Shown here: positions 1 to 64,000 of the stretch, in pieces
Position numbering within the stretch: position 1 is the stretch's first letter
Layout: each line of letters starts with the position of its first letter
From: Chitinophaga arvensicola
Lineage (GTDB): Bacteria; Bacteroidota; Bacteroidia; Chitinophagales; Chitinophagaceae
DNA length: 64,000 bases
Assembly: GCF_900110835.1 (NCBI RefSeq)
Contig: NZ_FOJG01000001.1
Span: forward strand, 3,131,499 to 3,195,498
Direction: 5' to 3'
Program-made: the position numbers and the translations under genes
Notes under the pieces: generated by a model
What the model was told of the DNA's origin: nothing
Seen by the model: only the letters and a program-made list of their open reading frames with translations
Database searches by the model: none

Positions 1-647
1 AAATCAAAGTCGTATGCATAATACAGGTTACCCGGTTTCGGCGCTGCACTGGCATAGGTTTTAAAAACAATGTCCTTGGGTAATGCTGTTTCATACGCCA
101 GCCAGGAGCGCAGCAAAAAGCAGATGGCGCCACCCTGACTATGCCCGAAAATGATGTATTCGTGTATACCTTGCTGATAGTATTCGTTAATGGTCCTGAT
201 GATCTCCGGTCCCATGGCTGCTACTGCCAGCATCCAGCCGGCATGTACATAGGCCCGGGGATCTTCCGCCACTTTATAGGGAACACTGGTGCTGTCGTTT
301 AACTTCACGGTACCCTGCGCAGGTATCATACCGGCATAGAAATTTTCCAGCCAGGAAGTGGCGGTACCATTGGTGCCACGGATCACAATAATACCTACAT
401 TGTCTTTTCTTTTCCAGAGATCCCAACGGTTTTCCAGTCCCGCTACTGCGCCCCGGTACACCAATTCCATATCCCTGGGAGGATTGCTTTTTACTTTGGT
501 CCAGGGGGTATCGCCCATCCGCTCTGCCAGTTTCAGCAGCTCACTGTATTCTGAAGGGTTAAATTCCGGTAAAAGATGCTGGGCACCACATTGATTACTT
601 CCCCAAAATAAAAATAGACAACAGAACAGTGAAATACGGAACCCCAT
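1..647 (-). CDS. Lipase (class 3) family protein, 3' end cut by window
   Basis: The reading frame runs from an ATG at 647 down to base 3 and leaves the window without a stop, giving about 215 N-terminal residues. It begins with a hydrophobic signal peptide (residues 1-22, ending near CGAQ). Residue 170 is the serine of a GHSQGG nucleophile elbow, and an RGTNGT segment at residues 90-95 fits the oxyanion region of class 3 lipases. The family hydrolyses acyl esters, and the export signal implies the periplasm or cell surface. The catalytic Asp and His are probably beyond the window edge, so completeness cannot be judged. It is divergent from aspA, with 136 bases between the two starts. Substrate unknown. 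Confidence 0.75.
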   Translation of the reverse strand, partial: MGFRISLFCCLFLFWGSNQCGAQHLLPEFNPSEYSELLKLAERMGDTPWTKVKSNPPRDMELVYRGAVAGLENRWDLWKRKDNVGIIVIRGTNGTATSWLENFYAGMIPAQGTVKLNDSTSVPYKVAEDPRAYVHAGWMLAVAAMGPEIIRTINEYYQQGIHEYIIFGHSQGGAICFLLRSWLAYETALPKDIVFKTYASAAPKPGNLYYAYDFD

Positions 648-783
648 AGAGAAATACAAATTATAGATGACCAATTACAAATGAATAGTAATAAAACTGC
701 CGCACTTTAAGATAAAACAAAACAATTCATCTGGTTTCATTGTTGTAAATGCGTTTAACTTTCAAGCCTAAATTAGTTTAAAT

Positions 784-2187
784 ATGGCAAAGAGAATTGA
801 GCACGATTTCCTCGGTGAAAAAGAAATACCACATGACGTCTATTACGGTATTCAAACCCTGCGTGCAATAGAAAACTTTCATATTACCGGTATTCCGCTG
901 AAGGTGGAACCTATCTTTGTTCAGGCGCTTGGCTATGTGAAAAAAGGCGCCGCCATGGCCAACCGTGACCTGGGCGTACTGGACAAAAACATCGCGGAAT
1001 ACATCATCAAAGCATCTGATCGCGTAATTGCAGGAGAATTCGATGATCAGTTCCTCAGCGACCTGATTCAGGGCGGTGCAGGTACTTCCGTGAATATGAA
1101 TGCCAATGAAGTAATTGCCAACGTGGCGTTGGAAATGATGGGCAAACAAAAAGGAGAATACGAATTTTGCCATCCCAACAATCATGTCAACTGCTCGCAG
1201 TCGACCAATGATGCCTATCCTACCGCTTTCCGCATTGCGCTGATCAATAAACTCACCGGCTACAAACAAACCCTGAATGAACTGGGGAATGCTTTTGCGG
1301 CAAAAGGAGAGGAGTTCAAGAATGTATTGAAAATGGGCCGCACCCAGTTACAGGATGCCGTGCCCATGAGCATGGGAGATGAGTTTAAAGCTTTCGCCAC
1401 TACCCTCCATGAAGAATTATCCAGGGTAGAAGAAAGCAAACGGCTGATCTCTGAAATCAATATGGGCGCCACTGCTATTGGTACCGGTGTGAATGCACCA
1501 CAAGGGTATTCAGAACTGGTGACCAAACACCTGGCCGCTATCACCGGTCTTGATCTGATACTGGCAGCAGACCTGATTGAAGCAACCGTAGATACAGGTG
1601 CTTATGTGCAATTGTCCGGCGTATTGAAACGTACCGCCATCAAGGTATCTAAAATATGTAACGACCTTAGATTGCTTTCTTCCGGACCACGCACAGGGCT
1701 GAACGAAATTAACCTGCCTCCCATGCAACCCGGCTCTTCTATTATGCCAGGTAAAGTAAACCCGGTAATTCCGGAAGTGGTGAACCAGACCGCCTTCTAT
1801 GTGATCGGCGCCGATCTGATGGTGACTATGGCTGCAGAGGCAGGACAGCTGCAACTCAATGTAATGGAACCAACCATTGCTTTCGCGCTGTTTACTTCCA
1901 TTACTTATATGAGCAACGCCTGCACCACCCTGAAAGATAAATGTGTAGTAGGTATCACCGCCAATGCAGACCGTACAAAGGAAATGGTGATGCAGAGCAT
2001 CGGTATCGTAACACAACTCAATCCGATCATCGGGTATGAGAAATGTTCTGCCATCGCCCGGGAAGCACTGGAAACAGGCAAGTCCGTTCACGATCTGGCC
2101 GTAAAAGAAAAGAAGTGGGTAACCCAGGAAAAGTGGGATGAAATCTTCACTTTCGACAACCTGATCAGACCCCAGTTTATTCAATAA
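784..2187 (+). CDS. aspA: Aspartate ammonia-lyase
   Basis: A 467-residue protein of the fumarase/aspartase superfamily with the signature GSSIMPGKVNP at residues 317-327; Ser318 is the expected catalytic base of the flexible loop. It converts L-aspartate to fumarate and ammonia in the cytoplasm. The length matches bacterial aspartases. The closely related class II fumarases share the signature, but the N-terminus (RIEHDFLGEKEIP) and the dcuB neighbour favour aspartase. It is the first gene of a run with dcuB and a porin. Fumarate made here can serve as electron acceptor, and DcuB can exchange it for succinate. A long hairpin lies just after the stop. Confidence 0.93.
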   Translation: MAKRIEHDFLGEKEIPHDVYYGIQTLRAIENFHITGIPLKVEPIFVQALGYVKKGAAMANRDLGVLDKNIAEYIIKASDRVIAGEFDDQFLSDLIQGGAGTSVNMNANEVIANVALEMMGKQKGEYEFCHPNNHVNCSQSTNDAYPTAFRIALINKLTGYKQTLNELGNAFAAKGEEFKNVLKMGRTQLQDAVPMSMGDEFKAFATTLHEELSRVEESKRLISEINMGATAIGTGVNAPQGYSELVTKHLAAITGLDLILAADLIEATVDTGAYVQLSGVLKRTAIKVSKICNDLRLLSSGPRTGLNEINLPPMQPGSSIMPGKVNPVIPEVVNQTAFYVIGADLMVTMAAEAGQLQLNVMEPTIAFALFTSITYMSNACTTLKDKCVVGITANADRTKEMVMQSIGIVTQLNPIIGYEKCSAIAREALETGKSVHDLAVKEKKWVTQEKWDEIFTFDNLIRPQFIQ

Positions 2188-2193
2188 AAATCG

Positions 2194-2233
2194 TCACTGC
2201 TTACCGGGAATAAAAACTTCCGGTAAGCAGTGA
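2194..2233 (+). terminator. Perfect hairpin between aspA and dcuB
   Basis: Two 14-base arms, TCACTGCTTACCGG at 2194-2207 and its exact complement at 2220-2233, enclose a 12-base A-rich loop. The hairpin starts 6 bases after the aspA stop. No T-tract follows (next bases taccctt), so it is either a weak terminator or an RNA-stability / differential-expression hairpin inside an aspA-dcuB transcript. Confidence 0.6.
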
Positions 2234-2329
2234 TACCCTTGCAAACTCACTGCTGCAGCCTCGCAGCAGGAAGCATAAGACAGGATATATTTTGCCGGTT
2301 ATTCACCTCTTGAGCTATACTATCTACTT

Positions 2330-3673
2330 ATGATTATCTGGTTACAATTTGCTGTTTTATTAGCCGCTATTCTTGTTGGTGCCCGCATGAAAGGTATCGG
2401 ACTTGGTGTGATGGGTATGGTGGCGCTGGCTATCTATATCTTTCTTTTCCGGATGCGCCCTGCAGATCCGCCGATTGATGTGATGCTGATCATCCTGGCA
2501 GTGGTGACTACTGCCGCTACCCTGCAAGCAGCCGGTGGTATGGATTACCTGGTACGACTGGCAGAAAAGATCCTGAGAAGTAAACCCGCATTGATTGTAT
2601 TGCTCGGCCCGCTGGTAACGTATATGTTTACCCTGTTTGCCGGTACCGCGCATATTACGTATTCCCTTTTACCCATTATCGCAGAAGTATCTACCAAAAA
2701 AAGAATACGCCCTGAAAGAGCCCTGAGCATTTCTGTAATTGCTTCCCACCTGGCGATTACGGCCAGCCCTATTTCGGCCGCTACCGCAGCTATTCTTACT
2801 ATATTAAGCGGTAAAGTGGAATTGCTGGAAATCCTGAAAGTGTGTATTCCCGCCACGCTGGTGGGTACATTGGCAGGAGTCGCCGTCTGCTGGAAGCAGG
2901 GGAAGGACCTCGATAAAGATCCGCTGTTCCTGGAGAAAATGAAAGATCCCGAATTTGCCAAAAGCATTAATGCAGATACAGAAGCGGCACAGGCGCCCTT
3001 GCAACCCGGCGCCAAAACTTCGGTGCTGATCTTTGGATTGGCGGTGCTGCTCATCGTGCTGGTGGGTGCTTTCCCGGATATGTTACCCTCTTTTGGGGAA
3101 GGCCTCAGTAACCTGGCGGTAGATGCTGCCGGGCGTATTAAAATGTCGGCCATTATAGAACTGGTAATGCTGGCCGCCGCCGCTGCTATCATGCTGTTGT
3201 GTAAAACATCCGCCGCCTCTGTGGCAAAAGCCTCTTTGTTTACTTCCGGTGCACAGGCCGTAGTATCTATCTTTGGCGTGGTATGGATGAGCGCCACTTT
3301 TATGCAAACAAATACCGCTGTCATTGAACATACCCTGGGCGATATGGTGCGCTCTGCTCCCTGGACATTTGCCATCGCATTGTTCCTGCTCAGTATCCTG
3401 TTGTTCAGTCAGGCTGCCACTACCAAAGCACTGATGCCGCTGGGCTTATCACTCGGCATTATTCCGCCCCACCTGGTGGCCATGTTCCCTGCGGTGAACG
3501 GCGATTTTGTATTACCCGGATATCCTACCCTGCTGGCTGCTATCAATTTCGACCGTACCGGCAGTACCCATATAGGTAAGTATCTGGTGAACCATAGCTT
3601 TATGATCCCCGGTCTGGTCAGTGTCAGTGTTTCTGTAGCCGTCGGGTTCCTGCTGGCTGGGATATTGTGGTAG
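2330..3673 (+). CDS. dcuB: Anaerobic C4-dicarboxylate transporter, DcuA/DcuB family
   Basis: A 447-residue polytopic inner-membrane protein with about ten or more hydrophobic segments. The C-terminal region around PAVNGDFVLPGYPTLLAA, then a FDRTGSTHIGKY segment, is typical of Dcu carriers. The family catalyses fumarate or aspartate uptake in exchange for succinate during anaerobic growth. It lies 142 bases after aspA, with a hairpin between them, and 41 bases before the porin ORF. I cannot separate DcuA from DcuB reliably, so the symbol is a family-level call. Confidence 0.88.
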   Translation: MIIWLQFAVLLAAILVGARMKGIGLGVMGMVALAIYIFLFRMRPADPPIDVMLIILAVVTTAATLQAAGGMDYLVRLAEKILRSKPALIVLLGPLVTYMFTLFAGTAHITYSLLPIIAEVSTKKRIRPERALSISVIASHLAITASPISAATAAILTILSGKVELLEILKVCIPATLVGTLAGVAVCWKQGKDLDKDPLFLEKMKDPEFAKSINADTEAAQAPLQPGAKTSVLIFGLAVLLIVLVGAFPDMLPSFGEGLSNLAVDAAGRIKMSAIIELVMLAAAAAIMLLCKTSAASVAKASLFTSGAQAVVSIFGVVWMSATFMQTNTAVIEHTLGDMVRSAPWTFAIALFLLSILLFSQAATTKALMPLGLSLGIIPPHLVAMFPAVNGDFVLPGYPTLLAAINFDRTGSTHIGKYLVNHSFMIPGLVSVSVSVAVGFLLAGILW

Positions 3674-3714
3674 CATCGGTTACCGCATATTTTAACTTCC
3701 GAAATCTAACAATT

Positions 3715-4878
3715 ATGCATATCCGCAAATTGCTCATGGTGGGTGCACTGCTGTGCACATTTACTGCAACTGCACAACAGCAGGAAGCCGCCAATGATAC
3801 GCTGCACACCCCGCTGATACCGGTCCCGAAACAATCGTTGCTCAATAATGTGGATGTAATCGCGAACATGCGCTTTGCTTTCCGGAATGACTTCGAAAAC
3901 GGCACCTACACGGGGTCGCGGTTTGTGAATGAACAGTTCCGGCTGGAGATCAAAGGAAAGGTCGCTGATAAGCTGTATTTCCGTTTCCGCGATCGCTATA
4001 CCCGCGACCCGGTGACCCAATCGGTCGATAACCTGAGCCGTTCTACTGATCTGGCTTTCCTGCGTTTCGATCCAAATGAAAAGTGGAAGATCTACGCAGG
4101 TAAATTGTGCGCCGACTGGGGCGGTTATGAATTCGATGCCAACCCCATCGACATTTATGAATACTCCGACATAATTGAATATGCGGATAACTTCCTGACC
4201 GGCGCCGGTGTTGGCTTTATGGCCAGCAAAAATCATGAATTTACTTTCCAGCTGTTGAACAGCCGCACCAAAACTTTCGAAGAACTATATGATTCCATCC
4301 CCGGCATCAATGAAAGCAAGTTTCCTTTTGCTGCCGTAGTTAACTGGCGGGGTAATATGTTTGACGGTAAGTTCAGCACCATCTGGTCTTACAGTGTTTT
4401 TAAAGAAGCGACGAGCCAGTATATGAATTACATCGCGTTGGGTAACCAGTTGTCTTTAGGCCGTTTCCGGCTGCAGTACGACTTTAAACTGAGCCTGGAG
4501 AACCTGGATCGCAAAATGATTGTGAGTAGCTTTACGGCCGATAAAAAGGCCGTGCAGGGGGTGCGGTATATGAGTCATTGGTTAAGCGCCGATCTGCAGA
4601 TCAGCCGCATTGTACACCTGGCCTTTACCGGGATGGTGGACTATGCTTACTGGGATGGCAACCCCGATCCCAATAAAGATAAAAAGCTGCGGACTGCCTG
4701 GGGATATATTCCCGGCGTAGAAGTGTACCCGTTAAAAAGTGTGAACCTGAAAGTATATGCGAATATGATCGGCAGGATATACCGTTACACCGATTATGCG
4801 AAAACGGCGTTGGGAATGGTGAACAATGATAATTACCGTTTCTCTGTAGGGATTGTAACGCCGCTGCTGATATTGTAG
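3715..4878 (+). CDS. Porin, phosphate-selective O/P-like
   Basis: A 387-residue outer-membrane beta-barrel candidate. The in-frame codon at 3667 would overlap the end of dcuB. ATG 3715 is preferred because it directly starts a signal peptide (MHIRKLLMVGALL, cleavage near TATAQ). The mature part has the alternating aromatic pattern of OprP/OprO-type porins of Bacteroidota: an early MRFAFRNDFENG strand, repeated RLEIKGKV / LYFRFRDRY strands, and a C-terminal hydrophobic strand. It would supply outer-membrane passage for the dicarboxylates handled by aspA-dcuB; that role is inferred from position only. Confidence 0.75.
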   Translation: MHIRKLLMVGALLCTFTATAQQQEAANDTLHTPLIPVPKQSLLNNVDVIANMRFAFRNDFENGTYTGSRFVNEQFRLEIKGKVADKLYFRFRDRYTRDPVTQSVDNLSRSTDLAFLRFDPNEKWKIYAGKLCADWGGYEFDANPIDIYEYSDIIEYADNFLTGAGVGFMASKNHEFTFQLLNSRTKTFEELYDSIPGINESKFPFAAVVNWRGNMFDGKFSTIWSYSVFKEATSQYMNYIALGNQLSLGRFRLQYDFKLSLENLDRKMIVSSFTADKKAVQGVRYMSHWLSADLQISRIVHLAFTGMVDYAYWDGNPDPNKDKKLRTAWGYIPGVEVYPLKSVNLKVYANMIGRIYRYTDYAKTALGMVNNDNYRFSVGIVTPLLIL

Positions 4879-4936
4879 GAGTACGCCTCCGGCACCAGCC
4901 CAATCCTTATTTGATGATCATCTGGTTTAAAAGATC

Positions 4937-4976
4937 CGGGGAGATAGAAGCGAATTTATCCGCTTTTATCTCCCCG
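4937..4976. terminator. Inverted repeat between convergent genes
   Basis: Arms of 16 bases (4937-4952 and 4961-4976) pair with a single G-T wobble around an 8-base AT-rich loop. It lies between the porin (plus) and the MG2/plug gene (minus), so it could terminate both. There is no strong T-run on either side. Confidence 0.55.
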
Positions 4977-5035
4977 AAATATTTAGCAACAAAAGGCAGG
5001 AGCGGCAAGACAAATGCCAGCGGCGCTCCCTTCAC

Positions 5036-7492
5036 CTAGAACTCCTGCTCCAGGCGGCCTACACTGCCGTCTTCACCAATACCTTCCACGACTAAACGAA
5101 AACGTTTGGTAAAGTCATTGTTGTAGAACTCGACTCTGGCGGTATGCGTCAGGGTATCGATCGCTACGTTTGGATTCCAGTAAAGGGTGAGGCGTTTATC
5201 AGGTAGTGCATGTACTTCTTTCTTTACTGAATAATCAGGAGAATAGAATTGTTTTACTATCTGGTAGCCTGCTTTTTTATACAGTTTGAAACCACGGATG
5301 CTCGGATCATTTTTCGGTGTATTGTCGCCACCTTTTTTGGTGTATACCGCAATGGCGCCATTTGCGCCGCCTGCGCCGCCCATAAATGGAGGACGGAATA
5401 CTTTGATGTACGCAATATCCTGGATGGAGAGTGTGCTGATCATACTCACGTCCGACTGCATTTCATTCAGATATAACCCCGGTGCGCCACCGCGCCAGGA
5501 GAGTGATGGATTGTTATAATCGCCGGTGATCTGCAGACCCGCCACTTTGGATTGCAGGTATTGGAATACGTTTAGTGCAATCGGTGTTTCCTTGGTGAGG
5601 TCAAAAGAGTAACCATCACCACCGGAGAACATGCCGGAAGCATAGCGTTTGTCGGTGGTTTCTTCCGGTTTTACTTTCTTCGCATCTACGTTTACTTCTT
5701 TGAGGTACACCGTTTTGTTATTGATAGAGCGGTTTACCTTATTACCTTCCGACGCATTGGCCAGGAATTGCTTCAGCGCATTGTTATCCACTGCCGGTGG
5801 TACCCTCAGTGGATAAGGAATTTTAACCTGGGTAGGACGTTCAAAGAAGTGATTGTCGAATTTCACATTCACATCTACGCCTTTTTTCACGAGATCATTT
5901 CCCTGGTAGTAGATATATGCCGTATCCGGGAATACCATGTTCGCCATTTCAAACTGTCCCTTATCATTGATCGGGGTAGAGGCAAACATGGAGGAGCTGT
6001 CTATCGGGAGACGGATAATCATATCCAGTTTACCGGTAGGCATCGGGCGGCCATTGAGCATGGTGGCCAATCCTTTCATTAGCAGTCCCTGCTCATAAGG
6101 GAACCTGATTTCAGGGAATTCGTTATTGAGGATCTTTTCCCAGCTGAAACGTCTCCATCCGTTGGTGAGCATGATCAGGTCCAGCCCTTTGAGCGTAGAA
6201 TCCGCCTCATTGCGGAAATACCAGGATGGATTGTAGATATAGCCTTTCAGGTCGGAGGTGAGCAGGAAGGTAGAGATGATATTATTGGAATTTTTATCTA
6301 CCGGTACAGCATCTGCATCTGTAATAGACATGGAGATGTTGGTTTGCATGGTATCCGGTAACCTCAGTTCAATGGCATTTTTTGCCCTGGGTTCCTTGTG
6401 GGTGTCGGCATCCAGTACATCCATCTGCATCAGGTCATTTTTGCGGACGAAGGCAAGCCTTTCTGCCAGCGGCTGACCGGATTTAGCGAAGAGGGTGATC
6501 TGGATGATACCGGAAGGAAGATGATCTGCGGGGATAAAGCCGCTGATACGGCCTTCACCGATATCGAGGTTTGCTTTATACACCAGTTGTCCGCCCATCT
6601 GTGCGATAATCACGAGATCATTGAAAGAAGTATCCGTTACATTTCCGGGAACGGCCTGGTAGAAGATGCGGTTGCCTTTATTGAATACTTTCAGGGATGC
6701 GCCTGTGGCAACGGCTGCCGGCAGGGCAATGGTTTTCGTTTGTCCTTTTGCGCTTTTCACCACGGCCTGGAATGCATCCTGTGCATCGGCAGGGGTGATG
6801 TCGATGGTACCCATACCATCGTGAATGCTTTTAAGGGGAACGGTTACACCTTTACTGTTTTTTACGGTACCGGATACTTCAATGGGATAGCCGTTGTTGT
6901 CGATGGCTTTAAAAGCCACTACGTTTGGCTGCCCCACGATGAGGTTACCGCCTTCGGGGAAAAACTGTACGGCAAAGTCGGGAGTGGTAACGCTGTCGGC
7001 GTCTGCCTGTGTTTTCTTTGCCGGATCAAAAATTTCTATGTTCCGGTTATAGGTGAATGCGGGATCGAAATTGAGCATCCAGGCAGTATAGGCACGGAGC
7101 TGGTATACGCCGGGCTTCTGCGTTTCGGGCAGGTCGAAATTACCCGGTGCGCCGGCATTACCTGCGGCAAACAGTTTCTTCTGTACAATGTTATTATTCT
7201 TGTCCAGCAGTTCTACGTAAAGGTTGGTGGCCGAAGTGGAGGGCATGCCCTGCAGGGTGATATATGCTTTGAACCAGATGGTTTCTCCTGCGGCGTAGTA
7301 ATCTTTGTCGAGATGCAGATACACTTTTTCAGCCGGGAAGCGGCTGCTATGGGTCTGCAATGCTTTTATGATGCGGTCGGACCAGTCATTCGGATGTGGA
7401 AATATAGCCAGTGCACTCATTGCGCCGGTTAACATCACGGCTGGTATCATCCATTTCAGGTAACGTCGCTTTTTCTTCAGGTACGATTGCAT
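5036..7492 (-). CDS. MG2-domain / TonB-plug-like outer-surface protein
   Basis: An 818-residue protein. Residues 13-31 form a hydrophobic export segment after a basic K/R stretch. Residues about 50-150 resemble a macroglobulin MG2 domain (VYLHLDKDYYAAGETIWFKA is the usual motif in Bacteroidota). The C-terminal third ends in a TonB-receptor plug-like region with GGANGAIAVYTKKGG, similar to the plug of SusC proteins, but no 22-strand barrel follows. Such proteins are common in Bacteroidota and are not well understood; they may present a plug domain to a TonB or export partner. It is monocistronic by layout and divergent from the flavoprotein gene at 7614. Confidence 0.7.
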   Translation of the reverse strand: MQSYLKKKRRYLKWMIPAVMLTGAMSALAIFPHPNDWSDRIIKALQTHSSRFPAEKVYLHLDKDYYAAGETIWFKAYITLQGMPSTSATNLYVELLDKNNNIVQKKLFAAGNAGAPGNFDLPETQKPGVYQLRAYTAWMLNFDPAFTYNRNIEIFDPAKKTQADADSVTTPDFAVQFFPEGGNLIVGQPNVVAFKAIDNNGYPIEVSGTVKNSKGVTVPLKSIHDGMGTIDITPADAQDAFQAVVKSAKGQTKTIALPAAVATGASLKVFNKGNRIFYQAVPGNVTDTSFNDLVIIAQMGGQLVYKANLDIGEGRISGFIPADHLPSGIIQITLFAKSGQPLAERLAFVRKNDLMQMDVLDADTHKEPRAKNAIELRLPDTMQTNISMSITDADAVPVDKNSNNIISTFLLTSDLKGYIYNPSWYFRNEADSTLKGLDLIMLTNGWRRFSWEKILNNEFPEIRFPYEQGLLMKGLATMLNGRPMPTGKLDMIIRLPIDSSSMFASTPINDKGQFEMANMVFPDTAYIYYQGNDLVKKGVDVNVKFDNHFFERPTQVKIPYPLRVPPAVDNNALKQFLANASEGNKVNRSINNKTVYLKEVNVDAKKVKPEETTDKRYASGMFSGGDGYSFDLTKETPIALNVFQYLQSKVAGLQITGDYNNPSLSWRGGAPGLYLNEMQSDVSMISTLSIQDIAYIKVFRPPFMGGAGGANGAIAVYTKKGGDNTPKNDPSIRGFKLYKKAGYQIVKQFYSPDYSVKKEVHALPDKRLTLYWNPNVAIDTLTHTARVEFYNNDFTKRFRLVVEGIGEDGSVGRLEQEF

Positions 7493-7613
7493 GCAATATA
7501 GTTTGAGCGGGTATAATATATGTCAAAAATATAAACTTTGGAAGATTAATCAGTAAGATTACGGCAGGTTTGTTATTATTGCGTGGTCAAGCGACGGTTT
7601 TAACAAGATTTTA

Positions 7614-8852
7614 ATGAGTTCAGGACAGAAACGTTTAGTGGTTGCTGGTGGCGGTGCTGCCGGTTTTTTTTGTGCGGTAAACGCGGCCCGCTTATGTCCG
7701 CAGCTGGAGGTAATACTACTCGAAAAAACAGGTAAGCTGTTATCAAAGGTAAAAGTAAGTGGCGGCGGCCGGTGCAACGTAACCCACAACGCCCCCGATA
7801 TTACGTACATGGCTAAACGCTATCCCCGTGGACAGAATTTTGTAAAAAAATCGTTTTCCAGGTTCTTTGTTCCCGATACCATCTCCTGGTTTGGGGAAAG
7901 AGGCGTGAAGCTCAAAGCGGAAGATGACGGTCGAATGTTTCCGGTAACAGATAATTCCCAGACGATCATCGACTGCCTCCTGCGGGAAGCAGATAAATAC
8001 CATTTGAATATCCGGACTAATACCGAAGTGACTGCCTTTAAAAAGGGCAGCGACGGCCGCTGGCAGCTGGAACTACAGCAGGGACCTGCACTTAAGGCCG
8101 ACTACCTCTGCATCGCTGCAGGTGGTTATGCGCAGGCTGGAAAATTTGCCTGGCTGGAACAGAGCGGTCATACCGTTGTGCCACCGGCGCCGTCCCTGTT
8201 TACCTTTAATATGCCGGGTAATCCCATTACCAGCCTGATGGGCGTAGCCACTACCGCACAGGTAAAAGTGGCAGGCACCAAATTGTTGGAGCAGGGGCCG
8301 CTGCTGATCACCCACTGGGGCATGAGCGGTCCTGCAGTGCTGCGTTTGTCGGCCTGGGGTGCGAGAGAATTGCAGCAAATGCAATATACCTTCACCGCCA
8401 TTGTGAACTGGCTGCCGGATTATAACGAGAATACCCTGCGGGAAGACTGGCCCAACCTGCGTTTAGAACTAGGCAAACAGAAATTATATAATAAAAATCC
8501 ATTCAGCCTGCCACAGCGCCTGTGGCAGTTCCTGCTGCTACAGGTAGGTGTTACCGAAGAAATGCGCTGGGCAGATCTGCCGGCGAAAGACCAGAACCGC
8601 CTGATGAAATTACTGGTGAGCATGGAATTTCCGGTAAAAGGGAAAACTACTTTCAAGGAAGAATTTGTGACCTGCGGAGGTATTACCCTCAGCGAAATAG
8701 ACCCGGCCACCATGGAGAGCCGAATAGTACCCGATTTGTATTTTGCCGGGGAAGTGATGGATGTGGACGGTATCACCGGAGGGTTTAATTTCCAGCACGC
8801 ATGGACCAGTGGTTTTGTGGCTGCTAAAGCAATTGCACAAAAATCAGCATAA
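7614..8852 (+). CDS. FAD-dependent oxidoreductase, HI0933/BaiN-RdsA type
   Basis: A 412-residue flavoprotein. The N-terminal dinucleotide-binding motif is GGGAAGFFCAVNAA (from residue 11), followed by the family motif GGGRCNVTH near residue 48. The C-terminus carries AGEVMDVDGITGGFNFQHAW, which binds the FAD pyrophosphate region in this family. Members are often named NAD(P)/FAD-dependent oxidoreductase or aminoacetone oxidase family; the physiological substrate is mostly unknown. Cytoplasmic, no signal peptide. It converges on the deoxynucleoside kinase gene across a strong bidirectional terminator. Confidence 0.85.
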   Translation: MSSGQKRLVVAGGGAAGFFCAVNAARLCPQLEVILLEKTGKLLSKVKVSGGGRCNVTHNAPDITYMAKRYPRGQNFVKKSFSRFFVPDTISWFGERGVKLKAEDDGRMFPVTDNSQTIIDCLLREADKYHLNIRTNTEVTAFKKGSDGRWQLELQQGPALKADYLCIAAGGYAQAGKFAWLEQSGHTVVPPAPSLFTFNMPGNPITSLMGVATTAQVKVAGTKLLEQGPLLITHWGMSGPAVLRLSAWGARELQQMQYTFTAIVNWLPDYNENTLREDWPNLRLELGKQKLYNKNPFSLPQRLWQFLLLQVGVTEEMRWADLPAKDQNRLMKLLVSMEFPVKGKTTFKEEFVTCGGITLSEIDPATMESRIVPDLYFAGEVMDVDGITGGFNFQHAWTSGFVAAKAIAQKSA

Positions 8853-8862
8853 TAAGGATCGT

Positions 8863-8904
8863 ATAAAAGGGAAGGCAGACCATTGGTCTGCCTTCCCTTT
8901 TTAT
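8863..8904. terminator. Bidirectional intrinsic terminator
   Basis: An 18-19-base stem (GGGAAGGCAGACC at its core, one bulged base in the A/T end) with a 3-base ATT loop. It is flanked by A-run on the left and TTTTTAT on the right, so it gives a T-tract on either strand. It sits between the convergent genes ending at 8852 and 8908. Confidence 0.85.
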
Positions 8905-8907
8905 AGG

Positions 8908-9537
8908 TTACAGCTTGAGGTAGTGAACCCCTGGCGCATACTCTTTTTCCAGTGCTTCCAGCAAATGCTCAAAATCTTCCGGCTGCCGGAGAAAATCTAC
9001 TTTGGTGGTATCTACCACGAGGGTACGTACCGGGTGCTGTTTGATATACTGCATGTAGGTATCATGTACATTCAGCAGGTATTCGTCCGGGATCTGCTGC
9101 TCATAGGAGCGATTGCGGTGACGGATGTTTTCCTGGAGCTTGTTGACCGGTGCATTGAGGAAGATCAGCAGTTCAGGTTGTACCAGTTGCGGGTTGATAA
9201 TATCGAATAACTTCTGGTACAGGGAATATTCTTCTTCCGGGAGATTAATTTTGGCAAACAGCAGGCTTTTGATAAAGAGGTAATCAGAAATAATCACATT
9301 GCTGAAAAGGTCCTGCGATTGCAGCATTTCTTTCAGTTGCTTATAGCGTTCCGCCATAAAGAACAGTTCCAGCGGGAAAGCGTATTGCTGGGGGCGGTCA
9401 TAAAAAAGCGGCAGAAACGGATTGTCGGCAAATTCTTCGAGGATCAGTTTTGCAGAGAAGTGTTTGGCCAGCATATTGGCCAGTGTTGTTTTCCCGGCGC
9501 CGATGTTTCCTTCTACCGTAATAAATTTATAGTGCAT
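8908..9537 (-). CDS. Deoxynucleoside kinase (dCK/dGK family)
   Basis: A 209-residue protein with Walker A GNIGAGKTT at residues 10-18, an acidic segment (LEEFADNPFLPLFY) that matches the ExxxxNP family motif, and a C-terminal lid with RHRNRSYEQQIP. The family phosphorylates deoxyadenosine, deoxycytidine or deoxyguanosine for salvage, in the cytoplasm. It lies 10 bases downstream of folK on the same strand, so the two are probably co-transcribed; this folK-dNK pairing is common in Bacteroidota. Exact nucleoside preference cannot be read from sequence. Confidence 0.88.
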   Translation of the reverse strand: MHYKFITVEGNIGAGKTTLANMLAKHFSAKLILEEFADNPFLPLFYDRPQQYAFPLELFFMAERYKQLKEMLQSQDLFSNVIISDYLFIKSLLFAKINLPEEEYSLYQKLFDIINPQLVQPELLIFLNAPVNKLQENIRHRNRSYEQQIPDEYLLNVHDTYMQYIKQHPVRTLVVDTTKVDFLRQPEDFEHLLEALEKEYAPGVHYLKL

Positions 9538-9547
9538 GAAGTAATGT

Positions 9548-10039
9548 TTAAAGTGAATGCCGGTAACGGCTTACCGGAAGTGTGTCGGGTGTGCTGGCAG
9601 CCAGTTCCCGGACAGTTTTATGCAATACCGGGTGTACATAATCCGGTACGATTTCCAGTAAAGGAACCAGTACAAATTGCCGTAAGTGCATACGTGGATG
9701 TGGTACCTTCAACTCCGCAAGGGAATGAACCTCACCGTTAAAGAAGATCAGGTCTATATCGATAACCCGGGAGCCCCATTTTTCCTGCCGGATACGGCCA
9801 ATCTTTCTTTCTATCTCCAAAAGTGTATGCAATAACGTTAGTGCATCCAATGATGTGCGGATCTCCACTCCCTGGTTCAGGTAGTCTGGTTGATCCACGG
9901 CTCCCCAGGGAGCGGTCTGGTACAAGGCGGAGGTCTGTAGCACCTCTCCGGCGTTTTCAGCAATCAATTGTACCGCCTTTTGCAGGTTCCCGGTACGATC
10001 ACCTAAATTGCCACCTATAAGTAATATTGCTGTATTCAT
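9548..10039 (-). CDS. folK: 6-hydroxymethyl-7,8-dihydropterin pyrophosphokinase (HPPK)
   Basis: A 163-residue protein with the HPPK N-terminal GGNLGDR segment and the signature region WGSRVIDIDLIFF with the conserved DxD pair, then VPHPRMHLRQFVLVPL. It transfers pyrophosphate from ATP to 6-hydroxymethyl-dihydropterin in folate synthesis. An upstream TTG at 10057 is in frame, but it falls inside a perfect -7 promoter box (10055-10062), so ATG 10039 is the start chosen here. First gene of the folK-dNK unit, divergent from sppA. Confidence 0.92.
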   Translation of the reverse strand: MNTAILLIGGNLGDRTGNLQKAVQLIAENAGEVLQTSALYQTAPWGAVDQPDYLNQGVEIRTSLDALTLLHTLLEIERKIGRIRQEKWGSRVIDIDLIFFNGEVHSLAELKVPHPRMHLRQFVLVPLLEIVPDYVHPVLHKTVRELAASTPDTLPVSRYRHSL

Positions 10040-10054
10040 GTATATTTCGAGCCC

Positions 10055-10062
10055 CAAAAGTA
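10055..10062 (-). promoter_or_regulatory. -7 box upstream of folK
   Basis: Read on the minus strand the bases are TACTTTTG, a full match to the Bacteroidota -7 consensus TAnnTTTG. It lies 16 bases before the folK ATG, which implies a very short leader. No clear -33 TTTG is seen at the expected distance. Confidence 0.5.
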
Positions 10063-10073
10063 GCCATATTCCT

Positions 10074-10081
10074 TATTTTTG
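10074..10081 (+). promoter_or_regulatory. -7 box upstream of sppA
   Basis: TATTTTTG is a full match to TAnnTTTG and lies 44 bases before the sppA ATG. No convincing -33 element is visible. With the box on the other strand at 10055 it makes a compact divergent promoter region. Confidence 0.45.
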
Positions 10082-10125
10082 AAAAAATGTATCTTTCCAC
10101 CTCAGTTTCATCTTAACCAAAAAGT

Positions 10126-11880
10126 ATGCGTTTCTTCAAAGTTTTCCTGGCCGCTTTCCTGGCATTTGTAGCATTTTCCCTGCTATGTTTATTCATAGTA
10201 GTGTTCATGATAGGAAAGGCCCTCAGCTCCTCAGAGAAGGTAGCAATAGCCCCTAATGGCGTACTGGTACTCGAAACAGGGCAAACTTACAATGAGCAGA
10301 AGCTCGTTAACCCGCTCGGCGCCCTGATGAACAACGAGCCTGGAGAGGTACCCGGATTATTCCAGACCGTTCGCCTGATCAACAATGCTGCCGGTGATGA
10401 TAACATCAAAGGCATCTACCTGAAAGTAAATGGTAACCCCAATGGCTTCGCCAGCACAGAAGAATTGCGTAATGCCATTCTCCGCTTCCGGAAGTCCAAA
10501 AAGTTTGTAGTAGCCTATGGCGAAGTGATGGACCAGAATGCCTATTACCTCGCCAGTGCAGCAGATAAAGTATACCTGAACCCTAAAGGCGGGGTAGACT
10601 TTACCGGTTTTGCCAGCCAGGTAATGTTCCTGAAAGGTACCCTCGATAAACTCGAAATCAAACCTGAAATCTTTTACTGCGGAAAATTCAAAAGCGCTAC
10701 AGAGCCACTGCGCGAAACCCAGATGACAGAAGCCAACCGCATCCAGACCACCCAGTTTCTCGGTGAACTGTACGGCAACTTCCTGACAGGTATCAGCAGT
10801 ACCCGTAGTATTGATACCGCCACTCTACATGGCTATGCCAACGAAAACCTGATCCAGGAACCGGCAGACGCCCTGAAATATAAGCTGGTAGATGGTCTGA
10901 AATATGATGATGAAGTAGTGGCTGAACTGAAAAGCAAAACAGGCGTAAAAGGCGATGACAAGGTGAACCTGGTCACTCTCGGAAAATATAACAGCGGCAC
11001 AGAACTGTCGCCCGGCAGCGGAGAAGGCAGAATTGCCATCATCTATGCACAGGGAGATATCATCGGCGGAGAATCTGACCGGGATAATACCATTGCCAGC
11101 GAAAACTATATCCGCGAAATCCGTAAAGTACGCGAAGATAAAGACATCAAAGCCATCGTATTTCGTGTGAATTCAGGTGGAGGCAGCGCCCTGGCATCAG
11201 AAGTGATCTGGCGCGAACTGTCGCTGGCCAAAAAAGTGAAACCGGTAGTAGTGTCTATGGGTGATTATGCCGCTTCCGGTGGTTATTACATCTCCTGTAT
11301 GGCCGACAGCATTTTTGCAGAACCTAATACCTTAACGGGTTCTATCGGTGTGTTTGGCGTAATGTTCAATATGCAGGACTTCTTCAAAAATAAAGTGGGC
11401 GTTACCTTCGACGCGGTGAAAACAGCACCTTATGCAGACCTGGGTTCTGTAGGCCGTCCGCTGAATGAAGCAGAGAAGCGTTTTATCCAGAACGGGGTGG
11501 ACAGCACCTATGCATCCTTTAAATCACGCGTAGCTGCGGGCAGAAAGCTGAACCTGGCGGTGGTAGACAGCATTGCCCAGGGGCATGTATGGAGCGGTAT
11601 CCAGGCAAAAGAACTGGGTCTGGTAGACCGTATCGGTGGTATCAACGAAGCCCTGGCCTGCGCTGCACGCCTGGCGAAGATATCAGAGTACCGCTTAAGG
11701 GAGTACCCGGAAGTAAAAGACCCGCTCAGCAAACTGATGAAGACCTTTGGCGCCGATGTAAGCGCGAAACTGGTAAAGAAAGAACTGGGTGTAAACTACG
11801 ACATGTACCAGCAGATCAAAGAAGTACAGCAGTTACATGGCGATATCCAGGCAAGAATGCCTTTTAAGTATAACTTTTAA
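10126..11880 (+). CDS. sppA: Signal peptide peptidase SppA, 67K long form
   Basis: A 584-residue protein with an N-terminal membrane anchor (residues 8-31) and two tandem SppA/ClpP-like S49 domains. The general-base lysine lies in GKFKSATEP (Lys187/Lys189) in the first half, and the nucleophile Ser384 lies in DYAASGGYYIS in the second half, as expected for the long, E. coli-type form. It digests cleaved signal peptides in the inner membrane. The gene has its own promoter and a good terminator, so it looks monocistronic. Confidence 0.92.
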   Translation: MRFFKVFLAAFLAFVAFSLLCLFIVVFMIGKALSSSEKVAIAPNGVLVLETGQTYNEQKLVNPLGALMNNEPGEVPGLFQTVRLINNAAGDDNIKGIYLKVNGNPNGFASTEELRNAILRFRKSKKFVVAYGEVMDQNAYYLASAADKVYLNPKGGVDFTGFASQVMFLKGTLDKLEIKPEIFYCGKFKSATEPLRETQMTEANRIQTTQFLGELYGNFLTGISSTRSIDTATLHGYANENLIQEPADALKYKLVDGLKYDDEVVAELKSKTGVKGDDKVNLVTLGKYNSGTELSPGSGEGRIAIIYAQGDIIGGESDRDNTIASENYIREIRKVREDKDIKAIVFRVNSGGGSALASEVIWRELSLAKKVKPVVVSMGDYAASGGYYISCMADSIFAEPNTLTGSIGVFGVMFNMQDFFKNKVGVTFDAVKTAPYADLGSVGRPLNEAEKRFIQNGVDSTYASFKSRVAAGRKLNLAVVDSIAQGHVWSGIQAKELGLVDRIGGINEALACAARLAKISEYRLREYPEVKDPLSKLMKTFGADVSAKLVKKELGVNYDMYQQIKEVQQLHGDIQARMPFKYNF

Positions 11881-11902
11881 GTAGTTTTTAATATACCATA
11901 AG

Positions 11903-11948
11903 AAAGCAGCGGAAAGGGTGGAAATGCCACTTTTTCCGCTGCTTTTTT
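11903..11948 (+). terminator. Intrinsic terminator after sppA
   Basis: Arms AAAGCAGCGGAAA (11903-11915) and TTTCCGCTGCTTT (11933-11945) with an inner GTGG/CCAC pairing, followed by a T-run to 11948. It starts 22 bases after the sppA stop. Confidence 0.85.
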
Positions 11949-12027
11949 GGTGAATACGGGAAAGTAAAAGCTAAAAGCTGGAAAAACGTTGTAGTTTTAC
12001 CGCCGGTTTTTAAAATAGCAGAATCAG

Positions 12028-13134
12028 ATGAATGGAGCGAAGTACAGTCAGTTGAGGGCCATGCTGGCCATTACAAAAGGAAGTTTAAGGGGAATTTTCC
12101 GCAGTCCTTCCGCTGTAGTGTTTAGCTTAGGTTTCCCGCTGGTATTTATCCTGGTGTTTGGGTTTATCGGTAAAAGCACGGTGTCCGTAAAGGTAGGGGT
12201 AGACCGCCGCACGGATATCACCAGCAAGTATTACCAGGAACTGGCACATGCCGGTACCCTCAAACTGGTAACCGATCAGCCGGCAGCCGAAATGGAAGAC
12301 GATCTGAAGAAAGGCCGCCTGGTAGCTATTCTGAATATTGTGCCTAAAGAAGGGGCAGACCATGTAACGGCATACGATATTAATATCCGGACTTCCACCG
12401 CTTCTGATGCGGCTAAAAAGGTGACTTTGATGTCCGTGCTGAAAAGCATTGCCGGTAAACTGGACGATGAAACCTATAAACGTCCTACGGTAGCCACTTT
12501 CACCCAGACGGAAGTACCTGGCCGCGAATTTAAGACCATCGATTTTATTTTACCCGGACAGCTGGGCTTTGCCCTTATGAGCGCCGCCGTATTCGGTACC
12601 GCTTTCCTGTTCTATAATATGCGCCAGACGCTGGTGCTCAAACGTTTCTTTGCTACACCTATCAAGCGTACCTATATTGTATTGGCGGAAGCCCTCAGCC
12701 GGATGATCTTCCAGCTGATCAGTTCTGTGGTGATCATTGCCCTCGGACATTTTGCTTTTGGCTTTACCCTGGTGCATGGTTTTGCTACCTTCCTGGAAAT
12801 GCTGGTGTTGTCTGTATTCGGTCTGCTGGTTTTCATGGGCTTTGGCTTTGTGGTAAGCAGCCTGGCTAAAAATGAGAGCACTATTCCGCCGTTGGCCAAC
12901 ATTGTTACACTGCCACAATTCCTGCTGGCAGGTACCTTTTTCCCGATAGATTCCTTCCCCGGTTGGTTACAGCCGATCTGTAAGATTATGCCGCTGACCT
13001 ACCTCATCGATGCCCTCAGAAAAGTGGCCTTTGAAGGCCTGCACCTGTGGCATGTGGGCTGGGATATTGCTATCCTGACCCTGTGGGGTGTTGTCGTATA
13101 TGCGGTAGCCGTGAAAGTATTCAAGTGGGAATAA
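12028..13134 (+). CDS. ABC-2 type transporter permease
   Basis: A 368-residue membrane protein. One transmembrane helix lies at residues 30-49, then an extracytoplasmic domain of about 130 residues, then five helices (from about residue 175 to the C-terminus), the layout of ABC2_membrane permeases. The LLAGTFFPIDSFPGWLQ loop before the last helices is typical of drug or polysaccharide ABC-2 permeases. No ATP-binding subunit gene lies on either side, so its partner must be encoded elsewhere. Substrate unknown. A 7-of-8 match to the -7 box (TAGTTTTA) lies at 11992-11999. Confidence 0.82.
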   Translation: MNGAKYSQLRAMLAITKGSLRGIFRSPSAVVFSLGFPLVFILVFGFIGKSTVSVKVGVDRRTDITSKYYQELAHAGTLKLVTDQPAAEMEDDLKKGRLVAILNIVPKEGADHVTAYDINIRTSTASDAAKKVTLMSVLKSIAGKLDDETYKRPTVATFTQTEVPGREFKTIDFILPGQLGFALMSAAVFGTAFLFYNMRQTLVLKRFFATPIKRTYIVLAEALSRMIFQLISSVVIIALGHFAFGFTLVHGFATFLEMLVLSVFGLLVFMGFGFVVSSLAKNESTIPPLANIVTLPQFLLAGTFFPIDSFPGWLQPICKIMPLTYLIDALRKVAFEGLHLWHVGWDIAILTLWGVVVYAVAVKVFKWE

Positions 13135-13145
13135 GGCGTTTTCGT

Positions 13146-13153
13146 TAGCTTTG
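13146..13153 (+). promoter_or_regulatory. -7 box upstream of the SRPBCC pair
   Basis: TAGCTTTG fully matches TAnnTTTG and lies 20 bases before the first SRPBCC start and only 11 bases after the ABC permease stop. It suggests the pair can be transcribed apart from the permease. No -33 TTTG is evident. Confidence 0.45.
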
Positions 13154-13173
13154 TAGGATCTAAATCCAGTCAG

Positions 13174-13698
13174 ATGCAAGCCTTTTTCATTATTCTGGGT
13201 GCTTTTATCGTCCTTGTACTGGGGCTTTTCATTTTTACTTTATTCCTGTCTTCCACCGTGAAGGTGGAACGCTCACTGGTGATACCAGCTGCCCCGCAAC
13301 GCATTTTTCCCCTGATCAATGTAGTACGCAACTGGGAGCTATGGTCTCCCTGGCACGACCTGGACCCCAATATAAAGATTACCTACGGGGAAAAGGAAAG
13401 CGGCGCCGGCGCGGGTTATAGTTGGGAAAGCCGCAACCGGAACGTAGGTACCGGGCATATGACCCTCACCGAATCCAGGCCGGATCAGTATATCGCCACC
13501 AATACCGATTTTATGGGAATGGGACTGGCCAAAGGCTATTTCCGGCTCGATCCGGTGGATGCCGGTACCCTGGTTACCTGGGGAATGACCTGCGATATGG
13601 GACAGCATCCTATCCGGAAAGTAATGGGACTGATGATGGATAAGTGGGTAGGCAACGATTTTGAAAAAGGACTGGACAAAATGAAGCGCCTCCTTTAA
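13174..13698 (+). CDS. SRPBCC (START/Bet v1-like) family protein, copy 1
   Basis: A 174-residue protein with an N-terminal hydrophobic helix (residues 2-24), then the SRPBCC pattern: VKVERSLVIPAAPQRIFPLI, NWELWSPWHDLDP, and a C-terminal amphipathic helix. The fold makes a hydrophobic pocket for small molecules or lipids. The anchor suggests it faces the periplasm. Function unknown. The next gene is a paralogue starting 16 bases after this stop. Confidence 0.75.
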   Translation: MQAFFIILGAFIVLVLGLFIFTLFLSSTVKVERSLVIPAAPQRIFPLINVVRNWELWSPWHDLDPNIKITYGEKESGAGAGYSWESRNRNVGTGHMTLTESRPDQYIATNTDFMGMGLAKGYFRLDPVDAGTLVTWGMTCDMGQHPIRKVMGLMMDKWVGNDFEKGLDKMKRLL

Positions 13699-13714
13699 TG
13701 ATAATATATCTGTT

Positions 13715-14245
13715 ATGCGTTTGTTGAAGTTATTACTGATCAGTGTGATCATTTTAGGCGGTTTGATTTTCGGATTGTCGCTTGTTTTTCCCTCTACCGC
13801 AGTAGTAGAGCGTACTGGTGTGATCCATGCGCCCATTGATACGGTATATGCCCACATCAGTAACCTGAAAGCCTGGGAAAACTGGAATCCCTGGACCCGC
13901 CCGGATACCACCGCCACCCTCGTATATTCAGATCCACCATCCGGTGCAAATGCCTGGTATAGCTGGGATGGAAAGCTGAACAGCGGAAAAGTAACCGTAC
14001 TCGACAGCGATCCGGCGAAAGGCATTCACTACCTGCTGGATATAAAGAGCGTACGACCGGTAAATGGTGGTATAGAATTAAAGCCTACGGCCGATGGAAA
14101 AGCCACCGCGATCTTCTGGCATATGGAAATTAAACTGGGCATGCTGCCCTGGTGGAAGCTGAGAGGATTTGTGGCCGACAGGATCTACGGACCTGCCATG
14201 GATAGCGGCTTAACAAAGCTCAGCCGCATTTGTGAAGGCAAATAA
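13715..14245 (+). CDS. SRPBCC family protein, copy 2
   Basis: A 176-residue protein with an N-terminal membrane helix (residues 2-22) and the same layout as its upstream neighbour: TAVVERTGVIHAPIDTVYAHI, then WENWNPWTRPD, then an SGKVTVLDSDP strand. It is a tandem duplicate that has diverged strongly. Co-transcribed with copy 1 by spacing (16 bases). Ligand and role unknown. Confidence 0.75.
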   Translation: MRLLKLLLISVIILGGLIFGLSLVFPSTAVVERTGVIHAPIDTVYAHISNLKAWENWNPWTRPDTTATLVYSDPPSGANAWYSWDGKLNSGKVTVLDSDPAKGIHYLLDIKSVRPVNGGIELKPTADGKATAIFWHMEIKLGMLPWWKLRGFVADRIYGPAMDSGLTKLSRICEGK

Positions 14246-14272
14246 TATGGAGTTATTTTACCATTGATCCAA

Positions 14273-14280
14273 TAGTTTTG
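14273..14280 (+). promoter_or_regulatory. -7 box upstream of the DUF2911 gene
   Basis: TAGTTTTG fully matches TAnnTTTG. It lies 68 bases before the start codon, which would give a 5' leader of about 60 bases. No clear -33 element. Confidence 0.45.
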
Positions 14281-14348
14281 TTTGCACTGGTTTTTATGAT
14301 TTAAATTGTTGTAGTATCTCAACACTTCTTACAGAAAAAACTAAAAAA

Positions 14349-14843
14349 ATGAAACATTTCTTTTTGGCAACCTTATTTCTGGCCATGACCAGCCTCGTTT
14401 TTGCGCAGGAAAAACCACGTAAAAGCCCTCACGTTACAGCAGAAGCCAACGGTATTAAAGTAGTTTACGGACAACCTTCCAAAAATGGCCGTGTTATTTT
14501 TGGTACCCTGGAACCATTCGGTAAAGTATGGCGTACCGGCGCGGATGAAGCGACCGAAATCACCTTCAGCAAGGATGTGGTTTTTGGTGGTAAACCAGTA
14601 AAAGCAGGTACTTACACGCTCTTCTCTATTCCTGATCCTAAAACCTGGACCGTTATCCTGAATGGTAAACTGGGACAGTGGGGCGCTTATGACTACGATA
14701 AGAATAAAGGAGAAGATGTAGTTCAGGTGAAAGTTCCCCGCCAGAAATTATCTACCCCGGCAGAAAAACTCACTTTCACTTTACCCGCTAACGCTGTGGT
14801 ATTTGAGTGGGACGATACTAAAGTTTCCGTACCGGTAAAATAA
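14349..14843 (+). CDS. DUF2911 domain protein, secreted
   Basis: A 164-residue protein with a clear signal peptide (MKHFFLATLFLAMTSLVFAQ). The mature part holds the DUF2911 pattern: a VVYGQPSKNGR(V/I)(I)FG segment, WRTGADEATEI, and AGTYTLFSIPDP. DUF2911 proteins are exported and frequent in Bacteroidota and are usually well expressed; no biochemical function is established. It stands alone, with its own promoter and a terminator shared with bioA. Confidence 0.85.
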   Translation: MKHFFLATLFLAMTSLVFAQEKPRKSPHVTAEANGIKVVYGQPSKNGRVIFGTLEPFGKVWRTGADEATEITFSKDVVFGGKPVKAGTYTLFSIPDPKTWTVILNGKLGQWGAYDYDKNKGEDVVQVKVPRQKLSTPAEKLTFTLPANAVVFEWDDTKVSVPVK

Positions 14844-14860
14844 TCCGGGCACCGTTTTTT

Positions 14861-14904
14861 ACAGCAGGAGGGCTGACCGGTATACTGGTCAGCCCTCCTG
14901 CTGT
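14861..14904. terminator. Long perfect hairpin between convergent genes
   Basis: An 18-base perfect stem (ACAGCAGGAGGGCTGACC at 14861-14878, complement at 14887-14904) with an 8-base loop. It fills the gap between the DUF2911 gene and the bioA stop at 14905. A T6 run precedes rather than follows the stem on the plus strand, so termination depends mostly on the stem. Confidence 0.7.
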
Positions 14905-16185
14905 TTATGCCAGTTGTTGCAGCAGTTCGCGGATACTGCCGTATACCTGGTCCAGTTGCTCATCGGTGATGCAGTACGGCGGCAGTATATAAAGCGTGTT
15001 CCCCAGCGGGCGCAGCATGATCCTCCTGGCTTTGAAGAAACGATGCAGTTCATCGGCCAGTGAATTCGTGTATCCATCTGCGTTAGCCGTCACTATTTCA
15101 AATGCCAGGATGGTCCCCAGCAGTCTTGGATTCTTAATAATAGTATGTGTGGATAGTTCCGCGAGAAAAGCCACGTGCTTTTCGTGTATGCGTTCGCGGT
15201 TAGCCGCACAGGCCGGATCGATAAACAGGTCCATGCTGGCCAGTGCTGCTGTACAGGCCAGCGGGTTGGCCGTGAAGGAATGGCCATGGAACAATGTTTT
15301 AAGTTTATCGGCAGAGAGAAACGCTTCGTAAATGGCGGCAGTGCTGGTAGTAACGCCCAGCGCCATGGTACCACCGGTTAGTCCTTTCGACAAACAGATA
15401 ATATCCGGCTGCGTTTGTACATACTCCATAGCGAAATTCTTCCCTGTTCTGCCAAAGCCAGTCATCACTTCATCTGCAATCAGCAGGATATTGCTGGCAG
15501 CGCAGAATTGCAGGAGTTGTTCAAATACACCAGCGTCGTACATCACCATTCCCCCGGAGCCCTGTAGCAGCGGTTCAAAAACGAAAGCGGCGATATCTTC
15601 CGGGTCCAGTGCTTTAATATCGTTAATAATCCGGGAGATATTTTCCGCAGTGGGCACTTCCAGGAAATGAACATCAAACAGGCGGTCATCAAATACCCGG
15701 GTGAACACACTTCTGCCGCTTACACTCATGGCGCCGAAAGTATCGCCGTGATAAGCATTTTGGAAGGCCAGTAATTTATTTCTGCGGGTGCCTTTGTTAT
15801 CCCAGTACTGGATCGCCATTTTGAGGGCTACTTCGATCGCCGTGGAGCCGTTGTCCGAATAAAAAACGCGGCGTTGATTATCCGGGAGGATTTTCAGCAG
15901 TCGTTCTGCCAGGTTTACTGCCGGCGGATGCGTGTACCCGGCGAAGATGCAGTGTTCCAGTTGTCCGGCCTGTAGGGCCAGCTGCTGCGCAATATGCGGA
16001 TGCGCATGGCCATGGATATTGACCCACCAGCTGGAAGTAGCATCTATATAAGATTGATTGTTTTCGTCGAAAAGTAATGCGCCCTGACCCCGCACGATAC
16101 CTATTGGTGCGGGCGCTGTCTGCATTTGTGTGTAAGGATGCCAGATCACGTCCAGATCACGGGCCGACAAAGAAGTTGTTTGCAT
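14905..16185 (-). CDS. bioA: Adenosylmethionine-8-amino-7-oxononanoate aminotransferase
   Basis: A 426-residue class III PLP aminotransferase. WHPYTQMQ near the N-terminus, SSWWVNIHGHAHP, the GSTAIEVALKMA phosphate-binding region, ADEVMTGFGRTG with the PLP-ring Asp, and SKGLTGG with the Schiff-base Lys are all BioA features. It makes 7,8-diaminononanoate for biotin. The ATG at 16185 is chosen over upstream in-frame codons because WHPYTQ then falls at its usual place near residue 15. The other bio genes are not in the window; the upstream neighbour is a hybrid kinase, 74 bases away. Confidence 0.93.
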   Translation of the reverse strand: MQTTSLSARDLDVIWHPYTQMQTAPAPIGIVRGQGALLFDENNQSYIDATSSWWVNIHGHAHPHIAQQLALQAGQLEHCIFAGYTHPPAVNLAERLLKILPDNQRRVFYSDNGSTAIEVALKMAIQYWDNKGTRRNKLLAFQNAYHGDTFGAMSVSGRSVFTRVFDDRLFDVHFLEVPTAENISRIINDIKALDPEDIAAFVFEPLLQGSGGMVMYDAGVFEQLLQFCAASNILLIADEVMTGFGRTGKNFAMEYVQTQPDIICLSKGLTGGTMALGVTTSTAAIYEAFLSADKLKTLFHGHSFTANPLACTAALASMDLFIDPACAANRERIHEKHVAFLAELSTHTIIKNPRLLGTILAFEIVTANADGYTNSLADELHRFFKARRIMLRPLGNTLYILPPYCITDEQLDQVYGSIRELLQQLA

Positions 16186-16259
16186 AATTGCTGGCTGTTG
16201 GTGCAGGCGCGAAGGTACTATAAAAGCACCATGCAATGAACCCGTTGTGATGCATATGG

Positions 16260-18731
16260 TTATCCGTTACTGTATTGCGCCAGCATATTCAGCAGATCTT
16301 CTGCCGCATAAGGTTTGGGCAGCATATCCTTTATCTGTAGCCGCGCCAGCCGCGCTGTTACTTCCGGCATAATATCGGCGGTGAGTACAATGATAAATGC
16401 GTCCGGCTGTAATTGCTGGATATGCGGAATGGTTTCATAACCGTTCATTTCCGGCATATGCAGATCCAGGATGATGCCATCGAATGGTTGTTGCTGGATT
16501 TTTTCCAGTGCCAGCCGGCCATTGCTGGCGGTTTCTATCAATGCACCGGAATTTTTCAGTTGAAGTTCCAGAACACGGATGTTGATGGAGTTATCTTCCA
16601 CTACCAGCAGTTTCATGTTTTTCAGGAAACCCGGAGGGCGTTTGTTTTTGCTACGGACAAGTGTATGTGCTGCTTCCGGTATGCTAAAATCAATCTGAAA
16701 ACGGAAGGTGGTGCCTTCATTTTTTTTACTCTCCAGCATGATGGTACTTTTATGAAGGGCAACCAGTTTTTGGGTGATAGCGAGACCAAGCCCGGTGCCG
16801 CCGTGGTGGCGCGTGGTAGCAGAATCTTCCTGTACAAAACTATCAAATATTTTATCCTGCATTTCGGGAACGATGCCAACACCGGTATCTTTTACAGTAA
16901 AGAGCAGTGTACAGCTGGCGGCGGTAAGGGCTTCTTTTCTTATTTCCAGTTTTACCGCACCTTCACTGGTAAATTTGATGGCATTATTCAGCAGATTGCT
17001 CAGGATCTGGGACAATCTGACCGGATCGCCTTTGAGGGTAGCGGGGAGGAGATCCAGCCGGGTGATCAATTCAATCCCTTTGCTCTCCGCCATTGGCTGA
17101 TAGTTACGGGCTATGCTGCGGAACAGTGCATCCGGATCAAACGGGATGTCTTCCAGTTCAATTTTACCTGCTTCCATTTTACTGAAATCGAGGATATCAT
17201 TGATCAGGCCCAGCAGGTGTTGGGCAGAAAACTGCAGGTTTTGCAGGGATTCCGCCTGGTCAGGGACCGGATGATCTTCCAGGATACCAGCGATACCGAT
17301 AATTGCATTCAAAGGTGTCCGTATTTCATGACTCATAACAGATAAAAAGTCACTCCTGGATTGTGCTGCTTTTTGTGCATGGTCGCGTGCGGCCATGAGC
17401 GCCAGTTCTGCATCTTTTTTATCAGTGATGTCCATAATAATGCCCCTGAAATGGGTAAGCTGACCGTTGGTATTAAATACTGCACGGCCGATACTGCGCA
17501 CCCATATTTCTTTGCCTTTGGCGGAAACATGCCGCAGTTCCAGGTCGTAGGGCTTTTTTTGGTGGTATAGTTCGTCGCGCGCTTCAATAAAAGCGGGCTG
17601 GTCTTCCTGGTGATAAAAGCTGGCGGCCGAATGAAAAGTGATGGGGAAATCGTAAGGCACTTCCCTCATATCATATATTTCGCGGGTCCAGTAAGTTTCT
17701 CCGGTGGCGGTATTGAATTCCCATCCACCCATTTTGCCCATCTGCTGGCAAATACTGAGCAGCTGGTTACTCCGCCGTAGCTCCGACTGGGCTTGCAGAT
17801 AGCTGTTATTTCTTCTTTCACTTTCCGAAATATTCCGGATCATCAGAAGGATACGCTTAGGCGCCGGGGCTTTATCCCGGATCAGGCGCATCTTGAGCTG
17901 GTACCAGTTCTGCGGGTCCTGGCGGATATCGGGGTAAACATATTCCTGGTCTTCCCCGGTCTGCAGCAGTTTGTCTGCCATCCGGTTGAAGGCGATGGCA
18001 TGTTCGCCCAGTACTTCGGTAATGGTTTTGCCGATCACTTCTTCCCGGGGCCTGAACAACAGGTTTTCCTGACTACACCATACATGGGTGAAGATCTTCT
18101 GGTCATTCATCTCAAACAGGATGTCATCGAGCGTGAGCATCAGGGAATCCCATTCTGTTTTGAGGCGGGTGAAAGCGGTATGTAACTGACGGCTGTTCAT
18201 TTCCCGCAGGGAATGCCGGTATATATGTCCAAGCACGGATAGGAGGGGCTGGAGAAAAGGAATGGTATCCGGTGCATATCCACCAGTGTTTCCGGCCAGG
18301 CCTATCACGGCCAGTATCTGTTGATTGTAAACGACGGGCAGCCCTATAAAGGGGGCGGGATTATCCGGCGTAACGGGCAAAATGGCTGCTTGCCCTTTTC
18401 CTGCCACCATTTGCAGGGCAGGTGTAAAGTTCCATCCACGCTCCGGCACATGATTGATAATGTTAATAGTATGAAGCTGGGAAGCGGGAGGGCCGGTTTT
18501 TATCTCTCCGATAAAACCCCAGGAGCTGCCGGTAAGTTCCATCAGTTGTTGCAGCAGCTGTTCCATGGCATGCGGGGGATGTTCGGGTGTAGTATCATCT
18601 GTAGGGAGACTACTAATGATGTCCAGCAGTTTTTGCTGGCGCAGTAGTTTATCCTGCAGGGAAGTATCCGCCGGATGCGTGTCACCGCCTGAGTCATTTT
18701 TGAGGGAACCAGTAATAGTATTTGCCAGCAT
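16260..18731 (-). CDS. Hybrid sensor histidine kinase / response regulator
   Basis: An 823-residue soluble protein without a transmembrane segment. In order: a GAF-like domain (about 45-195), two PAS domains (about 200-310 and 330-450, the second ending in a PAC motif RGIIMDITDKKDAE), HisKA with His468 in SHEIRTPLN, HATPase with GGTGLGLAITQKL, and a receiver domain with phospho-acceptor Asp756 in LDLHMPEMNG. No HPt or output domain follows, so phosphotransfer must go to a separate protein. It senses a cytoplasmic signal by layout; ligand unknown. ATG 18731 is used rather than the TTG two codons upstream. Confidence 0.88.
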   Translation of the reverse strand: MLANTITGSLKNDSGGDTHPADTSLQDKLLRQQKLLDIISSLPTDDTTPEHPPHAMEQLLQQLMELTGSSWGFIGEIKTGPPASQLHTINIINHVPERGWNFTPALQMVAGKGQAAILPVTPDNPAPFIGLPVVYNQQILAVIGLAGNTGGYAPDTIPFLQPLLSVLGHIYRHSLREMNSRQLHTAFTRLKTEWDSLMLTLDDILFEMNDQKIFTHVWCSQENLLFRPREEVIGKTITEVLGEHAIAFNRMADKLLQTGEDQEYVYPDIRQDPQNWYQLKMRLIRDKAPAPKRILLMIRNISESERRNNSYLQAQSELRRSNQLLSICQQMGKMGGWEFNTATGETYWTREIYDMREVPYDFPITFHSAASFYHQEDQPAFIEARDELYHQKKPYDLELRHVSAKGKEIWVRSIGRAVFNTNGQLTHFRGIIMDITDKKDAELALMAARDHAQKAAQSRSDFLSVMSHEIRTPLNAIIGIAGILEDHPVPDQAESLQNLQFSAQHLLGLINDILDFSKMEAGKIELEDIPFDPDALFRSIARNYQPMAESKGIELITRLDLLPATLKGDPVRLSQILSNLLNNAIKFTSEGAVKLEIRKEALTAASCTLLFTVKDTGVGIVPEMQDKIFDSFVQEDSATTRHHGGTGLGLAITQKLVALHKSTIMLESKKNEGTTFRFQIDFSIPEAAHTLVRSKNKRPPGFLKNMKLLVVEDNSINIRVLELQLKNSGALIETASNGRLALEKIQQQPFDGIILDLHMPEMNGYETIPHIQQLQPDAFIIVLTADIMPEVTARLARLQIKDMLPKPYAAEDLLNMLAQYSNG

Positions 18732-18856
18732 GAGCAATGTTGGTGTTTATTATTGGTTGCTGAATAGAAGGCCAGGTTATGAAGCCGGTACGCGGTATTA
18801 TTAGGGACCGGGGGGATAAATTTAGGGAATAAACCGGATAAAATGAATTAGGATTT

Positions 18857-18886
18857 ACCGGGGATCGACCATAGTCGATCCCCGGT
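18857..18886 (-). terminator. Perfect hairpin downstream of the LtaS-like gene
   Basis: A 13-base perfect stem (ACCGGGGATCGAC / GTCGATCCCCGGT) around a CATA loop, starting 4 bases beyond the stop of the LtaS-like gene. No T-tract follows on the minus strand, so it may work as a 3' stability hairpin or a factor-aided terminator. Confidence 0.6.
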
Positions 18887-18890
18887 CCGT

Positions 18891-20840
18891 TTATTTGGCC
18901 ATGCCTCCGTTTCTGAACAGGGAATAGGCTGTCTGATAGGTGGCAATACTGTTTTTCAGCAGTGCACTGTCCATCGGCGCAGCATGTTGTTCATTCTTCG
19001 CAGCATTCCAGCTAAAACATTCTGCTTTTTGCTGCGGGCTCAGAATGAGCAGTTTGCCTGGCTCCAGGTAGCCCAGTTTCTGGTAGGTGCTCACCATAGC
19101 GCGTGGCTGATAGCCCGGTTCCAGTACATTCCGGCCATATAACTTGCTGTTGTAGGTCCAGTGCAGCATGCCCAGCAGGGTAGGATAAATATCTATCTGG
19201 GAACACATCACATTTATTTCCTGTGGCGCTACATTGGGCACATTGTACAATATAGCCGGAATATGGTACTTGCTGATTTCAATTTCATTTTTACCGGCAC
19301 TGCTGGCGCAATGGTCGGCCACAAAAATGATCACCGTATTTTTATACCAGGGTTTGGTGCTGATCTTTTTCAGGAACTGGCCAATGGCATAGTCGGTATA
19401 TTTTACGGCGCCTTCCCGGCTGGTACCCGAAGGAATATCTATTTTGCCCGCCGGATACGTAAATGGCCGGTGATTGGAAGTGGTCATCACGAAATCGTAA
19501 AACGGTTTGCCGGCTGCATATTTTTCATCTGCACTTTTAATGGCTGCTGTATAGATATCTTCATCACATACGCCCCAGGCATTCTCAAATTGCACGGCGC
19601 TGTCGGGAATATTGGTACGGGTGGTGGTGATATGATCGTCTACCAGCTTATGACGCAGGCGGTCGGTAATATCATAGCCATTGTTGCCAAAGTATTTGTT
19701 CATGTTGTCGAAGTACCCGTCGCCACCATAAAAGAAAGTACTTTCATAACCAGCCTGTTCAAAAATGTGACCGATGGAATACAGGTTCTCATTCTTTTTA
19801 CGGCGTACAATGCTTTGTCCGGGGGTAGGCGGCACTGCCAGGGTGAGTGCTTCCATACCTCTTACGGTACGGGTGCCGGTAGCATACATATTGGTAAACA
19901 GGATGCCCTGTTTTGCAATGCTGTCCAGCACCGGGGTGATATGACCGGTATTACCGAAACGCTCCATGAAGTCGGCACTGAAACTTTCAATGGTGACCAT
20001 AATGACGTTAGGAGTTACACGTGTAGTCGTGTCAGTTATACTGCGAAAAATACTGTTCCCGTTTTCCAGGTAGTGGCTGTCGGGCGACTGCATCATATTA
20101 CGCAGCCGGTTGAATGCCGTCGGCTCATCTTCCATCAGGTAATATTTATCATATGCCAGCTCATTGTTGAGATAAGCAGATACAAAGGAATATACACCTG
20201 CTTTGGCCAGTTCCTGTGCATAGCGGTTCTTGCCTTTTTCTGCCCAGGTATTGTTTACCAGGAAGATATGTAACAACATCAGTCCCAGTAATACTGCAAA
20301 GGTGAACAGTCTTTTGAAGAAAGGGGTGTTCGACTGGAAACTGCTGCGGAACGTGCCCCTGCGGCTCAGCCACCAGGTAACGAAGGCGGTAAACAGTAAC
20401 ACGCCGCCAATCAGTAAGGGGAGGGGGTACGACTGGTTAATATTGCTGATCACTTCATAGGTGTAAATGAGATAGTCGACGGCGATAAAATCAAACCGGC
20501 CGGCATATTCTCCCCAGAAAGTAAATTCGGCAAAGAAGGAAAATACCAGGATCATCGTGGCCAGGAAAAAGCCGGTGTAGGTGAAGGTCCGGTTAAATAA
20601 AGTATTGTTGAGCCGCTGTGGCAATATCAGCAGATACAGTGCATAGCCGATGGTAAAGAACAACGCGACCCCGATATCATACACGAGTCCCTTTAAATAA
20701 ATAGCCGGTAAATCGGATATGTGCATGCCTGATTGCGGGAAGGCCCAGATCAGCAATGCGGTTCTAACGAGGAATGACAGTAACAGCAGTACAGTGCCAA
20801 AACCAAACAGAACGGCGTACCTGTTTTTTACAGATTTCAT
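18891..20840 (-). CDS. LTA synthase / phosphoglycerol transferase-like sulfatase
   Basis: A 649-residue protein with five N-terminal transmembrane helices (to about residue 215) and a large extracytoplasmic alkaline phosphatase/sulfatase-fold domain. Motifs are VIMVTIESFSADFMERFGN (metal-binding Glu), ATGTRTVRGMEALT with the nucleophile Thr, and IFVADHCASS with the C-terminal metal ligands Asp-His. The family includes LtaS of Gram-positives and MdoB/OpgB of Gram-negatives. In Bacteroidota it probably transfers a phospho-head group to an envelope glycan or lipid; the acceptor is unknown. It is the last gene of the RR-HK-receptor operon (52-base gap). Confidence 0.82.
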   Translation of the reverse strand: MKSVKNRYAVLFGFGTVLLLLSFLVRTALLIWAFPQSGMHISDLPAIYLKGLVYDIGVALFFTIGYALYLLILPQRLNNTLFNRTFTYTGFFLATMILVFSFFAEFTFWGEYAGRFDFIAVDYLIYTYEVISNINQSYPLPLLIGGVLLFTAFVTWWLSRRGTFRSSFQSNTPFFKRLFTFAVLLGLMLLHIFLVNNTWAEKGKNRYAQELAKAGVYSFVSAYLNNELAYDKYYLMEDEPTAFNRLRNMMQSPDSHYLENGNSIFRSITDTTTRVTPNVIMVTIESFSADFMERFGNTGHITPVLDSIAKQGILFTNMYATGTRTVRGMEALTLAVPPTPGQSIVRRKKNENLYSIGHIFEQAGYESTFFYGGDGYFDNMNKYFGNNGYDITDRLRHKLVDDHITTTRTNIPDSAVQFENAWGVCDEDIYTAAIKSADEKYAAGKPFYDFVMTTSNHRPFTYPAGKIDIPSGTSREGAVKYTDYAIGQFLKKISTKPWYKNTVIIFVADHCASSAGKNEIEISKYHIPAILYNVPNVAPQEINVMCSQIDIYPTLLGMLHWTYNSKLYGRNVLEPGYQPRAMVSTYQKLGYLEPGKLLILSPQQKAECFSWNAAKNEQHAAPMDSALLKNSIATYQTAYSLFRNGGMAK

Positions 20841-20892
20841 GGTGTATAGAAAATTAAAGACCGCGAAGGTACGCCGTTCCGGAAGAATTTAA

Positions 20893-22878
20893 CTATAAGT
20901 TAACTTTTACAGACATATTAATAATTCTGCCATCAATGGGACCCCACAGCGGCGCGAATTCCGGGTGGGTCACCGTACCGGTGTAAAGCGGTGTATTTTT
21001 TCCCTGCCGGGCATCAAAAACGTTCTCAGCATTTAATACCAGGGTCACATGCTCGCCCAGTTGCCGGGAAACCATGGCCGCCCAGAACCAGTAGTTCGGG
21101 GTGCGTTGGTTCTGGTCATCGTATTGATGGCCTATCCAGCTGTTTTCGATGCCAAAGCGCCATTTTTCTTCGATTTCGTACGCAAGGGTGCTGGCAAACT
21201 TATCCTGTGGCGCAAAGGCTATGTTGGTATGTCCGTTATTATCATAGCGGGAAACGGTATGGTTATATCCCAGGTAGAGTTCCAGGTGGTCCAGTGCAAA
21301 ACGCAGATAGGTATCTGTACCCAGGCTGTTGACCGCATAAGGCATATTCCGGAGCAGGTACATGCCTTCGGGGGCTGTTACCGGCACAATCGGATCTTTG
21401 ATATGGGTATAATAAAAGGCCTGGTTCAGCGTCATGTCTACCTTGCCCAGGCTGGTATGATAGTTACCATCGAAATTAATGCCCTGGCTTCTTTCCGATT
21501 TAATACCTGCGCTCAGTGGTAAAAGGTTGCGGTAACCGAGGGTTTGCGTTTGCGCGGTAAAGATGGCAGGCGATTTATAACCGGTACCTGCGCTGAGGCG
21601 GAGGGATAGGTCGTCTATAGGTTTATATACAAAGGCGAGGCGTGGTAAAACATACCAGCCGAATTCGTTGTGATGGTCGGCCCGTAATCCGGCTTCGGCC
21701 ATGAACTGATCGGTGATATGAAAACCATCCTGTACAAAAGCGCCTATGGTGTTGTATTGGTAATTATTCAGCAGGGTGCTGTCGCCTTTGGCGCGGTGGT
21801 ATATTTCACCGGTGTTGTTGATACCGGCTACCCAGTCGTGCCGGCGGCTGCTTTTATGATAAGCTGCTTCCGCATAGGTGCTGGTCTGATTACCCAGTAG
21901 CGAAAACGTGTTCACGTCATTTTGCAGGTGAAAGAAACTGCCCACACCTTTTATGGTGAGTGTGCCGCCGCCCAGGTTTTTCTGTGTGTATTGTAAATCA
22001 ACGCTATGGCGTTCACTGTTGTTTACTTCGGTATATTGGTGGATGGCATCTGCATGATGGTCCAGCACCTGCATATCGCCACCTTCCCTTTTTTCGATGG
22101 TACCGGTATATCCTGCTACAAAGGTGGTTTGCGGGTTCAGGTACCAGAAGAAGCGCGGATGCAGCAGGTACTGGCGGAGCCGGGGTACATCGCTGAACCC
22201 GTCTTTATTTACGTCGGTGGCATTTTGTGTGGTAACGCCCGCAAACAGGGTTAAGCCGGTTTTGCCATATTTTTCCGCGTAATAGGCGTTTACGTTGGTT
22301 TCTTTCAGCGTACTACGATTAACCAGTACCGTTAGTTCCGGTTTACTGCCGGGAGTTTTGGCTACGAAGTTGATGATACCGGCAATGGCGCCGCCGCCAT
22401 AGAGCGTAGATACGGAGCCTTTGATGATTTCCACCTGTTTGAGATCCAGGGGAGGAATAGATAGTACGCCAAAGTTGCCGCTGAGGCCTTCATACACGGG
22501 TACGCCGTCGCGGAGTAACTGGGTGTATTTGCCGTCCAGTCCCTGCATACGGATGGCGTTATTACCGCTTACGGCGGAGGTGTTCTGAATATGGATCACG
22601 GAAAGATCGCCCAGGATACTGGATACGTTTCCTGGTTTAATGCCGCTTTCTTCTATCATTTCTTCTTTGCCAAGTACTTCCACTTTCATGGGGAGGTCCT
22701 CGATCCGGCTGTTGTTGCGGGTAGAGGAAATGATCACTTCTCCCAGGTCGGATACTTTACTGATGGTATCTTTAGGCGGCTGTTGCGTCGTGTCTTTAAC
22801 GGCAACGGGTACACGATTCTGTGCCATCCCGGTAGCGCCTGCGCTGATAATGAATGCTGCCAGTATAAATTGTTTCAT
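20893..22878 (-). CDS. TonB-dependent outer-membrane receptor
   Basis: A 661-residue receptor with a signal peptide (MKQFILAAFIISAGATGMAQ), a plug domain (about 45-165, with GEVIISSTRN, IRMQGLDGKYTQLLRDGVP and the VEIIKGSVSTLYGGGAIAGIIN plug signature) and a C-terminal barrel ending in ISMNMSVKVNL-like strand (RIINMSVKVNL). It lacks the N-terminal carboxypeptidase-like extension of SusC, so it belongs to the siderophore/metal/cobalamin receptor type. It follows a two-component system by 50 bases, which suggests regulation by that system. Substrate not predictable from sequence alone. Confidence 0.87.
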   Translation of the reverse strand: MKQFILAAFIISAGATGMAQNRVPVAVKDTTQQPPKDTISKVSDLGEVIISSTRNNSRIEDLPMKVEVLGKEEMIEESGIKPGNVSSILGDLSVIHIQNTSAVSGNNAIRMQGLDGKYTQLLRDGVPVYEGLSGNFGVLSIPPLDLKQVEIIKGSVSTLYGGGAIAGIINFVAKTPGSKPELTVLVNRSTLKETNVNAYYAEKYGKTGLTLFAGVTTQNATDVNKDGFSDVPRLRQYLLHPRFFWYLNPQTTFVAGYTGTIEKREGGDMQVLDHHADAIHQYTEVNNSERHSVDLQYTQKNLGGGTLTIKGVGSFFHLQNDVNTFSLLGNQTSTYAEAAYHKSSRRHDWVAGINNTGEIYHRAKGDSTLLNNYQYNTIGAFVQDGFHITDQFMAEAGLRADHHNEFGWYVLPRLAFVYKPIDDLSLRLSAGTGYKSPAIFTAQTQTLGYRNLLPLSAGIKSERSQGINFDGNYHTSLGKVDMTLNQAFYYTHIKDPIVPVTAPEGMYLLRNMPYAVNSLGTDTYLRFALDHLELYLGYNHTVSRYDNNGHTNIAFAPQDKFASTLAYEIEEKWRFGIENSWIGHQYDDQNQRTPNYWFWAAMVSRQLGEHVTLVLNAENVFDARQGKNTPLYTGTVTHPEFAPLWGPIDGRIINMSVKVNL

Positions 22879-22928
22879 AGATTCCTTTATGCTGCAAAGA
22901 AAAGCAGAGAATCTGGAGCAAATCTGAG

Positions 22929-24191
22929 TTAGGCGCCTGTCGTGAAGGTATGTTCCCCGTTTTGATATTGATAGGAGAGATGGAAATGGTAGGAATCTGC
23001 CATTTTTTTCACAATGGCCAGTCCCAGTCCGTTGGAGTTGGTATAACCGCTGCTGTGTTTTTTAAACCGTTGAAAGAGCTCATTGGCGGGGATCTCCGGC
23101 AGCTGGCTGGTATTGGTGACAGAGAAGGTATCGGTGGTAATCTTTATCCGGATTTTGCCCTGTGGATAATTGTATTTGATGGCATTACCCAGCAGGTTGC
23201 TGACCAGAATGTCTGTGAGCGCCGGATGCAGGGGCCAGGGCGCGGTATCAGCCATATCAGTATGGATGTCCAGTTCTTTTTCTTTGATCAGTTCTTCAAA
23301 AAGCGATAAATACTTTTCCACTACTTTGCAAAGGTCCGGTGCTTCGGTGACGGGAAATTGCTGGTTTTCTATTTTGGCCAGCAGGAGCAGGTTATGATTC
23401 AGGCGCGACAGGCGTTGCAGTTCATCATAGCTGGTGAGGATGCTTTGTTGCTGGGATTCAGACAGGGTATCATCCTGCAGCAGTAATTCCAGCTTGCTCT
23501 GTGCAATGGCCAGCGGTGTTTGCATTTCATGCGCGGCATCTTCGGTCAGTTCCTTCATGCTGGTATAGTCCTGGTGAATGCGGCTGGTCATGCTGCCCAA
23601 TGCGGCATTCAACTGGTTAAATTCATGCGTGGCAGTACGTTCAAACACAAGTGCCTCCAACTTATTGAGCTGCAGTTTTTGTATCTGGTCGAGCGATCTG
23701 TAAAACGGTTTCCAGATCCGTTTGCTGATCAGCCAGTTCGAAAGCAGTACAAAGGCGAGCAGTCCGCCGAAAGCGGCCAGCATTACATGTACAATATTCC
23801 TGATCAGGTCATCTTTTTCGATAAGGGATTTACGGAGTACGAGTTCGTAGTTTTTATTGTTGAGAGTAATCACCTGGGTGAGCTGACGGAAAGGCGCGTA
23901 GGTGTTTTCCGGCTCCTGATAAATACTTACGCCTTTTAGTTTATGTTTTGACTGGGCAGCTTTTTCGGTGGGCTGCAGGTTAAATTCGGGGGTATTGATG
24001 CTGAACACGGGATTATTTACACTGGCGCTATCCAGGTAGCGCATCCATTGCAGCTTATCATTCACCAGTTCTTCATCCGTTTCATGCTTTATTTCCTTAT
24101 TGAACTTCGTATACAGGTAGAAGGCGCCTGCGGTGAAAACCGGCAGCATAATCAGCAGGAAGTATACGGTTGTTTTAGTCAGCAGTTTCAT
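22929..24191 (-). CDS. Sensor histidine kinase
   Basis: A 420-residue kinase with two transmembrane helices (about 7-27 and 150-175) enclosing a periplasmic sensor region of about 120 residues. HisKA has His221 in DAAHEMQTPLAIAQ, and the ATPase domain has the N box LLGNAIKYN and a GLGLAIVKKM box. A longer frame start at 24254 would overlap the response regulator by 53 bases; ATG 24191, 10 bases after its stop, is preferred. It pairs with the upstream OmpR-type regulator, and the TonB receptor is encoded just after it. Confidence 0.88.
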   Translation of the reverse strand: MKLLTKTTVYFLLIMLPVFTAGAFYLYTKFNKEIKHETDEELVNDKLQWMRYLDSASVNNPVFSINTPEFNLQPTEKAAQSKHKLKGVSIYQEPENTYAPFRQLTQVITLNNKNYELVLRKSLIEKDDLIRNIVHVMLAAFGGLLAFVLLSNWLISKRIWKPFYRSLDQIQKLQLNKLEALVFERTATHEFNQLNAALGSMTSRIHQDYTSMKELTEDAAHEMQTPLAIAQSKLELLLQDDTLSESQQQSILTSYDELQRLSRLNHNLLLLAKIENQQFPVTEAPDLCKVVEKYLSLFEELIKEKELDIHTDMADTAPWPLHPALTDILVSNLLGNAIKYNYPQGKIRIKITTDTFSVTNTSQLPEIPANELFQRFKKHSSGYTNSNGLGLAIVKKMADSYHFHLSYQYQNGEHTFTTGA

Positions 24192-24201
24192 TGTATTGAT
24201 T

Positions 24202-24873
24202 TTACCCGAACCGGTAACCCGTTCCGTATACTGTTTTGATATAATCTTCTCCACCTGCTTCCAGCATTTTTTTCCGGAGATTTTTGATGTGGGTATAAAT
24301 AAAATCGTAGGATCCTGCCTGGTCGTACTCGTCCCCCCAGAGATGTCCGGCCAGTGCGGATTTGGTGACTACCCGGTGTTGGTTGGCAATGAAGTACAGC
24401 AACAGCTGGTATTCTTTTCCTGTGAGGGTGATTGATTTATTATGTACCAGCACTGTTTTCGATGCAGGTTTGATGGTGATTTCGTAGAAACTGACCGTTG
24501 TATTTCCCTCGAAATTTTTACGGCGTAAAATAGCGTTTACGCGGGCATTGAGTTCTGAGAGATGAAAAGGCTTGGTGAGATAATCGTCGGCGCCCAGTTC
24601 CAGGCCCTTGAGCTTATCTTCCAGTGAGTCTTTGGCAGAGATGATGATGATACCTGCCTTGGCTTCCAGGAACTTCAGTTCTTTGACGATATCGAGGCCA
24701 CTGCCTTTTGGCAGGCCGATGTCAGCCACAATACAATCGTAGTCAAATTCATTGACCTTGTCAATGGCCTGTGGAAAATCCGCTGCCAGTTCACACACGT
24801 AGCCCTGGTGTTCCAGGTATTCCTGTATGCTGGCCCTGAGCGCAGGTTCATCTTCTATAATCAACACTTTCAT
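24202..24873 (-). CDS. Response regulator, OmpR/PhoB family
   Basis: A 223-residue protein. The receiver domain (1-120) has Glu-Asp at IIEDE, phospho-acceptor Asp51 in VADIGLPKGSG and Lys in TKPFH; a winged-helix DNA-binding domain occupies 130-223 and ends YIKTVYGTGYRFG. First gene of the RR-HK-TonB receptor-LtaS-like operon. A 16-base palindrome 18 bases before its start could be an operator for self-control. Confidence 0.92.
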   Translation of the reverse strand: MKVLIIEDEPALRASIQEYLEHQGYVCELAADFPQAIDKVNEFDYDCIVADIGLPKGSGLDIVKELKFLEAKAGIIIISAKDSLEDKLKGLELGADDYLTKPFHLSELNARVNAILRRKNFEGNTTVSFYEITIKPASKTVLVHNKSITLTGKEYQLLLYFIANQHRVVTKSALAGHLWGDEYDQAGSYDFIYTHIKNLRKKMLEAGGEDYIKTVYGTGYRFG

Positions 24874-24890
24874 GCGCTAAAAGTAGGGAT

Positions 24891-24906
24891 AATTCCTAAA
24901 GGAATT
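24891..24906. promoter_or_regulatory. Palindrome upstream of the response regulator
   Basis: AATTCCT-AA-AGGAATT, 7-base perfect arms with a 2-base spacer. It lies 18-33 bases before the response-regulator start codon. A binding site for the regulator or another protein is possible; this is inference from position and symmetry. Confidence 0.35.
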
Positions 24907-25105
24907 CTGTAGTAGTTATTTTGGCTGTAGATGCCCGTTAATACTATGTTTTCGGCTGTTATGGTTAGGTATCCGTATTATGATATCGATTTGCAGGTAC
25001 TATGCCTGCGGTTGCTTGATCATTTTCTTACCGGCCGGAAAACTATGCATGCTTGTATATCGTAGATACATTACCGATATCAAAACTATTCATACAAGCG
25101 TTCTT

Positions 25106-25495
25106 ATGAATACTTATTTCAAAACGATGGCGGATAGGCTGTTACAGAAAAAAGCGCCGGAATTGACCACCAGCAGGCGACAAACATCAGATGATGATAC
25201 GAGTGAACTTTTTGCATTAATGGATAACATACCGAATGCCAAATCAGTAGCGGCCATGTATCAGCAGATGATACGTACAGGCACCATGACCGCGCATTTC
25301 AGCAAGGGCGATCCTGGCAGGAGATGGTTGGAAATAGAACAGTTGATCCTGGACAGAGAAAGCCGGCGTAAAGGAAACCGCCGCAAAATAATGTGGATGC
25401 TGATTGTTTTTATGCTGGTAGGCGTGGCCTCTTATTTTGGTGGGGTTTACTTCCTGACAAAAGGAAAATACCTCGCCACACAAATGGCCGGATAA
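25106..25495 (+). CDS. Hypothetical single-pass membrane protein
   Basis: I do not recognise this gene. From ATG 25106 it encodes 129 residues: a polar, charged N-terminal part (KKAPELTTSRRQ, DDDTSELFALMD), a basic stretch (RESRRKGNRRK) and one C-terminal transmembrane helix (MWMLIVFMLVGVASYFGGVYF), so most of the protein should face the cytoplasm. The frame stays open back to 24980, but that part is cysteine-rich and unlike a normal N-terminus. ATG 25124 is another possible start. It converges on the GH71/99-like gene across a terminator. Confidence 0.55.
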   Translation: MNTYFKTMADRLLQKKAPELTTSRRQTSDDDTSELFALMDNIPNAKSVAAMYQQMIRTGTMTAHFSKGDPGRRWLEIEQLILDRESRRKGNRRKIMWMLIVFMLVGVASYFGGVYFLTKGKYLATQMAG

Positions 25496-25536
25496 GCGTA
25501 TTTATTACACCTTTTTTCATTATTGATAGATGCAAA

Positions 25537-25575
25537 AAAAACGTCCCATAGCAATATGCTACTGGGACGTTTTTG
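25537..25575. terminator. Bidirectional intrinsic terminator
   Basis: Stem AAACGTCCCA / TGGGACGTTT with an inner TAGCA/TGCTA pairing; A8 on the left and T5 on the right give T-tracts in both directions. It lies between the convergent genes ending at 25495 and 25592. Confidence 0.85.
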
Positions 25576-25591
25576 TTAGATATCACTTATA

Positions 25592-26857
25592 TTATTTTCT
25601 TTCGGGCATTTTAACGCTCAGCGGTTTTTCATTCCGCAGCATCTTCGCCGCTTCTCCTGTTAACCAGAGATAATGATCTGAAGGTTTACCATCTAAATTA
25701 ATAAAGGGAGTCGTGCTGCTTACCGGCGGCTGATCACTGCCTTTGAATATAGCGGTGGCTTCATTTACTTCGTCAAACATGGCTACATACAGCATAGTGG
25801 CACCGGCAGTTAAGGCAGTGGAAATTTGCTGCCAGTAGAAACGGCCACCCTGGCGTGGGATAGAACCTACCGGTTTTACATCATCCGGGAATTCGTAGCG
25901 GCTCAGGTTATGCCAGCTGAAACCGGGATAAATGCAGGGCACATATTCCAGGTGGTTGGCGCGGCACCAGGCCTGATCGTCAATGAGGGCGTCGCGGAAA
26001 CGGTCCATATCGTTGTGCAGCAGCGGGGAGTAACGCTGTACATTCCATGGCAGCACAATATCCGCCTGTTTGATGATGGTATGCAGATAAGGGTCCGGAA
26101 TACAATCGGCATTCAGTGTGCGCCATGCGGTAGGTACACCCAGCATCACTGCGCAGCCACCATACACCGGATCATTCTTCAGAAAATCGATCAGTTTTTC
26201 CAGTCCGATATTCCGCAGGTTATAAGGGCGGTCAGGGAAACCAATACCCCAGATAGCTACCACCGGTTTGCCATTCTGCTGCAGGTAGGTTTTAGTACCC
26301 GGCTGATTGGTTACTTTTAATTGATCTACCAGGTATTTCCAGTCGGCGATGATAGCAGAGCAATCTTCGTTGGTAGCGCTCAGGCCGGACAGGTCGTACA
26401 TCACTGCAATGGCTCTTTTGTATTTGGAAGCAGCGGCAAACGCATTTTTCAGGATCACGGAAGAGCTGCTGTCGCGGTGTTTGGCATTACCAAAGAAACG
26501 CTGCATAAACACGCCATCTACGCCATACTCCTGCATCCATTTGAAGTGGATATCTACAGTGCTTTTATCATATGAACTGAAAAAACGTGCGGGCTGTCCG
26601 TTGGCCAGCTTAAAAGGTGTGGCGTAAGTCTTCTCATATTCACTTACATCGGGCCACATATCAATACCGCTGCGGGTTTCATCTCCATAAGAAAAACGGC
26701 GGGCGCCGGAACCATCGCCTTCGGCGCGGAACCAACCCTGGTAACCGGCCATCACCAATCCATGATAAGTAGGGTACTGGGATTCCTTGCTGTGTTTCCC
26801 CTGCCCCAGTGCGGGCGTGGTTAGCAGGAAAAGGAAAGCTGTCAAAATACGCTTCAT
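25592..26857 (-). CDS. Glycoside hydrolase family 71/99-like protein
   Basis: A 421-residue secreted protein with signal peptide MKRILTAFLFLLTTPALGQ. The MAGYQGWFRAEGDG N-terminus, the WMQEYGVDGVFMQRFFG barrel strand and YVAMFDEVNEATAIF near the C-terminus (acidic pair) are those of the Bacteroidota proteins placed near GH71/GH99 and often called xylosidase/arabinosidase. GH99 enzymes act on alpha-mannosides; the substrate of this branch is not settled. It is downstream of the propeller regulator on the same strand but separated by about 260 bases and a terminator, so it is likely transcribed alone. Confidence 0.75.
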   Translation of the reverse strand: MKRILTAFLFLLTTPALGQGKHSKESQYPTYHGLVMAGYQGWFRAEGDGSGARRFSYGDETRSGIDMWPDVSEYEKTYATPFKLANGQPARFFSSYDKSTVDIHFKWMQEYGVDGVFMQRFFGNAKHRDSSSSVILKNAFAAASKYKRAIAVMYDLSGLSATNEDCSAIIADWKYLVDQLKVTNQPGTKTYLQQNGKPVVAIWGIGFPDRPYNLRNIGLEKLIDFLKNDPVYGGCAVMLGVPTAWRTLNADCIPDPYLHTIIKQADIVLPWNVQRYSPLLHNDMDRFRDALIDDQAWCRANHLEYVPCIYPGFSWHNLSRYEFPDDVKPVGSIPRQGGRFYWQQISTALTAGATMLYVAMFDEVNEATAIFKGSDQPPVSSTTPFINLDGKPSDHYLWLTGEAAKMLRNEKPLSVKMPERK

Positions 26858-26943
26858 ATGTTTGCTATTTGTTATTAACGGTGGAATTATTCGTGCATAG
26901 CAGCCTATAGGTTATGATCCGCTGGCATCCGGTTTTAAAAAGA

Positions 26944-26970
26944 GGAGAATCCGGCTTGCCCGGATTCTCC
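26944..26970 (-). terminator. Intrinsic terminator for the propeller regulator
   Basis: An 11-base perfect stem (GGAGAATCCGG / CCGGATTCTCC) with a 5-base loop; on the minus strand it is followed by CTCTTTTT. It lies about 150 bases after the stop of the regulator at 27120. The rest of 26858-27119 shows no gene, only this stem, a TTCCGG/CCGGAA hairpin near 27001 and a palindrome at 27076. Confidence 0.75.
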
Positions 26971-27075
26971 AAAAGGTTTTGCATTCACCTTAGTTGTGTA
27001 TTCCGGCTGTAACACCGGAACAAGCTGCAAGTAAGGCGGGAAGGACTAACGGGAGCGTTAACAAAGCATTAATTG

Positions 27076-27091
27076 ATGCTATTAATAGCAT
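27076..27091. repeat. 16-base perfect palindrome
   Basis: ATGCTATT followed by its exact complement AATAGCAT, in an AT-rich stretch with further ATTAA repeats, 29 bases past the regulator stop. Possible protein-binding site or short 3' hairpin; no function is clear. Confidence 0.35.
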
Positions 27092-27119
27092 ATTAACACG
27101 ATTAATTTCTTAAAAGGGA

Positions 27120-30029
27120 CTATTCTGTTACTTTAATGAGGAAATCGAACAGGTTTACTTCTGTATCCAGCTGCAGTTTCTTACGCAAACGATACCGGGC
27201 AATTTCTACTCCTTTCACGGAAATACTCATCAGCTGGGCAATTTCCTTGGAGCTTAAATTCAATTTGAGATAGGCGCACAGTTTCAGATCTGTGGCGGTC
27301 AGCACCGGGTATTTCTTTTTGAGGTTACTGAGGAAGTTATGATGTACTTCATCGAAGTGCGCGGCAAACTGTTCCCAGTCGTTGTCGCCTTTCTCTGCGT
27401 CTTCCAGTAAACGGAGGATGGGTTTGAAATCACTGGCGGCGCCGGTTAAGCCGGTTTTCTTCAGCAACAGCGACAATTCCTCCCGGATCCGGGACACCAG
27501 CTTACCCCGGTTTACCATGTGCATGGTAATGGTAGCCAGCTCTTTATTTTTGAGATGTACTTCGGATGTCAGCTTATCATGCTGCAGGCTGATCAGCTCT
27601 TTTTCATTTTTGTAAAGTTCCAGCTGATGCAGGTAGTGCAGTTGCTTCTGGGCGGCATCATGTTGGTCCTGCATATGCCGCAGGCGTTTCTTATGCTGTT
27701 GCAATAACCAGAACAAGAGGCTGCCGGCGGCCATCAGATACAGCGCATAAGCCCAGCCCGTCTGATACCAGGCGGGCAGTACTTCAAAGGTATAACTCAC
27801 GGCTTCGGAGATATTACCGGTATTGTTACGCGCTCTTACGGTAAATGTATACGTGCCGCAGGAAAGATTGGTATAATCCTTCTCGGTGCGTTGCGACCAG
27901 TCGGACCAGTCCTGATCCAGCCCGATCAGCTTGCAGCTGAATTCAATATTATCTTTTTGCGGGTATACGTTGGCGGTATATTCAAAGTGAAAGGAATTCC
28001 ATCGTTTAGGCAAACGCACCAGGGGCACGGCTTCCGCACCTGTTTTAAGGTAGCCCCCAAATATCAGGCTGTCTTTGGGCGACAGCGCCGTTACACTACT
28101 GATCAGCACCCCCAGGTGGGTACTGGCATTCATATACTGCTGGTAATTGATATGATAAATGCCTTTGCCGGAACAAATGAAAATATTCTCTTTATCGTAA
28201 GGGTAAATGTAACCCGGACTGGTACTTGCCTGTGCAGGCAATGCAGGAAACCAGATCAGGGAAAAATAGCTGCTGTCGGCCGGGTGATTGAAATCTACCA
28301 CCCCGATCAGCTGATTACTCACAAACCAGATATTTCCTTCTTTGTCTTCCGTAAGATACCTGACCGGCATCTCTTTGAAAAACGGCTTGAAGTAAGCGGA
28401 TGGCTGCATTTTCCCGGAAGCAGCATTATATTCATACACTCCTTTTTCGGTAGCCACCGCAATACGGTTCTTGACTTTGTACACAAAATTATTGGTGCCG
28501 GCGGGCAGGCCGTCTTTCTGCGTCAGGATGGTTTTATGGACCACGGTCTTTTTGTCGGCGGACAATTCCATGCGGAAAACGCCCCGGTAGGGGTGGGAGC
28601 CCCAGATGATCCCGTGATCAGAAGCGAGGAAACGCATGGATTCATACAGGCTGTCCAGTTTTACGATTTGCTCCGGCTGCTGACTGTTGTTATAATTCAG
28701 CAGCATGATGCCGGTATAGGCGCCGGCCAGCACCTGTTGCTGGGAGGTGGCGTCGGGTTGCAGCGGTAAAAATGACCAGGTACCCTGCTTGTTGGCCAGG
28801 GGAGTGGCATTGCCGTTACTGATCAGGAAGGTGCCATCCTGGTGTCCCATGAGCAGCTGGTGATTGACTTCCTGCAGGCTCCATACCTGCCCTTTTGTAT
28901 TTTTTACTTCTGTGAAGGTACCGCTGTTGGCGCTCATGTCTTTTTCTTCCGGGTTCACGGGCAGGGTAAACAGCCCGTTGGAAGTACCTACATACAGCTG
29001 TTGATTGAATACCGTAATAGCGCTGCCGGATACCTGGCTGCTTTTGTCGGGATAAATATGCCTTAGCGACGTACTGTAATTTACCAGGTCAATTCCATTT
29101 TCCAGTCCCAGCCAGAGATTCCGGTCGTTGTCGGTGAACATGCTGAGGATATTATTGTTCTGCAACCCTTCGCTGCGGGAGAAATGCTGAAACAGCCGGC
29201 CTTGTTCATCTACAATAAACAGCCCGTTGCCTGTGGTACCAATGGCGTATTGGTTATCCGTAATTTGCTGAGTGCAGTTGATGCGGTCATTGAAAAGGAT
29301 GGGATCAATGCTGGTTTTGTGTGGTATCAGCAGATGGTTATACAGCAGGAACAATCCACTGGAGAGGGAGGCTACCAGCAGGGTATCTCCATGATAGGGG
29401 GTAATGCTCCTGATACGCAGCCCTTCTGTCGGGATATTATGACAGGCGGGTTCCCAGTTCCCGTTGTTCAGGGTGAGCAATCCCATACTGCGGTCGGTGG
29501 TATAGAGGCGATGGTTGACCCAGGTCATCATCAGCCAGCCACCGGGGGCATCAAAGAAAGTAATTTTATTGTTCCTAAGTTCGAAGATACTTTCGATAGT
29601 TCTGAAGTATACCACATCTCCCGAAACAATAATATCCCAGATATCGGCAAACTGATGGTCTACCGGTGGGATGAGATGCTTGAGAGAATGATACTCCAGC
29701 GTGCCATTGTCTGCCGGAAAAAAATAACCGATTTCATCATGACCGCCAACATATATCCTTCCGGAGGTGTCTAATGCTACGGAACGTACTTCTGCTTTGT
29801 TGGGCAGACGGTGCAGTTTCCAGTACCTGCCATTGAAAGTCAGCAGACCATCATTATTGGAGATGTAGAGGATCCCATTCTTTCCTTGTCTGATACAATT
29901 GATGCCGGCGCTGGCCCGAAAATCCAGGCTATTATAATTAATGATATCCGGAAGGCCGATGGTATGCTGTGCTCCGGCGTGTTGATGAAGGCAGATAAAA
30001 AGTAACAGGAATATCAGGACTCTATGCAT
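27120..30029 (-). CDS. Two-component-propeller (Reg_prop/Y_Y_Y) LuxR-type regulator
   Basis: A 969-residue membrane regulator. A signal peptide (MHRVLIFLLLFICLHQHAGA) precedes a periplasmic beta-propeller of repeats such as NNILSMFTDNDRNLWLGLENGI, then a Y_Y_Y domain (about 690-755), one transmembrane helix (WAYALYLMAAGSLLFWLL), a coiled coil and a C-terminal helix-turn-helix (LNLSSKEIAQLMSISVKGVEIARYRLRKKL). There is no histidine kinase or receiver, so it would signal straight across the membrane to DNA. It is divergent from the GH9 gene of the polysaccharide locus and is its likely regulator. ATG 30029 is preferred to a TTG at 30041. Confidence 0.88.
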   Translation of the reverse strand: MHRVLIFLLLFICLHQHAGAQHTIGLPDIINYNSLDFRASAGINCIRQGKNGILYISNNDGLLTFNGRYWKLHRLPNKAEVRSVALDTSGRIYVGGHDEIGYFFPADNGTLEYHSLKHLIPPVDHQFADIWDIIVSGDVVYFRTIESIFELRNNKITFFDAPGGWLMMTWVNHRLYTTDRSMGLLTLNNGNWEPACHNIPTEGLRIRSITPYHGDTLLVASLSSGLFLLYNHLLIPHKTSIDPILFNDRINCTQQITDNQYAIGTTGNGLFIVDEQGRLFQHFSRSEGLQNNNILSMFTDNDRNLWLGLENGIDLVNYSTSLRHIYPDKSSQVSGSAITVFNQQLYVGTSNGLFTLPVNPEEKDMSANSGTFTEVKNTKGQVWSLQEVNHQLLMGHQDGTFLISNGNATPLANKQGTWSFLPLQPDATSQQQVLAGAYTGIMLLNYNNSQQPEQIVKLDSLYESMRFLASDHGIIWGSHPYRGVFRMELSADKKTVVHKTILTQKDGLPAGTNNFVYKVKNRIAVATEKGVYEYNAASGKMQPSAYFKPFFKEMPVRYLTEDKEGNIWFVSNQLIGVVDFNHPADSSYFSLIWFPALPAQASTSPGYIYPYDKENIFICSGKGIYHINYQQYMNASTHLGVLISSVTALSPKDSLIFGGYLKTGAEAVPLVRLPKRWNSFHFEYTANVYPQKDNIEFSCKLIGLDQDWSDWSQRTEKDYTNLSCGTYTFTVRARNNTGNISEAVSYTFEVLPAWYQTGWAYALYLMAAGSLLFWLLQQHKKRLRHMQDQHDAAQKQLHYLHQLELYKNEKELISLQHDKLTSEVHLKNKELATITMHMVNRGKLVSRIREELSLLLKKTGLTGAASDFKPILRLLEDAEKGDNDWEQFAAHFDEVHHNFLSNLKKKYPVLTATDLKLCAYLKLNLSSKEIAQLMSISVKGVEIARYRLRKKLQLDTEVNLFDFLIKVTE

Positions 30030-30070
30030 AGACCAAAACAAAATAGGATTTTTCTGTGAAAAAAATCCGT

Positions 30071-30090
30071 TGTAGTGGTAATGTAGTGGT
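30071..30090. promoter_or_regulatory. Direct repeats TGTAGTGGT between regulator and GH9
   Basis: TGTAGTGGT occurs at 30071-30079 and again at 30082-30090, a spacing of 11 bases or one DNA turn. They lie 42-61 bases before the regulator start in the 245-base divergent region (30030-30274). Such phased repeats are usual for tandem binding of a LuxR- or AraC-type protein. No full-match -7 box was found for either gene. Confidence 0.4.
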
Positions 30091-30274
30091 GGAAATTATC
30101 CGGAATCAATTGATTATCAGTAATGGTAGAGGCAATGTTTAGGTGAAAAAATAGGGTCTGAATGGATTATTCCGGATATTTGTTTTCACAGGAATAGCAC
30201 TCAGGTCAACCGAATTTTATCCTGGTCCACGTAAAAGGTCACTGTAAAACCACTGTTTAAATTTAAGAACGCCT

Positions 30275-32038
30275 ATGATTCGTTTGATGGGGTATATTAT
30301 TTTAGGAGTACTTTTTTCTTTATCCGCCTTATCGCAACCTGTTATTCATGTAAACCAGGTGGCATATGATAGTTATAGCCCCAAAACAGCTGTAGTAGCT
30401 ATTAAAGGTCAGCTGTCTGCCCCAACGTCCTATTCTTTACAGACAACAGACGGAAAAGTGGTATTTACCGGTAAACCGGGTAAAGCGGCGCAGGTGAAAG
30501 AATGGGCAGCAGATACCTTTTATTATCCGGTTGACTTTTCCCGTTTCACCACCCCCGGTACATTTCGTGTAACCGTACAGGTGAGTGGCGCCACTTATAC
30601 TTCTCCATCCTTCGGGATTGGCGACCGCGCATTATCGCGTACAGCCATCCCGGCCATCTTACATTTCTATAAAGGACAGCGGGCCAATACCCCGGAAGAG
30701 GAAGATGCCGATAAAGCAGTATTATTATATGGTAGCAATAAAAGAGTGGATATCCGAGGGGGCTGGTGTGATGCTTCCGGCGATGTCAGTAAATATTTCT
30801 CCCACCTGGCCTATGCGAATTTCATGTCGCCCCAGCAGATTCCGCTGGTTACCTGGTCGCTGATCCAGCTGAAAGAGCGCACGCAGCGGATGCTGGACAG
30901 CTTACAGCAAACAGCTGCCGCTGAACAGGAAGCATTGTGGGGAGCGGATTACATTATGCGTGCGCTATCCGACAGCGATTATTTCTACATGACCGTATTC
31001 AGTTATTTTAATAAAGATGCCCATGCCCGGCGGATCGTCGGATTACTGGCCAACAGCGTCACTACCTCCGACTATCAGTGTGCCTTCCGGGAAGGCGGTG
31101 GGATGGGCATCGCCGCCCTGGCCAGGATTTCCACCTGGAAAAAAGATGGCGCCTTTACTTCCGCCCAATACCTGGATGGCGCCAAACGTGCTTTTGCACA
31201 TCTGCTGATCCATAACAAGGAATACGATGATGATGGTAAGGAAAATATCATCGATGATTACTGTGCCCTGATGGGCGCCACGGAATTGTGGATCGCCACC
31301 GACAGTGCCCTTTACCGCGATGAAGCGCGGAAACGCGCTGCCAACCTGGGCAAACGTCTTTCACCGGAAGGTTACTTTATCTCCGACGATGGCAACCGGC
31401 CTTTCTTCCATGCCTCCGATGCAGGATTACCTGTGATCGCGCTGGTACGTTACCTCGATAAAGAAAAAGAAAGCAGCTACCGTAATAACGCACTGCACAC
31501 CATCCGCAGGGCGCTTGATTATAATCTCGCGGTGAGTGGTAAGGTGAGCAACCCCTATGGGTATGCCCGCCAGCATTTCAAATACCGTGGCGAAATAAAA
31601 GATGGCTTTTTTATTCCACATGAAAATGAAACCGGCTGGTGGTGGCAGGGCGAGAACGCCCGCCTGGGGTCACTCGCAGCGGCAGCCATCGCCGGAGGGC
31701 GACTGGTATATCCTGCCAAAGGAAACTGGGGCGTAAAAGCGCCGCTGGCGCAATACGCTTCACAGCAGCTGTCCTGGATCCTTGGCGCCAACCCTTATGA
31801 TATGTGTTTCCTCTATGGTTACGGCAAAAACAATGTGCCGTATATGCAGGCATTGTACGGTCATGGTACCGGCAAAGGCGGCGTGTCGAATGGTATCACG
31901 GGGAAAAAGGAAAACGGCGATGGCAGTGGCATCGACTTTAAAGAAGAAGATAATGGCAACGAATGGCGATGGACGGAACAATGGATTCCGCACTCTGCCT
32001 GGTTCCTGCAGGCCGTTACGATGATGGCAGCAGAATAA
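30275..32038 (+). CDS. Glycoside hydrolase family 9 protein
   Basis: A 587-residue secreted enzyme: signal peptide to about residue 20, a CelD-type N-terminal Ig-like domain (about 22-115, starting HVNQVAYD) and an (alpha/alpha)6 GH9 domain. The catalytic-base motif is GGWCDASGDVSKYFSH with Asp166 and Asp170, and the acid is probably Glu568 near the end (TEQWIPHSAWFLQ). GH9 holds endoglucanases, but also the exo-beta-glucosaminidases of Vibrio-type chitin operons. Next to NagX and GH18 a glucosaminidase or chito-oligosaccharide role is a reasonable alternative to cellulase. First gene of the polysaccharide locus, 34 bases before the NagX-like gene. Confidence 0.85.
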   Translation: MIRLMGYIILGVLFSLSALSQPVIHVNQVAYDSYSPKTAVVAIKGQLSAPTSYSLQTTDGKVVFTGKPGKAAQVKEWAADTFYYPVDFSRFTTPGTFRVTVQVSGATYTSPSFGIGDRALSRTAIPAILHFYKGQRANTPEEEDADKAVLLYGSNKRVDIRGGWCDASGDVSKYFSHLAYANFMSPQQIPLVTWSLIQLKERTQRMLDSLQQTAAAEQEALWGADYIMRALSDSDYFYMTVFSYFNKDAHARRIVGLLANSVTTSDYQCAFREGGGMGIAALARISTWKKDGAFTSAQYLDGAKRAFAHLLIHNKEYDDDGKENIIDDYCALMGATELWIATDSALYRDEARKRAANLGKRLSPEGYFISDDGNRPFFHASDAGLPVIALVRYLDKEKESSYRNNALHTIRRALDYNLAVSGKVSNPYGYARQHFKYRGEIKDGFFIPHENETGWWWQGENARLGSLAAAAIAGGRLVYPAKGNWGVKAPLAQYASQQLSWILGANPYDMCFLYGYGKNNVPYMQALYGHGTGKGGVSNGITGKKENGDGSGIDFKEEDNGNEWRWTEQWIPHSAWFLQAVTMMAAE

Positions 32039-32072
32039 TATTATCTTCCCGTACACATAACCTACATTTTTT

Positions 32073-33245
32073 ATGTCAACCAAATCGAACAGATTACTAT
32101 CAATTGATGCCTTCCGCGCCATTACGATGTTGCTGATGATTTTCGTCAACGATGTGAGCGGCGTTAGCAATATCCCTTCGTGGATAGAGCATGTACACGG
32201 AAATGAAGACGGGCTTGGTTTTGCGGATACGGTGTTTCCTACCTTTTTATTTATTGTCGGATTGTCTATTCCTTATGCGATCGGTTACCGTATCCAGCAG
32301 CAGCAATCCTTTATTAAAATTGAGACCCATATTATATTAAGATCGGTGGCGCTGATTGTGATGGGTTTCTTTCATGTGAACCTGGAAAGTTACAGCAGTG
32401 CAGCGGTGTTGCCATATGCGGTATGGGAAATAATTATCACGCTGAGTTTTTTCCTGATCTGGCTGGATTACCCGGCAACGCTCTCCAAAGCCTGGCGCTA
32501 TACACTTACAGGCCTCGGTATTGTACTGCTGGCGTTGATGGCTTATCTCTACAAAGGAGGTGATGCGGCCAATCCGCATGGTATGCGTCAGTCGTGGGGA
32601 GGCATCCTGGGCATTATCGGATGGGCTTACCTGGTGAGCGCTACGGTGTATCTGCTGATCCGGGGACAATTTTTCTGGCTGCTGGCGGCAGTGCTGGTAT
32701 TCCTGGTCATTAACCTCGGAACGCATGGTGGCTGGCTACATCTGTGGCTGCCGGTAGTGGGTGATGCGTCTTCTATTACACTGATCCTGGGCGGGGCATT
32801 TATTTCTGCATTGTACAGCCGTTTGTTACAACAGGGACGGGTAAACGCAGTAACACCGGTACTGGGCAGTATCGGCGCAGGCGCCATTGCACTGGGTTTC
32901 CTGGTAAGATCGTCTACCGGCGGTATTTCCAAAATTGGTTCTACACCAGCCTGGGTATTGATCTGTGGCGGTATAGGCATCCTGGTATTTGTGTTACTAA
33001 TTTTCCTGGTAGATGTAAAAGGTAAATTTCACTGGTTCAAGGCGATCAAACCCGCGGGCACCAGCACGCTTACCTGTTACCTGATGCCTTATTTATTATA
33101 TTCCCTTTTTTCCCTGGTACATTTTAATTACCCGGCCTGGTTCAACACGGGGATAGGTGGTATTATCCGGTCTTTTGCCGTAGCCTTCGCCGTGATCCTG
33201 TTTGTAGGTTTCCTGGAGAAAAGAAAATTAAGATTAAAGATCTAA
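32073..33245 (+). CDS. NagX-like / HGSNAT-type membrane acyltransferase (DUF5009)
   Basis: A 390-residue polytopic membrane protein with about ten helices. The N-terminal motif RLLSIDAFRAITMLLMIFVND and the FADTVFPTFLFIVGLSIP segment are characteristic of the family that includes heparan-alpha-glucosaminide N-acetyltransferase and bacterial NagX. NagX genes sit in N-acetylglucosamine/chitin utilisation clusters. HGSNAT relatives move an acetyl group across a membrane onto glucosamine, so this protein could acetylate glucosamine ends or transport GlcNAc; neither is proven. It is 19 bases upstream of the GH18-ThuA gene, so the three genes form one unit. Confidence 0.82.
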   Translation: MSTKSNRLLSIDAFRAITMLLMIFVNDVSGVSNIPSWIEHVHGNEDGLGFADTVFPTFLFIVGLSIPYAIGYRIQQQQSFIKIETHIILRSVALIVMGFFHVNLESYSSAAVLPYAVWEIIITLSFFLIWLDYPATLSKAWRYTLTGLGIVLLALMAYLYKGGDAANPHGMRQSWGGILGIIGWAYLVSATVYLLIRGQFFWLLAAVLVFLVINLGTHGGWLHLWLPVVGDASSITLILGGAFISALYSRLLQQGRVNAVTPVLGSIGAGAIALGFLVRSSTGGISKIGSTPAWVLICGGIGILVFVLLIFLVDVKGKFHWFKAIKPAGTSTLTCYLMPYLLYSLFSLVHFNYPAWFNTGIGGIIRSFAVAFAVILFVGFLEKRKLRLKI

Positions 33246-33264
33246 AACAATCAAATCAAAAGAT

Positions 33265-35133
33265 ATGATGAAGTATTTGCATTCACCAAAGAAAGGAGGT
33301 ATCTATTTATTAATGCTACTACTCCCGGCTTTCATTAACGCTACTACTCCTGTGCCACGGTTGTCTGAAAAGAAACCCGCGGCGCAGGCGAAGCCGGTGG
33401 TCATTGGCTATGTAGGTGGATTCCGTGGCCTGGTGAATACAGACAAAATTGCGGCCCGCAAATTAACGCATATCAATTATGCGTTTGTAAATGTGCAGCA
33501 CAACCGGGCTGTGCTCACGAACGAAAAAACAGACACCATTAACCTGCGCAAGATCAACGAACTGAAGGCAATCAACCCCGACCTGAAAATACTGATCTCT
33601 ATCGGTGGATGGGCCTGGAGTGAAAACTTTTCAGATGCCGTGTTAACGGATACGGCGCGGAAAGGCTTTGCAGCCAGTGCAGTAGAGATCATCCGTAAAT
33701 ACAAACTGGATGGGGTAGACATCGACTGGGAATACCCTGCACGTCCGGGAGAAGAAGGCAATGTGTATCGTCCGGAAGACAAACAGAACTTCACGCTGAT
33801 GTTTGCAGAACTCCGGAAGGAACTGGACAAGCTGCAAAAAGAAACCCGTCAGCCGAAGCTGCTGACTACCGCAGTAGGTGGCTTTGAAGGCTTCCTGGAA
33901 ACATCAGAAATGGGGAAGGCCGCTAAGTACCTGGACTTTGTAAACCTGATGACCTACGATTTTTACTCTGATAAGAATGCCTGGCATCATACCAACCTGT
34001 ATACACCGGCCGGCAATCCCGGTGCACACTCGGGCGACAAAGCCGTGAAGGCCTACATCGCCGCCGGCGTACCCGCAGAGAAACTAGTGATGGGCATTGC
34101 CTTTTATGGCCGCCGTTTCAAACTGGCCGACAGCACCGGCACCGGACTGGGTGGAAAGATTGAATCGCAGTCTTTCGGTAAAGGCTATACGTTTACCAAA
34201 GATAGCCTGATCAATAAAAATGGTTTCCGCGCTTACCGCGATGAAAGCGCCAAAGCGCCTTATCTCTTCAATGCGTCTACCCGCGAGTTTATTACCTATG
34301 ATGATGAATGGTCGGTACAGCATAAATGCGACTATGTAAAAACGCATAAAATGGGAGGGGTGATGTTCTGGGAATATTCTTCCGATGAAAAGGAATATTT
34401 ACTGGATGAAATTAATACTACCCTGTACGCCTCTTATAATAATCCCACTTTTTCCGCCCTGGTATTGTATGAAGGCGGCGGGCATCACGTAGATTTTTCC
34501 AAAGCGGCCAAAGGCTGGCTCACACAGCTGGCAGCAGAGAAACATTTCAACCTCACGTTTATCAATAACACCGATTCTATCGATGACGCCTATCTGAAAA
34601 AGTACCAGCTTTTTATCCAGCTGGATTATGCCCCTTATAACTGGAAACCTGCTGCGGCAGCAGCTTTTGAGCGCTACATCGATGAGGGCCGTGGCGGATG
34701 GATTGGTTTTCATCACGCCACCCTGTTAGGTGAGTTCGATGGCTTCCCTATGTGGAACTGGTTTTACAATTTCATGGGCGGTATCCGGTTTAAAAATTAT
34801 ATCCCTGATTTTGCAGATGGCAAAGTAACAGTAGAAGATAAGAAACACCCGGTAATGAAGGGTATTACTTCTCCCTTTACTATTCAGAAGGATGAATGGT
34901 ATACCTATGATAAAAGCCCCCGTGCACAGGTACATGTGTTAGCCACTGTAGATGAAAACTCCTACGTACCAGCTTCCGATAGAAAAATGGGAGATCACCC
35001 CGTGGTATGGACCAATGAGCATTATAAAGCAAAGAACGTATACATTTTTATGGGCCACGGCCCCTCGCTGCTGGATAATCCAGCCTATGTACAACTGTTT
35101 AGGAACGCTATTTTCTGGGCGGCCGGAAAGTAG
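33265..35133 (+). CDS. GH18 chitinase fused to a ThuA-like domain
   Basis: A 622-residue secreted protein. A hydrophobic N-terminus (about 12-27) is followed by a GH18 barrel (about 46-390) with the complete catalytic motif DGVDIDWEYP (Asp149, Asp152, Asp154, proton donor Glu156) and an MGGVMFWEYSSD strand. Residues about 393-622 are a ThuA-like domain, with GRGGWIGFHHAT, then a HPVMKG segment, DHPVVWTNEHY and YIFMGHGPSLLDNP. GH18 cuts beta-1,4-GlcNAc polymers by substrate assistance. The ThuA domain is a class I glutaminase-like fold of unknown role. The fusion is unusual, and a free ThuA protein is encoded later in the same locus. A strong terminator follows. Confidence 0.88.
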   Translation: MMKYLHSPKKGGIYLLMLLLPAFINATTPVPRLSEKKPAAQAKPVVIGYVGGFRGLVNTDKIAARKLTHINYAFVNVQHNRAVLTNEKTDTINLRKINELKAINPDLKILISIGGWAWSENFSDAVLTDTARKGFAASAVEIIRKYKLDGVDIDWEYPARPGEEGNVYRPEDKQNFTLMFAELRKELDKLQKETRQPKLLTTAVGGFEGFLETSEMGKAAKYLDFVNLMTYDFYSDKNAWHHTNLYTPAGNPGAHSGDKAVKAYIAAGVPAEKLVMGIAFYGRRFKLADSTGTGLGGKIESQSFGKGYTFTKDSLINKNGFRAYRDESAKAPYLFNASTREFITYDDEWSVQHKCDYVKTHKMGGVMFWEYSSDEKEYLLDEINTTLYASYNNPTFSALVLYEGGGHHVDFSKAAKGWLTQLAAEKHFNLTFINNTDSIDDAYLKKYQLFIQLDYAPYNWKPAAAAAFERYIDEGRGGWIGFHHATLLGEFDGFPMWNWFYNFMGGIRFKNYIPDFADGKVTVEDKKHPVMKGITSPFTIQKDEWYTYDKSPRAQVHVLATVDENSYVPASDRKMGDHPVVWTNEHYKAKNVYIFMGHGPSLLDNPAYVQLFRNAIFWAAGK

Positions 35134-35145
35134 GATCATATAATA

Positions 35146-35191
35146 AGCGCAGGGCAACCGCTGCAGCCATTCTGCCCTGCGCTCTTTTTTT
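35146..35191 (+). terminator. Intrinsic terminator after the GH18-ThuA gene
   Basis: Stem AGCGCAGGGCA (35146-35156) / TGCCCTGCGCT (35173-35183), followed by C and a T7 run. It ends the GH9-NagX-GH18 unit, so susC at 35345 should have its own promoter in 35192-35344. I find no full-match -7 box there. Confidence 0.85.
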
Positions 35192-35344
35192 CGTATAAAC
35201 GTTAACGTGAATTTTTTTTGATGGGCTATACTGCCCCGGCCCCCTATTGCCTGTAACGATCGCTTGTTATTTATACTATCAGCCAATTTCTAAAGACACA
35301 ACAGCTCTCTGAATCCGATTTGTTTTATCATCAACCAAATTATC

Positions 35345-38300
35345 ATGACTCAGAAAACTATTCTCCTGTCGGCGCTGCTCTGTTTCTCCTGCAGCGCGTT
35401 GGCCAATCCCCGTCCGGCCACTTTTATGCCCCCGCAATTGTCACCTGTCCGGGAAAAAATACAAGGCACGGTGAAAGATAAAACCGGTGATCCCCTGCTT
35501 GGTGTGAGCGTATCCATCAAAGGCACACAGCGTGGAACGCAATCAGATGCCAGCGGACATTTTTCCCTGGAGGCCGATAAAGGCCAGACACTTGTTTTCA
35601 GCTTTGTAGGATATGCCCGGAAAGAAGCTGCCATCGGCGCTTCCGGCATTGTGAATGTGACACTGGAACCAGATAATGTGATGTTGAAAGACTTTGTAGT
35701 GACCGCCCTCGGTATCGAAAAACAAAGTAAATCGCTCACCTACGATATTCAATCTGTAGGCGGTAAAGAACTACAAACGGCGAAAGATGTGAGTTTTGTG
35801 AACAGCTTAACCGGCAAGGTAGCCGGCGTGGTGGTTAACCGCAGCTCCTCCGGTGCAGGCGGTTCTACCAAAGTGGTGCTGCGCGGAAATAAATCGCTGA
35901 ATGGCTCCAGCAATGTACTCTATGTGGTAGACGGTATTCCGCTGGCAGACAATACCAGCGGTCAGCCAAACTCCGGTTGGTCGGGCCAGGATGGCGGAGA
36001 TGGTATCTCCAACCTCAACCCCGATGATATTGAAAACGTCAGTATCCTGAAAGGTGCTTCTGCCAGTGCATTGTATGGTAGCTCGGCTGCCAACGGCGTG
36101 ATCCTGATCACCACTAAAAAAGGCAAAGCCGGTGGTTTCAGTGTCAACCTGGTATCCAACACCACTTTCGAAAAGCCTTTCTCTTTACCGGAGTTCCAGA
36201 ACAACTACGGCCAAAGTGCGCCCAGCACCAGTGGCGGCCTTTCCCAGGAATCATGGGGAGAAAAAACACCGGCAAAGAATAACCCGGCCGATTTCTTCAA
36301 CACCGGTAAAACCCTGATCAATTCCATCTCTGTTACCAATGGTACAGAGAAGCAGCAATTGTATCTTTCCTACAGCAACACACATTCCGATGGTATCATT
36401 CCTTTAAATACCCTCAATAAACACAACTTTACTTTCCGCTCTTCTTCCAATTATTTCAATGAAAAAGTATCGTTGGATGTAAGCGCCAACTATATCACGC
36501 AGAACGTAAAGAACCGCCCCAGCATTGGCTTGTATTTCAATCCGCTGACAGGCGTATACCTGTTTCCCCGCAGCGCAGATTTTAATGCGTTCAAAACTTA
36601 TGAAGTGTATGATCCCGTGCGGCAGATCATGGCGCAGAACTGGCCTTACATGAGCGATATACAGCAGAACCCTTACTGGATTCAAAACCGCAATCCCAAT
36701 GTGCAAAAACTGGATCGTATCATGGGCGCGGTAGCCGGTAAGTATAACATCACGCCCTGGTTGAATTTACAGGCGCGTTTTAAAATAGATAAAAATAATT
36801 ACTCTTCCGATCAACGCCTGTATGCCACTACTTCCAGTGTGGTAGCCGGTGTGCATGGCAACTATAATTACAATGAAGGCAGCGGCTTGCAAACTTATGC
36901 AGATGCCTTGCTGAATGTGAATAAAGATCAGGGCGATTTTACCATCCTGGCCACACTGGGCGCCAGCCTGATGGACAACAAATGGCAAAGCCTCGGCTTT
37001 GGCGGGTTTTATGGAAAATTACTGAAGATTGATAACTACTTCAATATCTCCAACATGGACCGCTCTGCCATGTCGTTGTTCCAGACCACCCCATCGCGGT
37101 CGCAGACACAGTCCGTGTTTGGCAGTGCGCAGGTTGGATGGCAGAATAAATTGTTTGTGGAAGTAACGGGTCGTAACGACTGGTCCTCTTCTCTGGCTTT
37201 TACCCCCAATCCCTCTTTCTTTTATCCTTCTGCGGGATTGAGCGCGGTATTGAGCAATATCGCGCATATGCCGGCCTGGATCTCTTTTGCAAAAGTACGG
37301 TTGTCCGTAAGCCAGGTGGGCAACTCCATCCCGGCTTATATCAGCACCAATCCGGCGCAGTTTTCTATGAACGATGGTAACCTGAACAACTATACGTATA
37401 AACCATTTGTGAACCTGAAACCGGAGAAAACGCAATCTATCGAAGGTGGTACAGAATGGCGCTTTTTCGCAGATGCGTTATCGTTGGATGTAACCTGGTA
37501 TAAAACCAATACAAAGAACCAGTTCTTCTCGGTACAGGCCTCCCGTGGTACCGGTTACGACGGTTATTATATCAATGCGGGTAATGTACAGAACCAGGGA
37601 TTGGAAGGAACGCTGAGTTTTAAAGGACCTATTACCGGTCAGCTGAGATGGAACCCCACGTTGAACTTTTCCATGAACCGGAATAAGATCATAGAGTTGT
37701 ATGATTATATCGATGAGAAAACCGGTGCAGAAACAAAGATCGATCGTTTTGTATTGTCGAGCTTCGATAGCTATTCGCTCGAAGCCCGCAAAGGCGGCGC
37801 CTTTGGAGATATCTATGCGAGGGGATTTGTACGTGATGCCAGCGGCAAAGTGACTTATGATGCAGACGGACTTCCGGTATTACAGGAAGCCGGCAAGAAT
37901 GACCAGTATGAGTTTGTGGGTAATTCCAATCCTAAATTCCTGCTGGGCTTCAACAATACTTTTACCTACCGTGATTTCAGCCTGAGCTTCCTGATTGATG
38001 GCCGTTTTGGTGGCAACCTGGTGGATATGACTGCCGCCTTCCTCGACTATTATGGGGTATCTGCTGCTACCGGTAAAGCGCGCGACAATGGAGGCGTAGA
38101 TGTGAATGGTAAAAAGGTGGACCCGGAAACGTATTACAAACATATCGGTAACCGCACCGGCGCGCTGGCAGCATATGCCTATTCCGCTACGAATGTGCGT
38201 TTGAGGGAGTTGTCTTTCGGCTATACCATCCCGGGTAAACTGTTCAACAATAAGATTAAAAACCTGAAAGTGGCTGTGCTGTCGCGTAACCTGTTCTTCT

Positions 38301-38425
38301 TTTACAAGAAGGCGCCTTACGATCCGGATGTGGCTTTGTCGACCGGCAATACGCTGCAGGGCATCGACCTGTTTGGTATGCCCAGCACAAGAAGCATTGG
38401 CTTTAACGTTTCCGTTTCTTTCTGA
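35345..38425 (+). CDS. SusC/RagA-family TonB-linked outer-membrane protein
   Basis: A 1026-residue SusC: signal peptide to about residue 21, a carboxypeptidase-D-like regulatory domain (about 38-115, GTVKDKTGDPLLGVSVSIKG), a plug with VVRGNKSLNGSSNVLYVVDG-like region and the ILKGASASALYGSSAANGVILITTKKG signature, and a beta-barrel to the C-terminal Phe. There is no STN domain, so it is a pure transporter rather than a signalling one. It imports oligosaccharides in a TonB-dependent way with the SusD 18 bases downstream. Context (GH18, GH9, NagX) suggests chito-oligosaccharides. Confidence 0.93.
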   Translation: MTQKTILLSALLCFSCSALANPRPATFMPPQLSPVREKIQGTVKDKTGDPLLGVSVSIKGTQRGTQSDASGHFSLEADKGQTLVFSFVGYARKEAAIGASGIVNVTLEPDNVMLKDFVVTALGIEKQSKSLTYDIQSVGGKELQTAKDVSFVNSLTGKVAGVVVNRSSSGAGGSTKVVLRGNKSLNGSSNVLYVVDGIPLADNTSGQPNSGWSGQDGGDGISNLNPDDIENVSILKGASASALYGSSAANGVILITTKKGKAGGFSVNLVSNTTFEKPFSLPEFQNNYGQSAPSTSGGLSQESWGEKTPAKNNPADFFNTGKTLINSISVTNGTEKQQLYLSYSNTHSDGIIPLNTLNKHNFTFRSSSNYFNEKVSLDVSANYITQNVKNRPSIGLYFNPLTGVYLFPRSADFNAFKTYEVYDPVRQIMAQNWPYMSDIQQNPYWIQNRNPNVQKLDRIMGAVAGKYNITPWLNLQARFKIDKNNYSSDQRLYATTSSVVAGVHGNYNYNEGSGLQTYADALLNVNKDQGDFTILATLGASLMDNKWQSLGFGGFYGKLLKIDNYFNISNMDRSAMSLFQTTPSRSQTQSVFGSAQVGWQNKLFVEVTGRNDWSSSLAFTPNPSFFYPSAGLSAVLSNIAHMPAWISFAKVRLSVSQVGNSIPAYISTNPAQFSMNDGNLNNYTYKPFVNLKPEKTQSIEGGTEWRFFADALSLDVTWYKTNTKNQFFSVQASRGTGYDGYYINAGNVQNQGLEGTLSFKGPITGQLRWNPTLNFSMNRNKIIELYDYIDEKTGAETKIDRFVLSSFDSYSLEARKGGAFGDIYARGFVRDASGKVTYDADGLPVLQEAGKNDQYEFVGNSNPKFLLGFNNTFTYRDFSLSFLIDGRFGGNLVDMTAAFLDYYGVSAATGKARDNGGVDVNGKKVDPETYYKHIGNRTGALAAYAYSATNVRLRELSFGYTIPGKLFNNKIKNLKVAVLSRNLFFFYKKAPYDPDVALSTGNTLQGIDLFGMPSTRSIGFNVSVSF

Positions 38426-38443
38426 TCCTTTAAATCAAATGTC

Positions 38444-40018
38444 ATGAACACACTCTTTTCAACTATAGGCAGGCTGTTTCTGCTGCTCGTGGTGCTTACT
38501 TACGGTATAGCCTGTACGAAGAACTTTGAAGATTATAATACGGACCCTAACAAAGTAACAGAAGATCAGCTAAAAGGCGATGGGCAGGATGTAGGGTCCT
38601 TTTTCCCGAATATGCAGACCTCGATTATGCGGGTGGTGGACTGGGAATACCAGACCCAGCAAAACCTCAATGCGGATGCGTATTCCGGTTACATGGCGTC
38701 GCGTAATCCGTTTATTGGTGGTAAGAACAACTTAACGTATTCGATGGTACCCAGCTGGAACACGACGGCTTTTGACCTTGGATACAGCAATGTGATGAGT
38801 AACTGGCTGGTGATTAAACAGAGAGCAGAAACGGTGAAGCCTGATTTCTATGCAGTGGCTACCATCCTGAAAGTGGCTTCTATTCAAAGGGTAACGGATC
38901 TCTACGGACCATTGCCGTATACCCGGTACGGTGAGGGTGGCTTCACGGCGGAGTATGATGCGCAGGATAAGATCTATGCCGCGTTTTTTGAGGAGCTGAC
39001 CAAAGCAGCGGCTGTATTATCGGCTTATGTGAAAGAGCATCCGGGGGCCAAGCCTTTTCAGAACTTCGACCTGCTGTTCGACGGCGACTATATAAAATGG
39101 GTACAGTTTGCCAATACGCTAAAGCTTCGGCTGGCTATGCGTTTGACCTATGTAGATGCTACCACCGCCAAACAAAAAGCAGAAGAAGCGGTGGCCGCCG
39201 AAAATGGTTTGCTGGCAGGTGAAGGTGTATATGTGCACCAGGTAAATGGTACCACTTACATGAATCCGCTGGCCTCTATATCGAACTCCTGGACTGATAT
39301 CAATATGGGCGCGCCGATGGAGTCGTACCTCGTAGGATATAAAGATCCGAGGCTGGGAAAATACTTCACTACTTCTATTGAAAGTACGAATGGTTACAAA
39401 GGTATCCGCAACGGGATCAACATTGTGGCTACGGACGATTATAAGAGTTTCTCCTATCTCAATATTAAAAATGAAGATCTGATGCGGCTGATGAGCGGGG
39501 CAGAAAGTTATTTCCTGAGAGCGGAAGGAGCGCTGCGCGGATGGAATATGGGTGGTACACCGCAGGCATTGTATGAAACCGGTATCAAGGCTTCTTTCGC
39601 AGAGGCCGGTGCAGGCGCCAGCGAAACCTATGTACAGGACAATACCAGTAAACCGGCAGCTTATATCGATCCGAAAAATAACGCTAATAACGCCAACGCA
39701 CCTACGACTATCACCATTAAATGGGAAGAAACGGCCGCTTTTGAACAGAAGCTGGAGCGGATCATTACCCAGAAATGGATTGCCTTGTATCCCGACGGAC
39801 AGGAGGCCTGGTCGGAGTTCCGGCGTACGGGTTATCCTAAATTATTCCCGGTGATAGTGAATTTCAGTGGAGGCACTATCCCGGCGGGCACTTATGTAAA
39901 ACGCCTGCCTTTTCCACAGAGCGAGTTGTCGAACAATACAGCCGCAGTAGCAAAGGCAGTGCAGCTGCTCGGTGGCGCCGACAATGGCGGCACCCGGCTT
40001 TGGTGGGATAAGAAGTAA
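38444..40018 (+). CDS. SusD/RagB-family lipoprotein
   Basis: A 524-residue lipoprotein with a lipobox ending at Cys24 (LTYGIACTKNF). The SusD-like alpha-helical fold is indicated by FEDYNTDPNKVT at the mature N-terminus, TDLYGPLPYTRYGEGG, and the C-terminal QKWIALYPDGQEAWSEFRRTGYP segment of the SusD-like_2 type. It forms the lid of the SusC barrel and captures the glycan at the cell surface. Its pairing with the upstream SusC is certain from spacing (18 bases). Confidence 0.92.
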   Translation: MNTLFSTIGRLFLLLVVLTYGIACTKNFEDYNTDPNKVTEDQLKGDGQDVGSFFPNMQTSIMRVVDWEYQTQQNLNADAYSGYMASRNPFIGGKNNLTYSMVPSWNTTAFDLGYSNVMSNWLVIKQRAETVKPDFYAVATILKVASIQRVTDLYGPLPYTRYGEGGFTAEYDAQDKIYAAFFEELTKAAAVLSAYVKEHPGAKPFQNFDLLFDGDYIKWVQFANTLKLRLAMRLTYVDATTAKQKAEEAVAAENGLLAGEGVYVHQVNGTTYMNPLASISNSWTDINMGAPMESYLVGYKDPRLGKYFTTSIESTNGYKGIRNGINIVATDDYKSFSYLNIKNEDLMRLMSGAESYFLRAEGALRGWNMGGTPQALYETGIKASFAEAGAGASETYVQDNTSKPAAYIDPKNNANNANAPTTITIKWEETAAFEQKLERIITQKWIALYPDGQEAWSEFRRTGYPKLFPVIVNFSGGTIPAGTYVKRLPFPQSELSNNTAAVAKAVQLLGGADNGGTRLWWDKK

Positions 40019-40088
40019 GTCATCTCCCGGAAAAAGCAGCAGCAGTTAACGGATCACCAGCATTATTCTTAAACACAAATACACAATT

Positions 40089-40850
40089 ATGATGAAGAAA
40101 AGCCCATTGTTACTATTCCTGTTGTTAATGGCCGGTGCCGCAGCTGCTGCTGTTTCATCACCGAAATTTAAAGTACTGGCCTTTTACAATTTAAGGGTAG
40201 AGCCTGACCACGTTGATTTTGCAAATGATGCAGTGGTCTATTTCAAACGCCTGGCAGCAGAGAAACACTTCCAGTTTGATACTACTACCGACTGGTCGAA
40301 AATGAATACCGCCGTATTGAGTAAATACCAGGTGGTGCTATGGTTAAACTTTTTTCCGACAACGCCGGAGCAGCGCGCTGCTTTTACCGATTATATGGAA
40401 CGTGGCGGAGGCTGGATCGGGTTTCATGTGGCGGGTTACAATGATAAATATACGCAGTGGCCCTGGTTTGTGAATTTCCTGGGCGGCGCGGTGTTTGTCA
40501 ACAACAACTGGCCTCCCTTGCCGGCCAGGCTGCATGTAGACCCTACCAGTCATCCGGTAACCAAGCATTTACCCGCCGATTACCTGAGCCCGGCAAATGA
40601 ATGGTATCAGTGGGAACCTAGTCCGAGGTTGAACAAGGATGTGGAAGTTTTAGTAACTTTAGATGCCGCCAATTACCCGCTCGGAAAAAAGAACCTGTTG
40701 ACCTACGGCGATATCCCGGTAGTATGGACCAATAAAAGATACAATATGCTGTATGTAAATATGGGGCATGGCGACAAGATCTTCACGGATTCACTGCAAA
40801 ATAAAATGTATGAAGATGCCCTGCTCTGGGTAGGTCGTAAGAAAAAATAA
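40089..40850 (+). CDS. ThuA-domain protein, exported
   Basis: A 253-residue protein with a signal peptide (MMKKSPLLLFLLLMAGAAAAAVSS). The body is a single ThuA-like domain: FKVLAFYNL at the first strand, VVLWLNFFP, ERGGGWIGFHVAGYN, SHPVTKHLP, IPVVWTNKRYN and YVNMGHGDKIF. It resembles the C-terminal domain of the GH18 protein upstream, so the two may be related by duplication and fusion. ThuA proteins are linked to sugar metabolism (trehalose utilisation in rhizobia), but their reaction is unresolved. It is 70 bases after SusD and 11 before the redoxin gene. Confidence 0.82.
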   Translation: MMKKSPLLLFLLLMAGAAAAAVSSPKFKVLAFYNLRVEPDHVDFANDAVVYFKRLAAEKHFQFDTTTDWSKMNTAVLSKYQVVLWLNFFPTTPEQRAAFTDYMERGGGWIGFHVAGYNDKYTQWPWFVNFLGGAVFVNNNWPPLPARLHVDPTSHPVTKHLPADYLSPANEWYQWEPSPRLNKDVEVLVTLDAANYPLGKKNLLTYGDIPVVWTNKRYNMLYVNMGHGDKIFTDSLQNKMYEDALLWVGRKKK

Positions 40851-40861
40851 ACTGGTACTGT

Positions 40862-41965
40862 ATGAAAATATTCCTTCGCACCTGGCTGGTTGGTATGTTG
40901 TTACTGCCACAGCTTTTATTGGCCCGGCAACTGCCTATTGGCGCCGCTGCGCCCGACTTTCATCTGCCGGCGACAGACGGGAAAAATTATTCATTGTCCT
41001 CCTTTTCCACCGCCAGTATTCTGGCGGTGGTTTTTACGTGTAACCATTGTCCTACGGCACAGGCTTATGAAGGGAGAATTAAAAAGCTGACTTCCGATTA
41101 TGCCGCAAAAGGTGTACAGGTGGTGGCGATTATGCCTAATAATGCGGAAGCATTGCGGTATGATGAGCTGGGCTACACAGATCTCGGTGATTCTTTTGAA
41201 GACATGCAGCAACGCGCAAAGGACAAGCAGTTTAATTTTCCTTATCTCTACGACGGCGATAGTGAAGTAGTATCGCGGGCGTATGGTCCTATTGCCACCC
41301 CGCATATCTTTATTTTCGACAAAAGCCGTAAGCTGCGCTACCAGGGCCGCATCGATGATATGGAAAACCCGGCAAAGAAGCCCGGCTCCACCGATGCGCG
41401 CAATGCCATTGAAGCATTGCTGCAGCAACGTGAGGTGCCGGTTGCCATCACAAAGGTGTTTGGCTGTTCGGTGAAATGGAAAGAGAAAAGTAAAGTCGCA
41501 CATACAAGAACAAAAGAACCTGTGAATGTAGATACCTTGTCGGTGGGTGGTATTAAGGACTTGCTGAAGAATAACTCCTCCAATCTGCGGCTGATCAATA
41601 TCTGGGCTACCTGGTGTGTGCCCTGTGTAGCAGAGTTCCCGGAGTTTATTATCCTGGGACAAACTTTCAGTCAGCGTGATTTTGAGTTTGTAAGCATCAG
41701 CGCCGATGATCCGGAGCGGAAAGATAAAGTGCTGCAATTCCTCGATAAGCAGCATGCTACTGGTAAGAACTATCTTTTCAGTGGTACGGATAAGTACCAG
41801 TTGATGGAAGCCGTAGATCCTAAATGGCAGGGTGCATTGCCTTATACTGTTTTAGTGGAACCGGGTGGCAAAATCGTATATGCGCAACAGGGAGAAATTG
41901 ATCCGGTGGCGCTGCGGTCCTTAATTTTTCATCACCCGATGATTGGTCCCTTGTACAGGGAATAG
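40862..41965 (+). CDS. Double-domain thioredoxin-like protein
   Basis: A 367-residue exported protein (signal peptide to about residue 21). The N-terminal domain (about 24-190) is AhpC/TSA-like with a CNHC active site in FTCNHCPTAQAYEG. The C-terminal domain (about 225-355) is TlpA/ResA-like with CVPC in IWATWCVPCVAEFPEF. The two CxxC centres could exchange electrons within one polypeptide. It ends the SusCD operon, and its last 45 bases overlap the end of a convergent gene. Its substrate in the locus is unknown; thiol control of the secreted enzymes is one possibility. Confidence 0.82.
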   Translation: MKIFLRTWLVGMLLLPQLLLARQLPIGAAAPDFHLPATDGKNYSLSSFSTASILAVVFTCNHCPTAQAYEGRIKKLTSDYAAKGVQVVAIMPNNAEALRYDELGYTDLGDSFEDMQQRAKDKQFNFPYLYDGDSEVVSRAYGPIATPHIFIFDKSRKLRYQGRIDDMENPAKKPGSTDARNAIEALLQQREVPVAITKVFGCSVKWKEKSKVAHTRTKEPVNVDTLSVGGIKDLLKNNSSNLRLINIWATWCVPCVAEFPEFIILGQTFSQRDFEFVSISADDPERKDKVLQFLDKQHATGKNYLFSGTDKYQLMEAVDPKWQGALPYTVLVEPGGKIVYAQQGEIDPVALRSLIFHHPMIGPLYRE

Positions 41966-43063
41966 ATCCACGTTGGGCCATTTGGTGGCGGGGTTATTGA
42001 CTGCTTTCCAGAGCAGGCCGTCCAGGTCGTTGAAGAAGCTGCTATCCGTGCGGGTATTACAGAGCATGACCCAGTTAAACCCTTTCTCACTCCGGATGAT
42101 TTCGGTGGCGGTACCGGGGAGTGAACCGGAATGCCACCAGTTGTGCCATTGATTCACCGCCCATCCGAGTGCATAACCCGGATTGGCTGTGGAGCCGGTG
42201 GTCATTTCTTTGATAGAAGCGGCGGATAAGATATCCGTTGGTAACGGAACCCCATCTGCGTGTACCAGCAGGCGGGCAAGGTCGGTAGCGCTGGCAATCC
42301 AGCCTCCGTGCGCATCCATGCGGGTGATGTTATAGATATAGGGTTGCTCGCCATGTTGACCGTAATATACTACTTCGCCGGATTTCCGCTCTGCAGCGGT
42401 ATTACCGCCAATCTGCATATCGGTGATACCACAGGGGAGCAGGATCGCTTTTTTTACATATGCTTCATAAGACTGGCCCGATACTTTTTCAATGACGCGG
42501 CCGAGAATACAGTAGCCGAAATTGGAGTAGGCGTATACTTCGCCGGGTGTGTTGGTTAAAGGTTGATGCTGAATGGTCCAGGAAATCAGTTCATCAGCGC
42601 TCATGCGCGGGTGACTGAACATAGGATCTTCGCCGTTATTGCTCCAGCCACCGCTGGTATGTTGCAGCAGTTGCCGTACCGTAATTTTCTGCAGGTTTTC
42701 CGGATAGGGTTGTTGACCGTAGATAGTATCCAGCAATGCGTTCGGACCAAACACATGATCATCCAGCGATAATAATTTTGCTTCCGCCAGTTTTAGTATA
42801 GCCATAGCAGTTATACACTTGGATACGCTGGCGATACGGAATAAATGTTGCGGTGTGACAGGAGTATGTGTGGTCGTATCTGCGTTACCGTAGCCACGCG
42901 CATATACCAGTTTACCATGCCGGGTAATGGCAATGGCCATGCCAGGCACCCGGTATTGTGCCATGAAGGCTTTCACGGTATTGTCTATCTGCGGTATGCG
43001 GGGTTGTGCAATGGCATTACCAACTGCCAGCAGACAGCAAAAAAAGAGCGATAGATATCTCAT
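41921..43063 (-). CDS. Serine hydrolase, beta-lactamase class C family
   Basis: A 380-residue exported protein (signal peptide to about residue 20 from ATG 43063). Motifs are Ser79-x-x-Lys82 in RIASVSKCIT, Tyr-Ser-Asn in VYAYSNFGY, and HSGSLPG in place of the KTG triad. These proteins include D-aminopeptidases, esterases and DD-peptidases rather than true AmpC enzymes. Third gene of the MFS-PhzF-hydrolase operon, starting 4 bases after PhzF. Its 3' end overlaps the convergent redoxin gene by 45 bases. ATG 43063 is chosen because the longer frame would run into phzF and hide the signal peptide. Confidence 0.82.
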   Translation of the reverse strand: MRYLSLFFCCLLAVGNAIAQPRIPQIDNTVKAFMAQYRVPGMAIAITRHGKLVYARGYGNADTTTHTPVTPQHLFRIASVSKCITAMAILKLAEAKLLSLDDHVFGPNALLDTIYGQQPYPENLQKITVRQLLQHTSGGWSNNGEDPMFSHPRMSADELISWTIQHQPLTNTPGEVYAYSNFGYCILGRVIEKVSGQSYEAYVKKAILLPCGITDMQIGGNTAAERKSGEVVYYGQHGEQPYIYNITRMDAHGGWIASATDLARLLVHADGVPLPTDILSAASIKEMTTGSTANPGYALGWAVNQWHNWWHSGSLPGTATEIIRSEKGFNWVMLCNTRTDSSFFNDLDGLLWKAVNNPATKWPNVDLFPVQGTNHRVMKN

Positions 43064-43067
43064 GAAA

Positions 43068-43865
43068 TTAAGGTACAAAAATATTGCCTTCCAGGTAGGT
43101 TTTGCACATGCCACCGATCAGCACTCTTTCGCCGGCATCTTCGCAGTAGAGTTTTCCCGTTCTGGCAGATACCTGTAACGCCACCATTTCTTTCTTATCC
43201 AGTTGTTGGCTCCAGAAGGGGATAAGCGAGCAGTGGGCCGATCCGGTAACAGGATCTTCAAAGATACTGGCCTGTGGCGTGAAGAAACGGGATACAAAAT
43301 CAACATGCTTTCCTTTGGCGGTAACAATGATACCGCCGGGGTCCAGGTTAATCTGGTCGAGCAGGGCTTTATCCGGTTGCAGGTTTCTCACGATGGCTTC
43401 GTCATGATACACAAGTATATAATCCCTTGCCTTGAGCACTTCCATAGGATATACGCCTATGCCTTTGAGTATTTCCGGGGGCAGGGAAGCCGGTACGGGT
43501 GGTCTGGATGGAAAGTCGAGCGTAAGGAGATCATTATTTTTTGAGACCACCAGCGGGCCGCTTTGTGTATGAAACGTGAGCTGGTGCATATCCCAGCCGA
43601 GGTGATTGAACAGCACGTGTGCGCTGGCCAGGGTGGCATGCCCGCAGAGATCCATTTCAATATCGGGTGTAAACCATCGCAGTTCGTAGTGGCCCTGTTT
43701 TCCGGCAGGAATAAAGAAGGCGGTTTCCGGCAGAAAGTTTTCAGCAGCAATTTTCTGTAAGATATCTGTTGGCAGCCATGCTTCCAGGATACACACTGCT
43801 GCCGGGTTTCCACCAAACAGTTCATTCGTGAAAGCATCTACCTGGTAAATGGGTATATGCGGCAT
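43068..43865 (-). CDS. PhzF family isomerase
   Basis: A 265-residue protein beginning PIYQVDAFTNELFGGNPAAVC, with the catalytic Glu47 in AENFLPETAFF, CGHATLASAHVL, and the second-half DPVTGSAHCSLIPFWSQQL glycine loop. Family members are diaminopimelate-epimerase-fold isomerases; phenazine-type PhzF is one member, but most are of unknown substrate. No other phenazine gene is present, so phenazine synthesis is not implied. It lies 5 bases after the MFS gene and 4 bases before the serine hydrolase. Confidence 0.87.
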   Translation of the reverse strand: MPHIPIYQVDAFTNELFGGNPAAVCILEAWLPTDILQKIAAENFLPETAFFIPAGKQGHYELRWFTPDIEMDLCGHATLASAHVLFNHLGWDMHQLTFHTQSGPLVVSKNNDLLTLDFPSRPPVPASLPPEILKGIGVYPMEVLKARDYILVYHDEAIVRNLQPDKALLDQINLDPGGIIVTAKGKHVDFVSRFFTPQASIFEDPVTGSAHCSLIPFWSQQLDKKEMVALQVSARTGKLYCEDAGERVLIGGMCKTYLEGNIFVP

Positions 43866-43870
43866 GACGG

Positions 43871-45067
43871 TTATTTTTGGTAAGCTACTGTAAAGGTATT
43901 GCTTTTCTTCCTGGGAAGGGTTACCGCCCAGAAAAGCAGTCCCAGTAAGCTGATAGCGGCGCCCAGTATGCACACGGCGGTCCACCCGGCATAGGCATAT
44001 ACCGTGGTGGCGGCAATACTGCCGATACCGCTGCCAATGGAATAAAAGAGCATGTACCCGGCTACCATGCGGTTGCGTGCTTCCGGCCGTATGCTGTACA
44101 GCATGCTCTGGTTGGTTACATGCACCGCCTGTACGGCCAGGTCGAGCAGGATGATGCCTGCTATCAGTGCAGTGAGCGAGCTGGTGGCAAATCCAAGTGG
44201 AATCCAGGAAAGGAATAACAAGGCGAGTGCCATACCGGTGGTCCACTGCCCGCGACCTTTATCGGCCAGTTTACCTGCCCGTGCTGCTCCCAATGCGCCT
44301 GCCACTCCAATTAATCCAAACAGTCCGATGACAGCAGGCGTAAATCCATAAGGCGGTGCGCTGAGCGGCAATACCAGTGACGACCACAATACGCTGAATG
44401 CAGCGAAAATAAAAAGCGCCAGCATGGCACGGACCCGTAACACCGGTTCCTGTATAAACAATTGAAATACCGACAGCAGCAATTGCGGATAACGCAAGGT
44501 CGTTTTCTCCGGGTCCTGGCGGGGTAATACACGGTAGAGCATGACGGCGGTGATGAGCATGAGCAGGGCGGAAAAGCCGTACACCGCCCGCCATCCGGCA
44601 AGATCTGCAAGCACACCGGAAACAGTACGTGCCAGCAGGATGCCCAGTACTACACCGCTGGTGACCAGCCCGCTGATCCGGCCCCGTTCTTCCGGAGCAG
44701 CCAGTGTGGCAGCATAGGCGACCAGTGTTTGTGTAACTACCGCCAGCAATCCAACTGCGGCCATGCCGCCCAGGAAGGGTATTTTCGACGGCGCCCGGGA
44801 CACTACCAGTAAAGCGATGACCGCCAATATTAATTGCGTAACGATCAGCTTGCGCCGGTTCAACAGATCTCCCAATGGCAGCAACAGCAGGAGGCCCAGT
44901 GCATAGCCGGTTTGCGTAATAGTAACAATGATTCCCAGCGAAGGGGCAGGGATGTGTAAATCATCTCCCATGGTGTGCAACAGGGGTTGTGCATAATATA
45001 CATTGGCAACTGCGAGTCCGCAGGCAGCGGCAAATAATAAAGCAGTAGTGCGGGATAGTTTATCCAT
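43871..45067 (-). CDS. MFS transporter, drug/arabinose-efflux type
   Basis: A 398-residue, 12-helix major facilitator (from ATG 45067). LLLLPLGDLLNRRKLIVTQ matches the DRxGRR-like loop 2-3 motif, and the GLVTSGVVLGILLARTVSGVLAD helix carries the motif C found in exporters. It is first in a TetR-controlled operon with PhzF and a serine hydrolase, a layout typical of drug or metabolite efflux. A perfect 8-base-arm operator lies 14 bases upstream of its start. Confidence 0.87.
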   Translation of the reverse strand: MDKLSRTTALLFAAACGLAVANVYYAQPLLHTMGDDLHIPAPSLGIIVTITQTGYALGLLLLLPLGDLLNRRKLIVTQLILAVIALLVVSRAPSKIPFLGGMAAVGLLAVVTQTLVAYAATLAAPEERGRISGLVTSGVVLGILLARTVSGVLADLAGWRAVYGFSALLMLITAVMLYRVLPRQDPEKTTLRYPQLLLSVFQLFIQEPVLRVRAMLALFIFAAFSVLWSSLVLPLSAPPYGFTPAVIGLFGLIGVAGALGAARAGKLADKGRGQWTTGMALALLFLSWIPLGFATSSLTALIAGIILLDLAVQAVHVTNQSMLYSIRPEARNRMVAGYMLFYSIGSGIGSIAATTVYAYAGWTAVCILGAAISLLGLLFWAVTLPRKKSNTFTVAYQK

Positions 45068-45080
45068 ATAAGCGTATGTT

Positions 45081-45102
45081 TTTTGTACTATTCGGTACAA
45101 AA
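45081..45102. promoter_or_regulatory. TetR operator 1 (efflux operon)
   Basis: Perfect arms TTTTGTAC (45081-45088) and GTACAAAA (45095-45102) around a 6-base spacer TATTCG. It overlaps a 7-of-8 match to the -7 box on the minus strand (TTATTTTG, 45098-45105) and lies 14-35 bases before the MFS start. The same pattern is repeated in front of the tetR gene. Confidence 0.65.
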
Positions 45103-45110
45103 TAAGTGTG

Positions 45111-45143
45111 TAAAAAAGGTAATATCTCCCGGGAGATATTACC
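45111..45143 (-). terminator. Intrinsic terminator of tetR
   Basis: A 26-base perfect palindrome (arms GGTAATATCTCCC and its complement, 45118-45143) includes the last codon and stop of the TetR gene. On the minus strand it is followed by TTTTTTA. It separates tetR from the efflux operon, so the latter needs its own promoter. Confidence 0.8.
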
Positions 45144-45723
45144 CCAGTATTTTTAATTGTGATTCAATCAGTTCCCCGAGAGCCTCATTATCGGGATATA
45201 TGCGGCGGGTGATACCCAGGCCGTTCCAGTTGTTGAGCAGTATACGTGCCAGCAAAGCTGGTTCCAGCTTTGAATGGAGGGTACCTTGTTTTTTACCACG
45301 CAGCAATGCATCCAGGAAAAGTGTTTCCAGTTCCTGTAAATGAACGGCTGCTTTTTTCATCATCGGGTTTTCGATATTGGACAATTCTGCTACTGCGTTG
45401 CCAAAGATGCAACCCTTCTGGTGGCGGCTTTTGGTGCTTTGTGCCACGTTGCGGAAAAAGGTTCTGATATATTCTACCGGATCAGCGCTGGCATCGAGTT
45501 CTCTTCTGAACTGGGCAATGGCCTGGTCGCTGTGCTGGCTGAGTGCTTTTTCATACAGTTCTTTTTTACCGCCTTTGAAAGCGAGGTAAAAACTGCCTTT
45601 CCCTATGCCCATGGCGGCGAGCAGGTCTTCCGTGGAAGTGGCCTCGTATCCCTGCCGCCAGAAGATTTCTGCGGCTTTGTTGAGTACTTCCTCGTCGTCG
45701 AATATTTTGGGTCTGCCTGACAT
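45139..45723 (-). CDS. TetR/AcrR family repressor
   Basis: A 194-residue regulator. The N-terminal helix-turn-helix runs from about 8 to 55 (VLNKAAEIFWRQGYEATSTEDLLAAMGIGKGSFYLAF), with a ligand-binding helical C-terminal domain. It probably represses itself and the MFS-PhzF-hydrolase operon: matching operators lie before both. The inducer may be a substrate of the exporter. Subgroup resembles the AcrR/NemR-like regulators by its FYLAFKGGKKELYE segment. Confidence 0.9.
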   Translation of the reverse strand: MSGRPKIFDDEEVLNKAAEIFWRQGYEATSTEDLLAAMGIGKGSFYLAFKGGKKELYEKALSQHSDQAIAQFRRELDASADPVEYIRTFFRNVAQSTKSRHQKGCIFGNAVAELSNIENPMMKKAAVHLQELETLFLDALLRGKKQGTLHSKLEPALLARILLNNWNGLGITRRIYPDNEALGELIESQLKILG

Positions 45724-45743
45724 ATCACGGTTCGTTTATGGCC

Positions 45744-45775
45744 CAAAGGTATATTGTTTACTAAATAGTACAAAA
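45744..45775 (-). promoter_or_regulatory. tetR promoter with operator 2
   Basis: On the minus strand, TTTG (45771-45774) lies 19 bases from TACCTTTG (45744-45751), a full match to the Bacteroidota -33/-7 promoter. Between them lies operator 2 (45754-45775): one arm is the identical GTACAAAA, the other TTGTTTAC differs from operator 1 at two positions, and the spacer is also 6 bases. A bound repressor would cover the -33 box and spacer. Confidence 0.65.
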
Positions 45776-45874
45776 TTTTATTGCGTGAGTGTATGGTCAG
45801 ACAGGAGTCGCAGATTGAAGGGAATTGGTATAGGAAAACGGATTAGACGAGGTGAATATTTATGAGGTCTATAA

Positions 45875-45915
45875 AAAAGAGCGCTGACCAGATACCATCT
45901 GATCAGCGCTCTTTT
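45875..45915 (-). terminator. Strong intrinsic terminator
   Basis: AAAAGAGCGCTGA pairs with TCAGCGCTCTTTT and, after one mismatch, CAGAT pairs with ATCTG; the loop is ACC. On the minus strand a T6 run follows. It ends the ABC exporter / small gene unit, 20 bases beyond the small gene's stop. Confidence 0.85.
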
Positions 45916-45934
45916 ATTCAGTGTTCAATACATT

Positions 45935-46147
45935 TTACTGATGCGGTGTCTGCGGATGCAACAGCTGAAACAGTGCCTTCTGCAGATCATCGTTATGTAA
46001 ATTATTTAACTGCTCTGTTGCGATCTCGTAAAAGGCCGTTTTCTTGCCTAATACGCCTATTACAAACGTGTGCCCTGCCTGTACCGGCTCCGCAGTCTGG
46101 GGGTGCTTTTTTGATAGTGTTACCACTACGTCTTTGAATTTTGACAT
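45935..46147 (-). CDS. Small hypothetical protein (70 aa)
   Basis: I do not recognise this gene. It encodes 70 residues beginning MSKFKDVVVTLSKKHPQTAEP, with a central hydrophobic strand (GHTFVIGVLGKKTAFYEIA) and an amphipathic C-terminal helix rich in Leu and Gln. It has no signal peptide or transmembrane helix. It lies 46 bases after the ABC exporter and immediately before a strong terminator, so it fits as the last gene of that operon. Its amino-acid composition is protein-like, which supports it as a real gene. Confidence 0.5.
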   Translation of the reverse strand: MSKFKDVVVTLSKKHPQTAEPVQAGHTFVIGVLGKKTAFYEIATEQLNNLHNDDLQKALFQLLHPQTPHQ

Positions 46148-46193
46148 GTAGTGAATATAACAAAAAATCCCGACTTCCGGGAAAAATACCGCA

Positions 46194-47957
46194 TCAGCTC
46201 ATTCTTACGTCCTGCTGTAATTTCTCCATCGCATTCTGGAAAGACCCTGCGCGCGTCACTTCGCCGGAATTCACAAAGAATATTTCATCTGCATTTTCAA
46301 TGGTGTTCAACCGGTGTGCGATGATCACTCTCGTGGTGCTTTCCGGCAACTTCTCCAGGATCTCGCCCAGCAATTGTTCGGTCACCGTATCAATATTGGC
46401 GGTGGCTTCATCGAGGATCAGCAGGTCTGGTTTGCGCAGTACTGCCCGCATAAAGGCGATCAGTTGTTTCTGTCCGAGGCTTACACTATCGCCGCCGGAA
46501 AGCACTTTTGTCTCCAGCCCGTTTTCAAAGATGGCCAGCAACTTTTCGAGGTTGGCTTCTCTGATCACTTCGATCAGTTGTTCATTGGAGAAATCTTTAT
46601 ATGCCGGGTTGCCGTAGAGGATGTTTTCTTTTACGGTGCCGGTGAATAAGAAAGGTTCCTGTAAAATAAATCCTATTTTCTGTGAACGCTCATCGGCGTC
46701 ATAGCTGCGGATATCCCTGCCGTTCAGCAATACTGTTCCCTGTGTGGGATCGTAGAGCCGCGCAATCAGGGATGCAGTGGTAGTTTTACCGCCACCGGTA
46801 GGGCCTACCAGCGCATAGGTTTTACCTTTTTCCAGCGAGAGACTGATATTATGCAGGATCTCTTTTCCTTCAGGATAACCGAAATGTACGTTACGAAACT
46901 CCAGCAGTGCCGGATGCATACCCGGTGCATTGGTGGAAGGTACGGTTACCAGGTCTGTTTCAAGTCCGAGAATCTCTGAGATGCGGTCCCAGCCAGCCAT
47001 CGCCACCTGGAAGTTGGCCCATAAAGTCGCCAGTTGTCTTAACGGATTATAGAAATAAGTAGCATATGCCAGGTAACTAACGAGTAAGCCTATACTAAAT
47101 TCTCCCTGTGTAATCAGGTAGATTCCACCGGTGAGTACCAGCAATTGTGCGATACTGGCACACATGGCATAAAAGGGCAGAAATACGTTGTTGGCAAGAC
47201 CCGTACCTATTGCGCTTTCATAGTTTTTTTCATTGGCATCCTGGAAACGCTGCCGGAAATAATCGCGGCGGTTGAAGGCTACAATCACTTTGAAATTACT
47301 CAGGCTTTCCTGGATTTCCGCGCTCATATTACCCACTGTTTTCAGGTTGGCGGCATTCTTTCTTTTTACCCAGGGCGATAGTATGCGGGTGAAGATCAAT
47401 ATGAGCAATGCCGGCGCCAGTGCGGCAATACCAATCTTGTAATTGATCACCAGCAGGAAAATACCCGCACCAATCATGGTAGAAATATTACCCACAAACT
47501 GCATCAGCGATTGGGAAAAAAACTGGTTCAGTTTATCGGTATCATTATTTACCCGGGAGATCAGATCGCCTGCTTTATTCTGGTTAAAGAAAGCCACAGG
47601 TAATTGCTGGATCTTACTGAAAATGGCATTACGCAGGGTAAATAAGGTACGTTGACCCACACCGCCCATCAGTTTGGTCTGGAAGTAACTGGTGAATAAT
47701 GCTACCAGGTAAATCCCGAGCAGGATACCGGAGAAAATGAGTACGCCGTGGTATTGCTTATGCTGTACATAATGATCGATCGTGTAACCTATCAGGAACG
47801 GTCCCAGCAGGTTGAGCACCGAGTTAAGCAGGATGGCGATCAATGCTACTGCCAGGTTTTTTCTTTCCTGTGAGATCAGCTTCAGCAGGTTACTGAATGC
47901 GGAGTAGTTGGATATTTTCTGTTCCTTCTCCGTAAACTTATTAAGATTGTAATTCAT
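46194..47957 (-). CDS. ABC exporter subunit with catalytic ATP site
   Basis: A 587-residue fusion of a six-helix transmembrane domain and an ATPase domain. Walker A is GPTGGGKTT (about 385-393), Walker B ends LILDEATANID with catalytic Glu517, and the switch His548 is present (IIAHRLN). Its signature motif is VSLGQ (492-496), not LSGGQ. ATG 47957 is used: it overlaps the upstream ABC gene by 17 bases, which implies translational coupling. It should form a heterodimer with that neighbour. Lipid or drug export is likely; the substrate is unknown. Confidence 0.9.
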   Translation of the reverse strand: MNYNLNKFTEKEQKISNYSAFSNLLKLISQERKNLAVALIAILLNSVLNLLGPFLIGYTIDHYVQHKQYHGVLIFSGILLGIYLVALFTSYFQTKLMGGVGQRTLFTLRNAIFSKIQQLPVAFFNQNKAGDLISRVNNDTDKLNQFFSQSLMQFVGNISTMIGAGIFLLVINYKIGIAALAPALLILIFTRILSPWVKRKNAANLKTVGNMSAEIQESLSNFKVIVAFNRRDYFRQRFQDANEKNYESAIGTGLANNVFLPFYAMCASIAQLLVLTGGIYLITQGEFSIGLLVSYLAYATYFYNPLRQLATLWANFQVAMAGWDRISEILGLETDLVTVPSTNAPGMHPALLEFRNVHFGYPEGKEILHNISLSLEKGKTYALVGPTGGGKTTTASLIARLYDPTQGTVLLNGRDIRSYDADERSQKIGFILQEPFLFTGTVKENILYGNPAYKDFSNEQLIEVIREANLEKLLAIFENGLETKVLSGGDSVSLGQKQLIAFMRAVLRKPDLLILDEATANIDTVTEQLLGEILEKLPESTTRVIIAHRLNTIENADEIFFVNSGEVTRAGSFQNAMEKLQQDVRMS

Positions 47958-49683
47958 AGTTGCTGGTGCTTTGTTGGGAATTAAAGATCTGCATGTACTC
48001 AGGACTGGAGTGCAGGAGCGATTCATGCGTGCCGGCGGCTATGATTTCACCCTGCATCAGCAGGATGATCTGGTCGTAATGGGTCACGGAAGCAATCTTC
48101 TGTGTCACCGACAGCAGCGTGATGCCCGGGTATTCTGCCTGTACATTGGCCAGAATTTTCTTTTCCGTATTGGTATCTACGCGGGCGGTGAAATCATCCA
48201 GCAGCAGGATCTTTGGGTTAATAGCCAGCGCGCGGGCCAGCATGATACGTTGTTTTTGTCCGCCGGAAAGACTGGCGCCTCTTTCTGACACCACCGTCTC
48301 CAGTTTCTCCGGAAGGGCTTCGGTAAAGTCTTTCAGCTCCGCAGTATATAAGGCTTTTTCCATCGCCGCCTGGGTCACGGTTTCATTAAAGGCGATGTTT
48401 TCGCGGATACTCATATTGAATATGATACTATCCTGGAATACAAAGCCCACCTGGCTGTGGAAGGATTCACTTTTATATTCGCTTACCGGGCGGTCATCTA
48501 TCAGCACGGTACCCGAAGTGGGCTTTATGAGGCCGGTGAGCAGGTACAGCAGCTGTGTTTTCCCCGCCGCCGTAGGCCCGATGATAGCGACCTTCGATCC
48601 GGCTTTAATAGAAAACGAAATATTTTTAAGCACCGGTTTCTGACCGTAGTTAACGGTTACTTCCCGGAATTCGATATCTCCCTTAACAGGGGTAGTAAGA
48701 TCACCCTCCGGCATAATATCCGGCATATTGATCACGTTGCTGATCCTTTGATAGGAGGCGGTGGCCTGCGCAATGATATTGCTCATAAAGCCAATGACCA
48801 GTATCGGGAAGATGAGTAACGCGAGGTAGCTGCTGAATGCCGCAAAATCGCCCAGGCTCATACTGCCGGTGATCACAAAATGTCCGCCGAGCGCGAGGAT
48901 AATCAGGTTGGCAATACCGGCGGTGAAGGTGATTACCGGGATCAGTCCTGCAAAGAGTTTCACGATAGAAAGACCAAAATCCATGGCCTTGCCGTTGGCA
49001 TCCAGGAATTTCTGGTATTCCAGCTGCTGGGAATTGATGACGCGTATCAACGCGGCGCCCAGGATACTTTCATTGATTACCTTATTCAGCCAGTCCATAA
49101 CCTCCCGGCTTTTAATAAACAGGGACCTCACTTTGCGCAGTACCAGGAAAAAGGTAACGCCTATCACCGGCAATGTGGCAATTACAGCCAGCGCCAGTTT
49201 CCAGTCGATCGTGATCAGCAGTACGCTGGCGCCGATAATGATAAACAGGGAAGATACCAGCGATACAATTGCCTGTGATACAAACAGCTTGATAGAGTCT
49301 ACGTCTGCAATGAGATTGGTGAGCAACCGCGAAGGGTTGGCCTGTTCTACCCAGGCATAACTCTGTCCGGATATCTTATCAGATATTTTGGTACGCAGGT
49401 TACGCGCTACTTTTTCAGAGACATATGTTTGAATGATGTTCTGGAAATAAGTAAACAGCAGGATGATGACAACCGCAACGGAGAATTTAATGACCAGCGG
49501 GTTTAGCTGGAAGGTACCATGCTCATAGGCATCGATACCGTTTCCGATAATTTTGGGCAACCACAGGTTGAGTCCATTGCTCAGCAGTGTAAACAGTATC
49601 AGCAGAAACACCATACCAGAATATGGCCGCAGGAGACTGAATATGCCGGCTTCTTTCTTTTTACTACCTTCTTCTTGTTTCAT
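47941..49683 (-). CDS. ABC exporter subunit with degenerate ATP site
   Basis: A 580-residue transmembrane/ATPase fusion. Walker A GPTAAGKT (369-376) and the signature LSGGQ (472-476) are intact, but Walker B ends LLLDDFTARVD with Asp497 in place of the catalytic Glu, and the switch His is replaced by Gln528 (SVTQKIAS). Its own Walker motifs would face the partner's non-canonical VSLGQ in the degenerate site, while its LSGGQ completes the partner's active site. This is the typical heterodimeric exporter plan. First gene of the operon, divergent from the Coq4-like gene. Confidence 0.9.
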   Translation of the reverse strand: MKQEEGSKKKEAGIFSLLRPYSGMVFLLILFTLLSNGLNLWLPKIIGNGIDAYEHGTFQLNPLVIKFSVAVVIILLFTYFQNIIQTYVSEKVARNLRTKISDKISGQSYAWVEQANPSRLLTNLIADVDSIKLFVSQAIVSLVSSLFIIIGASVLLITIDWKLALAVIATLPVIGVTFFLVLRKVRSLFIKSREVMDWLNKVINESILGAALIRVINSQQLEYQKFLDANGKAMDFGLSIVKLFAGLIPVITFTAGIANLIILALGGHFVITGSMSLGDFAAFSSYLALLIFPILVIGFMSNIIAQATASYQRISNVINMPDIMPEGDLTTPVKGDIEFREVTVNYGQKPVLKNISFSIKAGSKVAIIGPTAAGKTQLLYLLTGLIKPTSGTVLIDDRPVSEYKSESFHSQVGFVFQDSIIFNMSIRENIAFNETVTQAAMEKALYTAELKDFTEALPEKLETVVSERGASLSGGQKQRIMLARALAINPKILLLDDFTARVDTNTEKKILANVQAEYPGITLLSVTQKIASVTHYDQIILLMQGEIIAAGTHESLLHSSPEYMQIFNSQQSTSNYELQS

Positions 49684-49860
49684 CTTTTAACAGGTACGTT
49701 TAGCAGTGCGGCTTTTAAGGATTTCCAAATGAAGACGGATCCGCTCTGCAAATATTGTATAATATCGGGGCAAGTTATTATTTTTTTAGCGGTTCCCGGT
49801 AAGCCGGATAACACAGAAATCATAATTGTTTTATATATTGGGGCGACTAGATCCTGTACT

Positions 49861-50559
49861 ATGAATCTCATCCAGCTATCTGCCCGCTTTATTATTCGTC
49901 AGTCTTTCCATTTGTCCGTAAAAATTATTGAAAGTTGTAGTGATACCAGCACCTGCCGGGAGCAGTTGCAGGCACTGAAGCAGTTACCACCGGGTACGCT
50001 TGGCCATGACATCGCCAGCTGCCTCGAACAGCACCGGTTGCGGCTCGTTCCGGGTTTTGAAAGTCACGACCTGAAACACGTATTGCTTGGATTTAAAATG
50101 ACGCCGGAAGATGAGATCCGCCTGCAGGCATTTATGATCGGTAACGGCAACTATACCATGGCCAGCTTTGCGATCTTTATTTACGGGGCACTGCTATTAC
50201 CGGACCGGTGGAGCACTTTCTACAGCGATTGGTGCAAAGGCCGGGAAACTGTGCCGGTAAGTACCTGGACCCTGGAAAGCCATGCGTACTGTGATACAGT
50301 TGCCATTCAGCAATATATTGCCCATCCTGTACCGCAAATTCCTTTTATGAACAGATTTGTAAAATTCGGCGCTATGGCCGCCATCGTAGCCGGTGTATCC
50401 GGTATGCTCTTTTGCCTGCCCTTCCTGTTTTCAGCCTCGGTAGCCGACCTGGTGGGCGCCGGGTTTCCTTTTGTAGGTGGTGCAGTTATCGCCAGCGCAG
50501 GATTGATAGCATTGTCGAATGTAACAGGTATAAAGGCGAAGGAAGTATTAGCAGTGTAA
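49861..50559 (+). CDS. Coq4-like protein with C-terminal membrane helices
   Basis: A 232-residue protein. LPPGTLGHDIASCLEQ (43-58) and the HDLKHVLLGF segment give the Coq4 metal motif HDxxH-x11-E: His69, Asp70, His73 and Glu85 are all present. The C-terminal part has two hydrophobic helices (about 165-185 and 195-220) that could anchor it in the inner membrane. Coq4 acts in ubiquinone synthesis in eukaryotes and proteobacteria, but Bacteroidota use menaquinone, so the role here is open. The frame is open upstream to 49519, but ATG 49861 gives the family N-terminus. It begins a four-gene coupled operon (3 bases to the next gene). Confidence 0.72.
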   Translation: MNLIQLSARFIIRQSFHLSVKIIESCSDTSTCREQLQALKQLPPGTLGHDIASCLEQHRLRLVPGFESHDLKHVLLGFKMTPEDEIRLQAFMIGNGNYTMASFAIFIYGALLLPDRWSTFYSDWCKGRETVPVSTWTLESHAYCDTVAIQQYIAHPVPQIPFMNRFVKFGAMAAIVAGVSGMLFCLPFLFSASVADLVGAGFPFVGGAVIASAGLIALSNVTGIKAKEVLAV

Positions 50560-50562
50560 TTT

Positions 50563-51009
50563 ATGCAAGCCATCATTTTTTGCGGCATTCAGGCCAGCGG
50601 CAAGACTTCCTTTTACAAAGCGAATTTTTTTGATACCCATATGCGGATCTCCATGGATCAGCTGCATACCCGTAATAAGGAAAGTCGCTTCCTGGAAGTC
50701 TGCTTTTCCATACAGCAGCCCTTTGTGGTGGATAATACCAACCCTTCCCGGGCAGACCGGGAATCGTATATCCGGCTTGCCAAACAGCACAAGTTTAAAG
50801 TCACCGGTTATTATTTTCAATCGGCGTTAACCACGGCTATCCAGCGCAACAGCGGCCGTTCCGGAAAAGCAAATATCCCGGAAGCGGGTATCCGGGGTAC
50901 GCATAAAAGGCTGGAACTGCCGGCATATGACGAAGGGTTTGACGAGTTGTACTATGTGGCCATTCAGGATAATACCTTCATTATTAAACCATGGAACAAT
51001 GAAATTTGA
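50563..51009 (+). CDS. Polynucleotide 5'-kinase, T4 Pnkp-like kinase domain
   Basis: A 148-residue P-loop protein: Walker A GIQASGKT (8-15), Asp32 in MRISMDQLH as the likely general base, VVDNTNPSRADR (56-65) and a lid RNSGRSGKANIPE (95-107) that closely parallels the RNSKRGTKA lid of T4 Pnkp. The family phosphorylates 5'-OH ends of RNA or DNA. There is no phosphatase or ligase domain, so it is a free-standing kinase. It starts 3 bases after the Coq4-like gene and overlaps the Thg1-like gene by 11 bases. Nucleic-acid substrate is inferred; a small-molecule kinase is the main alternative. Confidence 0.75.
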   Translation: MQAIIFCGIQASGKTSFYKANFFDTHMRISMDQLHTRNKESRFLEVCFSIQQPFVVDNTNPSRADRESYIRLAKQHKFKVTGYYFQSALTTAIQRNSGRSGKANIPEAGIRGTHKRLELPAYDEGFDELYYVAIQDNTFIIKPWNNEI

Positions 51010-51757
51010 CGACCTTGATGTGAAAATGCGGGCGTTTGAAACAGCACATGATCAGCAGGTGCTGCCGGAAATGTATATGGTAGCCCGGATCGATGGCCGT
51101 GGTTTCACCCGTCTGACCAAAGAAACACATTCTTTTGAAGCGCCGTTCGACGCGCGTTTCAGGGATTATATGATCGATACCACTGCGCATCTGATGAACT
51201 GTGGCTTTAAAGTAATATACGGTTATACCCAGAGCGATGAGATCTCGTTGTTGTTTGATGTCAACGAATCTGCCTTTTCCAGGAAGCACCGGAAATATAT
51301 TTCTATACTTGCGGGGGAAGCCAGTGCAAAGTTTTCTACCTTGCTGGGGGATGTGGCGGCATTTGATTGCCGGCTCAGTGAATTTCCCAATGAAAGGCTG
51401 GTCGTGGATTATTTCCGCTGGCGCAACGAAGATGCACACCGGAATGCACTCAATGCCCATTGCTACTGGCGTTTGCGGCAGGATGGGCTGAACAGGGCCG
51501 ACGCGACCAAAAGAATAGAAGGACTAAGCACTGCGGAAAAGAACGAGCTGCTTTTCTCCTTTGGCATTAACTTTAACGACCTTCCCCTCTGGCAGAAAAG
51601 AGGAACCGGCCTTTACTGGGCGGATACGGAGAAAGAAGCATTTGATATAAAACAACAGACAACCGTTACTGTTAAAAGAAAGCAGCTGCAACGGAACATG
51701 GAATTACCCATGAAAGATGATTACAGCAATTTCATCAACACTATTATAAACGCCTGA
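50999..51757 (+). CDS. Thg1-like protein (tRNA 3'-5' polymerase family)
   Basis: A 252-residue protein beginning MKFDDLDVKMRAFET. The palm-domain carboxylates are in place: Asp32 in ARIDGRGFTRLTK, and Asp80-Glu81 in GYTQSDEISLLF, the spacing of Thg1 enzymes. The later YFRWRNEDAHRNALNAHCYW stretch is the usual TLP form of the region. Thg1 adds G(-1) to tRNA-His; bacterial TLPs repair 5'-truncated tRNAs using the 3' strand as template. ATG 50999 overlaps the kinase gene by 11 bases. Context with a 5'-OH kinase supports RNA 5'-end repair. Confidence 0.9.
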   Translation: MKFDDLDVKMRAFETAHDQQVLPEMYMVARIDGRGFTRLTKETHSFEAPFDARFRDYMIDTTAHLMNCGFKVIYGYTQSDEISLLFDVNESAFSRKHRKYISILAGEASAKFSTLLGDVAAFDCRLSEFPNERLVVDYFRWRNEDAHRNALNAHCYWRLRQDGLNRADATKRIEGLSTAEKNELLFSFGINFNDLPLWQKRGTGLYWADTEKEAFDIKQQTTVTVKRKQLQRNMELPMKDDYSNFINTIINA

Positions 51758-51759
51758 CT

Positions 51760-52371
51760 ATGCCCTGGATCCAGCACCCGATACGCCTCGATGGCCAGCA
51801 TGCACTCCTCACACCGCTGGAGTATCTTCACTTCAATGAGCTGATCAATGTAAGCCATGATCCGCGCATATGGGAGTTTATGCCGGTGATGGGACATGAT
51901 CCGGCCACTTTGCGTAATGCATTGGAACAGGCCATGGAGGCAAGAAATAAAAATGAACGTTATCCATTTGTGATCATTGATAAAGCCAGTAACAAAGTAA
52001 TCGGCAGTACCAGCTACCTGAAAATCAACCCGGAATACAAAAGCCTGGAAATCGGGTGGACCTGGTATCATCCTGATTACTGGGGCACGGGCGTCAATGA
52101 AGAATGTAAGCTGATGCTGCTCACCCATTGCTTCGAAACATTGGGGACCATCCGGGTAGAAATCATCACCTGGGATAAGAACCTCCGTTCCAGGAAAGCC
52201 ATAGAACGTATTGGAGGCCAGCTGGAAGGTATCCGCAGAAATGCGGCGATCCGGTACAATGGCAAAAGGAATTCGGTTATTTACAGCATCATTGATGAGG
52301 AATGGCCGGCCACCAAAGTGAAGCTGACCGACCTCAAAAACCAGCGCTATCAACAGTTGAAGACCAGGTAG
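51760..52371 (+). CDS. GNAT acetyltransferase, RimJ/RimL-like
   Basis: A 203-residue GNAT protein: RLDGQHALLTPL at the N-terminus, VIGSTSYLKINPEYKSLEIGWTW strands, WGTGVNEECKLMLLTHCF in place of the acetyl-CoA loop, and NLRSRKAIERIGGQLEGIRRN, all typical of RimJ/RimL-type N-acetyltransferases. Substrate may be a protein N-terminus, an amino acid or an antibiotic. It starts 2 bases after the Thg1-like stop, so it is part of the same operon, although this could be chance co-location. Confidence 0.85.
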   Translation: MPWIQHPIRLDGQHALLTPLEYLHFNELINVSHDPRIWEFMPVMGHDPATLRNALEQAMEARNKNERYPFVIIDKASNKVIGSTSYLKINPEYKSLEIGWTWYHPDYWGTGVNEECKLMLLTHCFETLGTIRVEIITWDKNLRSRKAIERIGGQLEGIRRNAAIRYNGKRNSVIYSIIDEEWPATKVKLTDLKNQRYQQLKTR

Positions 52372-52470
52372 CCGGTGTATTTTTCGCAGCGATTATAAAA
52401 TAATCATCTTTTATCGGTATTTTTATACCGGTAAATCATCGTTTATATTGTCAGGAGGGTGTTTCCAGGG

Positions 52471-53094
52471 ATGATAGAGGAGTATTCAAACAAGGAGCAT
52501 ATTTTACTGCGAAAGTTCGCTGGCGGAGAACAAACCGCCTTCCAGTTTATATTTAACCAGCATTACAGCGCCCTGTGTTATTTTGCCTTTACCATTGTGG
52601 CAAATGAGCAGGAGGCGGAAGATCTTGTACAGGAAACCTTCTCAAAGCTGTGGGATAAACGCAGCGATTTTAAATCTGCCACCAATATAAAAGCCTTTCT
52701 TTTTATTGCCACCAAAAATGCCTGCCTCAATTTTTTGAAGAGCAGGGAGCGGCTGCAGATAAAGGAAAAAGAGTTTTCTTACCTGCAGGACGATCAGGTA
52801 ACGGACGATATGACCGGCTTTGATCCGGTGCTGACGGAAACAGAAATTATTCAGCAGCTGTATGAAGAAATTGAACAGCTGCCCACCCAATGCCGGCGCA
52901 TCTTTAAAATGAGCTATCTCGAAGGGCGCAAAAACGAGGATATTGCCAATACCCTGCAAATCTCCTATAATACGGTAAGGGCGCAGAAATTAAGAGCATT
53001 GAAACTTATCAGGAGCAGCCTGATAAAAAAGAACATCATTCCATTGTTGGGCGTTTACATCACCCTCCTCAAGCATTATTATAATTATTACTGA
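52471..53094 (+). CDS. ECF sigma factor, FecI-like
   Basis: A 207-residue sigma-70 family protein: region 2 with ALCYFAFTIVANEQEAEDLVQETFSKLW and region 4 with LPTQCRRIFKMSYLEGRKNEDIANTLQISYNTVRAQ. An AGGAGG lies at 52453-52458, 12 bases before ATG 52471; the GTG at 52459 would touch it, so ATG is chosen. It controls, with the FecR anti-sigma factor downstream, the STN-domain SusC operon in a cell-surface signalling cascade. The gap of 362 bases to fecR is long for such pairs and holds repeats. Confidence 0.9.
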   Translation: MIEEYSNKEHILLRKFAGGEQTAFQFIFNQHYSALCYFAFTIVANEQEAEDLVQETFSKLWDKRSDFKSATNIKAFLFIATKNACLNFLKSRERLQIKEKEFSYLQDDQVTDDMTGFDPVLTETEIIQQLYEEIEQLPTQCRRIFKMSYLEGRKNEDIANTLQISYNTVRAQKLRALKLIRSSLIKKNIIPLLGVYITLLKHYYNYY

Positions 53095-53130
53095 TCATCG
53101 TTGCTCCGGTAAAACCGCGTACCAACCAGT

Positions 53131-53175
53131 ACCCGCTATGCCATAGCGGGTATGCCGGGCTTATTTCCGGCCCGG
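53131..53175 (+). terminator. Two hairpins after the sigma gene
   Basis: ACCCGCTATG and CATAGCGGGT form a 10-base palindrome with one central base (53131-53151), followed by a CCGGGC/GCCCGG stem with a 9-base loop (53155-53175). Together they could end or attenuate the sigma transcript. No T-tract follows. Confidence 0.45.
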
Positions 53176-53233
53176 AAGATATTAGGTCAAAATATATATA
53201 TAAGAGGCCGTTTCAATGAAGATCGGCTGTAGA

Positions 53234-53304
53234 TAAGCCCTATCTTATAGGTAGCGGTTATAGGGCGCTCACATGGGTGGGGGATAGGGCTTAGATAGGG
53301 CTTA
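53234..53304. repeat. Repeat cluster in the sigma-fecR gap
   Basis: GATAGGGCTTA occurs twice in direct tandem (53283-53293 and 53294-53304), and its inverted copy TAAGCCCTATC lies at 53234-53244. The two outer elements can form a 12-base stem (TAAGCCCTATCT / AGATAGGGCTTA). The 362-base stretch 53095-53456 holds no gene. The elements could be binding sites or an RNA switch in the leader of fecR. Confidence 0.55.
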
Positions 53305-53456
53305 CCTCCTGAAACGCTTACTGGTATTGATGTTGAAAACACGTTTTGGGAGATTTAATACCGTTTATGGTAGTGATCGTTTTTAGGCGGAAAATATTTT
53401 TCGCGATTTCTTTAATCGAAAACAATTTTTCATTGTTTCTATACTAAAAGAGGGAA

Positions 53457-54647
53457 GTGGCAGCAGATCAACACAGTGGAACAAATCCGGTATTGCAACG
53501 AATCGCTTATCTGATCAATCGTTATCAGCAGGGCATATTGAGCGCAACAGAGGAGGCTGAATTGCAGGAATGGACCGCCGCTGCGGAGGAGAACCGGGTT
53601 TTCTTTGAACAGTTGACGGATCCGGTGATCCTGCAACAGAAGCTGGCGCAATACGAAAAATTTGATGCAGCAGCAGGTTGGGCCACCTTCAGTGCCCGCC
53701 AGTTTCCCGCCGCCACACCAGTGAAGGTTCGCAGCCTGTACCGGTGGAGCGCAGCAGCAGCCGTGTTATTGCTGCTTGGCGCAGGTGTTTATTTTCTGCG
53801 ACCCGCCGGTCACACTAGCCAGGTAGCGGAAAAAGCGGTCACAAAACCGGTGTTACCCGGCTCCAGCAAGGCATTGTTAACACTGGCAGACGGCTCTGTA
53901 ATACCGCTGGATAGCAACGGTAACCAGGTGATTTCGCAGCAGGGCGCACAGATTCATCTGAATAACGGCCAGCTGCAATACAATTCGCAGGACTATTCGG
54001 CACAAACAGCGTTGAATACCCTCACCACACCCAGAGGAGGACAGTTCCGGCTCACCCTCCCCGATGGTACACGGGTATGGCTGAATGCCGCTTCCGCTAT
54101 CACGTATCCTACCGCTTTCCCGCAGGGAACAAGGGAAGTGGAAGTAAAAGGAGAAGTATATTTTGAAGTAGCGGCCCTGGCAAAAATGCCTTTTAAGGTG
54201 AAAGTCAGCCCGCACACCAGCATAGACGTATTAGGCACCAGTTTTAACATCAATGCCTATACCGATGAACCAGGCATTCAAACGACCCTTATACAAGGCG
54301 CCGTAAAAGTAAATGCAGGTAACGTTTCCAGGGTATTATTACCCGGACAGCAGGCCCTTGTAAGCGGCCCTGATCAAATGAAGGTAGTGGCACATGCAGA
54401 CACTGCCGCCATACTGGCCTGGAAGAAAGAGGAGTTTTATTTCCGCGACGCAGACATCCCCACCGTGATGCGTCAGCTGGGCAGATGGTATGATGTAACA
54501 ATTGTTTATGCAGGAGCTGTTCCTGCAGGCAGATTCCAGGGAGAAATCCAGCGTAATCTGCCACTGTCGGATGTGCTGGAAGGACTGGAAAGTACCGGCA
54601 TCCACTTCCGCCTGCAGGGACGCAGCATTATAGTAGAACCGAAGTAA
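53457..54647 (+). CDS. FecR-family anti-sigma factor
   Basis: A 396-residue protein: a cytoplasmic N-terminal domain (1-95) that would bind the sigma factor, one transmembrane helix (about 98-120, WSAAAAVLLLLGAGVYFL), a periplasmic FecR domain (TTPRGGQFRLTLPDGTRVWLN and the GEVYFEVA strand) and a C-terminal DUF4974 domain (FYFRDADIPTVMRQLGRWYDV). The periplasmic part receives the signal from the STN domain of the SusC downstream. The start is a GTG at 53457 with a weak AGAGGG site. Confidence 0.9.
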   Translation: MAADQHSGTNPVLQRIAYLINRYQQGILSATEEAELQEWTAAAEENRVFFEQLTDPVILQQKLAQYEKFDAAAGWATFSARQFPAATPVKVRSLYRWSAAAAVLLLLGAGVYFLRPAGHTSQVAEKAVTKPVLPGSSKALLTLADGSVIPLDSNGNQVISQQGAQIHLNNGQLQYNSQDYSAQTALNTLTTPRGGQFRLTLPDGTRVWLNAASAITYPTAFPQGTREVEVKGEVYFEVAALAKMPFKVKVSPHTSIDVLGTSFNINAYTDEPGIQTTLIQGAVKVNAGNVSRVLLPGQQALVSGPDQMKVVAHADTAAILAWKKEEFYFRDADIPTVMRQLGRWYDVTIVYAGAVPAGRFQGEIQRNLPLSDVLEGLESTGIHFRLQGRSIIVEPK

Positions 54648-54729
54648 CAACCATTTTTTAGCTATTGTCAACGGAAACATTTATGCACCACCAACTTTAG
54701 CAATTGTAATGCGGCTATACGGATAAAAA

Positions 54730-54755
54730 CCGGAGGTGATTGGACCCACCCCCGG
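54730..54755 (+). other. Hairpin upstream of the second susC
   Basis: CCGG-A-GGTG (54730-54738) can pair with CACC-C-CCGG (54747-54755), 75 bases before the susC start, in the 182-base fecR-susC gap (54648-54829). It may lie in the 5' leader. No Bacteroidota -7 box with a full match was seen, as expected if an ECF sigma factor is used. Confidence 0.35.
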
Positions 54756-54829
54756 CGAATGTCCGGACGATATAGCACTAAGCTTGTACATACTGAATAC
54801 TGATTATCCATCCTAACAAATGCAAATTT

Positions 54830-57800
54830 ATGCAATTGACTTATCATGGTAAAGTCCTTTCTATGCCCGGACTTTCCCCAACCAAAATTGCACTTACTAT
54901 GAGATTAACGATTGTTCTCATGATTGTGGCGACATTAAAAGTATCTGCGGGTGCTTTTGCGCAAACGGTGTCTGTATCAGTAAAAAATGCGCCCATGGAG
55001 GACGTGTTTTCATCGGTGAAAAAGCAGACAGGGTATCTCTTCTTCTACGACAGAGACCTGCTGCACACGTTGAAACCCGTGACCATCAAAGCAGAGAATA
55101 CAGCACTGACAGATTTTCTGACGCAGGTTTTCAACGGCCAGCCAGCTACTTACATTATTAAAGACAAAACGATCTTTATTATGAAGAAGGCATTGCCGCC
55201 TGCCGGCAATAATCCATTGCTCAATATGGAAGCTACCCAGCAACCCGTTACCGGCGTGGTGAAAGATGCTGCCGGTAACCCATTACCCGGCGTTACCGTG
55301 AAAGTAAAAGGTACCAATACCGGTACCATTACAGACGCCAATGGCCGCTTTTCTATTGCAGCCGGCCCCGGCGATGACCTGGTGGTGACCTATGTAGGGT
55401 TTGAAGCACAAACCTTTCATATCGGTAACTTTGGTCCTTTTCAGTTGTACCTGAAGGAAAAACCAAGCAGCCTCGATGAAACGGTGGTCATCGGTTACGG
55501 TACCACCAGCAAACGTAACAATACCGGCTCTGTATCCAGTATCAAATCCGGTGATATCGCATCCCAACCGGTACTGGACGCTATCGGCGCCATGCAGGGA
55601 CGTGTATCCGGCGTATTTATCAATTCTTCCAGCGGTCTGCCAGGCTCCAATTTCAAGGTAACCGTAAGAGGACAAAGCTCTATCCTGAATCCCAGCGATC
55701 CATTGTATGTGATCGACGGCGTACCTTTTTATTCAGATCCCATTAACCAGTTTACTTCTGCCAACGGCAGCCAGAGTCCCCTGGCTACTATCAACCCGGC
55801 GGATATTGAGCGCATTGACGTACTGAAAGATGCCGATGCAACCTCTATCTACGGTTCCAGAGGCGGTAATGGCGTAATTCTCATCACCACCAAAAAAGGG
55901 AAGGCAGGTAAAACACAAACTAACTTCAATGTATACACGGGAATAGGTAAAGTAGTCAATACCGTAAAGATGCTCAATACGCCAGAGTATATCGCGATGC
56001 GTAAAGAGGCATACGCACACGACAACGTAGCTTACAACCCCGATAATGCCCCGGATCTCACGGTATGGGATCAGCAGCAAACAATGGATTGGCAGAAATA
56101 CCTGATGGGTAGTAATGCACACATCACCGAAGCACAGGGATCTGTATCCGGTGGTAATGAACAAACACAGTTCCTGTTCAGCGGTACCTATCATAAAGAA
56201 ACAACCGTAATGCCCGGTAGCCTTGGCTTCCAGCGTGGCGCCGGTCACCTGAATGTGAACCACTCCAGTACGGATGGCAAATTCAATATCACGGCGTCTG
56301 CCAGCTACTCCGCCAGCGTAGACAATTCACTGGCCACGGACCTGGCTACCTTTTACAATCTTCCGCCAAACTATCCTTTATATGATTCTACCGGAAAATA
56401 TTACTGGTTTTCTATGGCACAGAACCCGGCTGCTTACCTGATCCGTAAGTCGGAAGTACGCACCAATAACCTGGTAACCAACAGCACCATGCGTTACACC
56501 CTGCTGCCCGGACTGAACCTGAAAGCCAACCTGGGTTACACCAGAACGGATATGAAGCAGATGCGCATTACGCCCAATGCCAGCTTCAACCCGATGGATG
56601 CTACCGGCAGCCAGTCGTACTTTGGTAATTCCAGCTTCGGCTCCTATATCGTAGAACCACAGGTAGATTATAACCGCAGGATATCCAAAGGTGACCTGCA
56701 ATTACTGGCAGGCGCCAGCTGGCAGCAAAGTATCACACAGGGACAATCAGTGATTGCCGATGGCTTCTCCAGCGATGCATTGCTGGAAGATCAGCAAGCC
56801 GCCAGTGTGATCACTCCCCGCCCTTCACAGTACGCATTTTACCGTTACACCTCTGTTTTCGGCAGGGTGAATTATAACTGGGAAGGGAAATACATTGTCA
56901 ACGCTTCCTTCCGCCGCGACGGTTCTACCCGTTTCGGACCGGGCAACCGTTTTGGTAACTTCGGCGCTGTAGGCGCTGCCTGGATTTTCAGTAAGGAAGA
57001 ATTTATGAAAGAGCTTTCTTTCCTGAGCTTCGGTAAACTCCGGGCCAGTATCGGTAACTCCGGTAATGATAAAGTAGGCGACTACAGATACCTGGACAGC
57101 TGGGCTTCTACCAACTTCCCCTACAATGGCGTGCCTGGCCTTTCTCCATCCCGTCTCCCCAACTCATTGTATCGCTGGGAAGAAAACCGGAAAAAAGAAG
57201 TAGGACTGGAACTGGGTTTCCTGAACGACCGGATTCTCTTTAACACCAACTACTACTATAACATCTCAGATAACCAGCTGGTAGATTTTCAGCTGTCGCC
57301 ACAGGTAGGCTTCCCTTCCATTACCGCCAACCTGCCTGCCAGTGTGGAAAACAAAGGATGGGAATTTGAATTGAATACAGTGAATGTCAGACAAGCACAT
57401 TTTAAGTGGAACTCCTCGCTGAACCTGACCATCAGCAGGAATAAACTGAAATCCTTCCCGGATATTGAAGCATCTGCGTATAAGGATATATATGTAGTAG
57501 GACAACCATTGTCTATTGTAAAAGGATACCAGTTCCTGGGCGTAGATCCGCAAACAGGCCGTCCTACTTTCTTCAGCAACAGTGGTAGCCCTACGCCTGC
57601 AGAATTCGACGACTATGTTATTTTGGGTAACAGCGATCCCCGCTTCTATGGTGGTTTACAGAACTCGTTTACCTGGAAGGAAATAAGTCTCGATTTCCTG
57701 TTCCAGTTTGTAAAACAGGAAGGGCCAAACATTAACTATGGCTACAATTCACCGGCTATCGGTACCATGGCCAACCAGGACATCAGTGCCCTGGACCGCT

Positions 57801-58108
57801 GGAAGAACAAAGGCGATAACACCAGTGTACCCGGCGCTTCTACTGCTTCCGGCGCAGCAGATTTCAGGAATTACAGTCTTTCTACGGCCAACTGGGGTGA
57901 TGCGTCCTATATCCGCCTGAAAAATATCTCCCTGAGATATGATCTGTCGAAGTACACAAAGAAATGGAAAGTGAATAACCTGAGTGTATATGGCTTAGCG
58001 CAAAACCTGATCACCATCACCAACTACAGTGGCCTGGATCCTGAAACACAGGGCAAAATTATGCCGCCACTGAAATCTTATGTGGTAGGATTAACGCTTG
58101 GTTTATAA
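54830..58108 (+). CDS. SusC-family outer-membrane receptor with STN signalling domain
   Basis: A 1092-residue receptor. A long N-terminal region includes a signal helix (about 24-45), an STN domain (about 50-115, APMEDVFSSVKKQTGYLFFY), a carboxypeptidase-D-like domain (about 140-210), a plug with the VLKDADATSIYGSRGGNGVILITTKKG-type signature, and a barrel. The STN domain links ligand binding to FecR and the ECF sigma factor. With the SusD downstream it imports an oligosaccharide or peptide. An internal ATG (54899) may be the true start. Confidence 0.93.
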   Translation: MQLTYHGKVLSMPGLSPTKIALTMRLTIVLMIVATLKVSAGAFAQTVSVSVKNAPMEDVFSSVKKQTGYLFFYDRDLLHTLKPVTIKAENTALTDFLTQVFNGQPATYIIKDKTIFIMKKALPPAGNNPLLNMEATQQPVTGVVKDAAGNPLPGVTVKVKGTNTGTITDANGRFSIAAGPGDDLVVTYVGFEAQTFHIGNFGPFQLYLKEKPSSLDETVVIGYGTTSKRNNTGSVSSIKSGDIASQPVLDAIGAMQGRVSGVFINSSSGLPGSNFKVTVRGQSSILNPSDPLYVIDGVPFYSDPINQFTSANGSQSPLATINPADIERIDVLKDADATSIYGSRGGNGVILITTKKGKAGKTQTNFNVYTGIGKVVNTVKMLNTPEYIAMRKEAYAHDNVAYNPDNAPDLTVWDQQQTMDWQKYLMGSNAHITEAQGSVSGGNEQTQFLFSGTYHKETTVMPGSLGFQRGAGHLNVNHSSTDGKFNITASASYSASVDNSLATDLATFYNLPPNYPLYDSTGKYYWFSMAQNPAAYLIRKSEVRTNNLVTNSTMRYTLLPGLNLKANLGYTRTDMKQMRITPNASFNPMDATGSQSYFGNSSFGSYIVEPQVDYNRRISKGDLQLLAGASWQQSITQGQSVIADGFSSDALLEDQQAASVITPRPSQYAFYRYTSVFGRVNYNWEGKYIVNASFRRDGSTRFGPGNRFGNFGAVGAAWIFSKEEFMKELSFLSFGKLRASIGNSGNDKVGDYRYLDSWASTNFPYNGVPGLSPSRLPNSLYRWEENRKKEVGLELGFLNDRILFNTNYYYNISDNQLVDFQLSPQVGFPSITANLPASVENKGWEFELNTVNVRQAHFKWNSSLNLTISRNKLKSFPDIEASAYKDIYVVGQPLSIVKGYQFLGVDPQTGRPTFFSNSGSPTPAEFDDYVILGNSDPRFYGGLQNSFTWKEISLDFLFQFVKQEGPNINYGYNSPAIGTMANQDISALDRWKNKGDNTSVPGASTASGAADFRNYSLSTANWGDASYIRLKNISLRYDLSKYTKKWKVNNLSVYGLAQNLITITNYSGLDPETQGKIMPPLKSYVVGLTLGL

Positions 58109-58146
58109 TGAAATATTTCTGTTCAGCAGTTAATAAAAGGATTAAC

Positions 58147-59538
58147 ATGAAACGTATTCATATATTATTAGTCGGCCTGATTTTCATAAGTGCTGCTTCC
58201 TGCAAAAAATATGTAGACACGCCGTTACCAAAGAATGAACTGGTATCCGAACTGGTTTTTACGGATGATAAAACCGCTACGGCAGCCGTTACCGGCCTGT
58301 ACAGCACCATGAACGCATTCAACTACCAGTTTGCCAATGTGCTGGGAAATTACCTGCCTTCCATGCAGTCGGATGAAATGTATTACTATGCCAGCTACGC
58401 AGATTATGATGTATTCCGCGAAAACCGGTTACTGCCCAGCAGCACCTTTGTACAAAGGATGTTTGCGGATATTTACAGCTATGTATACCAGATGAATGCC
58501 TGTATTGAAGGCCTTTCTGCTGCTACCGGGCTGACGCCTGCTGTGAAAAATCAGTTGTTGGGTGAATCTTACTTCACCCGTTCCTTCCTGTATTTTTACC
58601 TGGTGAATATGTATGGCGATGTGCCGATGATTACCGGAACGGATTATAAAGTGAATGGCGTAAAGCCCCGTGCTCCAAGAGCAGAAGTATACGACACTAT
58701 TATCAGTGGTCTGAAACAGGCCGTGGCACTGATGGGTGATGCGTATCCTACCGGTTTGCGCTTACGTCCGAATAAAGCAGCAGCTAATGCTTTACTGGCA
58801 AGAACCTACCTGTATAATCAGCAATGGGCGCTGGCAGAATCTACGGCATCACTGGTGATCGGCGATAGCCGTTATACCCTGGTGAAAGATCTGAACACCG
58901 CGTTCCTGGCCAACAGCCAGGAAGCCATCTGGCAATTGCAGCCGGTAAACGTGAGTGGTGGCCGCAATACCTGGGAAGGATTTACTTCTACTCCTCCCAA
59001 TGCTACTGCTACGGCTTTATTCAGACTGGATACACTACAGCTGATCCGGAAATTTGAACCGAATGACCTTCGCCTCGCCAACTGGACCGGTTTCAGAAAA
59101 ACAACCGCCGGCGCCACTTACTATTTCCCGTATAAATATAAAATACGTCTGGGTACAGCAGGTACTATTACGGAGTATTCTATGGTGATGAGAATAGCGG
59201 AACAATACCTGATCCGCGCAGAGGCGCGTATTCAGCAAGGCAAACTTGATGCTGGCCGCGATGATCTCGATGCTATCCGCGAACGTGCCGGGTTAAAGGA
59301 TCTTGCTACCGGTCTTACACAACCGGCTCTGCTGCTGGCGGTAGAACAGGAGCGCAAAGTGGAACTGTTTGCAGAGTGGGGCCACCGCTGGTTCGATCTG
59401 AAACGTACCAAAAGATCAGATGCGGTACTGGGACCACTCAAAGGCGCCAACTGGCAACCAACCGATACCCTGTACCCGATTCCTTCTGATGCCATCAGAA
59501 CCAATGTTAACCTGACCCAAAACGAAGGGTACAAATAA
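58147..59538 (+). CDS. SusD/RagB-family lipoprotein
   Basis: A 463-residue lipoprotein from ATG 58147 (lipobox ending at Cys19, ISAASCKKYVD). SusD features are the TGLYSTMN helix region, RSFLYFYLVNMYGDVPMIT, RAEVYDTIISGLKQAV and the C-terminal RWFDLKRTKRSD segment. The in-frame ATG at 58108 overlaps the SusC stop but hides the signal peptide, so 58147 with its AAAAGGA site is preferred. It acts as the surface lid of the SusC barrel. Confidence 0.92.
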   Translation: MKRIHILLVGLIFISAASCKKYVDTPLPKNELVSELVFTDDKTATAAVTGLYSTMNAFNYQFANVLGNYLPSMQSDEMYYYASYADYDVFRENRLLPSSTFVQRMFADIYSYVYQMNACIEGLSAATGLTPAVKNQLLGESYFTRSFLYFYLVNMYGDVPMITGTDYKVNGVKPRAPRAEVYDTIISGLKQAVALMGDAYPTGLRLRPNKAAANALLARTYLYNQQWALAESTASLVIGDSRYTLVKDLNTAFLANSQEAIWQLQPVNVSGGRNTWEGFTSTPPNATATALFRLDTLQLIRKFEPNDLRLANWTGFRKTTAGATYYFPYKYKIRLGTAGTITEYSMVMRIAEQYLIRAEARIQQGKLDAGRDDLDAIRERAGLKDLATGLTQPALLLAVEQERKVELFAEWGHRWFDLKRTKRSDAVLGPLKGANWQPTDTLYPIPSDAIRTNVNLTQNEGYK

Positions 59539-59549
59539 CCGTAGAAGAT

Positions 59550-61346
59550 ATGAAGCCATTCACAATACTGCTTTTACTGCTGGCCCTTGCTTTCAGTAAA
59601 GGACAAGCACAGCAACGGGTAGTGATCACACCTGCTTACCCGCAACGCGGGGAAACGGTAACGGTTACTTACGATCCGTCGGCGCCGGGAGCTGGTATCC
59701 CGGCTGCCGCCAATGCGGTGACAATGGTATTCTCCTATTCCAATTTTTATAATCAGCCCTGGAGAATGAACATGCATCGGGAAGGAGATAAATGGAAAGC
59801 TTCTTTTGTATTGGCCGACTATACCGTATATGCTACCTTTTACCTGGAAAGCGGTGAAGCCATTGACCAGCCGGCAAAGGACCAGCATTATGAAATACCT
59901 GTTTATACTAACAAAATACCCGTAAAGGATGCCTCGTTGTATAAAGCGTATAGCCTGAGCGCACAAATGGGGAAATCTCCCTTACTGGCGGACAAACAGG
60001 CAGCATTGTATAAAAAGGAGCTGGCCCGCTACCCGGACAACTACGAAGCAAAATTACGGTTACTGACCTACGAAATAAACAAGGCCGGTACCGTAAAGGA
60101 AAAAGAAAAGCTGAGAGGTGCAGCGCACCAGGTGATCGCGGACCGGTTTAATTCAGCGCCTACCAACAGCGGCAATATGAACAAGGTGACCATGGGTTAC
60201 CTCATCATCGGTGAAAATACCCGTCTGGATTCTATCCGGCGCGTGGTGATGGAGCGCTATCCGCACTCTGAGCTGGGTCGTGATCTGCTCACCGGTGTGC
60301 GCGCCAAAGGAAAAGATACCGCAGACCAGATCGTGTTTTTTGAGAAAGAACTGTTGGACGAAACACCTGCCAACAGCGGCTCTTTTACAGAAATGCATGA
60401 CATCCTGTTCCAGTATTACGCGGCAAAAAAAGACAGCGCCAAAGCGTTGTACCATGCCCGTTTCCTCACTACCGGAAAAGAAAACCCTTACCAGGCGCCT
60501 ACCTGGCAAAGTATTGCACAAACCCTGCTGGATAACAGTCTTTCGCTCGATAGCGCCCGTGGTTATGCCCAGCGCGCGCTCGACAGCGTACGAACGTACC
60601 CGGTAGGCGTGATCCGCTTTTTCCCGGAAACAGGTTATATCTATCCGTATGCGGACGACAGCACCAGGAACGCGGTATACAACAAAGCCAGTCGCCATTT
60701 ATCGTCGATCCTCGGATTGATTGCCATGAAGCAGAGCCAGTTAATGGCAGCCGATAAACACATGGCGCAGGCAGTAGATGCGTACGCCGATAAAGAAACG
60801 CTCGATAATGCAGCGCAATATTACCAGGCTACCAACAACACGGCAAAACTTACCGCACTGCAAACTTTCCGGAAAAAGCTGCTGGAAGATAAGGTACGTA
60901 AACAACGGATCAATAAACCAGCCCCTCCACTGACTTCTTTCGTGGATATGAAGGGAACACCGGTAACCGCTGCCTCATTGAAAGGAAAGATTGTTGTGAT
61001 TGATTTCTGGGCTACCTGGTGCATTCCATGTATGCAGGAGATGCCCTATCTGCAAAGATTGTATGATCAGTACAAACAACATCCGGATGTGGTATTCATG
61101 ATCATTAACAGCGGTGCTAAAAATACCCTGGCAGATGCTCAGGGATGGAGTGGTCATAAAAAATATACTTTCCCGGTGTATTATAATACCGATCCAGCCA
61201 TAGGAGATAAATTCCGGTTTAATATTATTCCGGCTTCCTACCTGATCGATAAAGCAGGAAACATTCAGTTCGTCAACATCGGATTTGAAGGGCCGGAAGT
61301 GGAAGAGAAGCTGAAACAACAGTTGGAATTGTTATTAAAGGATTAA
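59550..61346 (+). CDS. TlpA-like redoxin with large N-terminal region
   Basis: A 598-residue exported protein (signal peptide to about residue 20). Residues about 22-130 look like a beta-rich, sugar- or protein-binding domain; 150-430 are helical, TPR-like (repeats such as KKELARYPDNYEAKLRLL). The C-terminal 140 residues are a TlpA/ResA domain with active site CIPC in FWATWCIPCMQEMPYL. It ends the sigma-FecR-SusCD operon, 11 bases after SusD. Function in uptake unknown; the same kind of protein ends the other SusCD operon in this window. Confidence 0.8.
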   Translation: MKPFTILLLLLALAFSKGQAQQRVVITPAYPQRGETVTVTYDPSAPGAGIPAAANAVTMVFSYSNFYNQPWRMNMHREGDKWKASFVLADYTVYATFYLESGEAIDQPAKDQHYEIPVYTNKIPVKDASLYKAYSLSAQMGKSPLLADKQAALYKKELARYPDNYEAKLRLLTYEINKAGTVKEKEKLRGAAHQVIADRFNSAPTNSGNMNKVTMGYLIIGENTRLDSIRRVVMERYPHSELGRDLLTGVRAKGKDTADQIVFFEKELLDETPANSGSFTEMHDILFQYYAAKKDSAKALYHARFLTTGKENPYQAPTWQSIAQTLLDNSLSLDSARGYAQRALDSVRTYPVGVIRFFPETGYIYPYADDSTRNAVYNKASRHLSSILGLIAMKQSQLMAADKHMAQAVDAYADKETLDNAAQYYQATNNTAKLTALQTFRKKLLEDKVRKQRINKPAPPLTSFVDMKGTPVTAASLKGKIVVIDFWATWCIPCMQEMPYLQRLYDQYKQHPDVVFMIINSGAKNTLADAQGWSGHKKYTFPVYYNTDPAIGDKFRFNIIPASYLIDKAGNIQFVNIGFEGPEVEEKLKQQLELLLKD

Positions 61347-61364
61347 GGTCAACCATTTATATTG

Positions 61365-61407
61365 CGGGCCGTTTGAGGAACAGTTGTTCTTTCAAACGGC
61401 CCGTTTG
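61365..61407 (+). terminator. Intrinsic terminator after the SusCD operon
   Basis: A 12-base perfect stem CGGGCCGTTTGA (61365-61376) / TCAAACGGCCCG (61392-61403), followed by TTTG. It ends the operon that began at the sigma gene or fecR. Confidence 0.75.
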
Positions 61408-61490
61408 TTATGTAAGTAATCACACTGAAATATAGCGGCAGTAAATGGGTTTGGGGTCCTGCCTTTTATTTGCAACACACGATAAAATAA

Positions 61491-61522
61491 TTTGCATTTT
61501 TCTTTTAAAGTGAATATATTTA
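61491..61522 (+). promoter_or_regulatory. Possible promoter of the S8 peptidase gene
   Basis: TTTG (61491-61494), a 20-base spacer, then TATATTTA (61515-61522), which matches TAnnTTTG at 7 of 8 positions. It would leave a leader of about 120 bases. The rest of 61408-61650 shows no gene. Confidence 0.35.
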
Positions 61523-61650
61523 TATAGTGTAGACCCTGAGCCATTGATCTGTCTGTAGAAATACTATCCCGTAGAAAATTGATTCCACCGGTACTCAATA
61601 TTTAACCTAAATATTCAAACCAATAATGTAACCCAAACATCCTTTTTTGT

Positions 61651-63966
61651 ATGAAGAAAACTCTACTATTGGCGCTCCTTATAGGAAGCGGCCTACACCT
61701 CTGTGCTCAAAATGATTATTACTGGTCTTCCGGTAAAAAGATTCCACTGAAAACAGATTCCACTACGGTCATTATTAAAACGGCCACCACTGCAGAATTG
61801 AAAAGTGCAGCCGCCCGCTTTAAATCACTGGCGCAACCCGGTGTGGCGGTCGATCACGCAGACTCGCAGCAGCTGGTGATTAAGTATCATCGCAAGGTGG
61901 CGCTCAAAGAGGTGACTGCCGATCTTGCTGCTGCCACCGGCAAAAAAACGGAAGCAAGATATGCGCATACTGCGTTGCAATCTCCCTTTATCCTGACCGG
62001 TAATATTTTGTATGAACCGGCAGATGGAAAAACACCGCAGGACGTTCTTAATTTTCTGGGTAAACAGGCTATCACGAGGCAGTATGAAGACCGCTATAAA
62101 ACGGTGCACGTAACCGCAGCGCACCTGGATAGCGTATTGGCGATCGCTAACCGCCTGTATGAGAGTGGGCTGGTAAAATGGTGTCACCCGGACTTCTTCT
62201 CCGATTTCAAACCCAGTACCAATGATCCGCTTTATAACAATCAATATTATTTAGATAACTATGGTCAGACCGGCGGTACTGCCAACATCGACATTGACGC
62301 AAACGTTGCGTTCAATAATCTGCCTGCCAATGCGGCCAACAATGTGATCCGCGTGGCCGTCATTGATGATGGCGTAGATGCACATGAAGAGCTGGGAACC
62401 CGTTTGGTAGCAGGTTTCACGGCCGGTGGATTTGGCACCGGTGCGCAGTCAAGCACCACGCAGGCGCACGGGCAAGCCTGTGCAGGTATCATTGGTGCCA
62501 CCCGTGATAACAACATAGGTATTGCCGGACTGTGTTCCAATTGCCAGATTGTGCCTGTGAATATTTTTAACGGCTTCAATGGCGCTGCTGCCAGTGCCGG
62601 CGATATTGCGGGCAGTATCAACTGGGCGTGGACAGCCACCCAGGGAAATGCAGATGTATTGAGTTGTTCCTGGGGAGGAGGTTTACCGGCAGATGCCATC
62701 ACACAGGCTATTACGGCGGCCCGAACACAGGGCCGGGGCAACAGGGGCGCGGTAGTGGTGTTTGCGGCTGGTAATTTCCAGAATGGCAGTGCTTCTTCTG
62801 TAGCCTATCCTGCTAATGTGTCCGGTGTCATTTCTGTAGGCGCTATCAATAAATCCGGCGCCCGCTGGTATTACAGTCCCAATAGTCCTTCCATTGTAGC
62901 TCCCACCGGAGATGTGAATGGTAACGGCGACGTATACACGCTCGATCGTATGGGTACCAATGGTGGCAATGCGGGAAATTATGTGACCAATTTTGGTGGT
63001 ACTTCTGCTGCTTGTCCGCAGGTAGCGGGCGTAGCTGCCCTGATTTTATCTGTTAGTCCGCACCTCACAGAAGCCCAGGTGAAAACCGCTATTCTCACCA
63101 GCGCTACACCCATGAATAACTCCACTAATTTTGGTGCAGGCAGACTGAACGCATACAATGCCATTCAAAAGAGCCTCCCTTATATTATAGGGCCGGATGC
63201 TTTCTGCACCACTACGGCTAATTATACCGTAGGGAATGCACCGCCTAATGCCACCTACGCGTGGACGGTGAGTAATACCAACTATGCATCTGTAACCCCT
63301 TCGTCGGCAACGGCTACGGTTACACGTTTTTCTCAGGGATATACCCCACTGAATGTAACGATAAACGGTATTTACCAGGCAGGTAAATCGCTGGTACTGG
63401 GATCCAATTCTTCGATAGAGGTTCGCCAGGCAGGTACCTGCTATGATGGCCGGCTTACCTGGGAGCTGATCGCTACGCCAAGTTCTTCCAGCGCCAGCAA
63501 CTGGCAATGGGCAGCAGATCCCAACGCCAGTGGAGAATTTTATATCAGCAGCCCCAATAGTTCTTCCACCTTTGTTACCGTAAAAGGCGGCGGTTATGTA
63601 AATGTGACCTATACGGATGCATGTGGACAAACCTCCATGTCCAACGGGGGACTGGTATACAGTCCTTGTCCGTCCAGTCTGATGGCCAATGTTACGGTAT
63701 ATCCGAACCCGGTGAGCAGCCAGCTGTTTATAAAGAACGGTGTAGTAACACCTGCTGTGAATGCAAAAGTTGCAGCAGCGGCACCAGACAATACGCTGGA
63801 AGCGAAACTGTATAATGAGAAAGGATGGCTGATCCGTTCTTCAAAAATAAAGGAAAGCGATGCCACCATCACTTTTGATACCGGCAATCTTCCGGAAGGA
63901 ACTTACTATTTGCATTTGTACCAGGGCGGACAAAGAACCGAGCGACAAATTGTAATCAGGCATTGA
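61651..63966 (+). CDS. Secreted S8 (subtilisin) peptidase with T9SS sorting domain
   Basis: A 771-residue protein: signal peptide (MKKTLLLALLIGSGLHLCAQ), an N-terminal propeptide-like region (to about 215), an S8 catalytic domain with Asp239 (VAVIDDGVD), His273 (AHGQACAGI) and Ser452 (GGTSAACPQVAG), a PKD/Ig-like region (about 505-690) and a C-terminal type IX sorting domain (MANVTVYPNPVSSQLFIKN, then EGTYYLHLYQGGQRTERQIVIR). Exported by Sec, then across the outer membrane by the gliding-linked type IX system. It could digest protein to feed the adjacent SusCD, which is speculative. Confidence 0.93.
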   Translation: MKKTLLLALLIGSGLHLCAQNDYYWSSGKKIPLKTDSTTVIIKTATTAELKSAAARFKSLAQPGVAVDHADSQQLVIKYHRKVALKEVTADLAAATGKKTEARYAHTALQSPFILTGNILYEPADGKTPQDVLNFLGKQAITRQYEDRYKTVHVTAAHLDSVLAIANRLYESGLVKWCHPDFFSDFKPSTNDPLYNNQYYLDNYGQTGGTANIDIDANVAFNNLPANAANNVIRVAVIDDGVDAHEELGTRLVAGFTAGGFGTGAQSSTTQAHGQACAGIIGATRDNNIGIAGLCSNCQIVPVNIFNGFNGAAASAGDIAGSINWAWTATQGNADVLSCSWGGGLPADAITQAITAARTQGRGNRGAVVVFAAGNFQNGSASSVAYPANVSGVISVGAINKSGARWYYSPNSPSIVAPTGDVNGNGDVYTLDRMGTNGGNAGNYVTNFGGTSAACPQVAGVAALILSVSPHLTEAQVKTAILTSATPMNNSTNFGAGRLNAYNAIQKSLPYIIGPDAFCTTTANYTVGNAPPNATYAWTVSNTNYASVTPSSATATVTRFSQGYTPLNVTINGIYQAGKSLVLGSNSSIEVRQAGTCYDGRLTWELIATPSSSSASNWQWAADPNASGEFYISSPNSSSTFVTVKGGGYVNVTYTDACGQTSMSNGGLVYSPCPSSLMANVTVYPNPVSSQLFIKNGVVTPAVNAKVAAAAPDNTLEAKLYNEKGWLIRSSKIKESDATITFDTGNLPEGTYYLHLYQGGQRTERQIVIRH

Positions 63967-64000
63967 TATTATAAGGTCCATGCTGTAAGCCGTGCAGATC

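Follow-up and report, generated by a model that had tools for sequence, protein, structure and literature searches.

Gene layout of the locus

The window (the whole 64,000-nucleotide stretch of Chitinophaga arvensicola DNA that was analyzed) contains a tightly packed cluster of four plus-strand genes, the features of which are as follows.

49861-50559, plus strand: Coq4-like gene (ORF, 232 aa; family by Pfam), judged a passenger
50563-51009, plus strand: stand-alone polynucleotide-kinase-like P-loop kinase (148 aa), core part 1
50999-51757, plus strand: Thg1-like gene (252 aa), predicted TLP class 3'-5' RNA polymerase, core part 2
50999-51009, plus strand: overlap of the kinase end and the Thg1 start, 11 bases (ATGAAATTTGA)
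51760-52371, plus strand: GNAT acetyltransferase gene (203 aa; family by Pfam), judged a passenger

From the ORF coordinates, 3 bases separate the Coq4-like and kinase genes, the kinase and Thg1-like genes overlap by 11 bases, and 2 bases separate the Thg1-like and GNAT genes, in agreement with the four plus-strand ORFs and spacing reported in the initial annotation. The longest ORFs of the Coq4-like and Thg1-like genes begin farther upstream (at 49519 and 50927, respectively); the shorter starts (49861 and 50999) are backed by homologues. The Coq4-like gene is probably cotranscribed with the kinase-Thg1 pair in this genome. Promoter-like sites numbered 9 (5.6 in shuffles; standard deviation, 2.3) and terminator-like sites numbered 6 (3.8 in shuffles; standard deviation, 2.2), so neither count is informative, and no Rfam family reached the gathering score between 45000 and 58000. 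The gene upstream of the Coq4-like gene reads, by sequence, as an ABC transporter.

The small kinase is polynucleotide kinase-like

The kinase matched AAA_33 in Pfam (PF13671; E, 2.7e-12), and its best NCBIfam match was PNK-3'Pase (TIGR01663; E, 1e-8), a partial match whose 34 bits lie far under the cutoff of 502.8. A Walker A P-loop and a PNK-type lid are both present. The lid string RNSGRSGKA occupies residues 95 to 103; in an alignment of 50 sequences, the window copy included, N96 and R99 were invariant, and R95 and G101 were conserved in at least 90%. A profile search matched mPNKP at an E value of 1e-17, and the best 14 rows of a fold search comprised 12 polynucleotide kinases and 2 fungal kinases with GDP. 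The kinase is closest to polynucleotide kinases by profile and fold, and the T4 Pnkp-like motifs originally assigned to it were recovered. Its P-loop kinase fold is common to gluconate kinases, PFKFB, and seryl-tRNA(Sec) kinase as well, which favors an alternative in which the substrate is a small molecule or nucleoside and the pairing with Thg1 serves nucleotide supply, RNA capping, or signaling rather than end healing; we consider this alternative quite improbable.

No phosphatase, ligase, or any second domain was found in the 148 residues of the kinase. The lack of a phosphatase had been recognized in the initial annotation, which gave it more importance than it appears to have, because extension of the 5' end of an acceptor stem templated by the 3' strand would need no healed 3' end. 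A defense-library scan of the four window proteins returned a single match, of the kinase to AriA (E, 0.017), which was not used. A viral scan led by the kinase gave 127 stretches, 1 of which was confirmed, and was nonexhaustive, as kinases known from another search were missed.

The Thg1-like protein retains the catalytic residues of its family

Two Pfam models matched the Thg1-like protein above their cutoffs: Thg1 (PF04446; E, 1e-31; 110 bits versus 29.2) and Thg1C (PF14413; E, 1.8e-18; 67.3 bits versus 26.3). Residues D32, D80, and E81 were invariant among 48 aligned sequences and align with segments DGR and SDE of the human protein; a metal-binding role is described for the catalytic carboxylates of the Thg1 family (PMC3701042). 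At the site of the HINNLYN motif, which is eukaryote specific according to PMC6471195, the protein has HRNALNA. These domains and the retained catalytic residues uphold the original Thg1-like assignment; by sequence, the protein belongs to the TLP class of the Thg1 superfamily, and 3'-5' polymerase activity is predicted for it.

In a Thg1 tree of 81 rows (L001 and the truncated L071 were excluded), phyla mostly clustered (9 changes, where the least number is 6). The window protein clustered with L003 to L006, all from Chitinophaga, and the remaining Chitinophaga rows were scattered over several places in the tree. This scatter makes repeated gain possible but not proven.

Kinase and Thg1 genes form a conserved overlapping pair

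Thg1 was present in 29 of 79 genomes of the genus, and the kinase (E < 1e-9) was present in 30. By coordinates, every Thg1-positive genome (29/29) carried the kinase within about 50 bases (Fisher P for co-occurrence, 9e-21, a value that ignores relatedness). Across 395 genomes of the phylum, the 4 with a close Thg1 were the same 4 with a strong kinase match, and the genes adjoined. A wider neighbor survey, for which 80 of 215 confirmed genome relatives were kept, placed the kinase upstream of Thg1 in 79 of 82 loci. The gene order comparison proposed in the initial annotation thus found the kinase-Thg1 pair conserved; the full order of four genes occurred, among the loci examined, in the window genome only.

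The spacing of the pair was nearly fixed. Of the 82 loci, the window copy included, 78 had a measurable kinase, and the overlap was exactly 11 bases in 69 of these, with overlaps of 14 bases in 6 and 4 bases in 2 and a gap of 32 bases in 1. The overlap read ATGAAATTTGA in 46 loci and ATGAAGTTTGA in 14. An overlap that recurs with one length at so many loci is not due to chance; it probably couples translation of the kinase and the Thg1-like protein. Kinase and Thg1 distances were correlated over 72 loci (Mantel r, 0.61; best of 2,000 permutations, 0.22), and in one genome (G226) both genes were broken or partial. Across phyla, the kinase and Thg1 genes of this subfamily overlap and are nearly obligate partners.

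Neighbor clustering over 81 loci revealed no general third partner gene: the large clusters were those of Thg1 and the kinase only, and the next largest comprised 10 scattered loci. A scan of adjacent proteins at the other loci covered 65 proteins, with the first 25 of 102 families listed. A subset of the published bacterial Thg1-PNK operons also has a MACRO domain or RNA ligase gene; neither was found by Pfam in the four window proteins.

The Coq4-like and GNAT genes are judged to be passengers

The Coq4-like protein matched Coq4 (PF05019; E, 1.1e-5; 25.3 bits versus a cutoff of 22.9) over residues 67 to 122 only (56 residues). The HDxxH-x11-E metal motif of Coq4 (PMC9774615) is intact, its residues H69, D70, H73, and E85 do not vary among 6 aligned sequences, and the C terminus forms a hydrophobic hairpin (hydrophobic windows begin at residues 165 to 208). 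Profile matches were to 3msq (E, 3.9e-4) and 6e12 (E, 0.13), and a structure model was of low confidence (pLDDT of only 58). The GNAT protein matched Acetyltransf_3 (PF13302; E, 9.2e-23).

The initial annotation had included both proteins in the repair unit; conceivable roles there would be anchoring to the membrane and acetylation. The tight packing in the window favors such a functional unit of four genes, as does the finding that three close relatives have a small ORF, made up of the same hydrophobic hairpin, 3 to 6 bases before the kinase. Gene order argues against it. Of 20 loci in the genus, the window is the only one at which the full Coq4-like gene adjoins the pair (1/20) and the only one at which a GNAT gene adjoins Thg1 (1/20), and at L003 to L082 neither adjoins the pair, the nearest GNAT matches being at least 3.4 kb away. 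Two relatives (G180 and G160) have the full Coq4-like gene and no Thg1. The Coq4-like gene lies on a contig other than that of the pair in three draft assemblies (G175, G181, and G168) and 535 kb from the pair in G153; the matches in G153 and G168 are partial. Locus L003, which is syntenic with the window on both flanks, lacks both genes. Participation of the two proteins in repair is therefore highly improbable, and both genes were judged to be passengers in the window genome.

A proposed pathway for RNA 5'-end repair

The two protein families, the conservation of residues in their active sites, and the overlapping pairing of the genes, all computed here, make it likely that the kinase and Thg1-like genes constitute a two-enzyme RNA 5'-end repair module. 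In such a module, the small kinase would move a phosphate from an NTP onto the 5'-OH of an RNA; the most likely substrate would be a tRNA with a nuclease cut in its 5' strand. Next, the Thg1-like enzyme would activate the resulting 5'-monophosphate and add nucleotides in the 3'-5' direction, copying the 3' strand of the acceptor stem, which is intact, and the near-fixed overlap would probably keep synthesis of the two proteins in step. The bacterial and archaeal TLPs studied prefer to repair 5'-truncated tRNAs, and their activation begins at a monophosphorylated 5' end (review, PMC6471195); nucleotide addition by related TLPs is template dependent in published work. A kinase that makes 5'-phosphates for a 3'-5' polymerase, as first suggested from the sequence, remains the best reading; neither its extension to four genes nor the idea of an unfamiliar pairing was supported.

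Membership in the Thg1 family, and the ability of bacterial and archaeal homologues to add G-1 in vitro (PMC6471195), would also fit a role in tRNA-His maturation, with the kinase readying the 5' end and the Thg1-like enzyme adding G-1. However, the three tRNA-His genes found in this genome encode G-1 opposite C73 (58 of 67 tRNA matches were read), so that its addition would be redundant. Within the genus, 67 of the 79 genomes matched the encoded G-1 pattern, as did 27 of the 29 with Thg1, an absent match being ambiguous, and 50 of the 79 show no Thg1. Since G-1 is encoded, this role is extremely unlikely.

A second route would end in ligation: the kinase would phosphorylate the 3' fragment of a cut RNA, the Thg1-like enzyme would activate it as 5'-App or similar, and the break would be sealed by the Thg1-like enzyme itself or by a separate RNA ligase, with extension secondary. 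Ligation through 5'-App is offered as an alternative in PMC2904730. ATP-dependent RNA ligases match strongly at three loci of the genome (best E, 2.6e-27), and RtcB matches at two. Within the genus, strong RNA ligase matches (E < 1e-15) occurred in 28 of 29 genomes with Thg1 versus 37 of 50 without it (Fisher P, 0.013), but this association was rejected: among genomes of at least 6.8 Mb it was gone (25/26 versus 26/29; P, 0.61), and genome size may therefore explain it. In addition, Pfam found no ligase among the four window proteins or in the next gene, and the neighbors at 81 loci show no general third gene. Five relatives have an RNA ligase with a kinase ORF of weak similarity (373 to 391 aa) about 0.9 kb away, which suggests that those ligases come with their own kinases. 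We judge the ligation route, as a whole, unlikely.

Nuclease neighbors and significance

End repair by the kinase-Thg1 pair could also be a repair arm for surviving the cell's own, or foreign, tRNA-cutting immunity, that is, a transferable two-gene kit for 5'-end restoration that is linked directly, on occasion, to a tRNase or RNase system. A MazF-like toxin gene lies 1 base upstream of the pair at L059, from an Acidobacteria genome, and RlaP precedes the pair with a gap of 0 at L057, from a Planctomycetota genome; each is a single locus with no matched background. A cut in the variable loop is internal, and 5' extension alone would therefore not mend it. This immunity reading is tentative and, on balance, unlikely. 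RlaP is a nucleotidyltransferase family named for RNA repair. At another locus (L048), RtcR was considered as a regulator and rejected: the protein matches RtcR models only at positions about 138 to 479 and not in the N-terminal part, where the CARF of RtcR would lie.

According to a 2019 review (PMC6471195), the question of which biological substrates bacterial and archaeal Thg1-like proteins use was not entirely addressed. A kinase pairing this strict, and an overlap that stays the same from phylum to phylum, suggest nuclease damage, in the form of a 5'-OH end, as the starting state of the natural substrate in this subfamily. A prediction of the main pairing dates from 2010; the value of this analysis lies in a sharper prediction, in the removal of two false partners, and in the identification of a few loci at which a tRNA- or RNA-cutting system adjoins the kinase-Thg1 pair.

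Comparison with known systems

PNKP, T4 Pnk, and Clostridium thermocellum PNK carry phosphatase or ligase domains besides the kinase, whereas the window kinase is a stand-alone protein of 148 aa without them. The locus also differs from Pnkp-ligase cassettes and from the Pnkp1-Rnl-Hen1 complex (PMC4411300), in that its four proteins and the following gene include no RNA ligase (Pfam) and no methyltransferase. The Bacillus thuringiensis TLP (PDB 4kgk; PMC3701042) belongs to the same family (phmmer E, 1.2e-17) and has like catalytic carboxylates, although the window protein scores higher to human Thg1 and chain 5axk than to 4kgk. In the text of PMC3701042, the words "operon" and "neighbor" are absent, and "kinase" appears once, as a reagent.

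The closest precedent is the work of Anantharaman, Iyer, and Aravind (2010; PMC2904730), in which PNK is the most persistent neighbor of bacterial Thg1 and the same repair role is proposed for the pair; the pairing, taken to be unknown in the initial annotation, had thus been predicted. A nonexhaustive literature search found no other source for it. The portion of that paper examined does not describe co-occurrence across the genus, the nearly constant overlap, or the rare nuclease neighbors. The predicted Thg1-PNK operon and the locus described here share a kinase that adjoins Thg1 and is kept across lineages, to which the window adds the Coq4-like and GNAT genes as passengers.

Organization of the four-gene block

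The initial annotation had described four tightly packed plus-strand genes, and this packing was confirmed at 49861-52371 of the window, where the successive gaps are 3, -11, and 2 bases. Pfam assigned the genes as follows.

49861-50559, plus strand, gene 1: Coq4-like gene (Coq4, partial match)
50563-51009, plus strand, gene 2: polynucleotide-kinase-like P-loop kinase (AAA_33)
50999-51757, plus strand, gene 3: Thg1-like protein (Thg1 plus Thg1C)
51760-52371, plus strand, gene 4: GNAT (Acetyltransf_3)

The genome itself (8.3 Mb, three contigs) contains one Thg1 match, and the nearest four Thg1 relatives in the genome collection (among the best 80 of 215) are Chitinophaga.

Conservation of the kinase-Thg1 pair

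The conserved unit is two genes, kinase and Thg1. Scanning genomes with the Thg1 protein as query gave 215 relatives; the best 80, which span Bacteroidota, Bacillota, Pseudomonadota, Myxococcota, Planctomycetota, Acidobacteriota, and others, were taken for locus study with the window copy and one family member, giving 82 loci that lean to the query's own subfamily and include near-copies of one another. For these two genes the gene order held across relatives, with a same-strand kinase ORF upstream of Thg1 in 79 of the 82 loci and none at the other three (L058, L075, and L081). At the 78 junctions measurable by tblastn, the genes overlap by exactly 11 bases at 69 loci, by 14 at six, and by 4 at two, and are separated by a 32-base gap at one. 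Both the pairing and this overlap are established. Kinase and Thg1 protein distances correlate (Mantel r of 0.61 over 72 loci, against at most 0.22 in 2000 permutations).

Within the genus, Thg1 was matched in 29 of 79 genomes and the kinase (E<1e-9) in 30; coordinates place a kinase within about 50 bases in all 29 Thg1-positive genomes, and at this threshold G245 alone has a kinase without Thg1. Intactness of both partners is not universal: both are broken or partial in genome G226, an internal stop interrupts Thg1 in G235, where the adjacent kinase match is full-length, and the kinase match in G229 is limited to residues 73-148. Among 395 phylum genomes, a close Thg1 was found in four, with a strong kinase beside Thg1 in those same four; a fifth, distant Thg1 (G579) occurs without a kinase, and weak kinase matches occur alone in two genomes. 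Thg1 is present in only 2 of 147 sampled genomes of the family, and the distribution of the pair is therefore patchy.

Five more weak kinase matches in the genus (E of 1e-4 to 1e-3) fall within ORFs of 373-391 aa; two are in genomes without another kinase match. All five (genome:contig:position G239:C22:391248, G156:C6:222109, G153:C1:2860269, G238:C1:5589241, and G166:C1:592053) have an RNA ligase match about 0.9 kb away and possibly represent separate kinase-ligase cassettes. Separately, in nine genomes (G000, which is the organism's own, and G153, G164, G165, G209, G219, G233, G234, and G240) the pair and a tRNA-His gene are about 37-110 kb apart, which may mark one old chromosomal location; elsewhere the separation is larger or the two sit on different contigs.

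Thg1 relatives are common on viral contigs (581 confirmed). Among the best 80 of these 581, most Thg1 genes had no such kinase within the flanks searched; the kinase adjoins Thg1 in four, upstream at L175 and L179 and downstream at L182 and L183, and lies 2.3 kb from it at L219. The reversed order, Thg1 then kinase (L182:4001-5246 and L183:4001-5241), is a second arrangement of the pairing.

The Coq4-like and GNAT genes

The Coq4-like gene and the GNAT, initially taken as parts of the unit, are passengers outside it. Locus L003, which contains neither gene, is syntenic with the window on both sides. Its two upstream ABC transporter genes are 85 and 87% identical to those in the window, and its downstream sigma factor, FecR-like, and SusC-like genes are 81, 72, and 80% identical, the sigma factor starting 99 bases after Thg1. 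Among 20 fetched genus Thg1 loci, only in the window does a GNAT adjoin Thg1 or a full Coq4-like gene adjoin the pair, and in three others the C-terminal hydrophobic hairpin is the only part of the Coq4-like protein encoded ahead of the kinase. The hairpin of the window gene (49861-50559) recurs in three relatives as an independent small ORF that holds tandem copies (e.g., L004:5160-5558). The Coq4-like protein was matched in 9 of 59 relatives; the full gene occurs without Thg1 in G180 and G160, the match and Thg1 are on different contigs in G175, G181, and G168 and 535 kb apart in G153, and the hairpin alone matches in G164 and G165.

Predicted function of the pair

The window Thg1 matched human Thg1 (E of 1.1e-26), chain 5axk, a Thg1-like protein (1e-24), and the Bacillus thuringiensis Thg1-like protein (TLP) 4kgk (1.2e-17), and all 48 aligned sequences keep D32, D80, and E81; these residues and the families of both partners are established. 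Eukaryotic Thg1 has HINNLYN, a motif termed eukaryote-specific in PMC6471195, whereas the window protein has HRNALNA at that motif and therefore sits with the TLPs. According to published work, the bacterial and archaeal TLPs studied favor repair of 5'-truncated tRNA over addition to full-length tRNA-His and add Watson-Crick paired nucleotides, and TLP activation begins at a 5'-monophosphate.

Maturation of tRNA-His is unlikely to be the main role of Thg1, because G-1 is already encoded. The own genome gave 67 tRNA matches, of which 58 were read (the remaining nine are 84-87 bases long), and the three tRNA-His genes among these 58 all encode G-1 with C73. The encoded-G-1 pattern was matched in 67 of 79 genus genomes, 27 of them among the 29 Thg1-positive genomes, an absent match being ambiguous. 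Two tRNA-His copies are standard; the third, unlike them, lies within a six-tRNA array (L131, G000:C3:1085588-1086098; transcription order Gln, Ile, Gln, His, Tyr, Phe) that may be carried on a mobile element. A 117-base tRNA covariance match (L130, G000:C2:1756314-1756430; 53.1 bits) with no ARAGORN call is a tRNA-like gene carrying an insertion or else a pseudogene.

Two-step repair of 5'-OH RNA is the best-supported account of the pair. The kinase would phosphorylate a 5'-OH end, presumably on RNA damaged by a nuclease; the Thg1-like protein would then activate the 5' end, followed by templated 3'-5' addition, if the polymerase activity of studied relatives carries over. The two genes would be translationally coupled. 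Ligation following activation is kept as a live minor alternative because RNA ligases and RtcB are encoded in the own genome. An apparent RNA ligase excess in Thg1 genomes vanishes among larger genomes.

For two-step repair, neighboring genes offer hints at the source of damage. Across the 77 other loci where the kinase was measured, the pair has 70 same-strand neighbors no more than 150 bases away; 65 were scanned jointly (first 25 families per library), some also singly, and the named neighbors among the matches listed are mostly ordinary metabolism, transport, or regulation genes. Four loci, single cases without a matched background, provide the hints. In a Planctomycetota MAG (L057), RlaP (PF10127; E of 2.1e-56; 4722-5558), an RNA repair pathway member of the polymerase-beta family, abuts the kinase upstream with zero gap. 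In an Acidobacteria MAG (L059), a MazF-like toxin gene (E of 1.3e-28) lies 1 base upstream of kinase-Thg1 and is preceded by a small ORF, named by none of the libraries and read as antitoxin-like (595-2362 in all). In a Sericytochromatia MAG (L080, 3466-6759), the Septu genes PtuA (E of 4.3e-92) and PtuB (E of 7e-39) lie upstream of kinase-Thg1, with PtuB and the kinase overlapping by 4 bases. In a Bacillota MAG (L039), an ADP-ribosylglycohydrolase ORF (2846-3814) overlaps the Thg1 end. A cut in the variable loop, being internal, would be beyond mending by 5' extension alone.

Comparison with the published pairing

No experimental test of the published Thg1-kinase pairing was found in the papers examined. 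The pairing had initially been thought unknown, and PMC2904730 shows that the central idea was already published; the kinase-Thg1 pair is real and of the published type. The present analysis extends it by showing that the two genes co-occur across the genus and overlap by a near-fixed 11 bases, by excluding the Coq4-like and GNAT genes, and by pointing to a few nuclease-linked loci.
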